Translations under genes and position numbers: made by a program
Shown here: positions 1-64,000 of the stretch, piece after piece
Position numbering within the stretch: the first letter of the stretch is position 1
Layout: each line of letters begins with the position of its first letter
The notes under the pieces: model-generated
The model's input: the letters and a program-made list of their open reading frames with translations, nothing else
Told to the model about the DNA's origin: nothing
Database searches by the model: none
Source of the DNA: Candidatus Brocadia pituitae
GTDB taxonomy: Bacteria > Planctomycetota > Brocadiia > Brocadiales > Brocadiaceae
Assembly: GCA_017347445.1 (NCBI GenBank)
Contig: AP021856.1
Location: forward strand, 1,930,613 to 1,994,612
Direction of reading: 5' to 3'
Length of the DNA: 64,000 nt

Positions 1-1791
1 TTTCAGGAAAAAGGATTTTTAGACTTTAAGAACAAACTCCAGGGCAGTTATGATACGTGGGATTACTGCGTCCAATACCGTGAGACAGACTTTAACTTTG
101 TTAGCAGACTGCTTGAGGAAGAAGGAATTTATTACTTTTTCGAACATGAAAACAATAAACATACCCTCATCCTGGCCGATACACCAGAGGAACATAAACC
201 CTGCCCAAAGCAGGAGACTGCCCGGTATCAGATAAGCGCCGGTGGCTGGCTTGAAGAAGATACGATCTCCAGTCTTGAAATAATGCAGGAGATTACAGCA
301 GGAAAATATACCCTGAAAGACTTCAATTTTGAAACGCCCAATACCGATCTGAAGATAGAGGCGCCCAGCCAAAAGGCACTGGGGCCGGGAGAGCGGGAGA
401 TTTATGATTATCCGGGTGGATATGGCAAGAGGAACAGGGGCGATACGTTGGCCAATGTACGCATGCAGGAGGTAGAGGCAGGCGTCACCACCATAACTGG
501 TTCGGGTGAATGCCGTGCATTTACGAGCGGATACAAGTTCGACCTGAAAGATTATTACCGGAAGGATATGAATAACAAGGCATACGTCTTAACCTCCCTG
601 GGTCATTCGGCAAGGCAGGGATATGCCACCGAAGATGCGATATCTGAATTTTCCTATGCCAACAATTTTACCTGCATCCCCTTTGAAATACCCTATCGCT
701 CGTTACGGAGGACGCCAAAGCCCGTTGTCGAAGGAGTTCAGACGGCCATCGTGGTAGGGCCTGCCGGTGAAGAGATTTACACCGATGAACACGGCCGTGT
801 AAAGGTCCAATTTCACTGGGACAGGGAGGGGAAGAAAGATGATAAAAGCTCTTGCTGGATACGGGTCAGCCAGGTTCATGCTGGTAAGGGGTTTGGAGGT
901 ATCGACATTCCCCGCATTGGCGAAGAGGTGATTATCGATTTTCTCGAAGGCGACCCTGATTGTCCTATTATTACGGGCCGGGTTTATAATGGTAACAATA
1001 AACCACCTACCGGACTACCAAGTGCAGGTATGGTCAGCGGTTTGAAATCGAACAGCACTCCTGGGGGCGGCGGTGACAACACAATCATGCTGGATGACAC
1101 CAAGGGGAAGGAGAAAATCACGATCCATGGCCAGTACAACATGGATACTACCGTTGACAATGATCAGTCGAACACCATCGGAAACAACCGCACGACCAGT
1201 GTAGGGGTAAATGATTCAGAATCGGTAGGCGCCGATCAAAGCATTACGGTCGGAGGGAACCGGACAGAAGCAGTTAGCGGAACGGAGACTATTACGATCG
1301 GTGGCCATCGAACGAAAACGGTCGGCGGCGGCGAGACTATCACCGTGCAAGGTGTTGAGACGACCACCATCACTGCCGCGGAGGTGCATTCCGTTGGTGC
1401 AGGACGTATGCATAACGTGGGTGCCGGTGAAGCCATCGAAGTGGGTGGTGCGCAAATGGTGAGTGTTGGAGGTGCGCAGATGGTGAGTGTAGGAGGCATA
1501 CAAAAGGTGAATGTCGGTGCACTGCAGTCCGTAAGTGTGGGAGGATCACACAAACTCAGCGCAGCGGCGATCAGTCAGACCTCCAAGGGACCGTTCAAGA
1601 TCAAGGCGGGAGCCGTCTGCACCATCGAGGCGCCGACCATCATTCTCAAGGCAGGCGGGAGCAAGATCATCATGAACTCTGGCGGAATAACTATTAAAGG
1701 GGCCAAGGTCACCGTCAAGGGTGACGGCAAAGTTACGATCAACGGCGGCGGTGGCATAAAGTTGAAAGGTCCTGCTATCGGGGAGAATTGA
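1..1791 (+). CDS. vgrG: VgrG, T6SS spike protein (5' partial)
   Basis: The reading frame is open from base 1, so the N-terminus lies outside the window; the first ATG at 283 is internal. The visible 596 residues begin in the gp27-like part, with the family signature YCVQYRETDFNFVSRLLEEE, and continue into the gp5/OB-fold region around KVQFHWDREGKKDDKSSCWIRV. A long C-terminal stretch of repeats follows (units like SVGGAQMV and TVGGNRT), typical of the VgrG beta-helical needle. VgrG trimers form the puncturing tip of the T6SS tube and carry effectors. It is followed 3 bp later by the DUF6484 gene and opens an effector module. No extra C-terminal toxin domain is evident. Confidence 0.95.
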   Translation, partial: FQEKGFLDFKNKLQGSYDTWDYCVQYRETDFNFVSRLLEEEGIYYFFEHENNKHTLILADTPEEHKPCPKQETARYQISAGGWLEEDTISSLEIMQEITAGKYTLKDFNFETPNTDLKIEAPSQKALGPGEREIYDYPGGYGKRNRGDTLANVRMQEVEAGVTTITGSGECRAFTSGYKFDLKDYYRKDMNNKAYVLTSLGHSARQGYATEDAISEFSYANNFTCIPFEIPYRSLRRTPKPVVEGVQTAIVVGPAGEEIYTDEHGRVKVQFHWDREGKKDDKSSCWIRVSQVHAGKGFGGIDIPRIGEEVIIDFLEGDPDCPIITGRVYNGNNKPPTGLPSAGMVSGLKSNSTPGGGGDNTIMLDDTKGKEKITIHGQYNMDTTVDNDQSNTIGNNRTTSVGVNDSESVGADQSITVGGNRTEAVSGTETITIGGHRTKTVGGGETITVQGVETTTITAAEVHSVGAGRMHNVGAGEAIEVGGAQMVSVGGAQMVSVGGIQKVNVGALQSVSVGGSHKLSAAAISQTSKGPFKIKAGAVCTIEAPTIILKAGGSKIIMNSGGITIKGAKVTVKGDGKVTINGGGGIKLKGPAIGEN

Positions 1792-1794
1792 ACT

Positions 1795-2262
1795 ATGGGA
1801 AACATAAATTACAAGGATTTGGACATGACACTTACTGAAATGGAAGGGTTGGTCAACCTGGCCAGGGAGGGCGTGGCAATCGCCACTTTTGGAGGTTTCA
1901 GCAACGCAGGTCGATTTTTAGTGATCCTGAAAGACGACCCGCAACCTGTTATCGCGCTTTCCACTGTGGGGCTTGGAAGCGAGGATGCGGGTGCTCGAAT
2001 CGTAGTGGCCTTTGAAAACGGTGATGCGCGACGCCCCATTATCATAGGCCGCCTCAAGGAACAGTCCCAGCAGAGCACACCAACCTTTAAAGTCGACGGC
2101 GAACGCCTTGTACTGCGGGCCGAGAGAGAGATCGAATTGCGATGCGGCGAAGCCAGCATCATTCTGACAAAAGCAGGCAAAATTCTCATTCGCGGAAACT
2201 ATGTGCTCAGCCGATCGCGCGGGGCGAACAAAATCAAGGGCGCTTTCGTCGATATCAATTAG
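1795..2262 (+). CDS. DUF6484 domain-containing T6SS-associated protein
   Basis: A 155-residue protein starting 3 bp after the vgrG stop. The N-terminal half (ATFGGFSNAGRFLVILKD, then ARRPIIIGRL) resembles the DUF6484 family found next to vgrG genes; the C-terminal part (LRAEREIELRCGEASIIL, then GKILIRGNYV) looks like the short beta repeats at VgrG tips. I infer a small spike accessory protein or adaptor that helps load a cargo onto VgrG. No enzymatic motif is visible. The family call rests on remembered sequence patterns and position, not on a search. Confidence 0.75.
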   Translation: MGNINYKDLDMTLTEMEGLVNLAREGVAIATFGGFSNAGRFLVILKDDPQPVIALSTVGLGSEDAGARIVVAFENGDARRPIIIGRLKEQSQQSTPTFKVDGERLVLRAEREIELRCGEASIILTKAGKILIRGNYVLSRSRGANKIKGAFVDIN

Positions 2263-2275
2263 GGACAATCAAACC

Positions 2276-3334
2276 ATGTGGCAGCTTGACAACCGTACAC
2301 CTTTTTCCGCTGAACGGACATGGACAAGGGACCGCAACGGTGCCGAGATATGGCTCGTTGCGGTTAAATGCACATTTGACATTAAACCGAACGGGGTTAC
2401 TGAAATCGCTGAAAACCAGCCTCCGGTAGTGATGGCACCTGAGCATATTAATCCTGCGGAGCCTGCAAAGTCCAGCCTCAGATACGACATGGACCTTGTG
2501 CGCACGAAAACGACTACCGACGTCATTGTGCTTGGGCATGCGTATGCGCCGCATGGTAGGCCGGCATCAGAGATCGACATCGGGGTCCGGGTAGGACCTG
2601 TGCAGAAGCGTTTACGTGTGACCGGTGACCGCATGTGGATCGGCCGCACGATGACAAGTCCTCATCCCTTTATCAAAATGCCTCTTGTTTATGAACGTGG
2701 ATACGGTGGCTTTGACGCGGAAAGCATGAACACGCAGCGCCCGCAATGGGACGTGCGCAATCCGGTCGGGACAGGGTTTGCCCTCTCCGCATCGCGGATC
2801 GACGGCCTTAGACTTCCCAATATCGAGTATCCTGACAAACTGATCACGAAATGGAAAGACCGCCCCGCGCCTGCCGGGCTGGGTCCCCTCTGTGCGCATT
2901 GGCAGCCGCGGGCAAGCTTTACCGGGACCTATGATGACAAATGGCAGCAGGAACGGTTTCCTCTGCTCCCGCTCGACTTCGACGACCGCTATTACCAATG
3001 CGCTCCACCTGATCAGCAGGCACCGCAGTTTCTTAAGGGCGGCGAACCGGCAATCTTGATAAATCTTATCCCCGAGGGTGAATTGAGCTTCGAGTTACCA
3101 CGGGTGTTCCTCGGCTTCGAAACGTTTTTCTACACCGGCGAACGCCAATTGCACGACCGTCCCAAACTGCACACTGTTATCATAGAGCCGGATTTCCCGC
3201 GGGTTTCGCTGGTCTGGCACACAGCCCTGCCCTGCCACCCGAAGGTATACAAGCTCAACAAGACCCGGATCATTCAGAAACAGGACCTCAGGGCGGACCG
3301 CGAGCAACCGGCATTTGCTGGAAGGGGGTACTGA
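2276..3334 (+). CDS. DUF2169 domain-containing protein, T6SS effector-loading module
   Basis: A 352-residue protein. The start at 2276 is chosen because MWQLDNRTPFSAERTW is the usual DUF2169 N-terminus, although the frame stays open further upstream. The body carries family features such as VVAVKCTFDI-like and DVIVLGHAYAP strands and a YERGYGG motif near the middle. DUF2169 proteins are encoded in T6SS effector operons beside VgrG and PAAR-like DUF4150 genes and are thought to act as adaptors or chaperones for the effector (family knowledge). No signal peptide or membrane segment is seen. It lies 13 bp after the DUF6484 gene and 2 bp before the ketosynthase-fold gene, so the genes are probably co-transcribed. 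Confidence 0.85.
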   Translation: MWQLDNRTPFSAERTWTRDRNGAEIWLVAVKCTFDIKPNGVTEIAENQPPVVMAPEHINPAEPAKSSLRYDMDLVRTKTTTDVIVLGHAYAPHGRPASEIDIGVRVGPVQKRLRVTGDRMWIGRTMTSPHPFIKMPLVYERGYGGFDAESMNTQRPQWDVRNPVGTGFALSASRIDGLRLPNIEYPDKLITKWKDRPAPAGLGPLCAHWQPRASFTGTYDDKWQQERFPLLPLDFDDRYYQCAPPDQQAPQFLKGGEPAILINLIPEGELSFELPRVFLGFETFFYTGERQLHDRPKLHTVIIEPDFPRVSLVWHTALPCHPKVYKLNKTRIIQKQDLRADREQPAFAGRGY

Positions 3335-3336
3335 CC

Positions 3337-4404
3337 GTGACAATGCCTCGCATGCAGATCATCGGCCTCGGGGCATCTACGCCTGTCGGTCGGAACATCT
3401 GGGCAAGCGCAGCAGCAGCGCGGGCGGGTATTTGTGGATTTTCAGAGCACCCTTTTATGATCGATACGGCAGGCGAGCCCATGCGCATTGCACGCGCTCC
3501 GTGGATGGATGTTGGAATAGATGGAATAGAGCGCTACTGCGAATTGCTTTTTCCTGCCATTGACGAAGCTCTCGCGCCAATACAAGGCCAACTGAAGCGG
3601 GTGCCATTCAAAATCGGTATTGCCATAGGGCTTCCACCCTCGCGTCCTGGCCAGCATCCGGACCTTGCCGGAGGCATCCTGAGTGCGGTTGAGCAGAAAT
3701 ATGCCGCTGTCTTTACCCAGGCAAGGAGTTTTGATGCAGGGCATGCGGCAGGACACCTGGCCTTAGATATAGCGGTCAAGAGCTGCGCAGTTCAGTCGAC
3801 CGACGCGTGCATAGTGGCTGGTGTGGATTCCTATCTAACTCCAGAAACACTTGAATGGATCGAGGCCTGCGACCAGCTCCACGGCGGCGGGCCGCTCAAC
3901 AATGCGTGGGGCTTTATTCCGGGGGAAGCGGCAGGAGCATTACTTATCGCTACCGAGGCGTTCGTCCGCCGAAAGGGCGTGGAAGCTTACGGTGACATAG
4001 TGAGCATAGGCATTGGTCGTGAGACCAAGCTCATCAAGACCGACACAGTGTGTATAGGCGAAGGTCTGACACAGGCATTTCGCTCGTCCCTCCAGGCGCT
4101 GTCGCTGGGCGAGCAGATTCATAACGTGTTTTGCGACCTCAATGGCGAGACCTACCGCGCTGATGAGTACGGTTTTACCGCGTTGCGTACAAAGGAGCGC
4201 TTTCGGGCGGCCACTGATTTCATCGCGCCGGCCGACTGCTGGGGCGACATTGGCGCAGCAGGCGTGCCCCTTCACATTGCACTCGCGGTGATCAGCCACC
4301 GCAAGCATTATAGCAAAGGGCCCCTGTCCATGGTCTGGGCAAGCTCTGAGTCAGGCGAACGCGGCGCGGCAGTGATCCGGGCGTTGGAAGGCAGGGGGAA
4401 TTAG
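3337..4404 (+). CDS. Thiolase-fold (beta-ketoacyl synthase-like) protein lacking the catalytic triad
   Basis: A 355-residue protein with a GTG start and a GGAAGGGGG ribosome site just upstream. The fold is recognisable from the N-terminal GLGASTPVGRN, the nucleophile-elbow-like GHAAGHLALDIA, CIVAGVDSYL, and GDIGAAGVPLHIAL near the C-terminus. In active ketosynthases these places hold a Cys-His-His triad. Here the aligned positions are His136, Asn269 and Asp304, so condensing activity is not expected. Such proteins occur in T6SS operons between DUF2169 and DUF4150 genes (family knowledge). I infer a structural or effector-maturation role rather than lipid synthesis. It starts 2 bp after the DUF2169 stop and ends 2 bp before the PAAR effector. 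Confidence 0.8.
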   Translation: MTMPRMQIIGLGASTPVGRNIWASAAAARAGICGFSEHPFMIDTAGEPMRIARAPWMDVGIDGIERYCELLFPAIDEALAPIQGQLKRVPFKIGIAIGLPPSRPGQHPDLAGGILSAVEQKYAAVFTQARSFDAGHAAGHLALDIAVKSCAVQSTDACIVAGVDSYLTPETLEWIEACDQLHGGGPLNNAWGFIPGEAAGALLIATEAFVRRKGVEAYGDIVSIGIGRETKLIKTDTVCIGEGLTQAFRSSLQALSLGEQIHNVFCDLNGETYRADEYGFTALRTKERFRAATDFIAPADCWGDIGAAGVPLHIALAVISHRKHYSKGPLSMVWASSESGERGAAVIRALEGRGN

Positions 4405-4406
4405 GC

Positions 4407-5408
4407 ATGCCCGTCACTATCAAAGTTACCGGAACAAACCTCTCTTTGGTTCATAAGATGAGCAACGGCATCTCGACCGCAACTATCCCTGATGTCTGCA
4501 AGACCCCCAGCCCGGGAGGTCCAGTTCCAATACCTTATCCGAATATTGCGCAGTCAATAACCCTGTCCGATGGGACCTCGACAGTCAAAGGTGATAAGAT
4601 GATGGCTGCAGTCAAAGGCTCGAAGTTCTCACTATCAAACGGCGATAATGCCGGAACAATCGGTGGTGTTAAGTCAAACGTTTTTATGAAGGAAGCGACT
4701 TGGATACTGTATGCTTTCGATGTAAAGCTGGATGGGAAAAATGCCTGCCGTTTTACCGACAAGATGTTTCATAACTCGGAGAACGCGGCGAATCTGGCCG
4801 GAGAACTGCAACAGATATTAATGGACGCCGGGCTTTCCGAGGATGAGGCCAATGCCGTCTGCGATGCGCTCTGTGAAACGCAGGCAAAGTATGATCGCGG
4901 CGAACTGCAGGGTTCAGGCAGTTGCTCACGTGATTTCGAAAGCCGCATTAACCAACTAAGACAAAATGGGCGACTGGGCCGAGGCGTCAGCGCCGAACAA
5001 CCCTTTTTCATGCCGAGGGGGAACGGCACTCCTGTCCCCATAGACCCGAGCGTCCCCGGTAATGTGCTGAGCAAACTGGTCGACGTCTTGGCGATGGATG
5101 GCATATTTCCCAAAGTAACTCTCGGTGCCGGCGGCACTCCCACAAGAGGCTTTATCCGGCATGTATGCTCCTTTTTCAAGGACAACCCCGCGCAGCGTAC
5201 CGTACGCTTTCCGGATTTGATCGTAGAGCGCGCAGGCGGGCGACAGGTCTTTGATGCCAAGTTCAACTATGAGAGCCGCCTGGGAAGAGGTGTGCGCGAC
5301 AAATTCACCGACGATCAGTTGGACGCATATCGCCGCATTTCAAAGCCTCCCGGGCAGGACCCGACCGCTCTTACTCCGGAGGGTTGTGGATGTCCGGGTT
5401 ATTCATGA
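4407..5408 (+). CDS. DUF4150 PAAR-like effector with C-terminal PD-(D/E)XK-like nuclease
   Basis: A 333-residue two-part protein. Residues 1-110 form a PAAR-like DUF4150 domain (VHKMSNGISTATIPDVCKTP, GGPVPIPYPNIA, GGVKSNVFMKEATW), which caps the VgrG tip. After a linker, the C-terminal ~90 residues contain FPDLIVE (Asp270), VFDAKFNY (Asp283 and Lys285) and DDQLDAY (Gln304). This D-(D/E)xK-Q order matches PD-(D/E)XK and VRR-NUC-type nucleases. I infer an antibacterial DNase delivered by the T6SS. The next gene is a DUF3396-type immunity candidate, which supports the toxin call. The C-terminus ends in a Cys-rich GCGCPGYS tail. Confidence 0.8.
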   Translation: MPVTIKVTGTNLSLVHKMSNGISTATIPDVCKTPSPGGPVPIPYPNIAQSITLSDGTSTVKGDKMMAAVKGSKFSLSNGDNAGTIGGVKSNVFMKEATWILYAFDVKLDGKNACRFTDKMFHNSENAANLAGELQQILMDAGLSEDEANAVCDALCETQAKYDRGELQGSGSCSRDFESRINQLRQNGRLGRGVSAEQPFFMPRGNGTPVPIDPSVPGNVLSKLVDVLAMDGIFPKVTLGAGGTPTRGFIRHVCSFFKDNPAQRTVRFPDLIVERAGGRQVFDAKFNYESRLGRGVRDKFTDDQLDAYRRISKPPGQDPTALTPEGCGCPGYS

Positions 5409-5421
5409 GGAGACATAAGAC

Positions 5422-6318
5422 ATGCATGGACTTAAGGATATAGTTATTTTTGAACGCAATCAGGAAACGTTGGCAACGTTAACCCTCAGCGCTACGCTGT
5501 TCTTCGACACGTTGACGGCAAGCAAAACGCTTGGAGACATGCTGTCGCAAGCGCTGGATATGGTCGCTCCCCACGCGACCTGGCACCGCTCAGGCGACAT
5601 GAGCCGCAATGAGGCAATGGAACAAGGCCTTGCTGTCCGGTACATCCAGCTTGTCAAAAGCTCCTTGTCCTCAAATACCGACTGTTTCTTGATGCTTGAT
5701 TCCGGCAGCACATTAGACGGCGTAGGCTCATGGTCCCTCAAGTACTCAAATGCGCCAAGCTATGAGAGAGATGTTCTGGGTTATCTTCAAGTCCATGTGC
5801 CTTATGACGAGACCTGCTCTCAATGTGAGTCTTTGTTCCGTGACATGGCAGCGTGGGTAAGCGAGGTGAACTTCTTGCATGGTTACGCAGGCCTTTCTCT
5901 GAACTTTGATCATGGCGATATAGACAAAGCACGCAATACAGCAATGCGCGCATATTGCGAGCGTTATCTCGGCGTAAATCTCAGCGACCTTGTCACTGAA
6001 AGACGTGCGTTGGTTGACAGCATCAAGGGCGCTCAGTGGTTGACGTTCATCGGCAATGCGTTGCTCAAACAACACGAAGAAGAAGCGCTTCTTTTACACC
6101 CCGTAGAGGGTTCGACCGCCACGCCCCAGGGAATACTTATCCGGGCATGTGAAAGGCCTTTACTGGGCGATAGATATAAGCAGCAGGACGTTACACCCTA
6201 CATAAATGTAAATACCCTGCTTACGCCCTGGCTTGTAGACAATTTGTTTCCCATGCCGGGCTTCCCTGACGAAGAGGCCACGCGCATGTGGCTGCACAGG
6301 CTTCGCCCTGCGACTTGA
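5422..6318 (+). CDS. DUF3396 / TsiV3-like immunity protein
   Basis: A 298-residue soluble protein beginning 13 bp after the nuclease effector, with AGGAG at 5407-5411. No signal peptide or membrane span is seen, which fits a cytoplasmic immunity protein against a nuclease. Family-like features are the N-terminal beta strand LATLTLSATLFFD, the mid-protein WSLKYSN segment, the HGYAGLSLNFDHGD block, and the late VEGSTATPQGILIRACERPLLGDR block with the C-terminal TPWLVDNLFPMPGF. DUF3396 proteins are recurrent immunity partners of T6SS effectors. Neutralisation of the upstream nuclease is inferred from position. Confidence 0.8.
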   Translation: MHGLKDIVIFERNQETLATLTLSATLFFDTLTASKTLGDMLSQALDMVAPHATWHRSGDMSRNEAMEQGLAVRYIQLVKSSLSSNTDCFLMLDSGSTLDGVGSWSLKYSNAPSYERDVLGYLQVHVPYDETCSQCESLFRDMAAWVSEVNFLHGYAGLSLNFDHGDIDKARNTAMRAYCERYLGVNLSDLVTERRALVDSIKGAQWLTFIGNALLKQHEEEALLLHPVEGSTATPQGILIRACERPLLGDRYKQQDVTPYINVNTLLTPWLVDNLFPMPGFPDEEATRMWLHRLRPAT

Positions 6319-6332
6319 TGAGGAGATACGAT

Positions 6333-7613
6333 ATGAATAACGGACCCGGCTATACTTTGCAAGAAAATGGAAAACCGCTTAGCGTATTGGTAGAAGAGCA
6401 CGCAGAGGAAGCCTCCTTCCTCTGGCTCCAGCGGGCCTTTGCCGTAAGCGCGCTCAATTATTCCCCGAAGCAATTCGCCGATCTCGACGAACGGCTTGCG
6501 GCCCACATCGACGGTTTACGCGTTGCCGGAGATGAGGGCTGGAAGCTCGTGGAGGCAGCACTCGATAACGAGGGGCCTGAAGACTTTTTTATCGCAGGCG
6601 TGCTGGCCATTGAGGCGCAGGACGACAAGTTCGACGCGTTGATCGCACGCGCGAAGGAGCTGCCTGAGGTGACCCCCGGTCTGATGTCGGCATTGGGTTG
6701 GGCTTCGTGGAAATTTGTCGAAGGACGGGCAAAGTCCCTGCTTGACAACGCGTCTCCGTTGAAACAGAAACTTGGCATCGCAGCATACGCCATGCATCGT
6801 CAAGACCCCGGGCCGGCGCTTGAGCGCTGTCTTGCATCGAATGTGGACAGCGCGCGCATCCGCGCGCTTCGCGCAGCAGGAGAGCTGGGCCGCAAGGACG
6901 TCATGCCTCAGCTCAAGGCTGCGCTGACTGAGGCAAAACCTGAAGTCCGCTTCTGGGCAGCGTGGTCAGGCATGCTGCTTGGTGATCGTGGGGTCTCCCT
7001 GGATGCGCTTACGGGCTTTGCGCTCAAGACAGGGTCTCGCCAACTGCAGGCCATGCAGCTTGTGTTAATGGCAATGGACGTGAAAGCCGGACATCAGCTC
7101 ATCGATCAGATTGCGAATATGCCCGACGCCATACGCCTCAAGATCATTGGCTCCGGTTTCATCGGCGACCCTGACAATGTGCCCTGGCTCATTGAACAGA
7201 TGGCGCAACCATCGCTGGCGCGTGTTGCCGCAGAGGCGTTCGTGAATATCACCGGCGCGGACTTCAATCTCGACCAATTAGAGGCCATGCCGCCAGAGGG
7301 ATTTGAGGAAGGTCCGAGCGAAGACCCAGATGATGAAAACGTCGAGCTGCCCGAGGACGTTGCATTACCCTGGCCAGACCATGAAAAGTTACGACAGTGG
7401 TGGACCGCGAATCAAAACCGATTTCAGGCAGGGAAACGCTATTTTATCGGCAAGCCCATCACCCGTGAACACTGTATCCATGTGCTTAAAGAGGGTTTCC
7501 AACGCCAGCGTGTCCTGGCCTCACTCCATCTCTCGCTCCTGCAGTCCGGCACGCCGCTCTTTCCAACCAGTGCCCCTGCGTGGCGGCAACAGCGCATACT
7601 GGAAACTCTATAA
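6333..7613 (+). CDS. TIGR02270 family HEAT-repeat protein (copy 1, intact)
   Basis: The start at 6333 is chosen for the AGGAG at 6320-6324; the protein is 426 residues. It is mostly alpha-helical HEAT-like repeats (RIRALRAAGELGRKDVMPQLKAAL is a clear unit). An N-terminal VEEHAEEASFLW and a central LDERLAAHIDGLRVAGDEGW block are shared with the two other copies in this window. The C-terminal third has an acidic stretch followed by LRQWWTANQNRFQAGKRYF and GKPITREHCIHVLKEG. TIGR02270 proteins sit in T6SS effector operons and their function is unknown. This is the only one of the three copies that looks fully normal at both ends. Confidence 0.85.
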   Translation: MNNGPGYTLQENGKPLSVLVEEHAEEASFLWLQRAFAVSALNYSPKQFADLDERLAAHIDGLRVAGDEGWKLVEAALDNEGPEDFFIAGVLAIEAQDDKFDALIARAKELPEVTPGLMSALGWASWKFVEGRAKSLLDNASPLKQKLGIAAYAMHRQDPGPALERCLASNVDSARIRALRAAGELGRKDVMPQLKAALTEAKPEVRFWAAWSGMLLGDRGVSLDALTGFALKTGSRQLQAMQLVLMAMDVKAGHQLIDQIANMPDAIRLKIIGSGFIGDPDNVPWLIEQMAQPSLARVAAEAFVNITGADFNLDQLEAMPPEGFEEGPSEDPDDENVELPEDVALPWPDHEKLRQWWTANQNRFQAGKRYFIGKPITREHCIHVLKEGFQRQRVLASLHLSLLQSGTPLFPTSAPAWRQQRILETL

Positions 7614-7751
7614 CTTATTTACGGAGAATCTCTGGGTTCTGGTCTTTACAGGCTGTCCGAGAATTATTTTAAGGATGAAAGCCATACTATATGCTGATTA
7701 ATTATCATACTTTAAACAATCTTTAGAGATAATCTTTTTGAGGTGCTTGAT

Positions 7752-8396
7752 ATGGGTGGAAGAATTCCTGGCCCGCTGGGAATAGACCCGATAGTAGCGG
7801 GTGACTTTGAAGAGAGAACCGGCCTTTTAAACCCAATTGGCATTAATATTCCTGGCCCATTGGGGGCTTCACCGTTGTCGGTAAACCGCTTGATCGCACA
7901 TGTGGTTAAGGATTGGGTTCCTCCCAGTCCAAAAACTACTCCGCCTATTGTCGTAAAAGGGAAAACCCTTGTTGATGTGGGGGCGGTGTTAGACGCTTTG
8001 CAGGAATGGGGGCAGGGTGGCGGGATGCTCCGGGCGGACCCTATCCCGCCGGGTACAAGTACCAACCTCACGGTCAGACTTCATGCGAACTTGGTGTTGC
8101 GATTGCCCACCTGGTCCGGCTATGCTGCAGCTTCGGCTCCGGCCAAGGCAGAGTGGGATCGCATGTTGGACAATCTGAGAATCCACGAAGAACGGCATGT
8201 CGCCATCGCTGTTGAAGAAGCCGATAATCTGGCTGCCGATTTGGTTGGCCGGGATATCAGCGATATCGCCAACATGGTTACTGCGGCCAATCAAACCATG
8301 CAAAGTCGCCAGGACGAATTAGACGCTGACACCCAAAATGGTGCGAAGTCTGGAGTACCTTACGGCAATGTCTCCCTTAACACTTCAATTAGCTGA
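7752..8396 (+). CDS. DUF922-like putative zinc metallopeptidase with HExxH
   Basis: A 214-residue protein starting at the ATG with GAGG at 7739-7742; a GTG at 7743 is also in frame. It opens with two near-identical IPGPLG segments (GRIPGPLGIDP and INIPGPLGASP). The middle resembles the DUF922 family, with an extended strand region (TNLTVRLHANLVLRLPTW) followed by a helix carrying HEERH at residues 145-149, a zincin HExxH motif, and a downstream Gln/Asp-rich helix. DUF922 proteins are predicted zinc-dependent proteases. It is the last gene of the T6SS module and could be a second effector, but no immunity gene follows, so this is inference. No signal peptide is visible. Confidence 0.65.
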   Translation: MGGRIPGPLGIDPIVAGDFEERTGLLNPIGINIPGPLGASPLSVNRLIAHVVKDWVPPSPKTTPPIVVKGKTLVDVGAVLDALQEWGQGGGMLRADPIPPGTSTNLTVRLHANLVLRLPTWSGYAAASAPAKAEWDRMLDNLRIHEERHVAIAVEEADNLAADLVGRDISDIANMVTAANQTMQSRQDELDADTQNGAKSGVPYGNVSLNTSIS

Positions 8397-8480
8397 TAGA
8401 TAAAAGAAAGGGATTAAATCTTTATCGTTGACGAATATACCTCATGCCCTGCTTGGATAACGAGCAAAAGGAAATCTTCT
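8397..8480 (+). repeat. Dispersed repeat unit (AATCTTTATCGTTGA family)
   Basis: From about 8414 the sequence AAATCTTTATCGTTGACGAA continues into AATATACCTCATG and GGATAACGAGCAAAAGGAAATCTTC. It is a diverged version of the right part of the repeats at 11405-11475 and 13391-13460. Shorter versions precede both gcvH copies at 12432 and 14201. It marks the left border of the accessory island. Confidence 0.6.
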
Positions 8481-8702
8481 AGAAGCTCAGGGATTTAGAC
8501 ACAAAGGATTGAATGTAAAAATATTGAGAAGCAATAATGATAATGGAAGATATTTTCGGCGCGTTTTGCTGTTGGGAATTTATGGACCTTTCAGCAATTC
8601 TTTAAAAATTCAGTGGGATTCATAACTTTAACTGGTGAAATATCTTTAAATCGTTGGTATATCTAAGGTCAATGAGAAATATATTGGTATCGATAAAAAT
8701 TA
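8481..8702 (-). pseudogene. Degraded PIN-domain toxin
   Basis: Read on the minus strand immediately after the Phd-type antitoxin stop, one frame gives IFIDTNIFLIDLRYTNDLKI, a typical first strand and helix of PIN-domain ribonucleases with the catalytic Asp in FIDTN. The codon overlapping the antitoxin stop, where an ATG would be expected (TAATG coupling), is ATT. The frame hits a stop after about 26 residues. Later pieces such as NPTEFLK and VHKFPTAKRAENIF appear in another frame with stops and shifts. I read this as the dead toxin of a Phd-PIN pair. The first strand is convincing; the extent downstream is approximate. Confidence 0.55.
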
Positions 8703-8963
8703 ATGGCTTCGTTTTCTTGTCCAATCCATTGCTTCCTTAAGACTTTTAAATTTCGGTTCACTTCTTTTAAGGGTATTCTCTATATCACTCCATGCGGTTT
8801 CCATTGGTCGTAATTTTAAACTTTCCAGAGAATCTGCAGTTACGGGTGACATAAGCGCAAAAGGTTTAGCATGTAAAGTTATAATTACTTTTTCACCGTT
8901 TGATACAGATCGTATTGCTTCACCTGTTTTGTTTTTTAACTCTTTTGCTGTCATTGTCATCAT
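8700..8963 (-). CDS. Phd/YefM-type antitoxin (orphaned)
   Basis: An 87-residue protein. MTMTAKELKNKTGEAIRSVSNGEKVIITLHAKPFA matches the Phd/YefM fold, in which the N-terminal half binds DNA and the C-terminal tail (LKSLKEAMDWTRKR-like) would wrap the toxin. A ribosome site GGAGG lies just upstream on the minus strand (plus-strand cctcc at 8971-8975). The gene is intact while the PIN toxin that should follow is broken, so it may now act only as an antidote or autorepressor. Two Met codons at the start (MMT and MTM) leave the exact start uncertain by a few residues. Confidence 0.8.
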   Translation of the reverse strand: MMTMTAKELKNKTGEAIRSVSNGEKVIITLHAKPFALMSPVTADSLESLKLRPMETAWSDIENTLKRSEPKFKSLKEAMDWTRKRSH

Positions 8964-9336
8964 ACCTTATCCTCCTTTCCGTAATAGCTATTTTCTTTTA
9001 TAATTCAAGGTTTAGGAATTTCAATCACCCCCCCAGAATCCCCAAGTTTACAGGGGGAAACGGGGGGGAAGTCGCCGAAGGCCTAATTCAATGTTAAGGA
9101 ATTTCAAACCGACCCTGTAGTGGCAATTCATGAATTGCCATTACACTGTTAAAAGTTGCCGAAGGCCTAATTTAACGAAATAAAGGCAAACCATCGTATT
9201 CTTTGTTTTGAGGCTGAGGATAAGATTTAATTGCTTATGCACAACATAAAATGATATAGTTGTGCATAGCGTTAACAATAGACAACGACAAACTGGATTT
9301 GCTCATGAAAAAGACAAAATCAAGGAGGGGCCTTTA
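8964..9336. repeat. Non-coding stretch with palindrome and direct repeats
   Basis: No gene is seen. It holds a perfect 20-bp palindrome at 9121-9140 (TGGCAATTCATGAATTGCCA), extended to 9117-9144 with one G-T pair; a direct repeat GCCGAAGGCCTAATT at 9073-9088 and 9157-9172; and GGAATTTCAA at 9014 and again at 9098. A C-run/G-run hairpin at 9028-9069 can form between the CCCCCCC and GGGGGGG tracts. These resemble intergenic REP-like elements, and any function is unknown. Confidence 0.6.
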
Positions 9337-9570
9337 ATGCAAGAAACGATAATTAAAAAATTTGACAGCCTTTTACAAAACCTCTCTGAACCTGAGCAGC
9401 TTGAGTTCATTGCCTACATTGCATCGAAATTAAAAAGCAAGCACCAGCCTCGCCGCCTGATGGATCTGTCCGGTTTTCTGGCGGGTAAGGTTGATGCAAC
9501 GGTTGATATTGAGGTTGTTTTGAAAGATGTGCGAAGTCAATGGCTGAAAGAATGGGATCGTAACTGGTAA
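9337..9570 (+). CDS. VapB-like antitoxin
   Basis: A 77-residue protein. The start at 9337 is chosen for the strong AGGAGGGG ribosome site at 9323-9330; the frame stays open upstream to 9262. QETIIKKFDSLLQNLSEPEQLEFIAYIASKLK is helical, and the C-terminus DVRSQWLKEWDRNW is the likely toxin-binding tail. It resembles small DUF2281-type antitoxins paired with PIN toxins. Its stop overlaps the toxin start by one base (TAATG), a classic coupled TA arrangement. Confidence 0.75.
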   Translation: MQETIIKKFDSLLQNLSEPEQLEFIAYIASKLKSKHQPRRLMDLSGFLAGKVDATVDIEVVLKDVRSQWLKEWDRNW

Positions 9571-9962
9571 TGAAAAACTACGTCACCGACACCCATGCGC
9601 TATTCTGGTATTTAACGCACGATAAACGTCTTGGCAGAAAAGCCAATGAAGCATTTCAAAAAGCAGCACAGGGAGAGGCAATTATTTGGATTCCCACAAT
9701 CGTCATGGCGGAGTTATTCTGGATTTTGGAAAAACAAGATCGTACAAATGTTTTCTTTGAGCTATTTGAAAAACTTGAGACCGCTCAACAATTTGAATTT
9801 ATCGATTTTACCATTACTGATGTTTTGCTGTTTGAACAGCTTGCCAGTATTCCCGAAATGCATGACCGAATTATTGCCAGCGTGGCAAAGAAACTAGATG
9901 TACCTTGCCTGACAAAAGATGAAGAGATTCTTCAAGGTAATCTCGTCAAGACAATTTGGTGA
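9570..9962 (+). CDS. PIN-domain toxin (VapC family)
   Basis: A 130-residue protein. The first catalytic Asp lies in YVTDTHALFWYL, the conserved Glu in TIVMAELFWILE, and the late Asp pair in EMHDRIIASVAKKLDVPCLTKDEEI, the order expected of an active PIN ribonuclease. VapC toxins cut tRNA or rRNA. Translation is coupled to the upstream antitoxin by a one-base overlap. All four acidic positions appear intact, making this one of only two apparently complete TA pairs in the island. The TIGR02270 copy 2 gene begins 3 bp after its stop. Confidence 0.85.
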   Translation: MKNYVTDTHALFWYLTHDKRLGRKANEAFQKAAQGEAIIWIPTIVMAELFWILEKQDRTNVFFELFEKLETAQQFEFIDFTITDVLLFEQLASIPEMHDRIIASVAKKLDVPCLTKDEEILQGNLVKTIW

Positions 9963-9965
9963 TCT

Positions 9966-11438
9966 ATGGAAATATCCCAGGCAATGATTGATTTCGCCAA
10001 CGATCTTTACCTCGAGCACCTCTCCGAAGCCTCCTTCCTCTATGAACAGCGTCTTACTCTAGTCGATGATCCGGAAATTATCCGGTTGGATATTAAGGAT
10101 TTTGAAGATCGCTTTGAACCCCATATTGATGGATTGGTGGTTGGAGAAGAACTTGCCTTGGAAATTTGCAAACAGCAAGCAAGAGAAGGTGACTTTGGCG
10201 AGCTGCACGCAGCCGTGCACGTTTTTTACAGGCAAAATCGAAAGGATTTAGTCCTGGAAGTTATAGAAGGACTCGATCCGGAGGATGCTGAAAAAATCTC
10301 TGCTGTTAGCGATGCGCTGAAATATGAATTACCAGCTAGCTGGCAAAATGAATTTATACAGATGTTATCAAATGGAGATCAGAAGCTTACCCCTATTATA
10401 GCCAGGGTAGCAGGTTACCAGCGTTTGGCAGTGGGAAAAGAGTTGTTCCAGGCATTGCAAAAAAATGATTTGGCTTCATTGGCTGTCATAACTTGGGCAC
10501 TTGGCCGAATCCGGGAGAAAGATATTTGTGCTATACTTTTAAGAAACTATCTTCAGCATGAGGAAGAATCAATCTGTGCTGAATCAGCGCTAGCTTTACT
10601 CAGGATGGGTGAACAAACAGTACTTGATCAGTGCCTTCAAAATGTTCAATCGCATAATTGGCCACTTCTTCCACTTGGTCTTGCTGGCAGTCGTTCATCA
10701 GTACCAGTTTTAATGAACAGAGCATCTACTGATAAGATAAGCGCTGATTGTCTGATTTCTTTAGGCTTGCTTGGCAATATTACATCAATCGATATGCTCC
10801 TCGCCCATCTCACGAATGATACACTTGCTGAATCAGCTGCGATCGCCCTTAATCTCATCACCGGCGCAGAGCTTTATGAGGAAGCCTTCATACCAGAAGT
10901 GATTGATGAAGATGAACTCTTTGAAGAGGAACTGGAAGATTTTAAAAAGGGTAAGGTACCAACAAGACCTGATGGTAAACCCTTTGTCACCACTATTACC
11001 CGCCTCTCGCAAAAACCGGAAGACTGGCAGCAATGGTGGACGGAGAACAAAAAGTGGTTCACCCCCAACGTGCGTTACCGTAATGGGAAACCCTATTCTC
11101 CAGCATGTTTATTAGAAAACCTGGAATCAGAAAAAAGCCCAAACAAGGTTCGTAAACTTGCCTACGAGGAACTAGTAATCCGCTATGATATCGACTTCCC
11201 CTTTGAGACTGACATGTTCGTTATTGAGCAAAAGAAGGCCATAGCAAAATATGCTGAATGGATCAAAGCTAACGAGGCGCGATTTCAGCCGGGCAAATGG
11301 TATTTCAATGGCCAATTAATGCCTTCGGGGGGGGCATGGGGTCAGACCTTGATTATAGAAAATGTCATCCCTCTCGCGTGTTCTGGCGGGGGAGAGGCGA
11401 GCGGTCGAATCTTTATCGTTGAAGAATATACCACATAA
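9966..11438 (+). CDS. TIGR02270-like HEAT-repeat protein (copy 2, tail from a repeat)
   Basis: A 490-residue protein sharing the family blocks LSEASFLYEQR, FEDRFEPHIDGLVVGEE and CAESALALLRMG, then WQQWWTENKKWFTPNVRYRNGKPY. A second copy of that C-terminal motif follows as EARFQPGKWYFNGQLMP. It is longer and more diverged than copies 1 and 3. The last ~35 codons, from about 11336, lie inside dispersed repeat A, so the C-terminus GRIFIVEEYTT is encoded by the repeat and is probably not ancestral. It starts 3 bp after the PIN toxin. Function is unknown; the family links to T6SS operons. Confidence 0.7.
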   Translation: MEISQAMIDFANDLYLEHLSEASFLYEQRLTLVDDPEIIRLDIKDFEDRFEPHIDGLVVGEELALEICKQQAREGDFGELHAAVHVFYRQNRKDLVLEVIEGLDPEDAEKISAVSDALKYELPASWQNEFIQMLSNGDQKLTPIIARVAGYQRLAVGKELFQALQKNDLASLAVITWALGRIREKDICAILLRNYLQHEEESICAESALALLRMGEQTVLDQCLQNVQSHNWPLLPLGLAGSRSSVPVLMNRASTDKISADCLISLGLLGNITSIDMLLAHLTNDTLAESAAIALNLITGAELYEEAFIPEVIDEDELFEEELEDFKKGKVPTRPDGKPFVTTITRLSQKPEDWQQWWTENKKWFTPNVRYRNGKPYSPACLLENLESEKSPNKVRKLAYEELVIRYDIDFPFETDMFVIEQKKAIAKYAEWIKANEARFQPGKWYFNGQLMPSGGAWGQTLIIENVIPLACSGGGEASGRIFIVEEYTT

Positions 11439-11508
11439 CCTAGGTAACGAGCGAAAAACAGTCTTCAAAAATAAATCATGATTGATAATAGTGGCAGCGA
11501 CTATTTTT
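11336..11508. repeat. Dispersed repeat A (about 170 bp)
   Basis: Nearly identical to repeat B at 13321-13497. Both begin ATGGGGTCAGACCTTGATTA, pass through a CCCTCTC/GAGAGG hairpin around TGTTCTGGCGGG, then AATCTTTATCGTTGAAGAA and ACCTAGGTAACGAGCG, ending GTGGCAGCGACT. Copy A has two more G residues in the GGCGGGGGAG tract than copy B. The GGTCAGACCTTGATTAT start resembles sequences often seen beside REP/IS200-type transposases (recollection, not searched). It overlaps the 3' end of the copy 2 HEAT gene. Confidence 0.75.
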
Positions 11509-11513
11509 GTATG

Positions 11514-11610
11514 CCAGGAATATCACAGGTTGTTATGGGAGATTATTCACATCATATTACTCAAATGGGGAATTATCGGCAATCAGTCTTTGAGAAAGGT
11601 GTGGCTTGAA
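11514..11610 (+). pseudogene. Fragment of a Y1/REP-associated transposase
   Basis: One frame reads from PGISQ through HHITQMGNYRQSVFEKG to a stop at about 11610. The HHITQ-GN-RQ-VF pattern is the signature of Y1 (IS200-like, RAYT) transposases, where the HxH-like histidines bind metal. Only the first ~30 residues are left, and the catalytic Tyr region is absent. It abuts repeat A, supporting the idea that repeats A and B are remains of a REP-transposase element. Confidence 0.5.
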
Positions 11611-11667
11611 GTGATATCACTGATAAATATTGTTTACTTATCAGATAAACTTTAATAATATGATATT

Positions 11668-12068
11668 ATGAGAAAGGAGACGGAAAATTTCCTCTTTTCA
11701 TCTTTTCATCAGAATACGATTTTACAACTGCGCAGCATATGTTGAAAGCTGGCAGATATGTTTACGTGGTTTTTATGTGTCATATAGCCATAGAAAAACT
11801 CTTGAAGGCTATTGTTGCAGAAATCACTAATAAAACTCCCCCAAAAACTCACAATCTTTTATATCTTGTTAAACTTGCCAATCTCTTCATTCCACAAGAG
11901 CTTTTTGACTTTATAGCAAAGATAAACAACTCCAGTGTGGTAACGAGATATCCTGAAGATTTTAAAATGCTTATCAACAGTTATCCTGAAGAAATTGTCA
12001 GGGAGTATCTTAAAAATACTGAAAAGGTTTTAAAATGGTTAAGACAAAACGAGAAATTGAAGCAATAA
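11668..12068 (+). pseudogene. HEPN-domain toxin, frameshifted by an 8-bp tandem duplication
   Basis: The C-terminal frame from 11739 gives MLKAGRYVYVVFMCHIAIEKLLKAI, a clear HEPN helix pair. In-frame codons upstream of that ATG read SSEYDFTTAQH, which also belongs to the domain, so the true start is earlier. ATG 11668 gives MRKETENFLFSS in another frame. The two frames join if one copy of the perfect tandem octamer TTTTCATC (11695-11702 and 11703-11710) is removed. The gene is therefore off by +8 and the toxin is off as read. The late catalytic-type R-x4-6-H is not obvious. It overlaps the MNT antitoxin gene by 34 nt. Confidence 0.75.
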
Positions 12069-12358
12069 TTGAACGTTATAAAAATATCCTCATAAAGCTT
12101 GGTATAAAGCCGGAGAGAATTATTCTGTACGGTTCATTTGCAAAAGGAAGTCCACGTGAAGACAGCGATATTGACCTTATAGTTATCTCGGAAGATTTTA
12201 AAAATATGAATATTCGTGAACGACTCGAAACACTTGGCCTTGCAGCAGGCAGGGTATTTGAGCCCATTGAAGCAATAGGATATACGGCAGAAGAAATAAG
12301 AGATATAAAAGGAACTTTTCTTGAAGAAGTTTTGGAGGGGGGAGGGGCTATCCATTAG
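12035..12358 (+). CDS. mntA: MNT-type nucleotidyltransferase antitoxin
   Basis: A 107-residue protein with the minimal nucleotidyltransferase motif GSFAKGSPREDSDIDLIV, i.e. GS-x-DxD with both metal-binding Asp residues present. MNT proteins partner HEPN toxins and can silence them by AMPylation (family knowledge). Here the antitoxin is intact while the HEPN frame is shifted. The gene starts inside the HEPN 3' end, a common layout for HEPN-MNT modules. No membrane segments. The C-terminus FLEEVLEGGGAIH is slightly extended. Confidence 0.85.
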   Translation: MVKTKREIEAIIERYKNILIKLGIKPERIILYGSFAKGSPREDSDIDLIVISEDFKNMNIRERLETLGLAAGRVFEPIEAIGYTAEEIRDIKGTFLEEVLEGGGAIH

Positions 12359-12430
12359 AAGGCTTATGTCAAGTGAAAAAGATTTTTCCGTAGCAAAAAA
12401 TCGCAGATTTTTTGCAGTTAGAGGGGAGAG

Positions 12431-12840
12431 ATCAAACCTTTATCGTTGACAAATAATTAAATGAACTTTCTAGAAAATTTGCTTTATACAAAGACTCATG
12501 AGTGGGTCAAGAAAGAAAAGAAATATAGTAAGGATAGGCATTACATCGTATGCCCAAAGTCAGCTTGGTGATGTCGACTCTGTGGAATTGCCCGCTTTAG
12601 GCTGTATTATCGAGTCAGATAAGGCATGCGCCGTTATCGACAAAGGCAGCCTTCGAAATCCTTGCACCCATATCTGGTAAGGTCACAGAAATTAATACTA
12701 ATCTGGAAGAGGATCCACAGTTAGTAAACAAAGAGCCGTATGGTGAAGGGTGGTTTTTCGTGGTTGAAATGAAAGACATGCAACAGCTTAAAAATCTTTT
12801 ATCATATAAGGAATACAAAGAAATGTGCCAGATAGTATAA
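12431..12840 (+). pseudogene. gcvH-like pseudogene (copy 1)
   Basis: The coding part starts with ATG at 12461. It aligns base by base with the second gcvH copy at 14227, and the similarity begins about 30 bp upstream of the ATG in the TTTATCG repeat. Compared with copy 2 it has a one-base insertion near 12520, which shifts frame after LLYTKTHEWVKK, and a 5-bp deletion near 12636 just before the lipoyl-lysine codon. Downstream codons for NKEPYGEGWFFVVEMKDM are well kept, ending at TAA 12838-12840. No ribosome site is visible. It is a decayed copy of a glycine cleavage H-type lipoyl carrier. Confidence 0.75.
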
Positions 12841-12999
12841 ATCTGGAACTCATGAACTCAAAAAGTGAAGGTAGTTTATACCAGCACCATAAATCGTATG
12901 GCGGTGTTAATAAAATTAGATTAAAATTGAATGTAAACATGATAAAATTCGTATTATTCAATACAAAACTCACGAAGTATGAGAAAGGAAAGATGTAGA

Positions 13000-13185
13000 A
13001 TGCCTCCAGCAAAAGAACTCATAAAAAAAATTGTTCAAGAACAACCGGACGATAGTTCATACGATGAGATACTTAGAGAGTTAGCATTTTTTAGAATGGT
13101 TGAGCGAGGATTAAATGATTCCCAGGCAGGTCGTGTAATCAGCAATGAAGACATGAAACATAGAATAAAAACATGGCAAAAATAA
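13000..13185 (+). CDS. ParD/RHH-like antitoxin
   Basis: A 61-residue protein. The start at 13000 is chosen for the GGAAAGATG leader; an upstream in-frame ATG at 12979 is possible. MPPAKELIKKIVQEQPDDSSYDEILRELAFFRMVERGL is helical and matches small antitoxins paired with RelE/ParE toxins, with a C-terminal ISNEDMKHRIKTWQK tail. The following toxin ORF overlaps its last codons but is truncated. Confidence 0.7.
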   Translation: MPPAKELIKKIVQEQPDDSSYDEILRELAFFRMVERGLNDSQAGRVISNEDMKHRIKTWQK

Positions 13186-13292
13186 ACTGGACATCTGAAG
13201 CAGAGCGATGGCTTGGAGATATTTATGATTCCATAGTGCACTTGAGATCGACCAATACCTTTTTTAGTTCTAAAGGATTTGTTTGTGGGTGA
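13173..13292 (+). pseudogene. ParE-type toxin truncated at repeat C
   Basis: ATG 13173 gives MAKINWTSEAERWLGDIYD, the usual start of ParE/RelE toxins, overlapping the antitoxin gene by 13 nt. After about 19 residues the homology stops at the border with repeat C, and the frame runs through repeat-derived codons (SIVHLRSTNTFF and on) to a TGA at about 13290. The beta-sheet and catalytic part are gone, so the toxin cannot be active. Confidence 0.65.
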
Positions 13293-13312
13293 GTTTAAAA
13301 ATACTTGCTAAA
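13237..13312. repeat. Dispersed repeat C, copy 1
   Basis: TAGTGCACTTGAGATCG continues through CAATACCTTTTTTAG, TCTAAAGGATTTGTTTG and AAATACTTGCTAAA. It matches copy 2 at about 15172-15252 with roughly ten differences. Copy 1 begins exactly where the ParE toxin homology ends and runs to within 9 bp of repeat B, so it marks a recombination junction. Confidence 0.7.
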
Positions 13313-13320
13313 TAAGGCAG

Positions 13321-13497
13321 ATGGGGTCAGACCTTGATTATAGAATATGTCGTCCCTCTCGTGTGTTCTGGCGGGAGAGGCGAGCGGTCAAATCTTTATC
13401 GTTGAAGAATATACCACATAACCTAGGTAACGAGCGAAAAACAGTCTTCAAAATAAATCATGATTGATAATAGCAATAGTGGCAGCGACTCTATTTA
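13321..13497. repeat. Dispersed repeat B (copy of repeat A)
   Basis: Almost identical to 11336-11508 over its whole length (see repeat A). It has two fewer G residues in the GGCGGG tract and a 6-bp insertion (AGCAAT) before the final GTGGCAGCGACT. Copy A interrupts the 3' end of a HEAT-repeat gene; copy B lies in non-coding DNA after the truncated ParE gene. No transposase fragment follows copy B. Confidence 0.75.
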
Positions 13498-13575
13498 TGT
13501 TGACAGGGATAGAGAAAACATACTGTTGCAGCTGTGCCAAGAAAATCATTAGTTGAGGCGGTGGAGGGTTAATTT

Positions 13576-13842
13576 TTATGGAAAATATTTATAAAGATCT
13601 TTACGGTTTAGTATCCTGGTAAGAATAACTTTTTCTTTAATTATTTCAATTCCAAGGCGGTAGTCTCCAATCCGAATTCTATAATAAGTTTTATAGTTTT
13701 GCAATTTCTTTAAATTTCTTATATTGTGCATATCTCTGGCCTGTTTTATTTCTTCGATGATTTGTTTTAATTTGACTTTTATCTTTTTGTCTTTTATTTT
13801 TCTCAAGTCTTTCTCAAAACTTTCTTCAAAGAATATTTCCAT
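13576..13842 (-). CDS. RelE/ParE superfamily toxin
   Basis: An 88-residue protein. MEIFFEESFEKDLRKIKDKKIKVKLKQII is the N-terminal strand-helix, KKLQNYKTYYRIRIGDYRLGIEI carries the typical Y-R-x-R-x-G-x-YR motif, and the end VILTRILNRKDLYKYFP keeps the conserved HR-x-D-x-Y-like segment with Asn in the His place. It is an mRNA interferase or gyrase inhibitor by family. It starts 2 bp after the upstream antitoxin stop, so the pair is co-transcribed on the minus strand. It looks intact. Confidence 0.85.
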   Translation of the reverse strand: MEIFFEESFEKDLRKIKDKKIKVKLKQIIEEIKQARDMHNIRNLKKLQNYKTYYRIRIGDYRLGIEIIKEKVILTRILNRKDLYKYFP

Positions 13843-13844
13843 TA

Positions 13845-14045
13845 TTATCCTTCTAAAATATCCATTATTCGCTGCTCATCAACAAATATATTTTTTCTGC
13901 CTTCTTTTATTGCATTTGCCAATCCTACATCCTCAATTGCTTCTTTTACAATTTCATAAAAGAATTCTCTTTTGTCTTTCATCATTTCAATTAAGGCGTC
14001 TTTTAATAATTCCTTCATTTTATTTTCATTTATGGTTAATTCCAT
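13845..14045 (-). CDS. Antitoxin of the RelE/ParE pair
   Basis: A 66-residue protein. MKELLKDALIEMMKDKREFFYEIVKEAIEDVGLANAI is largely helical and acidic, and the C-terminal GRKNIFVDEQRIMDILEG matches small antitoxins paired with RelE toxins in related genomes (recollection). It lies directly upstream of the toxin with a 2-bp gap. No DNA-binding motif is obvious, so autoregulation is uncertain. Confidence 0.75.
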   Translation of the reverse strand: MELTINENKMKELLKDALIEMMKDKREFFYEIVKEAIEDVGLANAIKEGRKNIFVDEQRIMDILEG

Positions 14046-14226
14046 TCCAAATCCTTTCCCTTTTCTGTTTAAAATATAAGAAATATTTCAAGCTGTTCTA
14101 TCTTTAAATATTAGAAATACAGTACAATGTTTCATGGGAAAAATACATTTTAATTTAAAAGGTATTGGTTTGCTAACTAAAAATGGGAGGATGGGATGGG
14201 TCAAATCTTTATCGTCAAATAATTAA

Positions 14227-14658
14227 ATGAACTTTTCAGAAAATTTGCTCTATACAAAGACTCATGAGTGGGTCAAGAATGAAAAAAATATGGTAAGGAT
14301 AAGTATTACACCGTATGCCCAAGGTCAGCTTGGTGATGTCAACTATGTGGAATTGCCCGCTTTAGACAGTAGCATTGAAGCGGGTAAGGCATGCGCCGTT
14401 ATTGAATCGACAAAGGCCGCCTTCGAAATCCTTGCACCCATATCTGGTAAGGTCACAAAAATAAATAATAATCTGGAAGATAATCCACAGTTAGTAAACA
14501 AAGATCCCTATGGAGAAGGGTGGTTTTTCATGGTTGAAATGAAAGACACTCAAAAGCTCAAAATATTTTATCATACAAGGAGTACGAAGGATTGTGACAG
14601 ACAGTATGAATCTGGCACTCAGGAAAAAGAAATGCAAAATTGGATGATTTTGTTATAA
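14227..14658 (+). CDS. gcvH: GcvH-like lipoyl carrier protein (copy 2, C-terminus frameshifted)
   Basis: The frame gives 143 residues. The core is a normal H-protein: LLYTKTHEWVKNEKNM, YAQGQLGDVNYVELP, then AVIESTKAAFEILAP with the lipoyl Lys63, and NKDPYGEGWFFMVEM. After residue ~113 the sequence diverges. Copy 1 has one more A in the AAAA tract at 14552-14560, and restoring that base would give a normal end (SYKEYEGL then TGA at about 14593). Here the frame instead runs 30 residues into unrelated sequence. The lipoyl domain is probably folded but the last helix is replaced. No other glycine-cleavage gene is nearby. Confidence 0.75.
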   Translation: MNFSENLLYTKTHEWVKNEKNMVRISITPYAQGQLGDVNYVELPALDSSIEAGKACAVIESTKAAFEILAPISGKVTKINNNLEDNPQLVNKDPYGEGWFFMVEMKDTQKLKIFYHTRSTKDCDRQYESGTQEKEMQNWMILL

Positions 14659-14675
14659 TGAAAAGTCCTTGAAAT

Positions 14676-14792
14676 ATGGAAAAGGCTCTACGATTTGACA
14701 GACATGCACGACGAAGAATGAAATGGAGGAGAATTTCTGATAAAGAATTTTCTGATGAGATTCTTATTATAAGTGTAGTAGATAAAGGTTAA
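14676..14792 (+). pseudogene. DUF4258 toxin-like remnant with internal deletion
   Basis: A 38-codon open frame, MEKALRFDRHARRRMKWR through the end DEILIISVVDKG. The first half is the usual start of DUF4258 proteins, with the RHARRRM motif, and the last 11 residues match their usual C-terminal strand. The ~40 residues that normally lie between are missing. It is followed 9 bp later by a DUF2283 gene, a common DUF4258 partner, so I read it as a toxin-like gene shortened by an in-frame deletion. Confidence 0.6.
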
Positions 14793-14801
14793 GAAGGTAA
14801 A

Positions 14802-15023
14802 ATGAAGATCGAATATAGTAAAGAGGCAGATGCAATCTATGTTTACTTCAAAGAGGAATTTGTAGCAAAATCCAAGGAGATCGAAGATGGCGTTGTTATT
14901 GACTTTGATGAAAAGGGTCAATTAATAGGAATTGAGGTATTGGATGTAAGCCAGCGTTTCAGCATTTCCGATATTGTTAATGTGAATATAGAAAATCTTC
15001 CTGTAGAATCGATCAGTAAATAA
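14802..15023 (+). CDS. DUF2283 domain-containing protein
   Basis: A 73-residue protein. MKIEYSKEADAIYVYFKE, then EIEDGVVIDFDEKGQLIGIEVLDVS, matches the DUF2283 family throughout and at full length. AAGAAGG at 14790-14796 upstream can serve as ribosome site. DUF2283 genes frequently follow DUF4258 genes in a TA-like pair. The biochemical role of DUF2283 is not established. The gene is intact. Confidence 0.85.
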   Translation: MKIEYSKEADAIYVYFKEEFVAKSKEIEDGVVIDFDEKGQLIGIEVLDVSQRFSISDIVNVNIENLPVESISK

Positions 15024-15171
15024 TCAACTTCCTATTTTATGCGGTGTACCCTATCTTTTTCACAAGTGCTATATTTAGAACAAATTGTCACCCATTAGCC
15101 TCGATGATCGCATGTGTGATGTTGCAAGAAACCTTGGCATAAAAGTGGTGGATTGAATGAAAATATATACC

Positions 15172-15252
15172 TAGTGCACTTGATATCGGCCGATACCTTT
15201 TTTCGTTCTAAAGGATTTGTTTGGGGATGTATTTAAAAAAACTTGCTAAAAA
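15172..15252. repeat. Dispersed repeat C, copy 2
   Basis: TAGTGCACTTGATATCG, then CGATACCTTTTTTCG, TCTAAAGGATTTGTTTG and AAAACTTGCTAAA, matching copy 1 at 13237-13312. It lies about 45 bp upstream of the third TIGR02270 gene. The rest of 15024-15297 shows no gene; one short frame at 15102-15158 (ISLDDRMCDVARNLGIKVVD) could be a toxin C-terminal scrap but is too short to call. Confidence 0.65.
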
Positions 15253-15297
15253 AGAACTTTTTATAGACTAATATTTCATAAACTTGACCTTATTTTT

Positions 15298-16541
15298 ATG
15301 ACTGTAATCCCTGTCATTATAGAGCAGCACGCCGAAGATGCAGCCTTTCATTGGCTGCTTCGTGATAGTGCTGTGTATGCGCCTCACTATTCATTAAAAG
15401 ATCTTTCCAAGCTTGACAACCGTGTAGAAGCACATATTGACGGTTTACGCATTGCAGGAGAAGAAGGATGGAAAATAGCTAATGAAGTCCTTGCTATGGA
15501 AGATGCCGGTGAAATTTTTACGTTGGCAGTTCTGGCATTTGAAAGCGGAAATGAGACTCGTATTCATAACGATGTTGAATCTGGAAGTGTTTCACCAGAG
15601 CTTTCGCGGGGGATCGTTTCCGCTCTTGGCTGGCTCCCCTATCAACAGGCAGATGGTTTTATCAAAAAACTTTTCAGCGAACAATCTCCCACTTTACGCA
15701 AGATTGGTATTGCAGCATCTGTGGTACACCGGCAGGACCCGGGACAGGCATTGTCTAATGCTCTCTCTGATCCAGATTCCCTGCTTAGAGCCAGGGCACT
15801 GAAAGCGGTTGGAGAGCTTGGGAGGAAGGATCCCTTTCACTGGTAAAGAGAGACTTACACACAGAGAACGAGGAATGCCGTTTCTATGCTGCCTGGTCTG
15901 CTGCCCTGCTTGGTGATGAAACTTCTATTCCTGTTCTCTGTGACCTGACTAAAGGAGATAGTGCTTTTGCAGAGAAGGCATGCTCCATAGCCTTGCGCCG
16001 AATGAATCTTTCTGAAGCTCACCAGTTGCAAGGTGAACTTGCAAATCAAAGCGAGACCAAAAGAATTGCCATAATTGGAGCAGGCGTAATTGGCGATCCT
16101 GTGTCTATTCCATGGCTTATACAGATGATGGGAATACCCGAAATTGCCCGCATTGCCGGAGAATCATTTACGATGATAACCGGTGTTGATATTGCATGCG
16201 AGGATCTTGAAGGAGAATGGCCAGAAGGTTTTGAAGCCGGACCTACGGAAAGCCCTGAGGATGAAGATGTAGAAATGGACACAGATGAAGACCTTCCCTG
16301 GCCCGAACCGGCGTTAATCCAGGATTGGTGGAAGAAGAATTCTAACAGATTTAAGAATGGCACCCATTATCTGCTTGGAAAACCAATAACATATGAAAAT
16401 CTTCAGCAAGTACTGAAAAACGGCCGTCAACGCCAACGTTATACAGCAGCACTGGAACTAACATTGATGCAACCAGGTCAGCCCCTCTTTGAAGTACGTG
16501 CACCAGGGTACAGACAAAAGCAGCTGCTTGGATTGAAATAA
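15298..16541 (+). pseudogene. TIGR02270 family HEAT-repeat gene (copy 3, one frameshift)
   Basis: Residues match copy 1 closely from VIIEQHAEDAAFHWL, through NRVEAHIDGLRIAGEEGWK, to RARALKAVGELGRKD. There the frame meets a stop (PFHW, end 15846). In the next frame homology resumes at once (SLSLVKRDLHTENEECRFYAAWSAALLGD) and runs to the normal end at 16541, with WKKNSNRFKNGTHYLLGKPIT near the C-terminus. A single missing base near 15829-15833 explains the shift. The second half could be made only as a separate product from ATG 15993. It is otherwise the closest relative of copy 1, with the same acidic linker before WW-KN. Confidence 0.85.
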
Positions 16542-16617
16542 AGAAGTTAAGAATACGCATTACAAGTCAAAGGTGAAGATGAACTGACCATTTCGCACAA
16601 AATCTAATTTTGGATGG

Positions 16618-16659
16618 CTAAGGTGTACCCCATTGTCTAGACAATGGGGTACACCTTAG
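16618..16659. repeat. Perfect 42-bp palindrome without a loop
   Basis: Arms 16618-16638 and 16639-16659 are exact reverse complements, centred on TCTAGA (CATTGTCT then AGACAATG). A transcript would form a 19-20 bp hairpin, but no U-tract follows, so it is not a standard terminator. It lies 77 bp after the broken TIGR02270 copy 3. The rest of 16542-16939 holds no gene. Confidence 0.9.
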
Positions 16660-16712
16660 TCCTGATTTGCAGTACATTATAGTGAGTGGTCGTGCCTACA
16701 TTTGTTAATTAA

Positions 16713-16740
16713 TTGACAAACTGCTATTTAAGCGTATAAT
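16713..16740 (+). promoter_or_regulatory. Sigma-70-type promoter for the CBS protein
   Basis: TTGACA at 16713-16718 and TATAAT at 16735-16740 with a 16-bp spacer are both perfect hexamers. The transcript would have a leader of about 190 nt before the CBS gene at 16940. Confidence 0.75.
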
Positions 16741-16939
16741 AAAAACCTAATAAATTGCTAGTAATATAGCATGTGCTGCCTATTGAGATGTTACATCCTA
16801 AGTAGTTTGATAAAATAGAAATTTACTACTTTATGTTCTGAATAAATAGAAGAAAAGAGATTCTCTTTATCATAAATAATGGCAACGGATTAATAATTAT
16901 GGGTTATTCAAAGAATTTTTTTTACAGGGAGGATGCATA

Positions 16940-17419
16940 ATGACTGCAAGGGAGGTTGTAGCAAAAGATATTATGACTAAAACTCTTATCGCAGCAAAAA
17001 AGGAAGCAACCGGTAGGCATTTGGCCGAAAAGATGTTGTCCGGATCGTTTAGCGGGATGCCTGTGGTTGATGGAAATAACAGATTAATTGGTGTTGTTAG
17101 CGAGTTTGACCTTATAAAGGCTATGGAATATGGAAAACCGCTCGACAAGGTAACGGCTGAAGAGATCATGACAAAGAAACCCGTTTCTGTATCAGAGGAT
17201 ACAACCGTGGAAGATATTATTCATGTTATGACAAAACAGAATATTATGCGGGTTCCTGTTGTAAAAAATGATATACCAATTGGGATAGTATCGAGGTGTG
17301 ATGTTTTGAAATGTGTATATGGTGTTTTAAAGCCCGAATTTATAAAGATCAGCAGTGAACGTGGGGAGGTTGAATTTTTTGCAGAAATTTCATCTTCTGA
17401 AAAAACGACTCAGGAATAA
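16940..17419 (+). CDS. Protein with a tandem CBS-domain pair
   Basis: A 159-residue protein with a strong ribosome site (GGGAGG at 16927-16932). Two CBS domains: residues ~8-60 (VVAKDIMTKTLIAAKKEA and GMPVVDGNNRLIGVVSEFDLIKAM) and ~70-125 (AEEIMTKKPVSVSEDTTVEDIIHVMTKQNIMRVPVV). A CBS pair binds adenine nucleotides and senses energy state (family knowledge). There is no attached enzyme domain. The ~30-residue tail (RGEVEFFAEISSSEK) is not recognised. It stands alone between the island and the VWA gene. Confidence 0.9.
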   Translation: MTAREVVAKDIMTKTLIAAKKEATGRHLAEKMLSGSFSGMPVVDGNNRLIGVVSEFDLIKAMEYGKPLDKVTAEEIMTKKPVSVSEDTTVEDIIHVMTKQNIMRVPVVKNDIPIGIVSRCDVLKCVYGVLKPEFIKISSERGEVEFFAEISSSEKTTQE

Positions 17420-17759
17420 CGTATTACATGATAGGTATGTGGAAACAAGATAAATTGAAATGATTAAGATATTTTTGTTTAAATCGAAGAAAAAAAATAC
17501 AAGGTAGAATGACAGTATAAGGAAGAAGATTAAACATTGCTTTATGAAAAATCGTGTAGCAATTTTTTTTTGTGTAGTTTTGATTTTATCATGAAATAGT
17601 TACTAAGCAAGGTTGTATGTTTACATCATGTAATCGGAGTGGATCATTACAAGAAGAGTAAGTAGGCTTTTTTTGAATGCAGTTATACCTTGATTTTAAA
17701 CAGGGTTTAGATTAAGAAGTGAGAACTTCCATTCGCCAAAGTTTAAGGTAAACAAAGGT
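17420..17759. other. Intergenic, no feature seen
   Basis: AT-rich non-coding sequence between the convergent CBS and VWA genes. There is a T-tract (9 T) at about 17562-17570 but no convincing hairpin before it. Confidence 0.6.
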
Positions 17760-19904
17760 CTAATCGTTTTCAATGCTCCCGACGATAATGTCAGTTGACC
17801 AATCATTTGTCTGAGATATTTTTCCTTCTTCATAAAATGCTTGCCCCATGTCATAAATTGAGTTGTCGAATTTAAAAGGAATTTTAAACCCTTTCTCATC
17901 AATATTCGTAATAACTAGTTTACAAATAGTACCAAAAGCTCCAAATGGAAGGTTATAACGGGTATTCGTTTTATCAGGAGATGTCAGACTATACCAGCCG
18001 TCGGTCTCTTTGTGTAATGTCCAATTCTGGCAAAGCCCTCCGTCGTGTGATGATGTAAGCACCACGTTATAAGGTTTAGCGGTGCCTATCCAAAAACGAA
18101 ATTTATTAACGTATCGTGGCGCATGTTCACACCACATAAAAATTTCAGCTTGATTGTATTTGATTGTGGAAGGAGCGGAAAACCGCACTCTGCCCTCAAT
18201 AGTTTTCCCAAAAATAGAAGATGGGACTATTTCATCATGTAATAATGGTGTGGCAGTAACGCCCTTATATATAATCTCACTTTCCACGATAAAATGGATA
18301 TCCTCTGGTTTTTTTGGGGTAATATACTTTATCTTATATTGACCTTTTACGTCCTTGATTATCTGTTTAAACCTCTCACGTAAGACGCTTATATTCTCTG
18401 AAAAAACATACGTGCCGCCTGTTTCCAGAGCAATGGTTTCCAATACTTTTTCCTCGCTTCCATGCCCTATTCCCAGGATGTATATGTGAACGTCTCTTTT
18501 TTTCGCTAAAGCAATAATGTCATCCGGAGTGTTAAAACTGCTATTATCAAATCCGTCTGATAAGAATACAAGTGTCTTGAAAACATTGGGGTCAGGCTTT
18601 TCAGGAAATTGTTTTAAACCCGTTTGTATTGCATCCCAACAGCTTGAAAAATCGCGGTAAATCTTGCCGTAACTAAAATGATCAATAGCTTCTTTTGCTG
18701 CATTTTTATAAGTAGTAAATGCTTGCAAAAGTGCCGGAGGCTCATCGGGACGATGGAATTCTACCACTCCAACCTCATGTGTTTCATTCAGACTGTCAGT
18801 TAAGTCTTTTGCACTCAATGCCATCGTATCAATGTCTTCGTTTGCCTCATACATTGACGCTGAGAAATCTAACACAATCATTGTTTGCAACTGGAAATCG
18901 TCCTGGGTATAGAGAAGCGCATGGCTTTCCAAATAATCAATCTCGCTCTTGTTTTCCCAAATTTTTATGTTTTTCCAGTTGACCTGATCGGAATCAAATA
19001 AAATGGCGTGATTATTTTGATCTCTTAAAGAAAATATAAATTGAACGGTGCTGGGAAATTGGTGGTCTGTTGTCTGATTTAACACCTTAATTCCACGAAG
19101 TGGCTGAATGATTTTTATGGGACTGATCACGTCAAATAATTGATGATTCTTCGCATCTTCAATTCTAATGGCATAGTCATTGCCCTCCCTGATAAAATCA
19201 TCCACTTTCCAGCTAAATGAGCCTTGGGCAGCCTCTTCTTCCTTGAAAACATAATTTTCTGCAATCGTTCCGATGTTTACCCCGTTCGAATAGAGAAAAA
19301 TATTTACCCTTTCACTAACCCCGGCAGTTGCCGTCCATTCTATAGTCTTTTTATCACCAACAAAGAGAGATGTTCCCGTAGATGGAGATATTAGGGTCAA
19401 TTTCTCTTCATCTTTTTGCACCAATATTCGGACAACACCATCTTCAGCATTAGTCAAAATCTTTAGCTCTGCTAAAGAACTGCCATAAGGAAGGGCATCC
19501 CTATTAACTTTGATGTCGATTTTTGCAGATTCTTCTAAGACGGAGCCTTTAGTAGGTCTAGCTGTAAGCCAGTTTGGGAGGCCACTGTTATCAATCTCAA
19601 ATTCCAAATGTTTAACGCCAGGCTTGAAAAATCCCCCAGGCTTTGCCACATTTTTAATGGAAAACTCCATTTCCGTTGTTTTATTTCCATAATTCAAACT
19701 TGCTGGTGATATTTCAAGAATTGGTAAGGCATCCCTGCGCAATAGAAAAATAATCAATATCGCTATAAATAATAAAATAATCGGAATGATGACAATTCTT
19801 TTCTTCTTTTTTACAGGAACATAACCAGCATTTTTGCTTTGGTCTGTCTCCTTATTTTCATTATGAGCAGTATTATCAGGTGAATTCGTTTCCTTCGATG
19901 ACAT
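17760..19904 (-). CDS. Membrane-anchored VWA-domain protein
   Basis: A 714-residue protein. A polar N-terminus is followed by KKKKR and one membrane span (residues ~37-55), so most of the protein is outside the cytoplasmic membrane. Beta-rich segments follow (residues ~60-300, including TLISPSTGTSLFVGDKKTIEW, an Ig-like or Ser-Thr-rich anchor type fold). A von Willebrand A domain starts at MIVLDFSASMYE with the MIDAS DxSxS at Asp346, then VVEFHRPDEP and LVFLSDGFDN. The last ~170 residues are not recognised. Metal-dependent adhesion or protein interaction at the periplasmic face is inferred. It is divergent from the polyferredoxin gene, with a 299-bp gap. Confidence 0.8.
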   Translation of the reverse strand: MSSKETNSPDNTAHNENKETDQSKNAGYVPVKKKKRIVIIPIILLFIAILIIFLLRRDALPILEISPASLNYGNKTTEMEFSIKNVAKPGGFFKPGVKHLEFEIDNSGLPNWLTARPTKGSVLEESAKIDIKVNRDALPYGSSLAELKILTNAEDGVVRILVQKDEEKLTLISPSTGTSLFVGDKKTIEWTATAGVSERVNIFLYSNGVNIGTIAENYVFKEEEAAQGSFSWKVDDFIREGNDYAIRIEDAKNHQLFDVISPIKIIQPLRGIKVLNQTTDHQFPSTVQFIFSLRDQNNHAILFDSDQVNWKNIKIWENKSEIDYLESHALLYTQDDFQLQTMIVLDFSASMYEANEDIDTMALSAKDLTDSLNETHEVGVVEFHRPDEPPALLQAFTTYKNAAKEAIDHFSYGKIYRDFSSCWDAIQTGLKQFPEKPDPNVFKTLVFLSDGFDNSSFNTPDDIIALAKKRDVHIYILGIGHGSEEKVLETIALETGGTYVFSENISVLRERFKQIIKDVKGQYKIKYITPKKPEDIHFIVESEIIYKGVTATPLLHDEIVPSSIFGKTIEGRVRFSAPSTIKYNQAEIFMWCEHAPRYVNKFRFWIGTAKPYNVVLTSSHDGGLCQNWTLHKETDGWYSLTSPDKTNTRYNLPFGAFGTICKLVITNIDEKGFKIPFKFDNSIYDMGQAFYEEGKISQTNDWSTDIIVGSIEND

Positions 19905-19956
19905 TTTTTCAGGCTCCTAATTTCGTGTAGTGTTTACAAAAAAAATAACCATTCGG

Positions 19957-19985
19957 TTGAAATATACCTTGGAGCATTATATATA
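19957..19985 (+). promoter_or_regulatory. Possible promoter for the polyferredoxin gene
   Basis: TTGAAA at 19957-19962, a 17-bp spacer and TATATA at 19980-19985. The start codon is about 220 bp downstream. It is only a pattern match in AT-rich DNA. The remainder of 19905-20203 has no gene. Confidence 0.35.
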
Positions 19986-20203
19986 CATTCCAAAAATAAA
20001 ACAACTATTTATCCGTTTAAGAATTGTTGGAGTGGAAAATTCAGGGATAGCCAGAATTGTGTGTGGACTGAATAATTTATAGATAAAAGGATAGAATATT
20101 ATTATACTATAAATATATCTTAATACTTTTTCGGAAACAGAGTGGTCTTCCGTATTCATGTAACGTTTATTATGATTTCATTAGTCGTTTTGTTGAATAC
20201 CCT

Positions 20204-22666
20204 ATGCAAGCCAAACGGGTGAGAAATGAGTGGCCTTATTATGGGCGCAGGGTGGTTCAGTATCTTTCCTTTTCCACTTTCATTTACTTGCTTCTTTTTT
20301 TAGATCCGCTTACGGAAAAAGACCTTTCTGCCAATATCTTCCTCCAAATGAGCCCCCTTTCTGCCATTGGGGCGATGATGGCTACGAAGTCATTTATTTT
20401 TAAATATTGGCCTGCCATCGTGATGTTGCTCTTAACACTTCCTTTCGGGCGTTTTTTTTGTGCATGGATTTGTCCACTGGGAACAACCATAGATATTACC
20501 GACCGTCTTTTTACTGGTGTCAGGAAAAAATCTCAAGGCAATATCTACGATGGCCGCAGGTTCAAATATTATCTCCTTGCATTTCTTTTATTAAGTCTCT
20601 TGTTTACCCGGCAGTGTGTGGGGTGGTTTGACCCCATATCCATCGCCACCAACGTCTATGCAATCACGGTCCATCCCTACCTTGTGCAGATTATCAACGG
20701 CCTTTTCGGTTACTTCAATACCCTGCCTCTTATCGGGGGCATTTTCGTTTTTATCCACAAAGGTGTTCAGTCCATATTCTTTGCCTATCATGCACCGTTT
20801 TTCAGGGGACACGGCATTCTTCTGTTTGCTGGTGTTTTCATAATAGCTTTTGGCGTAGTGTATCGTCGCTATTGGTGCAGGAATATCTGTCCTATGGGGG
20901 CCATGTTTGCACTTTTTTCTGACTGGTCATTCTTTAAAAGGAAAGTATCTTCCTCATGCACCAGTTGCGGTATATGCGTGGAAAGGTGTGGTATGGGTGC
21001 AATCAGCAGCGATGGGCATGGCACAACGGAAGGCGAGTGTATTTTGTGTATGACCTGTCAGAAGGTGTGTCCGGAAAACAGCATTACCTTTGGCATGAGA
21101 CAGCCTGTAGAACAAATGCATGCCGTAGATCTTTCAAAGAGGGCGTTTCTTGTGTCTGGTATCATGAGTGCGGTAATGGCACCCTTACTCAGGTTAAACT
21201 ATGTCAGGAGTATGAACAAGGGGAAGGCATCGGTGATTCGCCCTCCGGGCGCTGTGGATGAAGATGAGTTTCTTGCGCGTTGTATACGGTGTGGCGAGTG
21301 CATGAAGGTGTGCAAGACTAATGGATTGCATCCCGTTCTTTTGGAAGCAGGAGTCGAGGGTGTGTGGACCCCAAAGCTCATTCCCCGCCTTGGTTATTGT
21401 GATTATGGCTGTGTCCTTTGCACCAGGGTTTGCCCTTCAGGTGCTCTCAGGCGAATGGAGCTGGATGAAAAACGCGAAATAGCGTTGGGAAAGGCACGAA
21501 TTGACCATAATCGGTGTATTCCCTGGGTTGGCTATGCGCGGCTGCCGGAATTAGAAAAAAGGTGGCAGGACTTTAATTGCGGTGTCTGTGAAGAGGTGTG
21601 CCCGGTACCCACAAAGGCTATTCACTTTAATACGTATGTCGATGCACAGCAACGGGAGATCCGGAGGCCCTTTGTGCGGGAGGACGTCTGCATCGGATGC
21701 GGTTTCTGTGAAAAGGTATGTCCTGTTCTGGGTACCGCCGCCATTGTTGTTGAAGGGATACAGCCACAAAAAAAAATAAGGAGCTTGAAGGAGTTTTCAA
21801 ATAAATACAACGATGTACTTTCTGAAACTATAGGAGAATGGAGAAGGGTGCTGGGGCCTCATGCGTATGAGGGAAAACAGAAGCTCTATGAGTACGTTAA
21901 CGGCGGCGCCGAGCCCTATTTATCGTATTCGTTCGTTCGTGTCGTCGGCGCCGAATATCAAAAAGACACTGACAAAAAAATTCTGGTTGACATGTGGGAA
22001 TTTGGCTCGTCAGAGGATGCCTTTGGGGTCTTTACGAAGGACAGGGCGGGGACTGATATAAATCTGGGCAACGCGGGTGCACGCTTTCATAATTGTCTTT
22101 ATCTTTGGAACGGGACATACTTTGTCAAGATTGAGCCACGGGAGGGTGATGTTTTGCCAGAGGAAGTCACTGCTGTTGGTAAAGCTATTATCGATACCAT
22201 GCCTTACAAAAAAGTGTCGCTGCCTGCCGTAATGGATTATCTCCCTGAACAGTATCTGATTCAGGGAAGCCAAAAATTCTTCCATCAAAAGATCATCCTC
22301 GATAATATCTATATCTCTGACAATTTTATTGAGGAGAATGTATTTCATCTTAACGAGAAGACAGATGCCGTTGTCGCTGAATATAGAACTCAGTCCAACG
22401 CAGAGCCTCTCAAGTTTATGCTGATCCGGTATCCCGGCAATACTATTGCGAGATCTGCTTTTGATGATGTGGTTACCTTATGGCGGGCATGGAGTGAAAA
22501 GGAATTTAGGGAAGGAGACATCATTACTTTTCAGGACAAAACAATCCATTATACCTCATGTCTTGTTCTGGAGAATATCCTCTGCGTGACGTTTCTTGCT
22601 CTACAGAAGGACGATGGAGCAATGCTCCTCAATTTCGTGCGGGAAAAGTATCGTAATGGTTTCTAA
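20204..22666 (+). CDS. NapH/NapG-like polyferredoxin fused to a DUF6599-like domain
   Basis: An 820-residue fusion. Residues 1-250 are NapH/NosR-like with four or five membrane spans and CAWICPLG and CRNICPMG motifs. Two 4Fe-4S motifs follow (CTSCGICVERC and CILCMTCQKVCP). After a hydrophobic LVSGIMSAVMAPLL segment comes a NapG-like part with CIRCGECMKVC, CDYGCVLCTRVCP, CGVCEEVCP and CIGCGFCEKVCP. The last ~260 residues (YEYVNGGAEPYLSYSF, MWEFGSSEDAFGVFTKDRAG) are DUF6599-like. Probable role: quinol-linked electron transfer to a periplasmic reductase or maturation partner (inferred). No partner reductase is adjacent. No good ribosome site was found for the ATG at 20204. Confidence 0.8.
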   Translation: MQAKRVRNEWPYYGRRVVQYLSFSTFIYLLLFLDPLTEKDLSANIFLQMSPLSAIGAMMATKSFIFKYWPAIVMLLLTLPFGRFFCAWICPLGTTIDITDRLFTGVRKKSQGNIYDGRRFKYYLLAFLLLSLLFTRQCVGWFDPISIATNVYAITVHPYLVQIINGLFGYFNTLPLIGGIFVFIHKGVQSIFFAYHAPFFRGHGILLFAGVFIIAFGVVYRRYWCRNICPMGAMFALFSDWSFFKRKVSSSCTSCGICVERCGMGAISSDGHGTTEGECILCMTCQKVCPENSITFGMRQPVEQMHAVDLSKRAFLVSGIMSAVMAPLLRLNYVRSMNKGKASVIRPPGAVDEDEFLARCIRCGECMKVCKTNGLHPVLLEAGVEGVWTPKLIPRLGYCDYGCVLCTRVCPSGALRRMELDEKREIALGKARIDHNRCIPWVGYARLPELEKRWQDFNCGVCEEVCPVPTKAIHFNTYVDAQQREIRRPFVREDVCIGCGFCEKVCPVLGTAAIVVEGIQPQKKIRSLKEFSNKYNDVLSETIGEWRRVLGPHAYEGKQKLYEYVNGGAEPYLSYSFVRVVGAEYQKDTDKKILVDMWEFGSSEDAFGVFTKDRAGTDINLGNAGARFHNCLYLWNGTYFVKIEPREGDVLPEEVTAVGKAIIDTMPYKKVSLPAVMDYLPEQYLIQGSQKFFHQKIILDNIYISDNFIEENVFHLNEKTDAVVAEYRTQSNAEPLKFMLIRYPGNTIARSAFDDVVTLWRAWSEKEFREGDIITFQDKTIHYTSCLVLENILCVTFLALQKDDGAMLLNFVREKYRNGF

Positions 22667-22692
22667 AGATGCCTTCGGTTTCAAATACACAT

Positions 22693-24795
22693 TTAAGCGT
22701 TTACCAGTTCTAATCTATCCTGAAAGGTTTCTATGACCCTTTCCCGAATCTTGAGGTGTGCCTCCATGGTGAGTTGCGGGTCGTGAGCTACAAGCGCAAA
22801 GGCATCGTCACGCGCCTTTTTGAGGATGGGTAAGTCTTTTATGGGGTCGCTGATTCTGAGTTCAGGCAATCCATGCTGACGCGTTCCGAAAAACTCGCCT
22901 GGTCCACGCAACCGGAAATCCATCTCGGCAATCTTAAACCCATCGTTGGTCCTGGTCATAATCTTGAGCCGCTCGTTTGACACATAGCTATTGGGATTTC
23001 CAAAAAGCAGGCAATACGACTGTTCGCTTCCCCTTCCGATACGCCCCCGTAACTGATGGAGTTGGGATAGTCCAAACCTTTCTGCATGTACAATTACCAT
23101 AATAGTGGCATTTGGTATGTCGATGCCCACTTCAACAATAACGGTAGTGACCAGGATGTCATGCCTCTTTTCCTTGAAATCCGTTACTACCTTATCTTTT
23201 TCAGCAGACTTCATTTGTCCATGAAGCAGGCCCACCCTGAGGGTTGGAAAGACATCGCTCTGCAGTCTTTTTGCCTCTGTGACGGCAGATTTCAGTTCAA
23301 AAAATTCTGATTCCTCAACGAGGGGATAGACAATAAATGCCTGTTTGCCCCTGACGATTTCATCTTTTATAAAGTTAAAGGCGTTTTGTTCTCTGTCTTG
23401 AGTTACCCAAATGGTCTTCACGGGGGAACGGCCGGGTGGCATTTCATCCAGTACCGAAATGTCCAGATCGCCAAATAAAGTAAGCGAAAGGGTCCGTGGA
23501 ATGGGGGTTGCTGTCATGATCAGTACATCGGGGCAAAGCCCTTTCTTTTTCAAGTTCAGACGTTGCACCACTCCAAATTTATGCTGTTCGTCTATTACCA
23601 CAAGGCCGATCTGTTTGAACCGGACGCTCTCTTCAATCAGTGCATGTGTCCCGACAACCAGGTCGATTTGACCGTCTTTGATTTGAATAAGGGAATCTTT
23701 TTTCAGCCTGGAAGTTGTATCGCCGGTCAATAACTGTCTTCTGACGTGCGAGTGCTCAAGATATTTCTGAAGGGTCTGGAAATGTTGTCTTGCAAGTATT
23801 TCGGTGGGCGCCATGAATGCAGCCTGATAACCGTTAGCGATAGCAGCAAGGATAGCATACATCGCCACAACCGTTTTGCCGGAGCCAACGTCACCCTGCA
23901 GCAACCGGTTCATGGGCTTAACGCTTCGCATATCCTCAGCAATTTCATGAATTACCCGTTCCTGAGCCCCCGTCAGGGGAAAAGGTATGAGGTTGCGGAT
24001 GTGAGCGTCGACATTAGTTCCGATCTTGAATGAAATACCTGTTTCCTCTTTAATGCCGCGTCTCCTCAGCGCCATAGCCAACTCAAGGATAAACAATTCT
24101 TCATAGACGAGTCTGTACCTCGCGTGCTGTAAGGTTTCAAATGTTTCAGGGAAATGAATATTTCTTATAGCATCCTTTATGGGGAGGAGCTGATTCTTCC
24201 CCAGGATCTCTTTTGGGAGTATTTCATCAATATGTCCGGTAAAATGGTGAACCGTCTCTTTCATAATTTTTCGAAAGTGTGTCTGGCTCATATGTTCGGT
24301 AAGCGGATAAACTGGCATAATACTCCCTTCCTTCTCATGTATATCGGCCTCGTTCTGCTGAATGATTTCATATTCCGGAGTGAGTAACTGCAGGTATTTG
24401 TATGCACCCACCTTGCCGTGTAAATAGACCGTGTTTCCGACATGAAATTTGTTTGCAAGAAACGGTTGATTAAACCATGTGGCTGCAATCGTGCCTGTTC
24501 CATCGCTCACAAAGACCTCCAGGATGCTTTTTCTGCTTCTTGCTATTCTTGTCTGAACGCCAAGCACCTTGCCCTGAAAGGTAATTTCCGCACCTATTTT
24601 TGCGTCAGAAATCTTTTGTATCCGGGTGTAATCCTTGTATTCCCTTGGGAAATAGCAGAGCATGTCGCGTATCGTGAGGATCCCTAACTTTCCAAATATT
24701 TCACTTCGTCTGGGCCCGACACCTTTCAGGTATTGAACAGATTGATCTAATACGGATTGGAGGACTGGCTTTGTTGGAGAGTTAGTAACTAACAT
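22693..24795 (-). CDS. recG: ATP-dependent DNA helicase RecG
   Basis: A branch-migration helicase for stalled forks. It is 700 residues from MLVTNSPTK; an in-frame ATG 51 bp upstream (24846) would add MILKRRCLVFEIHKRSH, but that extension has no ribosome site and no homology. Domains in order: wedge/OB fold (ISDAKIGAEITFQGKVLG), Walker A GDVGSGKTVVAMYA, DEQH box VVIDEQHKFGV, motif III TATPIPRTL, motif VI QLRGRIGRG, and the C-terminal FGTRQHGLPEL hook. All helicase motifs are intact and the length is normal. It converges with the polyferredoxin gene with 26 bp between. Confidence 0.95.
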   Translation of the reverse strand: MLVTNSPTKPVLQSVLDQSVQYLKGVGPRRSEIFGKLGILTIRDMLCYFPREYKDYTRIQKISDAKIGAEITFQGKVLGVQTRIARSRKSILEVFVSDGTGTIAATWFNQPFLANKFHVGNTVYLHGKVGAYKYLQLLTPEYEIIQQNEADIHEKEGSIMPVYPLTEHMSQTHFRKIMKETVHHFTGHIDEILPKEILGKNQLLPIKDAIRNIHFPETFETLQHARYRLVYEELFILELAMALRRRGIKEETGISFKIGTNVDAHIRNLIPFPLTGAQERVIHEIAEDMRSVKPMNRLLQGDVGSGKTVVAMYAILAAIANGYQAAFMAPTEILARQHFQTLQKYLEHSHVRRQLLTGDTTSRLKKDSLIQIKDGQIDLVVGTHALIEESVRFKQIGLVVIDEQHKFGVVQRLNLKKKGLCPDVLIMTATPIPRTLSLTLFGDLDISVLDEMPPGRSPVKTIWVTQDREQNAFNFIKDEIVRGKQAFIVYPLVEESEFFELKSAVTEAKRLQSDVFPTLRVGLLHGQMKSAEKDKVVTDFKEKRHDILVTTVIVEVGIDIPNATIMVIVHAERFGLSQLHQLRGRIGRGSEQSYCLLFGNPNSYVSNERLKIMTRTNDGFKIAEMDFRLRGPGEFFGTRQHGLPELRISDPIKDLPILKKARDDAFALVAHDPQLTMEAHLKIRERVIETFQDRLELVNA

Positions 24796-24982
24796 GTGAG
24801 ATCTCTTATGTATTTCAAATACCAGGCACCGCCTTTTTAGAATCATTTACGTGACTTGGACACAACCTGTTGCACGGATCCCTTGTGGTTGCTGTTTGGC
24901 GCGTGTGAATTCATTTGTCCGTCGGGGGGGCAAGCTACCTATGTTGTACTTTTTCATTTCGCCTGTCTCTTCGGTAAATTAA

Positions 24983-25054
24983 CTACTTTGACACCCTTTT
25001 TTTTATCTCTTTCTCAAGACCATCCGGTATAGGTACCGTAATTCTCACAGGCAT
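24983..25054 (-). pseudogene. Short antitoxin-like fragment with strong ribosome site
   Basis: A 23-codon frame, MPVRITVPIPDGLEKEIKK and on to RVSK then TAG. It is preceded by GGAGAGGAG on the minus strand directly before the ATG. The first strand (RITVPIPD) and helix start resemble ribbon-helix-helix antitoxins. It ends abruptly and no toxin follows. I read it as a scrap of a lost TA locus or, less likely, a real micropeptide. Apart from it the 24796-25221 gap shows no gene. Confidence 0.4.
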
Positions 25055-25221
25055 CTCCTCTCCGTTTCATGTACGCTCTTACTCTATGCTCATTATTTAT
25101 AAAAAAAGAGAGATATAAAGTCAGCGTGTCATTTCTATGATTAGTTGATCATATCGGCAGGAAAACCGTCACCCGCTGTTATAATAATTTTTTAGTGACC
25201 GTTACATCGCTGGTTTCGAAA

Positions 25222-26082
25222 CTATTCCCTGGCCGTATTGCGTGTGCTCTTGAGTCTGATGATGGTAAAAAGGCTTCCTGATACAGCAAACATGCCCATA
25301 CTAATAATTTGTGCAATGGTAAAAAGCCCAAAGAATAGGGGGGTATCATCCCGGAGCGATTCCATGGAGAACCGTATAATGGGATACAGTATTCCAAACA
25401 GAAGGAGCGCCTCACCATCTTTTTTCCGATACTTTAAAAATGCACTGAGGATAAAGAAGAGCGCCACATCTGCAAGAAATGAGTATAACTGGGTGGGATG
25501 GATTGGGAGGCTATGGGTATCAGAGAGAGAGATGAATCCGAGTTCGTACTGATGAATAAAGGCAGGACTACCGTCCACCATCCCCGTTTTATCCAGCGTT
25601 TTTGGAAATTGGACCGCCCAGGGGATATGTGCCGCTACCTTTCCGAAGCAGCATCCGTTCAGGAAACATCCGATACGGCCGAAGCCGAGCCCCAGTGCGG
25701 CTGAAGGTATAAGGAGGTCGATGGTCTTCAGGAACGGCAGGTGATGTTTTTTGACGTAGACAAATAAGGTGATGATGCCGGCAAAGAGACCGCCATAATA
25801 AACCAAACCGCCTTCATATATTTTGAAGATGCTTAAAAGGCTGTATTTATACTCCTTATAGAATTGAATAATAAAGAAGAGTCTCGCTCCAAAAATGCCG
25901 GCGCAAACGAGGTAGATTCCAAGATCGGTAATCTTGTTTGGGTCAAGACCTTCCTTTTTCGCTCTCCATCGTGCAATTGTAATGGCCACGAGAAAGGCAA
26001 TCATCAGCATGAATCCGTAAGAATAGATAGGGATGCTTTTCTGAAAAAAAGGCAGAGGGATTTCGAGGAGTATCTTTCTCAT
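25222..26082 (-). CDS. lgt: Prolipoprotein diacylglyceryl transferase
   Basis: A 286-residue integral membrane enzyme that transfers diacylglycerol from phosphatidylglycerol to the lipobox Cys of prolipoproteins. Multiple hydrophobic spans are seen ([40 protein letters not shown]). The Lgt signature [17 protein letters not shown], the YGGLFAG segment and HPTQLY near the C-terminus are present, with the conserved Arg in GRIGCFLNG and the H-PTQ motif. It overlaps panD by 4 nt (ATGA), so translation is coupled. Several lipoproteins in this window would be substrates (cytochrome at 26514; LptE). Confidence 0.95.
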
Positions 26083-26441
26083 GTTGAAAGGGTTTCTATG
26101 AGCTTGTTATTCCCATCTACCAGAATAATCTTCGGTTTCCAGTTTTTCGCGTCCTTATCGTCCATGAGACAGTAAGAAATGATAATTACCTTATCGCCCG
26201 GCTGTGCCCATCGTGCTGCAGCGCCGTTCAAACAAATGACGCCGGAGTTGCGTTCGCCTTCAATCACATAGGTCTCCACCCGTGTTCCGTTGTTGATATT
26301 GAGAACCTGTACCCGTTCATAGTGTAAAATATCTACGGCGTCAAGGAGCGCCATATCGATGCTGATACTACCTTGATAGTTAAGGTTGGTTTCGGTTACC
26401 GTTGCGGCGTGTATCTTTGCTTTGCACATCTCACGTAACAT
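26079..26441 (-). CDS. panD: Aspartate 1-decarboxylase
   Basis: A 120-residue pyruvoyl enzyme that makes beta-alanine from aspartate for pantothenate and CoA. The self-cleavage site is Gly-Ser in [15 protein letters not shown]. The conserved [27 protein letters not shown] and the C-terminal VDGNNKLIE are present, and the length is typical. Lys9 in CKAKIH is present. It lies upstream of and overlaps lgt. The 72-bp gap to the cytochrome on the same strand suggests possible co-transcription of all three, with the cytochrome last. Confidence 0.95.
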
Positions 26442-26513
26442 GGTTTTTCTCCATAAGCCGGACGTTGTTTACTATTCAATTGGATATTGTATTGGAAAGT
26501 GCGTTAAAATCAA

Positions 26514-26876
26514 TTATTGTGCTGCTGGCGGGTAAAAACTCCTGACACACACCTTGATGAGATCGACAATCTCTTCATCCTTCAGTTTACCCTTATAGCC
26601 CGGCATTTTCCTCTTACCATTTGCCACGGAAATAATTAGCCGCGAATCAGAGACATTGTCCTGCCATTTGGTGTTAGTAAAATCCGGCATTTTGTAAATG
26701 AATCGTCCTACGATAGTCCCTTTTCCGTTAAGCTTGTGGCACTTTCGGCATTCCCTATCATATACAGCCCAGATACCGTCTTTTTCCGTCAAGGCCGTTT
26801 GTTTTGGGCTACACCCAAAAAATGACAAGGCGCATAAAAAAGAAAGAAACAAAACCGTGATACCTTTATTCTTCAT
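26514..26876 (-). CDS. Monoheme c-type cytochrome lipoprotein
   Basis: A 120-residue protein. The N-terminal signal has a lipobox ending ALSFFGC (Cys22), so the protein is probably lipid-anchored at the periplasmic side. A single heme site CRKCH lies at residues 43-47 with MPGYKG supplying the likely distal Met (KRKMPGYKG). It is a small class I cytochrome c, inferred to shuttle electrons between periplasmic complexes. A ribosome site AGGAG lies upstream (plus-strand ctcct at 26885-26889). The first codons read MKNKGITVLFLSFLCALSFF. Confidence 0.85.
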   Translation of the reverse strand: MKNKGITVLFLSFLCALSFFGCSPKQTALTEKDGIWAVYDRECRKCHKLNGKGTIVGRFIYKMPDFTNTKWQDNVSDSRLIISVANGKRKMPGYKGKLKDEEIVDLIKVCVRSFYPPAAQ

Positions 26877-27058
26877 TTTTTTATCTCCTGATTTCGTAAT
26901 TTAAAAAACTCCATTGTTGTATAATATCTTTGTCCTGCGTGGATGAAAAAAAGCAAAAACAAAGTTTACCATAAAACCTTATATATGCAAGCCTCTTATC
27001 ATTGTATTTTGATAAGATTAAAAAAAATCCTTAAACAGGGCAATGAGTGTGTATTCCC

Positions 27059-27087
27059 TTGACATTCATTACCCCATTTTTTATAAT
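27059..27087 (+). promoter_or_regulatory. Perfect consensus sigma-70 promoter of the purA operon
   Basis: TTGACA (27059-27064), 17-bp spacer, TATAAT (27082-27087): both hexamers and the spacing are the consensus. The transcript would begin near 27094, giving a short leader to purA with GGAGGG at 27117-27122. Confidence 0.85.
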
Positions 27088-27136
27088 TCGACAAAAGCTT
27101 TATTTATAAGGAATTCGGAGGGTTTTGCCAAATTTT

Positions 27137-28432
27137 ATGGAAAATACAAACAGGGGTCTGAATACCTGTCTTGTTGGTCTCCAATGGGGAGACGAAGGCA
27201 AGGGTAAGATTGTTGATATCCTTACCGAATCTTTCGATATTATTGTCAGATACCAGGGTGGCAGTAACGCCGGACATACGGTTATCGTAAATAACGAAAA
27301 ATTTGTTTTACATCTCATTCCCTCAGGCATCCTCAGAAAAAATAAATGTTGTGTCATCGGCAGTGGAGTAGCCCTCGATCCCCTCCAATTATTGCAAGAA
27401 ATCGACGAGTTGCGGAAGAAAAATATAGAAATAGGCAACAATCTCCGTATCAGTGAACTGGCGCATCTCGTGTTTCCCTACCATAAGAAGTTCGATGAAC
27501 TGTCTGAATCGGAAAAAGGGGATGATAAGATTGGTACAACCCGCCGGGGTATCGGTCCCTGTTATACCGACAAGATGGCGCGTAACGGCATTCGGGTAGC
27601 TGATCTTTATCATTCTGATCATTTTAAGCAAAGGCTGAAAAAAGTCGTAGAAGAAAAGAACAAGATCCTTGTGCGTTTGTATGATGCTGAGGCATTATCC
27701 TGGAAAGATATGTATGACACGTATTGCGAATACGCAGAGCAGATACGGCCTTTCGTGTGCAATACCGTGGTCTTTATGGATGACGCTATAAAGACGAAAA
27801 AAAAGATCTTATTTGAAGGCGCCCAGGGTTCGCTGCTTGATGTGGATTTTGGAACGTATCCTTATGTTACTTCTTCTTCGGTAACTGCCGGTGGCGCTGC
27901 GGTTGGTGCAGGCATTAGTCCCAAGCAGATTCACAAAGTTCTTGGCATCATGAAATCCTACACAACACGGGTTGGCAGCGGTCCTTTCCCTTCCGAGTTA
28001 AATGATGCATTAGGTGAATATTTACGGAAAAAGGGAGGAGAGTATGGTGCTACAACCGGGAGGCCAAGACGCTGCGGCTGGTTTGATGCAGTGGCGGTAA
28101 AACATGCGATCATGGTCAGCGGTGTTGACAGCGCGGTGTTGACAAAGCTGGATGTATTAGACGAACAAAAAACGATAAAGATATGCGTGGGGTATAAATT
28201 TGGTGCTAAAATCTATGACCTGTTTCCTACGGATTTAGCCGCACGCGCGGATTGTCAACCGGTATACCAGGAAGTGCCTGGCTGGCAGAAAGACACATCT
28301 GAAATGCGCGATAGAAAAGACATTCCCTCTCAGGCAAAAAGTTATATAGACACCCTTGAAAAGATTTTGGGCATTCGGGTAGAAATGCTTTCTGTTGGCC
28401 CGGACCGGGGCCAGGTTGTAAATCTCATATGA
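27137..28432 (+). CDS. purA: Adenylosuccinate synthetase
   Basis: A GTP-dependent first step of AMP synthesis from IMP. The protein is 431 residues from ATG 27137; a TTG at 27125 is also in frame but is only 2 bp from the ribosome site. Motifs: GLQWGDEGKGKIVD (the glycine loop with the catalytic Asp), GGSNAGHTV (catalytic His), IGTTRRGIGPCY, FEGAQGSLLDVDFGTYPYVTSS and TTGRPRRCGWFD. It is full length. It heads the long operon and overlaps uppS by 4 nt (ATGA). Confidence 0.95.
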   Translation: MENTNRGLNTCLVGLQWGDEGKGKIVDILTESFDIIVRYQGGSNAGHTVIVNNEKFVLHLIPSGILRKNKCCVIGSGVALDPLQLLQEIDELRKKNIEIGNNLRISELAHLVFPYHKKFDELSESEKGDDKIGTTRRGIGPCYTDKMARNGIRVADLYHSDHFKQRLKKVVEEKNKILVRLYDAEALSWKDMYDTYCEYAEQIRPFVCNTVVFMDDAIKTKKKILFEGAQGSLLDVDFGTYPYVTSSSVTAGGAAVGAGISPKQIHKVLGIMKSYTTRVGSGPFPSELNDALGEYLRKKGGEYGATTGRPRRCGWFDAVAVKHAIMVSGVDSAVLTKLDVLDEQKTIKICVGYKFGAKIYDLFPTDLAARADCQPVYQEVPGWQKDTSEMRDRKDIPSQAKSYIDTLEKILGIRVEMLSVGPDRGQVVNLI

Positions 28433-29145
28433 GTGAAAATGGACAGGTGCCTTCCCACATTGCAATTATTATGGACGGGAATGGGCGATGGGCAAGACGG
28501 AAGGGATTGGTGAGGATTCGCGGGCATCAGGAAGGGGTGGAGTCTGTCCGGGAGATAACGCGCGAATGTGCAAAAAAGCATATAAAACAGCTTACGCTAT
28601 ATGCGTTTTCCCAGGAAAATTGGAAGAGACCAAAACGGGAAGTAAATTTGCTGATGAAACTCCTGAAAGATTTTCTCATCAGGGAGCGGGGAGAGATTGA
28701 AGAAAACAATATCCGCTTAACGGCTATTGGCAGAATAACCGGGCTTCCGGAGGACGTGCAGAGAGAACTTGCTGTTAGTATCGAAGAAAGTAAGAACAAC
28801 ACTGGCATGGTGCTTTGTCTTGCGCTCAATTATGGGGGGCGTTCTGAGATTGTGGATGCGGCAAAAAATATTGCCATGAGTATCACCTCTGGGAAAATGG
28901 TTTTAGAAGAAATTACCGAGGAGACCTTTAAAAAATTTCTTTATACGTGTGAAATGACAGACCCTGATTTGCTTATACGGACGGGCGGTGAGATGCGGGT
29001 AAGTAATTTTCTTTTATGGGAAATATCCTACACCGAGTTCTGGGTCACACCTGTCTGCTGGCCTGATTTTCGAAAAAAAAATTTGGAAGAAGCGATTAAA
29101 GAATATGCAAGCCGGGAACGGCGTTTTGGTGGGTTACGAGAGTGA
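28429..29145 (+). CDS. uppS: Isoprenyl (undecaprenyl diphosphate) synthase
   Basis: A cis-prenyltransferase making undecaprenyl diphosphate, the lipid carrier for cell-wall and surface glycans. It is 238 residues. The signature IAIIMDGNGRWARRKG with the catalytic Asp is at residues 12-27; LYAFSQENWKRP, CLALNYGGRSEI and DLLIRTGGEMRVSNFLLWE are all present, along with the final ARERRFGGL-like ERRFGG. It overlaps purA by 4 nt and cdsA by 4 nt (GTGA). Confidence 0.95.
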   Translation: MSENGQVPSHIAIIMDGNGRWARRKGLVRIRGHQEGVESVREITRECAKKHIKQLTLYAFSQENWKRPKREVNLLMKLLKDFLIRERGEIEENNIRLTAIGRITGLPEDVQRELAVSIEESKNNTGMVLCLALNYGGRSEIVDAAKNIAMSITSGKMVLEEITEETFKKFLYTCEMTDPDLLIRTGGEMRVSNFLLWEISYTEFWVTPVCWPDFRKKNLEEAIKEYASRERRFGGLRE

Positions 29146-29993
29146 GTACGCTTCAGACAAGAATCACTCTTGGCGTTATCATGTTCTCGCTGTTCTTTGG
29201 CATTCTGTGGGTCGATTCCCTGTTTTGCACCGATATCGGTTTTGGGAGCCTGGCCATTTTTGCGGGTGGAATTGCCTTATATGAATTTTACCATATTGCA
29301 GGCAAAAACGGTTACTCTCCGTTTCGTGTATCGGGTATTGTTGCAGGTGTTGCATTATTGGTGCTCTATTGGTTATCCGTCCGCACCCATGCTGCTGTCG
29401 AATACCATTTTTTTAGACAGGAAACGGTGGTTATCTTCGTCTTTTGGCTTTTACTCGTTCAGGCCTTCACCCGTGGTACGCAGGACGCCATAAAGAATAT
29501 TGCAGTAACCATATTCGGTATTATCTATGTCGTGTTTCTCCTGAGTTTTGCCATTGCCTTGCGCAACTTTCCCCACGGTCTTTCTATCGTAATTCTCATT
29601 TTGCTCGTTTCCAAGTTCGGCGACATCGGCGCTTATTTATTAGGCAGAAAATATGGCAAACGCAAACTGGCAAAAATCATTAGTCCGAACAAAACGGTCG
29701 AAGGCGCCGGTTTTGCGTTGGCATCAAGCATCCTGGTATCATTAATATTTAATCTCATTCCTTCAATCAGGGTGATGAGCGTTCCGTGGGCAATCGTATT
29801 TGGTGTGGTGGTGGGTTTTTCTGCTATGATGGGTGACTTGGCAGAATCGATGCTCAAAAGAGATGTTAACGTAAAGGATTCCGGGCGTCTCGTACCTGCT
29901 TTTGGCGGAGTACTGGACGTAATTGATTGTTTGCTGGTAAGTATGCCGGTTGCGTATTATTTTTTTGTATGGGGTAATTTTATTGAACGATGA
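29142..29993 (+). CDS. cdsA: Phosphatidate cytidylyltransferase
   Basis: A membrane enzyme making CDP-diacylglycerol from phosphatidate and CTP for phospholipid synthesis. It is 283 residues with about seven hydrophobic spans. The family signature near the C-terminus reads SMLKRDVNVKDSGRLVPAFGGVLDVIDCLLVS, with the metal-binding Asp residues (KD-SG-PGHGG variant PAFGG, D-x-x-D). GTG start overlaps uppS by 4 nt, and the stop overlaps phoH by 4 nt. The usual GHGG loop is replaced by AFGG, a mild deviation. Confidence 0.9.
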   Translation: MSTLQTRITLGVIMFSLFFGILWVDSLFCTDIGFGSLAIFAGGIALYEFYHIAGKNGYSPFRVSGIVAGVALLVLYWLSVRTHAAVEYHFFRQETVVIFVFWLLLVQAFTRGTQDAIKNIAVTIFGIIYVVFLLSFAIALRNFPHGLSIVILILLVSKFGDIGAYLLGRKYGKRKLAKIISPNKTVEGAGFALASSILVSLIFNLIPSIRVMSVPWAIVFGVVVGFSAMMGDLAESMLKRDVNVKDSGRLVPAFGGVLDVIDCLLVSMPVAYYFFVWGNFIER

Positions 29994-30982
29994 ATCAAAA
30001 AATGAAGGTACAAAAGCATTCCGGCGTGCAAGAATATTTTCATGACCCATACACGCATCAAAGTACCCTGATCCTCGAGAACGACACCGAAGCATCCATC
30101 TTATATGGTAGTTATGACCGTTATCTCCGTCTTGTGAGAGACGCCTTCCAGGTACAGCTGGTTGCCCGCCATGGAGTATTAAAACTCGAAGGTGAAAAAG
30201 AGCAGGTAGCCTCCAGCAGAAAAGTATTGAACAAATTGTTGGAAATTGTACGTACTACCGGAAGATTGGATTTAGACGATGTAGAACAGGCTATCGTTGA
30301 TGCAAAGGGTGAAATGGGGGATGAAACCGGTCAGACGATTGATGTATTTCAAAGAGGCCTTTTTATCAAACAGAAGACGGACGGACAGGCAAAATACATA
30401 GAGGCAATTAAAAAAAATGACCTTGTCTTTTGTATCGGCCCAGCCGGAACGGGAAAAACCTATCTGGCGGTGGCGATGGCGCTCTCTTTCCTGAAAAGTG
30501 GACGCATACGGAGAATTGTCCTTGCCAGGCCGGCCGTGGAGGCGGGAGAGAAACTTGGATATCTGCCGGGCGATATCAAGGCAAAAGTGAATCCGTACCT
30601 GCGTCCGCTCTATGACGCTATAGCGGATATGATGGATGTGGGGCATGTAAAGAAATACCTGGAAAGCGACCTCATAGAGATTTTACCGCTTGCCTATATG
30701 CGGGGGAGAACGCTCAACGATGCATTCATTATTCTGGATGAAGCGCAAAATTGCACCGTTAAGCAGATGAAAACCTTTTTAACGAGACTGGGTGTGAAAT
30801 CAAAGGTAGTGGTAACCGGGGATATCACTCAGGTTGATTTACCGGGTGGAGAGTTGTCGGGCTTAATTGACGTCCAGGAAAGGCTCATGAATGTTAAAAA
30901 TATTTCTTTTGTATACCTGACGAAGGCGGACATTATCAGACACAGATTAGTTCAGGATATTGTCGATGCGTACGAGTTATAG
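29990..30982 (+). CDS. phoH: PhoH family ATPase
   Basis: A 330-residue PhoH-like protein. An N-terminal KH-like segment (residues ~25-95, with VQLVARHGVLKLEGEK) precedes the P-loop ATPase: Walker A GPAGTGKTYLAVA at ~150, Walker B FIILDEAQNC with the conserved Gln, then TRLGVKSKVVVTGDITQVDLP. The family is linked to RNA metabolism and often sits beside ybeY, as here. It overlaps cdsA by 4 nt at its start, and ybeY starts within its last codons. Confidence 0.92.
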   Translation: MNQKMKVQKHSGVQEYFHDPYTHQSTLILENDTEASILYGSYDRYLRLVRDAFQVQLVARHGVLKLEGEKEQVASSRKVLNKLLEIVRTTGRLDLDDVEQAIVDAKGEMGDETGQTIDVFQRGLFIKQKTDGQAKYIEAIKKNDLVFCIGPAGTGKTYLAVAMALSFLKSGRIRRIVLARPAVEAGEKLGYLPGDIKAKVNPYLRPLYDAIADMMDVGHVKKYLESDLIEILPLAYMRGRTLNDAFIILDEAQNCTVKQMKTFLTRLGVKSKVVVTGDITQVDLPGGELSGLIDVQERLMNVKNISFVYLTKADIIRHRLVQDIVDAYEL

Positions 30983-31439
30983 CCAGGTACCTCTAAAGGT
31001 GAAATTAGAAATTATCAATCTCCAAAAATGTTATCCGATAGCACAAAACGAGATAAAAAAACTGGCCCGGGGAGTTTTAAAAATTGAGAAGAGGGACGCA
31101 GAGCTTAATCTTGTCTTTGTCGACAATAAACAGATAAAGGAAATAAACAAGACGTTTCTGAGGCACAACTATGCCACTGATGTGTTGAGTTTTGCGTATC
31201 ATGAACACGCCCTTCATGATATCATTACCGGAGAAATTCTTATTTCTGCCGAAATGGCGTTTCAGCAAGCGCACAAACGTGGGTACCCGGTCGAAGGTGA
31301 AATTGCCCTTTATCTGGTCCATGGAATATTGCATTTGCTGGGGTATGACGACAGAAAAAAGGGAGACGCAAAGAAAATGCACCAAAGAGAAAGGGCGTTG
31401 CTGGCAAAGTTTGGGTATTGTGTTCCTGTCCCGGATTAA
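30966..31439 (+). CDS. ybeY: Endoribonuclease YbeY
   Basis: A zinc-dependent rRNA-processing endonuclease. It is 157 residues from ATG 30966; a TTG six bases earlier is also in frame. The family zinc motif HGILHLLGYDDRKKGDAKKMHQRE (H-x3-H-x5-D-x-H-like, three His) is intact. The start overlaps the phoH 3' end by 17 nt, suggesting translational coupling. DVLSFAYHEH and GEILISAE blocks are conserved. Confidence 0.93.
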   Translation: MRTSYSQVPLKVKLEIINLQKCYPIAQNEIKKLARGVLKIEKRDAELNLVFVDNKQIKEINKTFLRHNYATDVLSFAYHEHALHDIITGEILISAEMAFQQAHKRGYPVEGEIALYLVHGILHLLGYDDRKKGDAKKMHQRERALLAKFGYCVPVPD

Positions 31440-31460
31440 TTCATATTTTGTTGTGTTGAT

Positions 31461-32210
31461 ATGCCTGTCGTCAGAACAGAGGCAATTGCATTAGGAAGGA
31501 CAGATTATAGCGATTCCAGCCAGATCGTTACTTTTTACACTCGTGACCATGGGAAAATCCGTGCACTTGCAAAGGGATTCAAGCGCGCGTCGGGAAGGCA
31601 CAGTTCCAAAGCCGTAGACCTGTTGTCGCAGTATCAAATTTTTTTTATAAAAAAAGAACAGACCTCTCTCCATACTCTGACCGAGGCGGTATTACAGAAT
31701 AATTATCCAATCCTTCGCAACGATCTGGATAAGTATTATAGGGCATCGTACATGGCAGAACTTACGAATGAATTTACGGTGGAAAATGATCCCCATGAGC
31801 AATTATTTGATATTTTGACAGAAACCTTGGCTGGGATATCAACGGATCACTATCCTGTCCTTCGCTCATTGGTTTTTGAAATAAAACTATTAAAAATATT
31901 GGGGTATTTGCCTGATTGGGGCTGCTGTGTTGAGTGTAAGAGCCGTATTCAGCAGGCGGCAGGGGTATATTTCAGCGCTAAAGATGGGGGGGGGGTGTGC
32001 AAGAGGTGCCAAATGAAATCTCCCCGTGGAATTGTAGTTCCTCCTGGTGCAATGCTTATTGCCGGGAGATTGGCGGAGATGAACTTACAAAGATTAGACC
32101 GTGTCAGGTTGCACCTGTCTGTTTGTATTGAAATAGAAAAGATGTTGAGATATTATATCGCCTTTCTCTTAAACAAAGAGCTCAATTCCTGGAAATATAT
32201 CAAAGTTTGA
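31461..32210 (+). CDS. recO: DNA repair protein RecO
   Basis: A 249-residue recombination mediator that helps load RecA in the RecFOR pathway. N-terminal OB-fold: VVRTEAIALGRTDYSDSSQIVTFYTRDHGKIRALAKGFKRA. The C-terminal region holds a Cys4 zinc site, with CCVECKS and CKRCQMKSPRG near residues 155-195, as in many RecO proteins. The gene begins 21 bp after ybeY. Confidence 0.93.
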   Translation: MPVVRTEAIALGRTDYSDSSQIVTFYTRDHGKIRALAKGFKRASGRHSSKAVDLLSQYQIFFIKKEQTSLHTLTEAVLQNNYPILRNDLDKYYRASYMAELTNEFTVENDPHEQLFDILTETLAGISTDHYPVLRSLVFEIKLLKILGYLPDWGCCVECKSRIQQAAGVYFSAKDGGGVCKRCQMKSPRGIVVPPGAMLIAGRLAEMNLQRLDRVRLHLSVCIEIEKMLRYYIAFLLNKELNSWKYIKV

Positions 32211-32266
32211 GACTGTTTCGTGATGCAGAAAAGCATCAGCCAAGTCTTCTTGTGGAGAGGGGGATT

Positions 32267-33256
32267 ATGTGGGTTGTGAGAAACGTTGTTAAAACAAAGA
32301 TTTTGCAAAAGATGAGAGAGATGCAGTCGATGATTATGCAATTGTCTTATGCCCTTACGGTGGTGTGTAGTCTGATTTGTCTGGCAGTTTCCCCGGCATA
32401 CGGGAAATGGATATGGAACAGAGAAACGGGTTGGATGGAGTCTCCCTCTGCTGCAATTACCTCGTTGGAACAACGCTATAAATATGCACTTTCCCTTCTG
32501 GTAGAGCAGAAATATACCGTTGCAATAAAGGAGTTTGAATCGATTATCCGTGATGCTTCTGAAACTGAGTATGCAGAAGCTTCGCTCATAAGCATTGGCA
32601 GGGCTTATTTTCTCAATAAAGATTTTAAGCGGGCGCTCAGGACGTATGAAGATGTCCTGGAAAGATACCCGGGTACAAAAAGGACAGAGGAGATACTTGA
32701 ACGGGAGTATCAGGTGGGTATTGCTCAAATGGAGACAAATGAGAATGCGGCCATTGGTGTCTTCGAAAAGATTATCGAAAAGCATCCATTAGGGCCGGTT
32801 GCCCCGGATGCACAGGTAAAGATAGCGGATTGTTATTTCAAACTTGCTCAATATGAGGAAGCTCTTGATGCATATGAAAAGTTTTTGGAAAATTATCCGA
32901 AGAGTGAATGGGTTCCGTATGTACAATACCAGATACCACTCTCAAAGGTCTATCATGAGCAGCAGCAGGAGCGCAATTATGGACTCCTGGTCTCTGCACG
33001 TGAGGGATTTGAAGAATATTTGGTCTCAAATCCCCATGGCATACATACCGAGGATGCAAAGAACATGATTCAGGAAATACGGATTCTTGAGGCAGAAAGG
33101 GAATATAATATCGGAGAGTTTTATCTCAGACGTAAAAAACCCGTTTCGGCAGCCATGTACTTTGAATATGTTAAGGTTGATTTTCCTGATACGGTTTGGG
33201 CGGAAAGAGCGAATGAAAGGATCGAATTCCTGAAGATGATAGAGGCAATAAAATAA
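32267..33256 (+). CDS. TPR outer-membrane assembly-type protein (BamD/YfiO-like)
   Basis: A 329-residue protein. The start at 32267 is chosen for GGAGAGGGGG upstream; a TTG at 32207 overlapping recO has no ribosome site. A hydrophobic export-like segment (SYALTVVCSLICLAVSPAYG) precedes several TPR units: VAIKEFESIIRDASETEYAEAS, FKRALRTYEDVLERYPGTK, AAIGVFEKIIEKHPLGPVAPDA, YEEALDAYEKFLENYPKSEW. This matches BamD/YfiO-type proteins. There is no clear lipobox Cys, so it may be soluble periplasmic or anchored by its signal segment. LptE follows directly, which fits an envelope-assembly context. Confidence 0.75.
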   Translation: MWVVRNVVKTKILQKMREMQSMIMQLSYALTVVCSLICLAVSPAYGKWIWNRETGWMESPSAAITSLEQRYKYALSLLVEQKYTVAIKEFESIIRDASETEYAEASLISIGRAYFLNKDFKRALRTYEDVLERYPGTKRTEEILEREYQVGIAQMETNENAAIGVFEKIIEKHPLGPVAPDAQVKIADCYFKLAQYEEALDAYEKFLENYPKSEWVPYVQYQIPLSKVYHEQQQERNYGLLVSAREGFEEYLVSNPHGIHTEDAKNMIQEIRILEAEREYNIGEFYLRRKKPVSAAMYFEYVKVDFPDTVWAERANERIEFLKMIEAIK

Positions 33257-33277
33257 AAATTCCTATACGATTGAATT

Positions 33278-33850
33278 ATGAATAGTTTCCCTTTTGTTTC
33301 ATCCTTGCGATGCAGGAAAACAGGGCGGAGGAGGGTGTTTTTGCCGGCCAACATCTTTAGATATTTTGCCTGCCTCGCGGTGCTATTGCCTGTGGTTATT
33401 TCTGACATGGGTTGTGGTTATTCTTCAAGATCATTACTTCGTTCCAATGTCCGGAGTGTCTACATACCGATTTTTGATAATAACACCTTTCGCAGGGGAT
33501 ATGAGTTTGATCTGACCAGGGCCGTTCGTGATCAAATCTTACTCAGGACACGCCTTCATATTGTGGATAAAGATGAGGCCGATTCGATATTGTTCGGGAA
33601 AATTACCAGTTTTGAGGAAAATGTTTTAATAGAAAACTCAAATGATAACATCGTCGAGAGCCGGGCATCTGTTGCTATCGATATCCGGTGGGTTGACAGG
33701 AGGACGGGAAGGTCAATCATTGAACGGAAAAATATCAGAAAGCCAGCGGAGTTTATCGTTTTGAGAAATGAAACGCTTACTTCTTCCAGGACTGAGGCCT
33801 TTGTAAATGTTGCCCGTGGCATTGTTGACGCCATGGAAGAGGACTGGTGA
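33278..33850 (+). CDS. lptE: LptE-like LPS-assembly lipoprotein
   Basis: A 190-residue protein. A signal segment (FRYFACLAVLLPVVISDMGC) ends in a lipobox-type MGC; the tail SVYIPIFDNNTFRRGYEFDLTRAVRDQI, then ADSILFGKITSFEE, matches the LptE/DUF799-like family that plugs the LptD translocon. This suggests an LPS-bearing outer membrane. The N-terminus before the hydrophobic segment is long (~27 residues), so the real start may be further in. It overlaps folP by 4 nt (GTGA). Confidence 0.8.
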   Translation: MNSFPFVSSLRCRKTGRRRVFLPANIFRYFACLAVLLPVVISDMGCGYSSRSLLRSNVRSVYIPIFDNNTFRRGYEFDLTRAVRDQILLRTRLHIVDKDEADSILFGKITSFEENVLIENSNDNIVESRASVAIDIRWVDRRTGRSIIERKNIRKPAEFIVLRNETLTSSRTEAFVNVARGIVDAMEEDW

Positions 33851-34773
33851 TTACGAGAAAGGTGCTGATGATGAACACGCCTTTCACCGCATATGGACAA
33901 ACGATCGATGATGCCTCTGATAATTTTCATCGGGGGCATTATGATGTACCACATCCGCATGGTACTTTGCATCTCGGTACAACGACGTGTGTCATGGGAA
34001 TCCTGAATGTAACTCCGGATTCGTTTTATGATGGTAAACGATATGATACCCGTGAAGAAGCCGTTGAACAGGCGCTCAAGATGGTTAAAGACGGGGCAGC
34101 TATTATTGACGTTGGTGGTGAATCTACGAGACCAGGCGCATTTGCTGTATCGGAAGAAGAAGAAATAAAAAGGGTAATTCCCGTTATCAAACTGTTGTCA
34201 AAACAGATACGGACGCCTATTTCTGTTGATACCTGTAAAGCAAAAGTTGCAGAAAGGGCAATTGATGCCGGGGCATCAATGATCAATGATGTTGGTGGAT
34301 TACAGGCGGATGAAAAGATGGCGCAGGTCGCCGCAGGGTCGCGTGTGCCCGTTATCATTATGCACAAAAAAGGCACCCCGCTGACAATGCAGAAAAATCC
34401 CATCCGAAAAAATGCATGCGTGGAAATTATGGCTTTTTTAAGGAAATCAATTTCCCTTGTGACCGAAGCAGGAATAGAGAAAAACAAAATTATTTTAGAC
34501 CCCGGTATTGGTTTTGGGAAGACCGCGCAACAGAATCTTGAAATTCTGAAAAGGTTAAGAGAGTTTACGTGTTTGGGTTTTCCCTTAATGGTCGGTACCT
34601 CCCGGAAAAAGTTTATCGGCGCCGTATTAGATCTTCCCGTTCAGGAACGTTTGTATGGAACGCTTGCAACCCTTGCCGTTGCAGTTATGAACGGCGCCCA
34701 TATCGTGCGCGTACACGATGTGCGTGAAGCTGTCCAGGTAGTAACTCTGTGTGATGCAATCAGGAACAGTTAA
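33847..34773 (+). CDS. folP: Dihydropteroate synthase
   Basis: A folate-pathway enzyme joining dihydropterin pyrophosphate and p-aminobenzoate. It is 308 residues from GTG 33847, which overlaps lptE by 4 nt as elsewhere in this operon; ATG 33868 is an alternative. The first ~45 residues are an unusual extension. The core has MGILNVTPDSFYDG, IIDVGGESTRPGA, SVDTCKAKVAERAIDAGASMINDVGG, IIMHKKGTP, ILDPGIGFGKT and VGTSRKKFIG. All signature loops are intact. Confidence 0.93.
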   Translation: MITRKVLMMNTPFTAYGQTIDDASDNFHRGHYDVPHPHGTLHLGTTTCVMGILNVTPDSFYDGKRYDTREEAVEQALKMVKDGAAIIDVGGESTRPGAFAVSEEEEIKRVIPVIKLLSKQIRTPISVDTCKAKVAERAIDAGASMINDVGGLQADEKMAQVAAGSRVPVIIMHKKGTPLTMQKNPIRKNACVEIMAFLRKSISLVTEAGIEKNKIILDPGIGFGKTAQQNLEILKRLREFTCLGFPLMVGTSRKKFIGAVLDLPVQERLYGTLATLAVAVMNGAHIVRVHDVREAVQVVTLCDAIRNS

Positions 34774-35597
34774 TGTTTGAGAGCATATTGGGCATATTCG
34801 ATAATATCAACGGCTGGATGGTCGGAAGATCTCTGGGTGAGATCTTTCTTATCTATATGGTGGTGTATGTCGTACTCAGAATCATGCAGGGAACCAGCGG
34901 AACCAGTATTTTACGGGGTTTGGCGTTTATTATTGTCTTGATATCCATTGGCGTACTCTTCTTTGTGCGAAAATTGCAGCTCTTTACCATTGATTGGTTG
35001 ATAACTGAGTTTGTCCCGGTATTTATCATCCCAATTATTATTCTCTTTCAACCGGAATTCAGACGCGCCTTGTTACGGCTTGGACAAAACCCTGTTTTTA
35101 GTATGTTTTTAAAGTCTGAACAGCAGGAAATGACCTACGAAATTATACAGGCAGTTGAGACTTTATCCAAAAGCAAAATTGGTGCTTTAATTGCCATTGA
35201 GCGGGATGTTGGTCTGGGTAATTTTGTGGAAACGGGGACAAAACTCCATGCAGACGTTTCACGCGATTTGCTTACTACCATCTTTTGGCCTGGTTCTCCC
35301 CTGCATGATGGTGCAGTCATAATTCAGGAACAAAAGATAAGCGCCGCCGGTTGTCTGTTTCCGCTTACCGAAAAAACAGAATTATCAAGAAGCCTGGGAA
35401 CCCGTCACAGGGCGGGCATTGGTCTTACCGAGGAAACCGATGCCCTTGTTATTATCGTGTCTGAAGAAACAGGAACGATATCGACCGGCTTTAAAGGGGA
35501 ATTAAAGCAGGGCATTGACGGGAAAGGGTTGAAAAAGATCCTTGATGATCTATCCACCGAAAGATTCAGTGTTGCGAAGAGTATCCGGGGAAGATGA
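34773..35597 (+). CDS. cdaA: Diadenylate cyclase CdaA
   Basis: A membrane-bound enzyme making cyclic di-AMP. It is 274 residues. Three N-terminal membrane spans (IFLIYMVVYVVLRIMQ; LAFIIVLISIGVLFFV; FVPVFIIPIIILFQ) precede the DAC domain with PLHDGAVII (residues ~176-184, DGA motif) and GTRHRAGIGLTEETDALVIIVSEETG (RHR motif). It overlaps folP by one base and is coupled to the CdaR-like gene that follows by a 4-nt overlap, the usual cdaA-cdaR order. Confidence 0.95.
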   Translation: MFESILGIFDNINGWMVGRSLGEIFLIYMVVYVVLRIMQGTSGTSILRGLAFIIVLISIGVLFFVRKLQLFTIDWLITEFVPVFIIPIIILFQPEFRRALLRLGQNPVFSMFLKSEQQEMTYEIIQAVETLSKSKIGALIAIERDVGLGNFVETGTKLHADVSRDLLTTIFWPGSPLHDGAVIIQEQKISAAGCLFPLTEKTELSRSLGTRHRAGIGLTEETDALVIIVSEETGTISTGFKGELKQGIDGKGLKKILDDLSTERFSVAKSIRGR

Positions 35598-36595
35598 AGA
35601 AACTATTTACTGGAAATATTCCGACAAAACTTATGGCACTGGTCATGGCAGTTGCCCTTTGGTTCTATGCTATTAATCGCCATACAGGAGATTTAACCGC
35701 AACCGTGAGCTTGACGGTTACCGTGCCTGAAGGCATTACCATAGTCGAACAGAGTACGGGGGAGATTACCATCCATTTACAAGGCCCGCAGAACGTGATT
35801 GACACGATTGACGGCATGATAAAAGATCGTAAAATATCGGCAAGGTACGCTCTGAAGGAATCTCCCGATGTAATCGAAGATCAGTTAAAACAGAGTATTT
35901 TTATTCGGAGAGAACACCTTGATTTGCCACCTTCTGTTAAACTGCTTTCCGTATATCCGGATAAAATCGATGTTGTGCTGGGTAAATTACAAAGGAAAAA
36001 GTTAAAAGTCGTTTTGCAAAAAAAGGGCGAACCTGCGATTGGGTACAGTGTTGCGAATGAATTTATATTTCCGGGTGAAGTGGAGGTTACCGGGCCCCTC
36101 AACGCGTTGAAAGAAGCCTCCTCTATCAATACGGTTCCTATTGATATCGGCGGAATTTCCGGAGAGCAAAACCGTACATTTCCCTGGAGGATCGGAATAG
36201 ACCAGAAGGTGACGGTTAAGCGTGGAGATAAAACCATTTCAGTGCCGGTTGTATGTGATGAGGATGTCCGGATATGGTTACAAATTATGGAGCAACAGGA
36301 TACGCGTGTATTCGGGAAAATAAAGATAAAAATCATAGGCCCTCCTGAGTATCCTTATCTGATTAAACTGCAGGATGAATTTGCTGATGTAAAGGTAAAG
36401 GGACCAAAGCTTTTGCTGGATAAACTGAATGCAGATGATATTATATTATACATCGATGTCACTTCTTTAAAGCCACCAGGGCCATATAAACAACCGGTAA
36501 AAAGTATTTTGCCGAAAAATATCGAACTCATGGATAAACTACCCGAAGTTCACTTAGACATCCGTGAAACCTTGCGTTCTGTGGAGGTACGATGA
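35594..36595 (+). CDS. cdaR: YbbR domain protein CdaR
   Basis: A 333-residue protein with an N-terminal membrane anchor ([20 protein letters not shown]), then three or four YbbR repeats, recognisable as [52 protein letters not shown] and [25 protein letters not shown]. CdaR is the membrane regulator of CdaA. ATGA overlaps at both ends bind it to cdaA and pdxJ. In Bacillus relatives glmM follows; here pdxJ does. Confidence 0.9.
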
Positions 36596-37338
36596 TACAA
36601 TTGGGGGTAAATATTGACCATGTTGCCACAATACGTCAGGCAAGAATGACGTTTGAGCCTGATCCGGTAATAGCTGCGTCCCTTGCGGTTCATGGCGGCG
36701 CTGATATTATTACCGTTCACTTGAGAGAAGACCGAAGACATATACAGGATCGTGATGTGAGATTGTTGCGGGAAACCGTATCTACCAAGCTAAATCTCGA
36801 GATGTCAACAGCGCCGGAGATTATTGACATTGCCTTGAAAACAAGGCCAGAGCAGGTGACCCTGGTGCCGGAAAAACGGTTGGAGATTACGACAGAGGGT
36901 GGTCTGGATGTTGTCTCGCAAACAAAGGCGATTATGGATGCGGTGAAAAGATTTCAAGACGCTGGTATCCTGGTCAGCCTTTTCATCGATGCGGAAAAAG
37001 ATCAGATTGAAGCAGCAAGGGACGTAGGTGCGCAGTACATTGAATTGCATACGGGAAATTATGCAAATGCTGGAGATTTGGCTGGCAGGAATACCATAAT
37101 TGAAAAACTTCAGGAAGGGGTAAAGGTTGCTCAAAAATTGGGATTACGGGTGAATGCAGGACATGGGTTGACGTATCAAAACGTTGGATTGATCGTGGAA
37201 TTCCTCGATATTGAAGAATTGCATATTGGACATAGCATTGTATCACGGTCGGTTTTTACTGGAATCAAAAAGGCCGTTTCAGAGATGAAGGAATTGATCT
37301 TCCGGCATTCTTTACAAAAGGTTTTGGAGAAAGGTTAA
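36592..37338 (+). CDS. pdxJ: Pyridoxine 5'-phosphate synthase
   Basis: The last step of DXP-dependent vitamin B6 synthesis. It is 248 residues. [15 protein letters not shown] at residues 3-17, [36 protein letters not shown](L)[10 protein letters not shown] with catalytic Glu, [20 protein letters not shown] and [16 protein letters not shown] are all standard. It is the final gene of the purA run, overlapping cdaR by 4 nt. No terminator is obvious right after it. Confidence 0.95.
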
Positions 37339-37526
37339 GCAAAGTAAACATCGGCGCCAGGTTTTATTGGTGCAATTTACATGAACGTTTATTATAAAAC
37401 AAAATGGTTTATGAAATAGGACACCACTTTTTTCCAGCAATAAATTATTTTTTTGTTGACAGATTAATTTCAATGTGTTATTTATACTCCAATATCACAT
37501 ATGACAAAATAAAAAACAAATACATT

Positions 37527-37616
37527 ACGATAAAGGTAAACCCTGAGTGATCAGGGGGCGCAAAGGAAAGGGTCTTTAGACTTATAGGGAAGTAGTTTAA
37601 GAGACAGCCTGCTTTA
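37527..37616 (+). ncRNA. Cyclic di-GMP-I (GEMM) riboswitch-like aptamer, orphan
   Basis: The order of conserved pieces fits GEMM: a TAAAG strand at 37531-37535 that can pair with CTTTA at 37612-37616; GGTAAACC; a stem CCTGA/TCAGG closed by a GTGA (GNRA) tetraloop; GGCGCAAAG; GGGTCT; GGGAAG; and a 3' GACAGCCTG like the family's GATAGCCxGG. The P3 arm is short. No coding sequence follows on this strand. A TTGACA at 37456 with a TATACT at 37483 might be a promoter, but the 21-bp spacing is poor. Confidence 0.55.
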
Positions 37617-37623
37617 AAAGACA

Positions 37624-37678
37624 GCCTTACTGCCGAAGATGTTTTTAACAAACATATTTGCAGTAAGGCTTTTTTATT
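37624..37678 (+). terminator. Intrinsic terminator of the orphan riboswitch RNA
   Basis: GCCTTACTGC at 37624-37633 pairs perfectly with GCAGTAAGGC at 37660-37669, and a T-tract (TTTTTT then ATTTTT) follows. The left arm repeats AGACAGCCT, which also ends the aptamer, so the two could compete. The rest of 37680-37808 holds no gene. Confidence 0.85.
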
Positions 37679-37808
37679 TTTAAGACATTTAGAAGTTCAT
37701 GGGTTTGGAATTGGAACGGGCGGCTGACAGTCTGTTTGGGTAGATATTGTGGCACTTTCAGGATCTTTCGTTTCGCCCACGATACTCGGCATAAGGCGGG
37801 CAGATACC

Positions 37809-38288
37809 TCAATGCTCCTTCTTTTCATCTGCGATTTTATTCAATTCGTAAATCAGTGGGATTTCTCCACAGTCAGGGAATTTGTGGCATTTGACGCACT
37901 CTGACCAGATCTTGTGAGGAAGTGATTCCTTCTCTACCTTATGGAATCCGCACTTCTCAAAGAATTCCGGCACATAGGTGAGCACAAACATCTTTGCAAT
38001 TTGAAGTTTCTTTGCCTCCCGTATGCAAGCCATCGCAAGTTTTTTGCCGACACCTTTGCGCTGCTGGGATTCCAGCACAGCAACGGACTTTATCTCCGCA
38101 AGGTCTTTCCAGAAAATATGCAGGGCTGCACAGCCAATCAGATTATCATTTTCTATGAAGACGAAGAAGTCCCGGATATTTTCATAGAGTTCGCTCAACG
38201 AACGAGGCAGCATCACATTTTTTGCTGCAAATTCGTTGATGAGCTTGTAAATCTTTTCTACATCAGCTATCGTTGCTTTTCGTAACAT
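37809..38288 (-). CDS. argA: GNAT N-acetyltransferase, likely short-form N-acetylglutamate synthase
   Basis: A 159-residue protein. The GNAT fold has LRKATIADVEKIYKLINEFA, the acetyl-CoA loop QQRKGVGKKLAMACI, and FVLTYVPEFFEKCGFHKV. The C-terminal block LPHKIWSECVKCHKFPDCGEIPL, with a Cys-x2-Cys-x4-Cys pattern, and the N-terminal MLPRSLSELYENIRDF are typical of single-domain N-acetylglutamate synthases in diverse bacteria (recollection). The first step of arginine synthesis is inferred; no other arg gene is adjacent. It lies 170 bp after the TatD/radical SAM gene. Confidence 0.7.
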   Translation of the reverse strand: MLRKATIADVEKIYKLINEFAAKNVMLPRSLSELYENIRDFFVFIENDNLIGCAALHIFWKDLAEIKSVAVLESQQRKGVGKKLAMACIREAKKLQIAKMFVLTYVPEFFEKCGFHKVEKESLPHKIWSECVKCHKFPDCGEIPLIYELNKIADEKKEH

Positions 38289-38458
38289 TCTTAATAGTCA
38301 ATAAAACTCAGATCCATCGCAGAGACGCAGAGGTTTTTAATAAGAAATATAATACTTTTTTGTGGCAGTATACAAAAATTGAAAAGGTATTTCAAATATT
38401 GATTTTAATGTCTTCTCTGCGCCATTTGCGTACTCTGCGGTAAAATAGTCTGTTTAAA

Positions 38459-39829
38459 TTAACCGAGCACATTATATTTTCTTACCCTGAAATCAACACC
38501 TAATTCACGGGCGATTCTTTCGCATTTTTCCACATCTACGCCTGGCATATCGACAATTGAAACCTGCACGCTGGGTATTACCTGCTTTGCATCCTTAATG
38601 AACTGAATAAGAGCAGGATATGTCCTTTCCCCAAAAACGGGTTTACAAATCTCTTTGTACTTGTCAGCAGTATCGGCATTCAAACTGATACAGATGGTGT
38701 CGACCAGGCCTTTGAGTTCTTGCATAATTGGTCTTCCATGAATCAGATCACCGTGGCCATTGGTGTCTAATCGAATGCGTTTTCCCTTCGACTTCAGGAA
38801 TCGTGCAACGGGTATCAAGACATCTAGCCGTTCTGTAGGTTCACCGTAACCACAAAAGACGACTTCGTCATACCCGCCCGGATCTCCAATGGCCTCTAAA
38901 ACTTCTTCTGCCGTTGGTTCTTTTTTAATGCCCAGATGATGACCTTTAACAATAGGGTAGGTCTCCCGCATGCAAAAGTCGCAGACATTCGTGCATCGAT
39001 TGGTGAGATTTATATATAATGAATTCCGGATGGCATAAGCAATCTTTCCATCATGTCCAGCTTCCCCAATTCCAAAGAGTTTATAGGCGTTGAAGGTAGT
39101 GATACGTTTGATGTCCTGTACGGATAAACCATAGACATTGGCCAACACGGGAATAATGAAGGATAGATAGGCGGGTTCGTTGCGTTCTCCCCTTTTGGGC
39201 TGTGGCGACAGGAAAGGACAATCGGTTTCTAAGAGAAGTCTTTCGACAGGGACCGATTTGGCAACCTCCCGCAAGGTATTTGCATTGGAAAAGGTAATCG
39301 GGCCGGCAAACGAAACATATAAACCCAATTCTATGCATTTCTTCGCTACTTCCACCGTTCCGCTAAAACAATGCACGACTCCCTTAAAAACACCATTCCT
39401 GTGCTCATCCAATATTTTTAAACAATCATCACTCGCTTCCCGGCAATGAATGATCACCGGCAGATTGTGGTTTTTCGCCAGAGTCAGGTGCTTGTGAAAG
39501 ATGCGCTGCTGATCTTCATGAGGACTGCGATTCCGGTAATAGTCAAGACCCGTTTCCCCTACGGCTATTACTTTTGGCTCGGTTATCAAGGATTCTAAGG
39601 CCTGCCAGTCCTGTTCGGAGACCTTTGATGCATCATGGGGGTGGATACCGATACTGGCATAGATATTGTGAAATCGGTTTGCCAGGGTAACACTTTTCTT
39701 ACTGGAAGCAAGGCTGGTACCCACATTAATAATGCAGTTAACATCGGCGTCCTTTGCACGGGAGAGGACTGATTCCAGATCTGTTTTGTAGTCAGGGAAA
39801 TCAAGATGGGCATGGGTATCTATGATCAT
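38459..39829 (-). CDS. TatD-family hydrolase fused to TatD-linked radical SAM domain
   Basis: A 456-residue fusion. Residues 1-255 are a TatD metal-dependent DNase-type hydrolase: IDTHAHLD (His6, His8), AVGETGLDYYR (Glu92), VIIHCREA (His128), VVHCFSGT (His153), LLLETDCPFLSP (Asp203). Residues ~262-456 are a radical SAM domain with CTNVCDFC (Cys279, Cys283, Cys286), CGYGEPTE and RLDTNGHGDLI. This C-terminal part corresponds to the TatD-associated radical SAM family (TIGR04038), here joined into one chain. The biochemical role of that family is unknown. All metal and cluster ligands appear intact. Confidence 0.9.
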   Translation of the reverse strand: MIIDTHAHLDFPDYKTDLESVLSRAKDADVNCIINVGTSLASSKKSVTLANRFHNIYASIGIHPHDASKVSEQDWQALESLITEPKVIAVGETGLDYYRNRSPHEDQQRIFHKHLTLAKNHNLPVIIHCREASDDCLKILDEHRNGVFKGVVHCFSGTVEVAKKCIELGLYVSFAGPITFSNANTLREVAKSVPVERLLLETDCPFLSPQPKRGERNEPAYLSFIIPVLANVYGLSVQDIKRITTFNAYKLFGIGEAGHDGKIAYAIRNSLYINLTNRCTNVCDFCMRETYPIVKGHHLGIKKEPTAEEVLEAIGDPGGYDEVVFCGYGEPTERLDVLIPVARFLKSKGKRIRLDTNGHGDLIHGRPIMQELKGLVDTICISLNADTADKYKEICKPVFGERTYPALIQFIKDAKQVIPSVQVSIVDMPGVDVEKCERIARELGVDFRVRKYNVLG

Positions 39830-39838
39830 AACGTATGT

Positions 39839-40294
39839 TTATTTCCTGGAAAGGGCAATGTCGTTTTTGGTAAAGGCACTTCGAAAAAGATTAATCGTTG
39901 GTTGCTTTTTGTCCGGAGAGTAGAAGATGGAAACGACATCAAAGCGCAGGTCTATTCCCTCGATTTTGTGGTTAGCAACATATTGTGAGGCTACCCTTAC
40001 AATATGCCTCTTTTTAGCTTCTGTTACGGAAAGTTCCGGCGGACCATAGGTATCAGAATGGCGCGTTTTGACTTCAACAAAGACAATGGTTCCGTGATCG
40101 TAACAGACAATATCAATCTCCCCTGTCCGGCGGCGGTAATTTCGTTGAAGTATTTTATAGCCCTTTTTCTTTAAAAATTTTACGGCAAGCAGTTCGCCTT
40201 TTGTACCTTTACTTCTGGTATGAGGTGCTTCCGTATTTCTCTGTTTGAACAAATTAATGAATGTGGTCACATATTTAGCGCACAATAATTGCAA
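39839..40294 (-). CDS. yraN: YraN family (UPF0102) putative endonuclease
   Basis: A 151-residue Holliday-junction-resolvase-like fold: TRSKGTKGELLAVKFLKKKGYKIL, then NYRRRTGEIDIVCYDHGTIVFVEVKTRHSDTYGPPE (D-x-n-E-V-K catalytic pattern). The first ~25 residues (MQLLCAKYVTTFINLF) precede the usual family start. It sits downstream of rplS on the same strand, its usual neighbourhood, though rnhB, which commonly separates them, is missing. Confidence 0.85.
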   Translation of the reverse strand: MQLLCAKYVTTFINLFKQRNTEAPHTRSKGTKGELLAVKFLKKKGYKILQRNYRRRTGEIDIVCYDHGTIVFVEVKTRHSDTYGPPELSVTEAKKRHIVRVASQYVANHKIEGIDLRFDVVSIFYSPDKKQPTINLFRSAFTKNDIALSRK

Positions 40295-40409
40295 TATTCT
40301 TTGTCCTCAATAGCGGTACAATCAGTTTGAATGTGGGGTATTGCGGATTACCTCTGCAAGATTATTTAAAGACATAAGATCTCATGGCTGATCAAATATC
40401 ACTAGATTT

Positions 40410-40440
40410 CCTGTACCTCATCTCCAAAGTGAGGCACAGG
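40410..40440. other. Hairpin between rplS and yraN
   Basis: CCTGT-A-CCTCA pairs with TGAGG-C-ACAGG across a 9-nt loop with one mismatch. On the minus strand no T-tract follows, so it may be an attenuator or RNA-processing hairpin rather than a terminator. Confidence 0.4.
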
Positions 40441-40480
40441 ATGGTCTTTTTATTGCAGTTTTGTTTGTTATGGAATTGCC

Positions 40481-40897
40481 TTATTTCGTATCACTTTGAG
40501 TCTGAGTGCTCCGGGGTTGCGTATTTTGTGTGAGAACTGCTTTCGCTGCCGGAGATTCAAATTTTTCCTGCAATCTCGTTCCTTTACTGGTTCTTTTGCG
40601 CATATAATAAAGTTTTGCGCGCCTTACCCGTCCTGATTTTAATACCTTAATATCGGCAATCTTGGGAGAATGAATAGGAAAGACGCGTTCAACACCTTCG
40701 CCCTGCACGATCCGTCGTACGGTAAAAGTTTCTTTAAAACCACCGCCATTTTTTGCAATTACCACGCCGCTAAAGACCTGAATGCGCTCTTTGTCGCCTT
40801 CAATAATCTTTACTGAGACATCCACCTGGTCGCCCACAGAGAATGGCGATACGGTTTTTTTCATCTGCTCTTTTTCAATGGTATCGATAAGATTCAT
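40481..40897 (-). CDS. rplS: 50S ribosomal protein bL19
   Basis: A 138-residue protein. PFSVGDQVDVSVKIIEGDKERIQVFSGVVIAKN, then ETFTVRRIVQGEGVERVFPIHSPKIADIKVLKSGRVRRAKLYYMRK, is the bL19 core. The C-terminal ~25 residues (KAVLTQNTQPRSTQTQSDTK) are an extra low-complexity tail. It sits at the subunit interface of the ribosome. It is 31 bp downstream of trmD. Confidence 0.95.
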   Translation of the reverse strand: MNLIDTIEKEQMKKTVSPFSVGDQVDVSVKIIEGDKERIQVFSGVVIAKNGGGFKETFTVRRIVQGEGVERVFPIHSPKIADIKVLKSGRVRRAKLYYMRKRTSKGTRLQEKFESPAAKAVLTQNTQPRSTQTQSDTK

Positions 40898-40928
40898 TCG
40901 TCTTTGTCTCCAATTTTTGTTTCATGAA

Positions 40929-41612
40929 TTATGAGTTTTCTTCAAACAGATCAGGTCTTCTTTCCCTGGTTCTTTTTATCGCATGGTCCTTTTGCCATTC
41001 TTTTATTTTCTGATGATGACCGGATAGTAACACTTCCGGCACTTTCATACCCCTATATTCAGCCGGGCGGGTATACTGGGGATACTCCAACAAATCGTCA
41101 TTAAATGATTCATGAGTTACAGAATCGATATCGCCTAATACCCCCGGTATCAACCGAATTACCGCATCAATTACGGCCATTGCAGGTATCTCGCCACCCG
41201 AAAGGACATAGTCGCCTATTGAAAGTTCAAGTGCGTCGAGCCCTATCCGAATCCTTTCGTCAAACCCCTCATAATGACCGCAAATCAACATCAGATGGGA
41301 TTCTTTTGCCAGTTCCTTTGCAATTGATTGCGTAAACCGGTGTCCCTGAGGTGTGAGCAAAATCTTTTTCGGGTGACTATTCGTCTGTCGCTCAATAGTC
41401 TCTATCGTATTAAAAACAGGTTCTGGTTTTATCACCATTCCTGGTCCCCCGCCATAAGGGCGGTCATCTACACATCGTTTGTTATCAGCATATTCCCGAA
41501 TATTAAAAAGATGGTAATGAGCGAGATTCTTTTCCCGCGCAATCTTTAATATGCTGTTTCCCAGGACGTTTTCAAACATCTCGGGAAATAACGTTACAAT
41601 ATCGATACGCAT
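40929..41612 (-). CDS. trmD: tRNA (guanine-37-N1)-methyltransferase
   Basis: Methylates G37 of tRNAs, guarding the reading frame. It is 227 residues. FPEMFENVLGNSILKIA, DDRPYGGGPGMVIKPEPVF, LLTPQGHRFTQSIAKELA, LICGHYEGFDERI and LSIGDYVLSGGEIPAMAVIDAV form the SPOUT trefoil knot. The start lies 3 bp after the rpsP stop. Only 3 bp separate it from rpsP, so the usual intervening rimM is absent. Confidence 0.95.
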   Translation of the reverse strand: MRIDIVTLFPEMFENVLGNSILKIAREKNLAHYHLFNIREYADNKRCVDDRPYGGGPGMVIKPEPVFNTIETIERQTNSHPKKILLTPQGHRFTQSIAKELAKESHLMLICGHYEGFDERIRIGLDALELSIGDYVLSGGEIPAMAVIDAVIRLIPGVLGDIDSVTHESFNDDLLEYPQYTRPAEYRGMKVPEVLLSGHHQKIKEWQKDHAIKRTRERRPDLFEENS

Positions 41613-41615
41613 GGC

Positions 41616-41873
41616 TTATTTTTTTAAAGCAATACCACACTTTTTCAGCACAACGGCAACTGATTCCGTCGGCTTTGCGCCAACACTCAACCAATACTCC
41701 ACCCGCTCTTTTTTTAAAGTGACCTGTTTTTCGTTCTTCGATTCAAGAGGGTCGTAGGTGCCGAGATTTTCAATTACCTTTCCGTCCCGTTCCTCATGAG
41801 CATCAAACGCACCGATCCTGTAATATGGTCTGTTTTTACGCCCCATCCTCATCATTCTCAACCTTACCGCCAT
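41616..41873 (-). CDS. rpsP: 30S ribosomal protein bS16
   Basis: An 85-residue protein. MAVRLRMMRMGRKNRPYYRIGAFD, then GKVIENLGTYDPLESK and the end RVEYWLSVGAKPTESVAVVLKKCGI, is standard bS16. A GGAG ribosome site lies just upstream on the minus strand. It precedes trmD directly. About 180 bp separate it from ffh upstream. Confidence 0.95.
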   Translation of the reverse strand: MAVRLRMMRMGRKNRPYYRIGAFDAHEERDGKVIENLGTYDPLESKNEKQVTLKKERVEYWLSVGAKPTESVAVVLKKCGIALKK

Positions 41874-42055
41874 CTATTCTCTCCTTATATAAAGCAAGTT
41901 ATTCCATATAAATTCCCCTTAACAAATGGGGATTCAAAGGGGGTACATTTATTTTGCGCTATTTTACAACCCCATTGTTCCCTTTTCTCAGGAGAACTTT
42001 TCTATGCCATACACCCTGCAACCCAAACAATTAAATAAAAATTTCTAAATGCACA

Positions 42056-43408
42056 TTATCTCGTCATGCCTTTACCAAAGGGCAAACCCTTCGTTAACAG
42101 CCCCATTTTCTTTAGCCCTTTTTCATTCCCTTTGAAATGCTTCATCATTTTTTTCATTGATCTGAACTGTTTGAGCAATTGATTGACGTCCTGAATGGTT
42201 GTGCCGCTTCCATTGGCCACCCGTTGTCTCCTGCTTCCATTTACCATGTCAGGACTTGCCCGCTCATCAATCGTCATAGACCGAATAATCGCTTCCACCC
42301 GCTGCAGTTGTTTTTCGTCTACATTCATTCCGTCCATCTTATTTCCTAATCCCGGGATCATACCGAGCACCTCTTTTATCGGTCCCATCTTTTTAATCTG
42401 TTGCAGTTGCGTAAGAAAATCGTCAAGGCTGAGCGTGTCATCCTGTATCTTTCTGCTGAGTTTTTGAGCCTCTTCTATGTCGATGGCTTGCTGTGCCCGC
42501 TCAACAAGCGACACAACATCTCCCATACCGAGTATCCGCGAGGCCATCCGATCAGGATGGAATTCCTCCAGCCGGTCTAACTTTTCACCAATACCAACAA
42601 ATTTAATTGGCTTTCCGGTTACCGATCGTATGGAAAGCGCTGCTCCGCCTCTTGTATCTCCATCAAGTTTGGTTAAGATTACGCCGTCAAAACCAAGCTG
42701 GATGTTAAACTCCTTTGCGCTATTAACAGCGTCCTGTCCCGTCATCGAGTCGCACACGAAATAGATCTGATGTGGTTCCAGCTTTTGTTTGATCTCCTTT
42801 AATTCAAGCATGAGCTCATCGTCAATGTGCAATCTGCCGGCAGTGTCAAAGATGACAACGTCCCTGGTATTCGTTCTGGCATACGCAATGGCATTTTTGC
42901 AAATCGTAACGGGCTGAGAGGCCGGTTCAAAGTAGACCGGCACATCGAGTTGTTGTCCAAGGATCTTGAGTTGCTCAATTGCAGCGGGCCGCTGGATATC
43001 CGCAGCCACAAGCAATGGCTTTCGTCCTTTCGCAACGATTGTTTTGGCAAGTTTCCCTGCAGTGGTAGTTTTTCCGCTCCCCTGCAACCCGACGAGCATG
43101 ATCGTTGTCGGCTCCCCATCCTGAAAAGGAATTGCCGTGTCAGATTCCCCCATGAGTTTGATCAACTCATCATGCACAATCTTGATAATCTGCTGTCCTG
43201 GTGCAATACTCTTGATTACTTCTTCGCCAACCGCACGTTCAGTAACATGCTGGATGAAGTCCTTAACAACTTTATAGTTGACATCCGCCTCAAGGAGTGC
43301 CAATCGCACTTCGTGCAATCCGTCTTTGATGTTGGATTCGGTAAGGCGTCCCTTCCCGCGGAGTTTTCCAAAAACACCTTCCAGACTATTTGCAATCGAC
43401 TCAAACAT
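42056..43408 (-). CDS. ffh: Signal recognition particle GTPase Ffh
   Basis: A 450-residue SRP54 protein that binds 4.5S RNA and signal sequences and targets membrane proteins. The N domain (residues 1-90) is followed by the G domain with GLQGSGKTTTAGKLA at 107-119, FDTAGRLHIDDELM, TKLDGDTRGGAALS and GIGEKLDRLEEFHPDRMASRILGMGDV. A Met-rich M domain ends ...LPFGKGMTR. The C-terminal RQRVANGSGTTIQDVNQLLKQF motif binds the RNA. It is full length and heads the ffh-rpsP-trmD-rplS run. Confidence 0.96.
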   Translation of the reverse strand: MFESIANSLEGVFGKLRGKGRLTESNIKDGLHEVRLALLEADVNYKVVKDFIQHVTERAVGEEVIKSIAPGQQIIKIVHDELIKLMGESDTAIPFQDGEPTTIMLVGLQGSGKTTTAGKLAKTIVAKGRKPLLVAADIQRPAAIEQLKILGQQLDVPVYFEPASQPVTICKNAIAYARTNTRDVVIFDTAGRLHIDDELMLELKEIKQKLEPHQIYFVCDSMTGQDAVNSAKEFNIQLGFDGVILTKLDGDTRGGAALSIRSVTGKPIKFVGIGEKLDRLEEFHPDRMASRILGMGDVVSLVERAQQAIDIEEAQKLSRKIQDDTLSLDDFLTQLQQIKKMGPIKEVLGMIPGLGNKMDGMNVDEKQLQRVEAIIRSMTIDERASPDMVNGSRRQRVANGSGTTIQDVNQLLKQFRSMKKMMKHFKGNEKGLKKMGLLTKGLPFGKGMTR

Positions 43409-43518
43409 AAATTTTTAAACTCGGTTGACAGAATGATTAATAAAAATATAAGCCCTTATTATATTTAATGAAAATAAATATTCAAATGAATTTTACAAAA
43501 GTATTCAGAAAAATTCTA

Positions 43519-43547
43519 TTGCGGAAGACCTGCTGGTTTGTTAGAAT
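43519..43547 (+). promoter_or_regulatory. Possible rpmE promoter
   Basis: TTGCGG (43519-43524), 17-bp spacer, TAGAAT (43542-43547), about 85 bp before the rpmE start. Reasonable spacing, but both hexamers are imperfect. Confidence 0.4.
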
Positions 43548-43593
43548 CAGGCACAAGTTATGGTCACGATACCATTGTTGATTTCATCTTAGC

Positions 43594-43612
43594 ATGCGTT
43601 CACAGAACGCAT
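43594..43612 (+). promoter_or_regulatory. Perfect hairpin in the rpmE leader
   Basis: ATGCGTTC at 43594-43601 and GAACGCAT at 43605-43612 form an 8-bp perfect stem with a 3-nt loop, about 10 bp before the GAGGAG ribosome site of rpmE. It is a candidate operator or L31 autoregulatory leader element (inference). Confidence 0.5.
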
Positions 43613-43633
43613 TAATTATTTAGAGGAGAAACA

Positions 43634-43858
43634 ATGAAAGAAGGAATTCATCCGGAGTATATGGAAACAGTTATTACCTGCGGGTGCGGTGAGTCGTTTA
43701 AAACGCGGTCGACAAAACCAAAAATCACCGTAGAAATTTGCTCAAAATGCCATCCATTTTATACCGGTAAACTGCGGTTTGTGGACAGTGCAGGTCAAAT
43801 AGAGAAGTTTAAGAAGAGATTGCAAAAGAGTCAAAAGACTGAAGAAGTTGTGAAGTAA
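43634..43858 (+). CDS. rpmE: 50S ribosomal protein bL31 (zinc-binding type)
   Basis: A 74-residue protein. [27 protein letters not shown], then [30 protein letters not shown], is the Cys-containing bL31 form, with CxC and CxxC for zinc. GAGGAG at 43622-43627 is the ribosome site. prfA starts 1 bp after its stop, so the genes are coupled. The C-terminal tail ([12 protein letters not shown]) is basic and then acidic. Confidence 0.95.
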
Positions 43859-43859
43859 C

Positions 43860-44951
43860 ATGCACGATAAGTTGTTAAAAAAATTGGAGAAGATGTCAGA
43901 GAGGTACCGGGAACTGGAGCAACTAGTATCAGACCCTGAGGTAATTGCTGATGCAAGTCGTTATACTGCCTATATAAAAGAACATGGCAGTCTTTCCAAG
44001 ATGGTAAGCAAATATACACAGCTGACAAATACCCTTACGAAGAAGAAGGAAGCTGAGGGTTTTTTGGCCCAGGAAGGTGAAGATAAAGAATTGACACAGA
44101 TGGCCCTGGATGAGTTGGGTGACCTGGAAAAGCAGGAAGAGTCTCTCTTTGATGAGATTAAGGGACTCTTTATTACGGACGATAAGATTTCCGGTAAAAA
44201 TGTAATTGCCGAAATACGGGCTGGCACAGGAGGAGATGAAGCGGCTATTTTTGCAGCGGATCTGTTTCGGATGTATACCAAATATGCAGAAAGCCAGGGA
44301 TGGAAAGTAGAACTTTTTGATAGTAGCGAAACGGATTTAGGAGGGTTCAGGGAAGTAACCTTTTCAATAGAAGGAAATAACGTGTATCAAAAGTTGCGCT
44401 TTGAAAGTGGTACTCACCGCGTTCAGAGGGTGCCACGGACAGAAGCCAGTGGCCGGGTACACACCTCAACGGCTACGGTAGCCATTCTTCCTGAAATTGA
44501 AGAGGTAGAGATTGACATCAACCCTAATGATATTCTTGTGGACACCTTCAGGGCATCTGGTCCTGGTGGACAAAAGGTCAATAAAACGAGTTCAGCGGTC
44601 AGAATTACCCATGTTCCTTCTGGTTTGGTAGTGAAGTGCCTTGATGAAAAATCACAGCACAAGAACCGCGCAAAAGCCATGCGTATTCTCAGGAGCCGTT
44701 TGTATGAATTATATGAAGGGCAGAAGAGAAACGAGCGTGACCAGATACGCCGTGATCAGATAGGAACGGGTGACCGCAGTGAAAAGATTCGCACCTATAA
44801 CTATCCGCAAAACAGGGTGACCGACCACCGGATAAATTTCTCCGTACATAATCTCGAGCAGGTTATGTTGGGCTATCTTGATGAAATTATAGAAGCACTC
44901 ATGACCTATTATAAAGAAGAACAATTAAAGCATCTGGCAGCAAGCTTGTAA
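43860..44951 (+). CDS. prfA: Peptide chain release factor 1
   Basis: Decodes UAA and UAG stop codons. It is 363 residues. The PrfA N domain leads to AEIRAGTGGDEAAIFAADLFRMY, the RVPRTEASGRVHTSTATVA segment, and SGPGGQKVNKTSSAVRITH with the GGQ peptidyl-hydrolysis motif at residues 236-238 (a target for PrmC methylation; prmC follows). The PxT-type anticodon tripeptide of RF1 is present in the RVPRTEASG region. It begins 1 bp after rpmE. Confidence 0.96.
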   Translation: MHDKLLKKLEKMSERYRELEQLVSDPEVIADASRYTAYIKEHGSLSKMVSKYTQLTNTLTKKKEAEGFLAQEGEDKELTQMALDELGDLEKQEESLFDEIKGLFITDDKISGKNVIAEIRAGTGGDEAAIFAADLFRMYTKYAESQGWKVELFDSSETDLGGFREVTFSIEGNNVYQKLRFESGTHRVQRVPRTEASGRVHTSTATVAILPEIEEVEIDINPNDILVDTFRASGPGGQKVNKTSSAVRITHVPSGLVVKCLDEKSQHKNRAKAMRILRSRLYELYEGQKRNERDQIRRDQIGTGDRSEKIRTYNYPQNRVTDHRINFSVHNLEQVMLGYLDEIIEALMTYYKEEQLKHLAASL

Positions 44952-45083
44952 AAAGACGCTGTTTTCATTAGACCTTCAGCGACTTTCCCCCCATAATCCT
45001 CTACCATAAACTGGGGGATTATGAGGAAGGATTGAAATTCCTTAACGTCAGGGTAAATAAAAACTTTTGTCTGCTTAAGAAAG
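44952..45083. other. Hairpin between prfA and prmC
   Basis: CATAATCCTC at 44991-45000 faces GGGGATTATG at 45013-45022, a near-perfect 10-bp stem with a 12-nt loop. No T-tract follows. No gene is present in this gap. Confidence 0.45.
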
Positions 45084-46097
45084 ATGTCATCTGAAGCGTC
45101 TGAAGCAAACGCGTCTCAAAGAATCTTAAAACAGAACAGAAATTATCACGACGCTTTTTCTCATCCGTATGATGAGGCGTCCATTGAAAACCTGAAAAAC
45201 GAATCCACCGGCGGCCTTACGGTAGCCAGCCTTATCCACAGGGCAAGCAGGGAGCTGGGGGCGCATGAGATCGATACTCCACAATTGGATGCTGAAGTTA
45301 TTTTGGCGCATCTTCTTGGTTGCAGACGTATTGACCTTTACATATATCCTGATAAACCAGTCGAACATACCGTTGCCGCGGCGTTCCGGAACGCCATCCG
45401 GAGACGGGGACAAAAAGTACCCCTCCAGTATATTACTCATCATACAGAATTCATGTCCCTCGATTTGTACGTAGATGAACGTGTTTTAATTCCACGCCCT
45501 GAAACGGAATTGCTTGTAGAAGCCGTAATAGAAAGATCACGAATTCTGTTTCACGAAGACGAAATTATCTTTGTGGACATTGGGACAGGAAGTGGCGCTA
45601 TTGCAATAACTCTGGCTAAAAAAATCGACAGAGCCAGGGTGTTTGCCGTAGATATATCTGCCGGTGCACTGGCTGTTGCCAGGATGAATGCTGACAGACA
45701 CGACGTTCTGCATAAGATAACGTTTTTATGTGGCGACACCTTTAAACCACTAAAAGAATACGGGCTTGAATCAAAAGTGCATTTTCTTGTATCCAATCCA
45801 CCTTATGTATCGAGCGGCGAATACCAACACTTACCAAAGGAAGTAAGGGATTACGAACCGTATGTTGCCCTTGTGAGCGGGCCGGATGGTTTGCATATGT
45901 TCAAACGTATTATCGCTCACGTGAAAACGTGGCTCAGGACAGGGGGATTTCTCCTGTTTGAGGTTGGGGAAAGACAGGCGCAGCCGGTACTGCAATTATT
46001 AGAAGATGCCGGCTGTTTTCAAAAGCAGGTTTTTATAAAAGATTATCAGAAGATAGATCGTATAATCGTTGCACAGATGGAGACAGGACGTGGATAA
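45084..46097 (+). CDS. prmC: Release factor glutamine methyltransferase PrmC
   Basis: Methylates the Gln of the GGQ motif in release factors. It is 337 residues with an unusual ~40-residue N-terminal extension (SSEASEANASQRILKQ...). The core has DVGTGSGAIAITLA-like VDIGTGSGAIAITLAKKI, DISAGALAVARMNADRH, and VSNPPYVSSGEYQHLPKEVRDYEPYVAL with the catalytic NPPY. GGFLLFEVGERQA is near the C-terminus. It follows prfA after 132 bp, the usual pairing. Confidence 0.92.
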   Translation: MSSEASEANASQRILKQNRNYHDAFSHPYDEASIENLKNESTGGLTVASLIHRASRELGAHEIDTPQLDAEVILAHLLGCRRIDLYIYPDKPVEHTVAAAFRNAIRRRGQKVPLQYITHHTEFMSLDLYVDERVLIPRPETELLVEAVIERSRILFHEDEIIFVDIGTGSGAIAITLAKKIDRARVFAVDISAGALAVARMNADRHDVLHKITFLCGDTFKPLKEYGLESKVHFLVSNPPYVSSGEYQHLPKEVRDYEPYVALVSGPDGLHMFKRIIAHVKTWLRTGGFLLFEVGERQAQPVLQLLEDAGCFQKQVFIKDYQKIDRIIVAQMETGRG

Positions 46098-47355
46098 AAT
46101 TGTCATTGAAGGAGAAAATCGTTTAAAGGGGAGCGTAAGAATCAATGGGGCAAAAAACGCTGCCTTGCCGATTATGGCAGCATGTATATTATTGCATGGT
46201 CCATCCCGGATAAAGGGAATTCCGGATATTATTGACATCCAGACACAATCGGAAATATTGAGAAATCTTGGCGGCGAGGTAAAAAAAGCGGAGCATGGAA
46301 CTATCGAGATCATCTTCAGGGATGGAGAAAATGACGACAAGTATACCGCGCCCTATGAACTTGTCAGAAAGATGAGGGCGTCTATTTGCGTCTTGGGTCC
46401 ATTATTAAGCAAAAGACGCAGGGCAAAAGTCTCTTATCCCGGCGGGTGTGTTATTGGCCAACGTCCCATTGATTTGCACATAAAAGGCCTTGCCGCATTG
46501 GGCGCCCAGATAGAGACGACGGAAGGTTACATAAATGCTTCTGCAGACAAACTCAGGGGAACGCATATTTCCTTTACCGGGAAAACTGTGCTGGGCACCT
46601 GCAATGTTCTCACCGCAGCGGTATTGGCAGAAGGCACAACCACGATTGAATACGCAGCCTGCGAACCGGAAGTGCAGGACCTTGCGCATTTCTTAAACAA
46701 GGCTGGTGCAAAAATTACCGGAATCGGGGAAAATAAACTGACGGTTGAAGGTGTTCAGAAATTATATGGGGTCGATTATGAAATTATTCCCGACCGGATT
46801 GAAGCCGGTACCTTCATGATCGCCGGGGCTATTACCGGCGGTGACATTATCCTGGAAAATGCTAGACAGGAACACCTTGGTGCGGTCATTGATAAATTAC
46901 GGGAAATTGGCGTGGAAATAACCCCTTCCGGCAATACCATCCGGGTAAAAGGAAACAGTGCCTATCATGCGGTTGATTTGATGACCTTACCTTATCCGGG
47001 CATGCCTACCGATATGCAGGCCCAGCTTATGGCTTTGTTGTGTATTGCAGAGGGGAAGAGCATCATTACGGAAAAGATATTTCCCGACCGGTTTATTCAT
47101 GCGGCGGAACTGAGAAGAATGGGCGCCGATATCCGGGTAGACGGGCCAAGTGCGATTATCAGCGGAAGACCCTTCTTATCAGGCACCGAAGTCATGGTTT
47201 CTGACCTGCGGGCCGGTGCAGGGCTTGTGGTTGCAGGTCTGGTGGCAAAAGGAACTACCCAAATCCATCGTATCTATCATTTAGACCGGGGTTACGAGCG
47301 GCTCGCAGAACGACTCTCAGACCTGGGGGCTGCCATAAAGCGTATTAGCGAATAG
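46090..47355 (+). CDS. murA: UDP-N-acetylglucosamine 1-carboxyvinyltransferase
   Basis: The first committed step of peptidoglycan synthesis. The start is GTG 46090 (VDKIVIEGENRLKG), overlapping prmC by 8 nt, because the upstream in-frame ATG adds only residues that belong to prmC; the protein is 421 residues. MurA signatures: INGAKNAALPIMAA, KMRASICVLGPLL, SYPGGCVIGQRPIDLH with the catalytic fosfomycin-target Cys in PGGC, IPDRIEAGTFMIAGA, and DLRAGAGLVVAGLVAKG. Confidence 0.95.
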   Translation: MDKIVIEGENRLKGSVRINGAKNAALPIMAACILLHGPSRIKGIPDIIDIQTQSEILRNLGGEVKKAEHGTIEIIFRDGENDDKYTAPYELVRKMRASICVLGPLLSKRRRAKVSYPGGCVIGQRPIDLHIKGLAALGAQIETTEGYINASADKLRGTHISFTGKTVLGTCNVLTAAVLAEGTTTIEYAACEPEVQDLAHFLNKAGAKITGIGENKLTVEGVQKLYGVDYEIIPDRIEAGTFMIAGAITGGDIILENARQEHLGAVIDKLREIGVEITPSGNTIRVKGNSAYHAVDLMTLPYPGMPTDMQAQLMALLCIAEGKSIITEKIFPDRFIHAAELRRMGADIRVDGPSAIISGRPFLSGTEVMVSDLRAGAGLVVAGLVAKGTTQIHRIYHLDRGYERLAERLSDLGAAIKRISE

Positions 47356-47407
47356 CACGTGCAGGTGTTTTTATAAAAGGCAAGGATGCTTTTAGTAGCC
47401 AAATACT

Positions 47408-49516
47408 ATGACGATTCAGTGGAAGAAGTCAACGTGTCCTTATTGTGGCGTAGGCTGTGGTCTGACGGTTAAAACCGAGCATGGCAAGATTGTTCACGTC
47501 TATGGAATGGATGGGCATCCTGTTAACAAAGGAGACATTTGTGCCCTGCCTGTTCATTATCCAGCACTTTTTTCTGCCGCGGGGAGATTAACACAGCCCA
47601 TGATTCGCCGGGATGGCAAATTGACGCCTGTTGATTGGGATGAGGCGGTCATGCACGTAGCCAATGGCCTGAATCGCATTATCAAGAGGTATGGGCCACA
47701 TGCAGTGGCATTTCTCGGTGGTGCAGCTAATTTTACTGAAGAATATTACCTGATAAACAAGCTTATGAAGGCGGCCATTGGCACGAATAACGTTGAATGC
47801 ACTGCTCGCTTATGTATGGCAAGCGCATCGATGGGATTTTTGTCCACCTTTGGCGCCGATGCTCCGCCTACCTGCTATAACGATATCGAAGAGGCCGATC
47901 TTTTTTTCATTGCTGGCAATAATATGGCAGTGTCGCTTCCCGTTTTATTCCGCCGCGTGTGTGCTGCCAGGATAAAAAACAAAACAAAGATTATCGTTGT
48001 TGATCCGCGCCGGACAGAAACTGCATGCATGGCAGATATTCATCTGCAAATCAGGCCGGGTACGGATGTTGCCCTTAACAATGCCCTGGCATACATCCTG
48101 ATAAAAGAAGGGTATGTTGGTGAAACAGCAGTGAAACAGTATACCACAGGTTTCGACAACCTGAAGGAAGTCGTAGAGGAGTATTCGCCTGCACGCGCTG
48201 CCGTGATTACTGGTTGTACGGAAACATTCATACGAGAAGCTGCTCACGTCATTGGGCAGGCGAAAAAGATGCTGACCTTTTGGTTCCAGGGTTATAATCA
48301 ATCGACCCAGGCAGTTTTCAAGAACAACACGTTACACAATTTATCATTGTTAACAAATAATTATTGCCGTCCCGGGGCAGGTCCACTCTCAATTACGGGT
48401 GAAGCGAATACCTTGGGTTGCCGTTGGGTCGGAACGCTTTCGCACCTTTTGCCGGGCATGCGGATGGTCAGCAATCCCAGGCACCGGCAGGAGGTTGCAG
48501 AGTATTGGGATGTCCCGGTAGAAAAAATTCAGGCTACCCCAGGCCGTTCGATTCTTGATATTATCCACGGACTTCATTCGGGTGAGGTGCACGCACTCTG
48601 GGTTCTTGCTTCCAATCCCGCAGCTTCTCTCCCCCATACACGGTGGGTGGAAGAGGGACTTTCAAAAGCCGAACTTCTTATTGTACAGGATATTTTTCAC
48701 CCTACAGAAACGTCCATGCTGGCAGACGTAGTTCTTGCTGGCGCTCAGTGGTGTGAAAAAACGGGCACCCTTATCTCCTCGGAAAGACGGATTGAACTGG
48801 TAGAGAAAATTGTTGATCCGCCCGGAATGGCAAAATCTGATTGCGAGATTATTTGGATGATAGCCAGGGCTATGGGATTCCAGAAGGAGTTTCTCTATGC
48901 CTCGCCCGATGATGTTTTTGATGAGTGGAAGGGAATTACCAATGGCCGTATTTGTGATATGTGCGGCGTGAGCTACGAGCGGCTTCGTGACAGAGTAGGA
49001 CTGCAACTGCCTTGTCCGGAAATGAGTCATCCGGGTACGCAGAGATTATTTATCGATCGGCAGTTTCCGAGACCGGATGGACGTGCAGCGCTTCTTGCCC
49101 GTGATTACAAAGAGCCTGCAGAAACGACTACGAATGAATATCCCTTTGTTCTTATCACGGGGCGGCTGGCCTGTCATTTCAATACCCGCACCCGTACGGG
49201 TCGTATCAAGCATCTCCATGATATCGAACCGGATAATTTCGTAGAGATTCATCCTGTTGACGCTAAAAACCTTGGAATTGAAGAAGATGATATGGTCGAG
49301 GTCATATCCCGGAGAGGGCGTGTTCGTGGCGTTGTCCGTATTAAAGACCGGGTACTGATCGGCAATGTATTCATGAGTATGCATTTTGGGAAGGCATCTT
49401 TGGCAGGAGATGATAAACTTGCTAATCTTGTTTGTAACCCGGTTTATGATATCCACTCAAAGCAACCGGAGTTTAAGTATTGTGCAGTGAAAATCTCAAA
49501 AAGTGTCCGGGGATAA
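47408..49516 (+). CDS. NasA/NarB-like Mo-bisMGD oxidoreductase, probable assimilatory-type nitrate reductase
   Basis: A 702-residue cytoplasmic protein (no Tat or Sec signal). One 4Fe-4S cluster: CPYCGVGC (Cys10, Cys13, Cys17) and KGDIC (Cys45). The probable Mo ligand is Cys136 in ARLCMASASMGFLSTFG, a context much more like NarB/NasA (RLCMSSAVAGY) than formate dehydrogenase. Further nasA-like blocks: NQSTQAVFKNNTLHNLSLLT, RPGAGPLSITGEANTLG, ALWVLASNPAASLPHT, and the C-terminal LITGRLACHFNTRTRTGRI. The family may also include formate dehydrogenase-like enzymes, so substrate is not certain. Electron donor subunits are not adjacent. Confidence 0.75.
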   Translation: MTIQWKKSTCPYCGVGCGLTVKTEHGKIVHVYGMDGHPVNKGDICALPVHYPALFSAAGRLTQPMIRRDGKLTPVDWDEAVMHVANGLNRIIKRYGPHAVAFLGGAANFTEEYYLINKLMKAAIGTNNVECTARLCMASASMGFLSTFGADAPPTCYNDIEEADLFFIAGNNMAVSLPVLFRRVCAARIKNKTKIIVVDPRRTETACMADIHLQIRPGTDVALNNALAYILIKEGYVGETAVKQYTTGFDNLKEVVEEYSPARAAVITGCTETFIREAAHVIGQAKKMLTFWFQGYNQSTQAVFKNNTLHNLSLLTNNYCRPGAGPLSITGEANTLGCRWVGTLSHLLPGMRMVSNPRHRQEVAEYWDVPVEKIQATPGRSILDIIHGLHSGEVHALWVLASNPAASLPHTRWVEEGLSKAELLIVQDIFHPTETSMLADVVLAGAQWCEKTGTLISSERRIELVEKIVDPPGMAKSDCEIIWMIARAMGFQKEFLYASPDDVFDEWKGITNGRICDMCGVSYERLRDRVGLQLPCPEMSHPGTQRLFIDRQFPRPDGRAALLARDYKEPAETTTNEYPFVLITGRLACHFNTRTRTGRIKHLHDIEPDNFVEIHPVDAKNLGIEEDDMVEVISRRGRVRGVVRIKDRVLIGNVFMSMHFGKASLAGDDKLANLVCNPVYDIHSKQPEFKYCAVKISKSVRG

Positions 49517-49530
49517 GGAACGGGCGTTGT

Positions 49531-52215
49531 ATGAATGAACCGAGGAAAAAAAGTGAACATGAGGTTATGCAGCAGACCATCAAGTTTTTTGACAATCTGT
49601 TGCGTGCATCGATCGACGGCATTTTGATCACTGATGCTACCCATCATATCATAGTCGCCAATGAGGCGTTTTGTAATCTTATTGGACAACAGCAGCGCGA
49701 TGTTATAGAAACGAACTTGTTTTGTTGGCTGGAACGACTCGACCCTCACGGAATAAGCCGGTGGACTGAACTGGTAAATGAAATTCATCTCAAGGGATCC
49801 TGTCGTAATGTTGAGTTTGTAACGAAGCCAGACTCCCGAACCCTGAAGTATCTCAGTGTTAATGCATCACTTCTGGAGAAAGTTGCAACGGAAGAAACCG
49901 GCGTTATCATGAGCATTTGGCGGGACATTACCGAACAAAAGCAGGCAATGCTTCTGGCGGATCAGATGCGCATCACTACCTTTCTCAAAGACGTTGGTAT
50001 TGCCCTTACCCGGGGGAACACCCTGCAGGAAATTTTACGTCATTGCGCAGACGCGGTAGTAAGCAATCTTGATGCCGCATTTGCCCGCATTTGGACCCTC
50101 AATAAAGAAAAAGACGTACTTGAATTGCGAGCAAGCGCCGGAACGTATACGCATATAGATGGCTCGCATAGCCAAATACCGGTTGGAAAATTCAAGATCG
50201 GCCTTATCGCCAGGGAGCAAAAGCCCATTTTGACCAATTCTGTTACTGATGACGTGAACATCAGTAATAAAGAGTGGGCAAGGCAGGAAGGCATGGTTGC
50301 CTTTGCCGGGTATCCCCTTATTGTAGAAGGGCGTCTGGTAGGAGTTATCGCGATGTTTGCCCGCAAAATACTTTCCGAATTTACCATCAGGGCACTGGCA
50401 GCCGTAGCTGATGTAATTGCCCTCGGTATCGTTCATAAACAAGACGAGGAAGAGTTAAGGAAGTCCGAGAAAAGATTCCGGACGATCTTTGAGAATGCAA
50501 ACGATGGGATACTCATGGTAGATATTGAAACCAAAAAATTCCATACGGGCAACAAAAGAATATGTCAAATGCTTGGTTATACGCCGGAGGAGATTAAGAA
50601 TTTGTCTGTTATGGATATCCATTCCAAGGGAGATTTACCTTATATACTGGAGCAATTCGAGAAGTATGTGAAGCGGGAAGTTGTCCAGGCTGAAGATATG
50701 CCACTGAAAAGAAAGGATGGCAGTGTTTTTTACGCAGATATAAACACCTCTCTTATTGCCTTTGCCGGAAAGACCTATCTTATGGGTATTATGAGAGACG
50801 TTACTGAGCGGCGGCAAACAGAAGAAAAAATAAGACATTTGGCGTTTCACGACGCACTTACCAACCTGCCGAACCGGATATTATTCACTGATCGTCTCAA
50901 TCTGGCTTTAGCGCATGCCCACCGGACACAAGAGATGCTTGCCGTACTGTTCATGGATTTGGACAGATTCAAGATTATTAACGATACGCTGGGGCATACC
51001 GTGGGCGATCAGTTGCTCCGTGGTGTTGCTGACAGACTAAAAAACTGCGTGCGTGAAGATGATACAATTGCGCGTCTTGGGGGTGATGAATTCTCCTTGT
51101 TGCTGCCGGGAATTACCCGCGAGGAAGACGTAAACACCATTGCCGATAAGCTCATTGAAATCCTCAAAAAGCCGTGGACAATCAATGGGCATGAACTCTA
51201 TGTCACTGCCAGTCTTGGCATAGTCCTCTATCCCAATGATGGTAAAGATGCAGAAACATTGTTGAAAAATGCTGATGCTGCCATGTATCATGCCAAAGAA
51301 CAGGGAAAAAACAACTATCAGTTTTATACCTCTACCATGCATGCTGAATCTCTAAGAAAGATGATCATGGAAAGGGATATTCGCCGCGCCCTTAACCGTA
51401 ATGAATTTGTCGTTCATTACCAACCCTTTATGAATATCACCACTGGCCAGATTACCGGTATGGAGGCGTTAGTACGCTGGCAGCACCCTCAGCGCGGATT
51501 AATTTTACCCGAAGAATTTCTTCCCCTTGCAGAAGACATCAGGCTGATTGTCTCTATAGATGAATGGGTACTGCGAACGGTATGCACACAGAACAAGACC
51601 TGGCGGGATGCCAGATTTCAGCCTGGCTGTATCGCAGTCAATCTTTCCGCGCACACATTTCAACAACGGAACATTACGAATATTATTACTACCATATTAA
51701 AGGAAATCAGGCTGGAACCCCAGTATTTAGGGCTGGAAATCACGGAAGGTATTGCTATGCAAGATATAGAAACTACCATTCATAAGTTAAAGGAAATGAG
51801 CGATTTGAACATTCAAATTGCTATCGATGATTTCGGCACCGGTTTTTCCTCATTAAGTTATCTCAAAAAGTTTCCTGTGAACAAACTCAAAGTCAGTCCA
51901 CACTTTGTTAGTGGGATTGTAGACAATCAAAAAGATAAAGTTATTGTATCTTCAATAGTTGCTCTGGCACAAGGCCTGCATTTCAGGGTTATTGCGGAAG
52001 GGGTAGAAACTAAGGAGCAACTTGCACTATTGAAACAACTTGAATGCGATGAACTTCAGGGGAATTTGTTTTGTCAACCTTTACCAGCTGAAGTGATTGA
52101 GAAGATGCTGTGGTATGATAAGATATGCGTCGATAGCTGGCATAGAAAGTTGTCCATGTTATTTTCCGGGAAAAAGTCAGAATGGAACCGGCGGGTTTCT
52201 GTAAGCAGAGAGTGA
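49531..52215 (+). CDS. PAS-GAF-PAS-GGDEF-EAL cyclic di-GMP signalling protein
   Basis: A 894-residue cytoplasmic sensor. PAS (residues ~10-120), GAF (~150-300, MRITTFLKDVGIALTRGNTL), PAS (~310-430, KRFRTIFENANDGILMVDIE), GGDEF (ARLGGDEFSLLLPG, residues 517-521, intact) with an I-site RxxD at ~508-511, and EAL (GMEALVRWQHP, residues 645-647; DDFGTGFSSLSYLKKF; IAEGVETKEQL). In the motif normally KxD-x-SFV the sequence is KVSPHFV: Lys787 is kept but the next metal-binding Asp is Ser789. Diguanylate cyclase activity is likely; phosphodiesterase activity may be impaired. Confidence 0.9.
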   Translation: MNEPRKKSEHEVMQQTIKFFDNLLRASIDGILITDATHHIIVANEAFCNLIGQQQRDVIETNLFCWLERLDPHGISRWTELVNEIHLKGSCRNVEFVTKPDSRTLKYLSVNASLLEKVATEETGVIMSIWRDITEQKQAMLLADQMRITTFLKDVGIALTRGNTLQEILRHCADAVVSNLDAAFARIWTLNKEKDVLELRASAGTYTHIDGSHSQIPVGKFKIGLIAREQKPILTNSVTDDVNISNKEWARQEGMVAFAGYPLIVEGRLVGVIAMFARKILSEFTIRALAAVADVIALGIVHKQDEEELRKSEKRFRTIFENANDGILMVDIETKKFHTGNKRICQMLGYTPEEIKNLSVMDIHSKGDLPYILEQFEKYVKREVVQAEDMPLKRKDGSVFYADINTSLIAFAGKTYLMGIMRDVTERRQTEEKIRHLAFHDALTNLPNRILFTDRLNLALAHAHRTQEMLAVLFMDLDRFKIINDTLGHTVGDQLLRGVADRLKNCVREDDTIARLGGDEFSLLLPGITREEDVNTIADKLIEILKKPWTINGHELYVTASLGIVLYPNDGKDAETLLKNADAAMYHAKEQGKNNYQFYTSTMHAESLRKMIMERDIRRALNRNEFVVHYQPFMNITTGQITGMEALVRWQHPQRGLILPEEFLPLAEDIRLIVSIDEWVLRTVCTQNKTWRDARFQPGCIAVNLSAHTFQQRNITNIITTILKEIRLEPQYLGLEITEGIAMQDIETTIHKLKEMSDLNIQIAIDDFGTGFSSLSYLKKFPVNKLKVSPHFVSGIVDNQKDKVIVSSIVALAQGLHFRVIAEGVETKEQLALLKQLECDELQGNLFCQPLPAEVIEKMLWYDKICVDSWHRKLSMLFSGKKSEWNRRVSVSRE

Positions 52216-52277
52216 GGTTGTTCTCACCGGGGTTTTTTGAATTTGCAGATCTGTAATTTTAATGGGATTCAGGAGAT

Positions 52278-53129
52278 ATGTCATCTGTTTCAGATGAAAA
52301 GAGGTTATACCACCGGTTAAAGATTCTCTCAGACGCATTTATGCTGTCCTCCAAGGCATTGGACTACAAAGCAGTTTTACGGACAGCGACCCGTCATTTT
52401 CAGGTATTTACCGAGGCAGATGCATCCGTACTTTTCTTACTTAGCCGTGATGACTGCCTCAAACCTGCTTATTCATCAGGGATCCCGTTCTCGAAAATCA
52501 AAGATGTCACCATGCCCCGATCCATCCGTCTGAAAGACATCATTACCCATCCGGTTTTGGATCTGCGATATACCTCTTTTATGAATACCCCTCTTATCTA
52601 CAACCGAAAACTGATCGGCTTATCAGCGGTATTTAGTATCGTGCCTGAAAAATTTCATATCCTTGAGCATGACAAATACGAAAACCTTTTTCTGGCTATG
52701 TTGGCCAGTTATCTTGCAGTCAGTATTGAAAATGCAATCTTAATGAATACCATTAAGTCCATAGAAGGTTCAAAATATGACTGGGAAAGTGCCTTTGATG
52801 CCATGGATGATCTCATCAGTATCCATGATAAAGATTTTACCATTCTTCGCGCAAATAAGGCTGTAGCAAGGAAATTCAATATGGACGTCAGAAGTATTGT
52901 GGGGGAAAAATGTTATAAAATATTCCACGGTGAAAAGGAACCCCGGAAAACATGTCCGCACCGCAGAACCATGGAGACTATGGCCCCGTGCACGGAGATA
53001 ATCGATGATCCTCACATGGGTGGCGTCTTTCATGTCACTACCTTTCCCTATGTTAATGAGCAGGGGAATTTTATTGGCTCAATTCATGTGGCAAAAGAGC
53101 TAATACGGCAGAAAAGTAAGTCAGAATAG
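52278..53129 (+). CDS. GAF-PAS sensory protein
   Basis: A 283-residue protein. GAF-like N-terminal half (LKILSDAFMLSSKALDYKAVLRTATRHFQV; DASVLFLLSRDD), then PAS (YDWESAFDAMDDLISIHDKDFTILRANKAVARKFN). The C-terminal CYKIFHGEKEPRKTCPHRRTME pattern is typical of PAS domains with a Cys cluster. There is no kinase or output domain, so it may work in trans with the GGDEF-EAL protein 62 bp upstream. Confidence 0.75.
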   Translation: MSSVSDEKRLYHRLKILSDAFMLSSKALDYKAVLRTATRHFQVFTEADASVLFLLSRDDCLKPAYSSGIPFSKIKDVTMPRSIRLKDIITHPVLDLRYTSFMNTPLIYNRKLIGLSAVFSIVPEKFHILEHDKYENLFLAMLASYLAVSIENAILMNTIKSIEGSKYDWESAFDAMDDLISIHDKDFTILRANKAVARKFNMDVRSIVGEKCYKIFHGEKEPRKTCPHRRTMETMAPCTEIIDDPHMGGVFHVTTFPYVNEQGNFIGSIHVAKELIRQKSKSE

Positions 53130-53219
53130 TCATTCAGCCGGAGTTTTGATGTGTAATGGAAACAAGGCAGAACCGGCATCTAAGCTGACGTCGGTAAATT
53201 CACTGAAAACTGATAACCA

Positions 53220-53459
53220 TGATTCAAAGGGAAAGGATACAATGTGCGGCTATTGGGAGATGATGAGGATTATATCATTACAACCATTCCCAATCTGTCC
53301 GGAAGACTTTTCGAAGGAATCCTTATTACCAGCTCGTTATTTTAACGTGAAATATGGGTCTTTAAAAAACTCCGATACGCTCAGAGCTTTTACCGTGAGT
53401 TGATTGAAAATGAATCAGCCCCATCGCAAGAATATTTCAATAAAATTGATTTTTCATAA
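53220..53459 (+). pseudogene. Degraded gene remnant
   Basis: One frame reads RLLGDDEDYIITTIPNL, then SGRLFEGILITSSLF, meets a stop at 53343-53345, and resumes REIWVFKKLRYAQSFYREL to a stop at 53457-53459. The composition looks protein-like across the stop, but I do not recognise the family. The other frame at 53146-53403 has a methionine but low-quality sequence. The 53130-53609 gap otherwise has no gene. Confidence 0.35.
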
Positions 53460-53609
53460 CGATAAATTACAATGTACACAAGCAAATCTTGTCTGCTACT
53501 ATCAGGGGATAGTTTCCGTGTGTTACAAATGCAACGTAAGTTCGAATTTGGTTTTCGCCTTGGCAGCATGCCATAGAGAAAGTGCATTACGTTGTTGAAA
53601 GGAACAGGT

Positions 53610-54068
53610 ATGAAACCATCAGATGTCCTTGCCAAAGAACGGATTATTATGAACATAGCGGGGGAGGGTAAAAACGAAGTACTGGAAAAGATGGTGCATA
53701 CGGCTGGAACTTCCAATAAGGTAATAGGTGAATCAACCCTCTTTCAGAAGATAATGGAACGGGAAAAAATAAGAAGTACCGGTATTGGAGGCGGAATTGG
53801 AATTCCTCATGCTCAAACTTCCGGGGTAACTGATATTGTGGGATGTCTGGCAATTTCACGACAAGGGATTGAATTCAATGCCATCGATGGAAAACCCGTT
53901 CACATAATTTTTTTAATTGCAGCAAAGGAACGATTTGATAACAAATATCTTGGCCTTTTAAGCAGGATTGCACGCCTCTTCATCGACGAATCTTTTAAAC
54001 AAAAAATTATGAGATCCACTTCCCCTGAAGAGGTTATGAATCTTATTACCGAAAACGAGAAGGAATGA
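53610..54068 (+). CDS. ptsN: PTS IIA (PtsN-type) domain protein
   Basis: A 152-residue protein with the PTS EIIA-Ntr/fructose fold. KPSDVLAKERIIMNIAGEGKNEVLEKM, then STGIGGGIGIPHAQTSGV with the phosphoryl-acceptor His67, GIEFNAIDGKPVHIIFLIAA, and FIDESFKQKIMRSTSPEEV. The start is 53610 (AAAGGAACAGG upstream); a TTG at 53592 is also possible. The enzyme family signals nitrogen or phosphate status in many bacteria. No HPr or EI is nearby. Confidence 0.88.
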   Translation: MKPSDVLAKERIIMNIAGEGKNEVLEKMVHTAGTSNKVIGESTLFQKIMEREKIRSTGIGGGIGIPHAQTSGVTDIVGCLAISRQGIEFNAIDGKPVHIIFLIAAKERFDNKYLGLLSRIARLFIDESFKQKIMRSTSPEEVMNLITENEKE

Positions 54069-54108
54069 TATTCCCTAATGGGTGAATTAGGAAAAGAGAG
54101 TTACCGGT

Positions 54109-55131
54109 ATGAACCCAATGCATTTTTCTCCTCTGACAATCATTATTATGATCATCCTCTTTTTTCTGCTTCTCTTTGTCTCTGCTTTTTTTTCACTCAC
54201 CGAAACGTCTCTTTTCTCTCTCAATAAAATACGACTGGATTATCTCATCAAACAAAAGAATAAGAGAGCGCTCTCGATTTTTAATATTATCAATGAACCA
54301 CACAAACTTCTCAGTACCCTCCTTACGGGAAATAATATTGTCAACACTACGGTATCAACCATAGGAACGACGGTCGCTATCTATTATATGCAGGAATGGG
54401 GAGTAATCCTGGCGCCGGTTATCGTTGCATTTATTCTCCTTTTGTTTGCAGAAACTTTTCCAAAAGTATTGGCAACCCAGTTTCCCGAGCACTTATCTTT
54501 AATTATTGTTAAACCCTATGAGTGGATACGATGGATATTATCACCATGTGTTGCCTTAATCACGTATCTTACCTATCTCTTTTTTAACCTGTTTGGTCTG
54601 AAAATTGAATACAAAAAAACTATTTTTAACCGTGAAGAGGTAAGACATATTATTAAAGAAAGCGGAGAAACAGGTAGCCTGGTGGATAATGAACACAAGT
54701 TATTACATAAAATATTTGAATTTAGTGATAAACTCGCCCGGGAGATTATGGTGCCTAAACACAAGATTATTGCTATTCATACAGAAATGACACGCGAAGA
54801 TATTTTGAGAATTATAACGGAGGAGGGACATACACGCTACCCTGTGTACCGGCATAGTCTGGATACGATTGTTGGGATTGTCCATGTAAAAGCAATTATT
54901 AATATGGTGGCAAATAGTCCGCTTTTTATCCTGGAAGACCTTATCATGGAGCCTTATTTTGTCGCTGAAGATAAAAAGATCAGCACAATATTTACGGAAT
55001 TTCAGCAACAGGGATTGCATATTGCCATCACCAGAAACGCTCAGGGCGTTGTTTCCGGGTTGATTGAGATAAAGGATATCCTGAGGGTCATTTTTGGCGA
55101 ACTAAAGGAAAAGACCATCCCTGAAGAATGA
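54109..55131 (+). CDS. CNNM/CorC-type (DUF21-CBS) transporter-like protein
   Basis: A 340-residue protein. Four membrane spans in a DUF21 domain: TIIIMIILFFLLLFVSAFFS, VSTIGTTVAIYYMQEW, VIVAFILLLFAETFPKVLA and SPCVALITYLTYLFF. A cytoplasmic CBS pair (DKLAREIMVPKHKIIAIHTEM, GHTRYPVYRHSLDTIVGIVHVKAII) follows. The SLTETSLFSLNKIRLD segment and P-KVLAT-FPE motif are typical. Mg2+/Co2+ efflux-type function is inferred. The usual C-terminal CorC_HlyC domain is missing. Confidence 0.85.
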   Translation: MNPMHFSPLTIIIMIILFFLLLFVSAFFSLTETSLFSLNKIRLDYLIKQKNKRALSIFNIINEPHKLLSTLLTGNNIVNTTVSTIGTTVAIYYMQEWGVILAPVIVAFILLLFAETFPKVLATQFPEHLSLIIVKPYEWIRWILSPCVALITYLTYLFFNLFGLKIEYKKTIFNREEVRHIIKESGETGSLVDNEHKLLHKIFEFSDKLAREIMVPKHKIIAIHTEMTREDILRIITEEGHTRYPVYRHSLDTIVGIVHVKAIINMVANSPLFILEDLIMEPYFVAEDKKISTIFTEFQQQGLHIAITRNAQGVVSGLIEIKDILRVIFGELKEKTIPEE

Positions 55132-55271
55132 AAGCGTGAAATAACACCATTAACCTTGTAGCGCTTTGTTTCTAATCTATTATTGCGTATCGAAACCATC
55201 GTAACAAACTTATTGCAGCATGTTGAGAACATGAAGAGGTTTCCCATAAAACTATTTACCATTCTTGCACG

Positions 55272-56483
55272 ATGAAATTGCCCATAATCTCGCTCAAGGC
55301 AAAAAGGAACTCACTCCATCCATGGATATTCAGCAGGATGATCCGTCATCCTCACCAACACTTACAGCCAGGTAGCCTGGTAGAGGTCATTTCCAGAGAA
55401 GGAATCTTTATTGGAAGGGGTATCTATAATAAAAAAAGTAATATTGGCATTCGTTTGTTAACTGAGAATGCCACGGAGATGCTGGATCAGGGGTTCTTTT
55501 TCAAAAAACTTGAACAGGCAAAGATGCTCCGAGTGGATATTCTTGGAATAGACAAGACATCCAACTCCTATCGGCTGATCCATGGAGAGGCGGATGGCCT
55601 TTCCGGCCTGATTATTGATAAATTTGCCGATGTCTTCGTCGTGGAGCCTTACTCTGCCGGCTATGTTGGAATCATGGAATGGATCGCTGCCTCATTGCAG
55701 TCCCTTTACCCCGGCAGCAGGATTGTCGTACGCCCGGATGAACGGATTGCCGCTAAAGAAGGGGTGAGTTTTGCAAAGGTTGCAAGGGCATACTCCGGCC
55801 CTGATTTTGTAGAAATTAAGGAACATGACTTAAGGATGATGGTAAATCTGAAAACAGGACACAAGACAGGATTTTTTCTTGACCAGCGTGAGAATCGTTT
55901 TGTTTTTTCACAGTATTGCCGCGGCAGGGAGGTGCTCGATTGTTTTTGTTATACGGGTGGGTTTGCCATTTCAGCGATGCTGGCAGGCGCAAAATCGGCT
56001 ACAGGACTAGATCTGGACGAAAAAGCGCTGGAAACAGCGCAGGAAAATGCACAACTCAATGCTGTAAAAGTGACGTTTCAGCACATAAACGTATTTGACT
56101 ATTTGCGTACCATGATCGGTAAAGGCGTGCAGACCGATGTCGTTATCCTCGATCCTGCTAAACTTGCCGGATGTACTGAAGAGATCAAACGGGCACATCG
56201 CACCTACGGAGACATCAACAGGCTTGGTATGCAAGTCATTAAGCCGGGCGGTATCCTGCTTACCTGCTCATGTTCAGGCCTCGTATCGGAAAGGGAGTTT
56301 CTCTCTATTCTGACCCGTTCAGCTGCTGCGGCTGGGGTCGTGTTACAAATCTTTCAAATTACCGGTGCATCGCCGGATCACCCATTTTCAACGATCTTTC
56401 CTGAAGGCCGGTATCTCAAGGCCGTCTTTGCAAGGGTATATCCGTATATAAAAAAGAATTCTTTCATTTTACCCTCTACATAA
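55272..56483 (+). CDS. rlmI: 23S rRNA (cytosine) methyltransferase, RlmI family
   Basis: A 403-residue SAM-dependent enzyme. PUA domain (LHPWIFSRMIRHP, PGSLVEVISREGIFIGRGIYN), then the methyltransferase with GEADGLSGLIIDKF, VNLKTGHKTGFFLDQRENR, REVLDCFCYTGGFAISAMLAGA (motif I), DVVILDPAKLAG (motif IV, DPA in place of DPP) and LLTCSCSGLVSE (catalytic Cys). The CxC motif is standard. RlmI methylates C1962 of 23S rRNA in E. coli. Confidence 0.9.
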   Translation: MKLPIISLKAKRNSLHPWIFSRMIRHPHQHLQPGSLVEVISREGIFIGRGIYNKKSNIGIRLLTENATEMLDQGFFFKKLEQAKMLRVDILGIDKTSNSYRLIHGEADGLSGLIIDKFADVFVVEPYSAGYVGIMEWIAASLQSLYPGSRIVVRPDERIAAKEGVSFAKVARAYSGPDFVEIKEHDLRMMVNLKTGHKTGFFLDQRENRFVFSQYCRGREVLDCFCYTGGFAISAMLAGAKSATGLDLDEKALETAQENAQLNAVKVTFQHINVFDYLRTMIGKGVQTDVVILDPAKLAGCTEEIKRAHRTYGDINRLGMQVIKPGGILLTCSCSGLVSEREFLSILTRSAAAAGVVLQIFQITGASPDHPFSTIFPEGRYLKAVFARVYPYIKKNSFILPST

Positions 56484-56495
56484 TTATAAAAAAAT

Positions 56496-57266
56496 TTACG
56501 ATACAATACCTTTCCAGTTCCAGTCCACGATCTTTTTTTGCATGGTGTAATCTGTCAAATCATAACGGAGCGGGGTAATAGAGATATAACCCTCGTTGAT
56601 GGCATGAATGTCCGTATCCTCTTCACGATGCCGGGTCTTGTCGGTGCCTAATAACCAATAATATGACCTCCCGCTGGGATCTGTTCGTTTCTCAAAGTTT
56701 TCCTGAAAATCCTGGGCATATTGCCGCGTCACCTTGATGCCTTTAATCTGATCAGGCGGGATTGAGGGAATATTTATATTGAGCAACGAACCTTTCGGTA
56801 ATTTGTGCGTAAGGATGCGTTCGATGACGCTCCGTGCAATCTTTGCTGCACTGTGAATATCATCATATCGGCCGGAAATCTCAAAAGAAACAGCGATAGA
56901 GGGGTATCCCATGATAGCAGCCTCAACTGCGGCAGCAACGGTTCCGGAATACAGGATATGGATACCCACATTAGAACCCATGTTAATACCCGAGATAACT
57001 ACATCAGGTCTTTGTTCCATAACCTCATAAATGGCCAGTTTTACACAATCTGCCGGAGAACCGTTTACTCCGTAGCCAATACGCTGATTATTTGCCTGCA
57101 CCTCCCGGACGCGCAATGGGTGACTGAAGGTGATGGAGTGTCCTACGCCACTCTGTTCAACATCAGGAGCCACTACGGTAACGTGTCCCAGGTCTTGGAT
57201 GTTCTGCTTCAGTGCTGCAATCCCCGGGGCATAGATGCCATCATCGTTTGTCAATAATAGATGCAT
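56496..57266 (-). CDS. surE: 5'/3'-nucleotidase SurE
   Basis: A 256-residue nucleotide phosphatase. LLLTNDDGIYAPGI at residues 3-16 has the metal-binding Asp pair; VVAPDVEQSGVGHSITFSHPLR, NGSPADCVKLAI, VVISGINMGSNVGIHILYSGTVAAAVEAAIMGYPSIAVS complete the signature. It is full length. It converges with rlmI (12-bp gap) and follows the glycosyltransferase gene 5 bp later on the same strand. Confidence 0.95.
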   Translation of the reverse strand: MHLLLTNDDGIYAPGIAALKQNIQDLGHVTVVAPDVEQSGVGHSITFSHPLRVREVQANNQRIGYGVNGSPADCVKLAIYEVMEQRPDVVISGINMGSNVGIHILYSGTVAAAVEAAIMGYPSIAVSFEISGRYDDIHSAAKIARSVIERILTHKLPKGSLLNINIPSIPPDQIKGIKVTRQYAQDFQENFEKRTDPSGRSYYWLLGTDKTRHREEDTDIHAINEGYISITPLRYDLTDYTMQKKIVDWNWKGIVS

Positions 57267-57271
57267 GATGT

Positions 57272-57943
57272 TTACCTTGTGTCGTCATAAAAACGTTTAA
57301 TGGTTTGAATATCCACACCTGCCCAATAGGCCAGAACCACGAGCTTGTTCATTAACAATTGTCTTATTACCCCTTTCCTGACGAATCGTCTTGCCGAAGA
57401 AATTACTGGCATCCGTATAAGGATAACCTTACCCTGCTTACCGAGCCGTTTGTAAAAATCATAGTCTTCCATAATGGACATCTTTTTATATCCTTGTAAT
57501 GTTTGAAAAACCGTTTGCCGCACAAAGATACCCTGATCGCCAAAATGGAAGAGCCTGAAATTGAATCTTGTTATAAATGAGACGCCTCTTAGTATAAAGG
57601 TATCCGTGTCAAATGCAATATAAAAGGAGCCGCCTGCTACCGAAACATCCTTCATCCTTTTTCGTATCTCACGGAAGGCGCAGTCGGGCAAAATAGTGTC
57701 GGCATGCAAGAATAATAGAATGTCACCACTGCATGCCTTTGCGCCCGTGTTCATCTGAATCGCCCGTCCGCGCAGGCTGTTTATTACCGTGGTATATCGT
57801 TTTGCAATCGTAACCGTATTATCGCTGCTGCCTCCGTCAACCACAAAGAATTCATAATCACCTTCCTGTTTTGTAATGCTCTGCAGTGTTTTTTCAAGGT
57901 GAGATTCTTCGTTTAGTGCGGGAATTACAACCGATATCTTCAA
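57272..57943 (-). CDS. TIGR04283-type glycosyltransferase (GT2)
   Basis: A 223-residue GT-A enzyme: KISVVIPALNEESHLEKTLQSI, FFVVDGGSSDNTV, RGRAIQMNTGAKACSGDILLFLHADTILP (the DxD variant HAD), and FHFGDQGIFVRQTVFQTLQGYK, then MEDYDFYKRL. These fit the TIGR04283 family. No transmembrane segment is clear except a weak one near the C-terminus. It is co-directional with and just upstream of surE. The acceptor is unknown. Confidence 0.85.
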   Translation of the reverse strand: MKISVVIPALNEESHLEKTLQSITKQEGDYEFFVVDGGSSDNTVTIAKRYTTVINSLRGRAIQMNTGAKACSGDILLFLHADTILPDCAFREIRKRMKDVSVAGGSFYIAFDTDTFILRGVSFITRFNFRLFHFGDQGIFVRQTVFQTLQGYKKMSIMEDYDFYKRLGKQGKVILIRMPVISSARRFVRKGVIRQLLMNKLVVLAYWAGVDIQTIKRFYDDTR

Positions 57944-58231
57944 GAAAGCGTCTGAATTGTAAATGTTATCATAGCCTCAATATGAGTCCTTCGGTAGCTT
58001 ATTCATGCCGCGAAACCACAAAGGAACAGAGAAAAACCTCAAAGGTGGGTCAGGCGTCCCCCCGTCTGGCATGATAATGACAAGCGGGACGATTTCCCTA
58101 CCTGTCTGGTAATTTTATGATTTTAATATTCTTACAGGTAATTTCTTATGTAATTGTAGACATTTTGTTTGTGGAGTCAATATTCTAAATGGATTAGCAA
58201 AATAATTCATCATTCTCTTATTGTTTTGGCA

Positions 58232-58269
58232 TTGACACAACTATCAATAATACGTATATTACACGTGTA
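58232..58269 (+). promoter_or_regulatory. Promoter and palindromic operator of the MazEF-like pair
   Basis: TTGACA (58232-58237), 17-bp spacer, TATATT (58255-58260). The perfect palindrome TACACGTGTA (58260-58269) begins at the last -10 base, covering the expected start site, as in autorepressed TA operons. The remainder of 57944-58286 shows no gene. Confidence 0.7.
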
Positions 58270-58286
58270 TAAATTGGAGGATCTTT

Positions 58287-58517
58287 ATGCAAAAAAAGCT
58301 GACCATAACCATAGATGAGGAAGTTTATGTGGGTCTTCGTAAGACCATTGGCCCTCGTAAAATTAGCAAATTTGTTGAGGATCTGGTTCGTCCCCATGTG
58401 GTACGACCAAACTTAGAGTTTGCCTATGCCCAAATGGCAAGAGACAAAAAGCGAGAAGAGGATGCCCTGGAGTGGGCAGAGGTAACATTTAAGGACGTAG
58501 CCCATGAAACGGGGTGA
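58287..58517 (+). CDS. MazE/RHH-type antitoxin
   Basis: A 76-residue protein. The first half (KKLTITIDEEVYVGLRKTIGPRKISKFVEDLVRPHV) fits ribbon-helix-helix antitoxins with a strand then two helices. The C-terminal half, EDALEWAEVTFKDVAHETG, is acidic and likely binds the toxin. A GGAGG ribosome site lies at 58276-58280. It overlaps the toxin start by 14 nt. Confidence 0.85.
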   Translation: MQKKLTITIDEEVYVGLRKTIGPRKISKFVEDLVRPHVVRPNLEFAYAQMARDKKREEDALEWAEVTFKDVAHETG

Positions 58518-58827
58518 GGTGTGGTGGGGTAATTTTGACCCATCTGTCGCCGGAGAAATTAAAAAGAAACGTCCTGTCGTCATTGTTAGTAACGATGCGT
58601 CAAATAAGTTTCTCAATCGGGTTCAGGTTGTACCTCTCACTAGTAGAACGGGTCGTTTGTATCCCAGTGAGGCGTTGGTTATACTAAACGGCAAAGATAG
58701 CAAGGCCATGACAGATCAACTGGCAACGGTAAGCAAAGGGCGGTTATTTAAGCGTGCTGGTGTTCTTTCTGGAGAAGATATGCTAAAGATTTGTGAAACG
58801 ATAAAAATACAATTGGATATTTACTGA
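58504..58827 (+). CDS. MazF/PemK-type endoribonuclease toxin
   Basis: A 107-residue protein with MKRGEVWWGNFDPSVAGEIKKKRPVVIVSND, then VQVVPLTSRTGRLYPSEALV, then DQLATVSKGRLFKRAGVLS, the complete MazF/PemK SH3-like fold. The conserved Arg in KKRPVVIVS and the Thr/Ser after VPLT are present. Toxin and antitoxin both look functional. Confidence 0.9.
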   Translation: MKRGEVWWGNFDPSVAGEIKKKRPVVIVSNDASNKFLNRVQVVPLTSRTGRLYPSEALVILNGKDSKAMTDQLATVSKGRLFKRAGVLSGEDMLKICETIKIQLDIY

Positions 58828-58979
58828 AAGCAGACTAACAATGAAATCCAGCGAACTGCGTATAATGTCCGTCGCCGACTTCAGAGCACCGCGCCCTATC
58901 AGCGTTTATAAACAAATATGTGCGTCCTGGATTCAAACAATTTACTTGAAAAAATTATGGATTATACGGAGATGAATAG

Positions 58980-60098
58980 ATGATAAAATGCATTGCGGTG
59001 CTGGCGGGTGATGGGATTGGACCGGAAATCATGACGGAAGGAAGAAAGGTGTTGGACGCTGTTGCAAAGCAATTCGATCATACCTTTGAATACAAGGAGG
59101 CACTGGTAGGGGGAGCGGCTTATGATAAATATGGTCATCCATTGCCTGATGAAACAAAAAAGATTTGTACTAGTTCAGATGCCATCTATTTTGGCGCGGT
59201 AGGGGGACCGAAATGGGAAAACTTGCCGGCGGAACTCACACCGGAACGGGGGGCATTGCTGCCCTTGAGGGCTATTTACGGTTTGTTTGCAAACCTGCGT
59301 CCTGCAGTAATCTTTGGCCCGTTAGCTGATGCAGCTTCCCTGAAGACTGAACGATTAAAGGGGGGATTGGATATCCTGATCGTGCGGGAACTGACAGGGG
59401 GGGTCTATTTCGGCAAGAACAAGGTTAAGTCTCTTACCTTGAAGGAAGGGGCGGTGCAAGGGGATTACGCCGTGGATTATATGATCTATTCTGTCCCTGA
59501 AATTCAGAGGATTACAAAGGTTGCCTGCGAGGCGTCCATGAAACGCAATAAGAGGCTGACGTCAATTGATAAGGCAAATGTCCTGGAAAGCTCAAAGTTG
59601 TGGCGGAAAGTGGTTGTTGACTACGTTCAAAGGAATTATCCACAGGTGCAACTTAACCACATGTACGTGGACAATGCCGCCATGCAACTGGCGACGAACC
59701 CTAAACAATTTGATGTGATTGTTACTGAGAACATGTTTGGGGACATCCTGTCCGATCTTGCTTCTGCCATTACCGGCTCTATTGGCATGCTTCCCAGCGC
59801 CAGCCTTTCAGAGACGGGCTTTGGACTCTTTGAGCCTATCCACGGCTCTGCGCCTGACATTGCAGGGCAAGGCAAGGCTAACCCGTTAGCCCAAATCCTG
59901 TCAGGGGCTATGATGTTGAAATATGCCTTTTGCCTTAACAAGGAATCGAATGCCGTTGAACAGGCCATTATGTCCGTGCTGGAAGATGGTTACCGGACGG
60001 GTGATATTGCTTCTGCTAGTACACCGAAGGATAAAAATCTCTCAACCTCAGGAATGGGGGATAAGGTGGCGGAGTATCTCCGTAAGCTTAAATACTAA
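58980..60098 (+). CDS. leuB: 3-isopropylmalate dehydrogenase
   Basis: A leucine-synthesis NAD-dependent dehydrogenase. It is 372 residues. KCIAVLAGDGIGPEIM, DAIYFGAVGGPKWENLP, LRAIYGLFANLRPA, IVRELTGGVYFG (with catalytic Tyr), VYTDAAMQL-like MYVDNAAMQLATNPKQFDVIVTENMFGDILSDLAS (Lys/Asp ligands) and LFEPIHGSAPDIAGQGKANPLA. It is full length. No other leu gene is in view. Confidence 0.95.
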   Translation: MIKCIAVLAGDGIGPEIMTEGRKVLDAVAKQFDHTFEYKEALVGGAAYDKYGHPLPDETKKICTSSDAIYFGAVGGPKWENLPAELTPERGALLPLRAIYGLFANLRPAVIFGPLADAASLKTERLKGGLDILIVRELTGGVYFGKNKVKSLTLKEGAVQGDYAVDYMIYSVPEIQRITKVACEASMKRNKRLTSIDKANVLESSKLWRKVVVDYVQRNYPQVQLNHMYVDNAAMQLATNPKQFDVIVTENMFGDILSDLASAITGSIGMLPSASLSETGFGLFEPIHGSAPDIAGQGKANPLAQILSGAMMLKYAFCLNKESNAVEQAIMSVLEDGYRTGDIASASTPKDKNLSTSGMGDKVAEYLRKLKY

Positions 60099-60276
60099 GG
60101 GGAATAGAGCACAATCTAAAAGAAGAAAAATATCTTGAATGTGGTTGGGTGTCAGAAGACAAAAAAACCAAAGCGGTTACCAATATTCCTGTTTTTTTGT
60201 ATTTTTTCTTGATACAGACAAATAAACGGGTAGCTTACCCACACTGTTTACCTTAACACTGTTCAGAAGGAGTTTT

Positions 60277-60990
60277 ATGATAAAGTGGCTTTTATATTTA
60301 GGGTTTTTCGTTTCTTTAAATGCTTACGGACAGACACAAGAGGCACAGGAAAAATTTCAATATAAAGCGCCGGCGTCTTTATATGAAGAAAAATGCTCAA
60401 AATGCCATACCCTTGAGAGGGTATTCGCGGAGCCTAAGACTGAAGATGAATGGCGAATCTGTGTCACACGGATGACGGCAAAAAGCCCATTATGGATTAC
60501 AGATAAAGAGGGGGAACGGATCGTTGATGAGATCGTTCGTGGGAGAAAGGATACGATGGTTGCCACATCTCAAATAAAAAAATATGCTGACGTCCATGTA
60601 CTTTTTATTGACCGGTGTACGAGGTGTCATACGATAAACAGGATACTGAAACAAAACAAGACGAGAGAAGAGTGGCAGGAAACGATCCTGCGGATGCGAG
60701 AAAATGCGCCTGAATTATTTCTGGATGAAGATCTTCCGATCCTCACAGAATACCTTACTGAAAGAGGAAAAATGATGCGCGAAGATATCGCAGCTCAGAT
60801 CATGGTAGAAAAATGCCTTGTATGTCACGAGGTGGGCAGAATACTTTTAGAACGAAAATCCCGGAAGGGTTGGGAAGACTGTATTGTAGATATGCGTGTG
60901 CTGGCCAGACAAAAGTTTAAAAAAGACTGGTTCAGCACTGACGAATTCAGGCTCATTGTCGATATGCTTGTAAAGACGCAGGGATTGTAA
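60277..60990 (+). CDS. Triheme c-type cytochrome, three repeated modules
   Basis: A 237-residue periplasmic protein with a signal peptide (MIKWLLYLGFFVSLNAYG). Three CxxCH sites at residues 40-44 (CSKCH), 114-118 (CTRCH) and 180-184 (CLVCH), 74 and 66 residues apart. Each heme is followed by a similar helix ending in E/GW-x2-x2-RM-like segments (EWRICVTRM, EWQETILRM, GWEDCIVDM), so the protein is an internal triplicate. GGAG at 60269-60272 supplies the ribosome site. Probable electron carrier; the redox partner is unknown. Confidence 0.88.
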   Translation: MIKWLLYLGFFVSLNAYGQTQEAQEKFQYKAPASLYEEKCSKCHTLERVFAEPKTEDEWRICVTRMTAKSPLWITDKEGERIVDEIVRGRKDTMVATSQIKKYADVHVLFIDRCTRCHTINRILKQNKTREEWQETILRMRENAPELFLDEDLPILTEYLTERGKMMREDIAAQIMVEKCLVCHEVGRILLERKSRKGWEDCIVDMRVLARQKFKKDWFSTDEFRLIVDMLVKTQGL

Positions 60991-61136
60991 AAAGGGTGTA
61001 TGCAGCCTTAATTATTGCACTTTGCACGAAGAAAGATACTCCATCGGTTTCCTGGCTCTTTTACCTTGTAAAGGTAAACCGTTCATGATATATTTTTAAT
61101 ACAATTCCTTATGTACCAGTGGATTAAGTTGTTTTT

Positions 61137-61793
61137 ATGAAAGAATTATATAAATATAATTTCAGTGCACTCAATCCGATTCTTTGGTTATGTGGAATTT
61201 CAACTCCACTCTGTCTCGTTGGCGCTTATGCTTTTCGTAACGTTCATTCTGCTTCCAAAGCTTTAATAATAACAGCTATAGTTCCGATTGCAATAGCATG
61301 TATCACTTACGTATTGTTTATTATTTTATTATTCTTTTCCCAAAATCATTTTTTTAAAAACCTCCATCTCAAGAGAATCTGCTAGACAACAACGATGCAG
61401 TAAATAAGTCTCATAATTTGGCTGTTAATACCAATCCTCAACTTAGTAATAAAACGCTGATTGAAAAGAGTCTAAACGATGCTATAGACAAATTACACGA
61501 CCTTAATCGGATAGATTTAAATGAAATAAATCTTAAATACACAAGACCCTGGCAAATTTGGTCAATAACAGCTACAGTATAAGGTCGAATATTTTATTCG
61601 GGAAAATATAATTGGGAAACAAGCTATAGATATTGTTAAAAATGAAATAAATAAATATGCAGAAGAATACTCGAAGCCACTAAAGGCAAAAGATGATGGT
61701 TTAGAGGAGCAATTAAAAATACAACGATATGTGATAGCTGCTAAAACTGGTGAACGTGATTACTTTGATGAACTTAAAAAAATTTACGAGTGA
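61137..61793 (+). pseudogene. Small membrane protein with two compensating frameshifts
   Basis: The first frame encodes 82 residues with two spans (LNPILWLCGISTPLCLVGAY; LIITAIVPIAIACITYVLFIILLFF). After an A-tract at about 61356-61360 the reading continues in another frame (QENLLDNNDAVNKSHNLAVN and on), which fits if the tract has lost one A. Near 61575 it returns to the first frame (YKVEYFIRENIIGKQAIDIV... to KIYE, TGA 61791-61793). Domain unknown. The last two bases overlap the GTG start of the next gene. Confidence 0.6.
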
Positions 61794-62368
61794 TTGCAAG
61801 AACAACTTTATTATTATATTATTTAACCGGTGAGTATTTTCGCCCACTTGAAATAGATGCTGTAAGGAAATGGTGGTCAAATCATAAGGACGAACCAAAG
61901 TACAAACCACCATACAAAGATTACTTTAAAGCCCTTCGTTACATTAAAAGAGGTACTTCTATCGATGCCAAAAAAAGACAAATTGTTGAGCTTTTAGACA
62001 GAACGATTGGTGTAGATTCTAACGCTATCCATGCAAGATGTATTCGGGGAGGATTTTATTCTTTAATCGGAGAAGATGGTAATGCAATAAAAGATTTTGA
62101 ATATGTAAAAAATTATGTTAACGAATTTAAACAATTGTTACAAAAAAATATACCTCCATATTTTTATCAATTTAAAAATTACGAGTATAAATGGTTATTT
62201 TTCTGGGAGGCGGCGTTGTTGGTAAAACAAGGTAAAATCAATGATGCTGTAAACTCTCTAAAAAAGGCGTTGGAAATTGATCCAGAACTGAATTGTAATT
62301 TAAAAGATTACGCCAATAAATTTGAAGTGTTCAAGACACTACTAAAAGAATATTTAAAAGTTAAGTAG
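61790..62368 (+). CDS. TPR-like protein
   Basis: A 192-residue protein starting at GTG, overlapping the frameshifted gene by 4 nt. YFKALRYIKRGTSIDAKKRQIVELLDRTIG and EAALLVKQGKINDAVNSLKKALEIDPELN are TPR-like helical hairpins. No signal, catalytic motif or known family was recognised. Its coupling to the membrane protein suggests one functional unit. Confidence 0.6.
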   Translation: MIARTTLLLYYLTGEYFRPLEIDAVRKWWSNHKDEPKYKPPYKDYFKALRYIKRGTSIDAKKRQIVELLDRTIGVDSNAIHARCIRGGFYSLIGEDGNAIKDFEYVKNYVNEFKQLLQKNIPPYFYQFKNYEYKWLFFWEAALLVKQGKINDAVNSLKKALEIDPELNCNLKDYANKFEVFKTLLKEYLKVK

Positions 62369-62431
62369 GTTGGGTTGAACAAAGTGAAACCCAACATTTC
62401 TTTGTGTTCATAACAAATTGGAAGACAAACC

Positions 62432-62656
62432 ATGAAAATAGCCCCAAGAATCAGTGTTGATGAGAAAGTACGGTTTGGCAAACCAGTCGTTACCGGCACC
62501 CGTGTTCCTGTAGATCTAATACTTGGTAAACTGGCAGGAGGGATGACTTACGAAGAAGTTATGGCTGAGTATGAGATTACCCGGGAAGATATATTAGCAG
62601 TTCTCGATTACGCAGCCAAGACTTTGTCAAGTGAAGAAATACGGGCAGTAAGTTAA
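62432..62656 (+). CDS. DUF433 antitoxin
   Basis: A 74-residue protein. The pattern ISVDEKVRFGKPVVTGTRVPVDLILGKLAGGMTYEEVMAEYEITREDILAVLDYAA matches DUF433, a wHTH antitoxin family often called VapB45-like. The toxin starts 1 bp after its stop. Confidence 0.9.
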   Translation: MKIAPRISVDEKVRFGKPVVTGTRVPVDLILGKLAGGMTYEEVMAEYEITREDILAVLDYAAKTLSSEEIRAVS

Positions 62657-62657
62657 C

Positions 62658-63020
62658 ATGCCAAAGTTTGTAGTCGATGAAGATATGCCACGCTCTACTG
62701 TTGAAGCTCTCAAAGGCTGTGGTTACGAAGCCAAAGATATCAGAGATTACGGACTTCGTGGTGCCGAAGATGAAGAGATTTACCAATTTGCCCAGAACGA
62801 TCAGGCAGTGCTTATTACCGGTGATATGGGTTTTGGCAATATACTGCATTTTCCAATAGGATGTCATTTTGGTATCGTTATTGTACACTTTCCGAACGTA
62901 ATGACTCCTAATGAGATAAATCGTCAACTGGTGGAAAGATTTACTGAATTTACAGAGGATGATTTTAAGGGCAATTTGATTATAATAGAACCGGGCAAGG
63001 TGCGGATTAGAAAAGTGTAA
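62658..63020 (+). CDS. DUF5615 PIN-like toxin
   Basis: A 120-residue protein with KFVVDEDMPRSTVEALKGCGYEAKDIRDYGL and AVLITGDMGFGNILHFP, the DUF5615 (Mut7-C-like PIN fold) pattern, including the first Asp pair in VVDEDMP and the central TGDMGFG. DUF433-DUF5615 is a standard TA-like order. Both are intact. Confidence 0.9.
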   Translation: MPKFVVDEDMPRSTVEALKGCGYEAKDIRDYGLRGAEDEEIYQFAQNDQAVLITGDMGFGNILHFPIGCHFGIVIVHFPNVMTPNEINRQLVERFTEFTEDDFKGNLIIIEPGKVRIRKV

Positions 63021-63162
63021 ATTTATTTAGAGGCTCTATAACATCGTTAAATATCGGCACAATCATGGTAAAGAGAAGCTGCAATAAAATCATTTTCGTT
63101 GAATTGATTTGGGAAAGCAGAATCATTCAACAAAAACACTTCTATTTGTTTCTAGCTAAGAG

Positions 63163-63381
63163 ATGGCGAAAAACAAATTGACCCAATATAAAATATACAG
63201 GCTAACGGACGTCAAACAGCAAGAGGCGGATGCTTTGAGGTATTGGGCATCAAAATCTATAAAGAAAAAAATTGATGCGATGGAACAGATCGTCGAGAAC
63301 TTTTATGAGTTGCAAGGAATGAATCCGCATGAGCAGCGATTACAGAGAGTTCTTAACATTGTTAAGCTGTCACAAAGTTAA
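63163..63381 (+). CDS. Small protein paired with nucleotidyltransferase
   Basis: A 72-residue helical protein (VKQQEADALRYWASKSIKKKIDAMEQIVENFYELQGM). It overlaps the next gene by 53 nt. It is not recognised by name but is typical of small partners encoded upstream of nucleotidyltransferase antitoxin-type genes. Confidence 0.6.
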   Translation: MAKNKLTQYKIYRLTDVKQQEADALRYWASKSIKKKIDAMEQIVENFYELQGMNPHEQRLQRVLNIVKLSQS

Positions 63382-63790
63382 GTATGTGATCGTCGGCGCC
63401 CATGCAGTAGCTGCGCATTCAAGGCCGAGGGCAACGGGAGATTTGGATGTTTTAGTAGAAATATCAAAGGATAATGCGGAGAAGATTATTGCCGTATTGA
63501 AAGAGTTTGGGTTTGGTTCTTTCGATTTAAGTGTTGATGATTTTTGTAAACCTGGATTTGTAATTCAGCTTGGTTATGAGCCCAATAGAATTGACATATT
63601 AACTTCCATTACCGGAGTAAGCTGGGCAGAAATCTGGGAAAACAAAACGAGGGGTATTTTTGGAAGCGCTAATATTCCCGTATATTTCATTGGGAAAAAG
63701 CAATTGATAAAAAATAAAATGGCAACAGGAAGAGATCAAGATTTGATAGATGTGAGAAGACTAAAGGGCGTCAAAAAGAAAAAAAAATAA
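63329..63790 (+). CDS. Nucleotidyltransferase-fold protein (AbiEii/DUF6036-like)
   Basis: A 153-residue protein with KYVIVGAHAVAAHSRPRATGDLDVLVEIS (G-x-A and DLD metal-binding pattern) and IGKKQLIKNKMATGRDQDLIDVRRL, as in nucleotidyltransferases of TA systems. The C-terminus is a poly-Lys run. The start lies inside the upstream small gene. Confidence 0.8.
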   Translation: MSSDYREFLTLLSCHKVKYVIVGAHAVAAHSRPRATGDLDVLVEISKDNAEKIIAVLKEFGFGSFDLSVDDFCKPGFVIQLGYEPNRIDILTSITGVSWAEIWENKTRGIFGSANIPVYFIGKKQLIKNKMATGRDQDLIDVRRLKGVKKKKK

Positions 63791-63795
63791 CTATT

Positions 63796-64000
63796 ATGAA
63801 AATTACCTTTCTCGTACCACCCCCCATTAACGCAAAGATACCTGAGCGGGTTGCAGGATGCGCCTATCTGCTTTATTATGTGCCCAACATTTTTTTGCTG
63901 AGCGCTGCGGCAGTGCTGGAGAAAGCAGGATTTGAAGTCAAATACATCGAAACCACAATTAAGAAATGGGATCGGGGGCATTTCCTGTCATTTTTGAGAG
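63796..64000 (+). CDS. B12-binding radical SAM-type protein (3' partial)
   Basis: Open from ATG 63796 to the window end (68 codons): KITFLVPPPINAKIPERVAG, then FLLSAAAVLEKAGFEVKYIETTI. This matches the start of the B12-binding domain that precedes radical SAM in many cofactor or lipid-modifying enzymes. The Fe-S motif lies beyond the window. Confidence 0.65.
   Translation, partial: MKITFLVPPPINAKIPERVAGCAYLLYYVPNIFLLSAAAVLEKAGFEVKYIETTIKKWDRGHFLSFLR

Follow-up and report, generated by a model that had tools for sequence, protein, structure and literature searches.

In Geobacter metallireducens, the pilM riboswitch works as an ON switch whose aptamer and terminator cannot coexist: bound ligand retains a shared strand in the aptamer, whereas the terminator sequesters the C that pairs with the ligand (PMC9262584). 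The arrangement reported here resembles it. Among riboswitches, it is those for c-di-GMP whose reported bias towards antisense positions relative to genes is strongest (152 of 2706; PMC9943018). The locus studied here lies in a 64,000-nt stretch of the Candidatus Brocadia pituitae genome, called the window below. The genome is a single contig of 4.08 Mb, and because it carries hydrazine synthase genes, its host can be placed among the anammox planctomycetes. Taken by itself, the window element is an ordinary riboswitch without a gene; as argued below, it is probably an intact ON-type c-di-GMP-I leader that has been stranded without its target.

An Rfam scan of the whole window returned a single match above cut-off, to the c-di-GMP-I model RF01051 at 37525-37637 of the plus strand (53.4 bits, with 35 as cut-off; E 1.3e-7 over the window), which bears out the GEMM-I class named in a preliminary description of this locus. 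The conserved blocks listed there are also present and in order: GGTAAACC (37535-37542), a GNRA-capped stem, which is the GUGA-capped P2 at 37541-37556 with its tetraloop at 37547-37550, then GCGCAAAG (37558-37565), GGGTCT (37570-37575) and GACAGCC. The last of these is the second copy of that motif (37620-37626), which the covariance model alignment places in the 3’ part of the aptamer, ending it at the second GACAGCCUUACUGCCGAA and running to GCCGAA. This end falls within the 5’ arm of the terminator. The proposed closure by TAAAG/CTTTA at the first GACAGCC, with a separate terminator ~8 nt further on, is thereby corrected. The first copy (37603-37609) is a spare one, located within a P3-loop insert that, by alignment and fold, forms a hairpin-bearing P3 extension at 37579-37619, and it is able to pair with GGGTC. 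Judged as a decoy that would break the switch, it puts the window copy at the 30th percentile of our fold measure, and the copy of the sister species G002 is similar. In many other copies (e.g. L033, L036, L038 and L043), the P3 loop contains inserts built from GTTTAAAC-type or CGCAAAGACGCTAAG repeats, which can span several hundred bases.

P2 and the ligand pocket together occupy 37535-37565. By Vc2 numbering, G20 would correspond to ~37535, A47 to ~37562 and C92 to the CC at 37633-37634, and because all three are present in the window copy, c-di-GMP is the predicted ligand. The model of the c-di-GMP-I-GGC variant, RF03167, gives 56.4 bits over the same span, below its cut-off of 59, and the copy carries an A at position 47, where we take a G to be the mark of that variant. 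Furthermore, the folded riboswitch stretch has a stability 4 standard deviations above that of shuffled sequences, and the aptamer shows no obvious decay. Judged by its sequence, then, 37525-37637 is a genuine and intact c-di-GMP-I riboswitch aptamer.

So how would this element switch? The strand AGCCTTACTGC (37623-37633) is both the 3’ half of aptamer P3 and the 5’ arm of a terminator, whose 3’ arm GCAGTAAGGCT and T-run, assigned from fold and alignment, lie at 37660-37675 (arm 37660-37670, T-run 37670-37675). A single strand common to aptamer and terminator, as in the pilM-type platform, is thus found at 37623-37633, and because it serves both, the two structures are mutually exclusive. The terminator hairpin has a predicted energy of -22.5 kcal/mol when folded alone, and folding of the whole transcript gives it a probability of 1.0. 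The terminator described earlier is thus present and strong, but it is not separate from the aptamer; likewise, a switching pair had been read from the repeated sequence, and GACAGCC would take part in switching, only it is the second copy that would compete, with the terminator 3’ arm, and not the first. Lower P3 and the shared strand covary weakly, since the latter hardly varies and the 5’ strand accepts mismatches.

A promoter is located at 37456-37484, with TTGACA (37456-37461), a 17-nt spacer ending in TGT, and TATTTA (37479-37484) as part of an extended -10; due to the poor -10 box, a plain promoter scan misses it. Transcription by RNA polymerase from this promoter is predicted to start at ~37491. 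With c-di-GMP bound, 37620-37637 would stay in the aptamer and the terminator could not form, whereas without ligand this strand would pair with 37660-37670 and transcription would stop near 37676, with an expected unliganded product of ~185 nt. By analogy with pilM, we infer that the window element is of the ON type.

The element was first described as an orphan. It has indeed no downstream gene, but it is not a lone element, since the window genome holds 45 c-di-GMP-I matches (RF01051), compared to none in 14 control genomes. All 11 genomes of the genus that were examined carry between 20 and 56 each. Riboswitch copies were read piece by piece, using a home-made gene caller that miscalled some starts. 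The integrated platform with its shared strand is found in 40 of the 45 genome copies, and a terminator in 40 of the 41 that were read with the shared strand. According to this gene caller, 33 of 41 integrated copies are followed within 600 nt by a gene on the same strand, while in seven, the window copy included, the next gene lies on the opposite strand; at least one of these (the L031 copy) is a gene-caller artefact. Most of the 40 copies with the shared strand stand before secreted, surface, polysaccharide or sigma-54-regulator genes, among them those for autotransporter, Ig-like, caspase-PEGA and Kelch proteins, an amidase, polysaccharide and glycosyl-transfer enzymes, and sigma-54 activators. 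Strong TTGACA sigma-70 promoters are a general trait of the family, preceding 62 of 121 copies (5.45 expected).

Several further features of these copies deserve mention. Sigma-54-like -24/-12 elements were found upstream of 14 of the 121 copies, with 0.56 expected (e.g. L020 at 5041, L039 at 5053 and L043 at 5093). The shared terminator is absent in four genome copies, including those at 2195100-2195293, 1639347 and 2295159, and two terminator-less copies stand in tandem, ~30 nt apart, these being the best-scoring matches of the genome.

Upstream of the window copy and on the same strand lies pdxJ (36592-37338), the last of a cdaA-ybbR-pdxJ run. With its cdaA-type diadenylate cyclase and the ybbR behind it (34773-35597), this run places c-di-AMP synthesis close to a c-di-GMP switch. 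Downstream of the terminator, the plus strand has no gene up to the rpmE/prfA region, in agreement with the earlier description, and the genes that come next all lie on the minus strand; control in cis of a gene behind the switch, which is typical of this aptamer class and optional for it, is not seen in the window copy. The GGDEF-EAL protein previously placed in the region is encoded by an ORF at 49531-52215. Between the terminator and the convergent GNAT acetyltransferase gene (37809-38288, minus strand), to which read-through from the switch would be antisense, there is a gap of 131 nt (37678-37808) without a match elsewhere in the genus. Its sole ORF has 14 codons (37699-37743), and no remnant of an extracellular contractile injection system (eCIS), a phage-tail-like machine, was found in it. 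A hidden gene or repeat was rejected, as the sequence of the gap occurs in this genome only, and a phage or plasmid origin of the window copy was rejected for want of a match.

The closest relative of the window copy is a copy in the sister species G002, with 76% identity over 294 nt. Of 122 copies compared, the one in G002 has the most similar upstream sequence (3.5 standard deviations above the mean) and the second most similar P3 insert; identity between the two upstream sequences is only ~60%, and two further copies are almost as similar. A degenerate ybbR fragment is located just upstream of the G002 copy, where the window counterpart has ybbR-pdxJ. Given the sequence ranks and this fragment, which matches the ybbR-pdxJ context, the two copies are probably orthologs. 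An inversion of the GNAT-side riboswitch of relatives was also considered as the origin of the window copy, and rejected because its upstream sequence is not especially similar.

The G002 leader stands directly upstream of an eCIS operon with genes for Pvc16, tail sheath, tubes, hub, baseplate, PAAR and gp25. In the window genome, protein and profile searches found neither Pvc16 nor a sheath gene. None of the ten other genus genomes has a riboswitch immediately after an intact pdxJ, and the gene-less arrangement at this locus is absent from all ten as well. The eCIS cassette of G002 recurs in G006 behind a different riboswitch, with 87-90% DNA identity over long blocks and a similarity that begins 13 nt before the first gene, and because of these features the cassette is probably mobile. 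Moreover, pdxJ differs far more between G002 and G006 than the eCIS genes do, which suggests a recent transfer of the cassette (L227, L209).

An eCIS is present in exactly five genomes of the genus, one in each, and all five operons, with Pfam support, have a c-di-GMP-I riboswitch directly before them (L209 at 9799, L227 at 9833, L228 at 5804, L229 at 4184 and L230 at 4977). Scanning found no riboswitch before two eCIS-like loci of other genera (L232, L235). In G003, G006 and G008, a second riboswitch lies upstream of a nearby response-regulator gene, whose product is classed as a sigma-54 activator, on Pfam evidence in G003 and from sequence similarity in G006 and G008. A small DUF3467-type gene was seen between the sigma-54 activator-type gene and the eCIS leader (L227 12169-13921, L228 3296-5000, L230 2553-4217). 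We found no paper linking eCIS with c-di-GMP riboswitches in a literature search that was incomplete. The association is a result worth following, as the presence of a riboswitch before all five operons points to c-di-GMP as a candidate trigger of eCIS production in anammox bacteria that can be put to the test.

What would have left the window leader without a gene? Computed family membership, the overlap of aptamer and terminator, the promoter, the lack of a plus-strand gene and of an eCIS in the genome, and likely orthology with the G002 copy are the observations at hand. In relatives, such leaders would govern secreted, surface and injection-system operons; the cargo would be missing here either because the window leader lost an eCIS, or other cargo, that once stood behind it, or because the G002 ortholog captured one later. 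Against stranding by loss, the eCIS cassette may have been inserted in G002, a possibility raised by its 87-90% identity with the copy behind a different riboswitch in G006, and the 131-nt gap is free of any eCIS remnant. The direction could be either, loss in the window genome or gain in G002, and a leader without cargo would result in both cases. The lack of decay in the aptamer could also mean that the window copy still has a use.

The GNAT locus gives some idea of how such leaders may persist. Six relatives have a riboswitch behind GNAT, on its own strand, and the sister species G002 has none there. In two of the six species a subtilisin-like protease, identified from its sequence, follows the riboswitch; another two have different proteins in its place, and for the last two no gene was called there (L170-L175). 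This pattern supports, but does not prove, that leaders persist while their cargo changes. A more tentative extension, which we regard as possible though doubtful, is that riboswitch leaders in this genus are lasting docking sites, where the cassette of promoter, aptamer and terminator stays and the operon, up to a whole eCIS, is swapped or lost, with the window copy being an empty site.

Several other roles for the window copy were weighed against that of a stranded leader. The one that survives best, albeit as an unlikely one, is antisense action, in which c-di-GMP would cause read-through past 37676 and the resulting RNA would lower expression of GNAT (37809-38288). The 131 nt that separate the terminator from the end of GNAT, on the opposite strand, lie within the 500 nt allowed for antisense-acting riboswitches, a scan found no plus-strand terminator-like site from the switch terminator to 39979, and c-di-GMP riboswitches are reported to be enriched in such positions (PMC9943018). 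However, among the ten genus relatives the arrangement is kept in none, which makes an evolved antisense function unlikely and gives no sign of upkeep by selection; where relatives do have a riboswitch at GNAT it faces the same way as the gene, and c-di-GMP has no evident metabolic connection to this GNAT.

A free-standing c-di-GMP-binding small RNA, acting as sponge or sensor, was suggested at the outset and appears less probable again. Such an RNA, of ~185 nt, would have its own promoter, aptamer and strong terminator in the absence of a gene, and the seven of 41 integrated copies that face an opposite-strand gene (with at least the one artefact) would fit it. The platform, though, is identical in copies that do have genes: it is a standard ON-switch leader in 40 copies, mostly before genes, and its likely G002 ortholog leads an eCIS operon. 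Nor is the locus conserved in relatives, the gene-less arrangement occurring in no other genome of the genus. Furthermore, the terminated RNA would hold the 3’ strand of the aptamer in the terminator and so be locked in a ligand-free form, which makes a sponge unlikely. Least probable is a ligand-gated terminator for the pdxJ operon that shields the convergent GNAT operon from read-through: 187 nt separate the element from the end of pdxJ, which lies on the same strand, and a scan found no other plus-strand terminator in between, but a promoter stands directly upstream of the aptamer, and pdxJ of relatives lacks such an element.

A stranded leader thus remains our preferred reading of the window copy, and stranding through operon turnover may offer a simple alternative to antisense action for some wrong-facing c-di-GMP riboswitches. 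The window copy is like the antisense-acting riboswitches described before in having a gene on the opposite strand within 500 nt, and differs in being neither conserved in relatives nor functionally linked to that gene (PMC9943018). The c-di-GMP-I-GGC model, RF03167, is the best-scoring one for this platform, and many sister copies exceed its cut-off, whereas the window copy does not (56.4 versus 59) and has A rather than G at the position that we take to mark the variant. With the RF01051 class it shares the aptamer, the conserved pocket nucleotides, the GNRA-capped P2 and a score above cut-off, and it departs from that class in the absent downstream gene and in the ~40-nt P3-loop insert with its spare GACAGCC. 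While the pilM riboswitch senses cGAMP and controls a pilus operon, and the window copy, with c-di-GMP predicted from sequence, has no operon, both have a strand shared by aptamer and terminator and mutually exclusive folds, with the ON logic of the window copy being drawn by analogy (PMC9262584).
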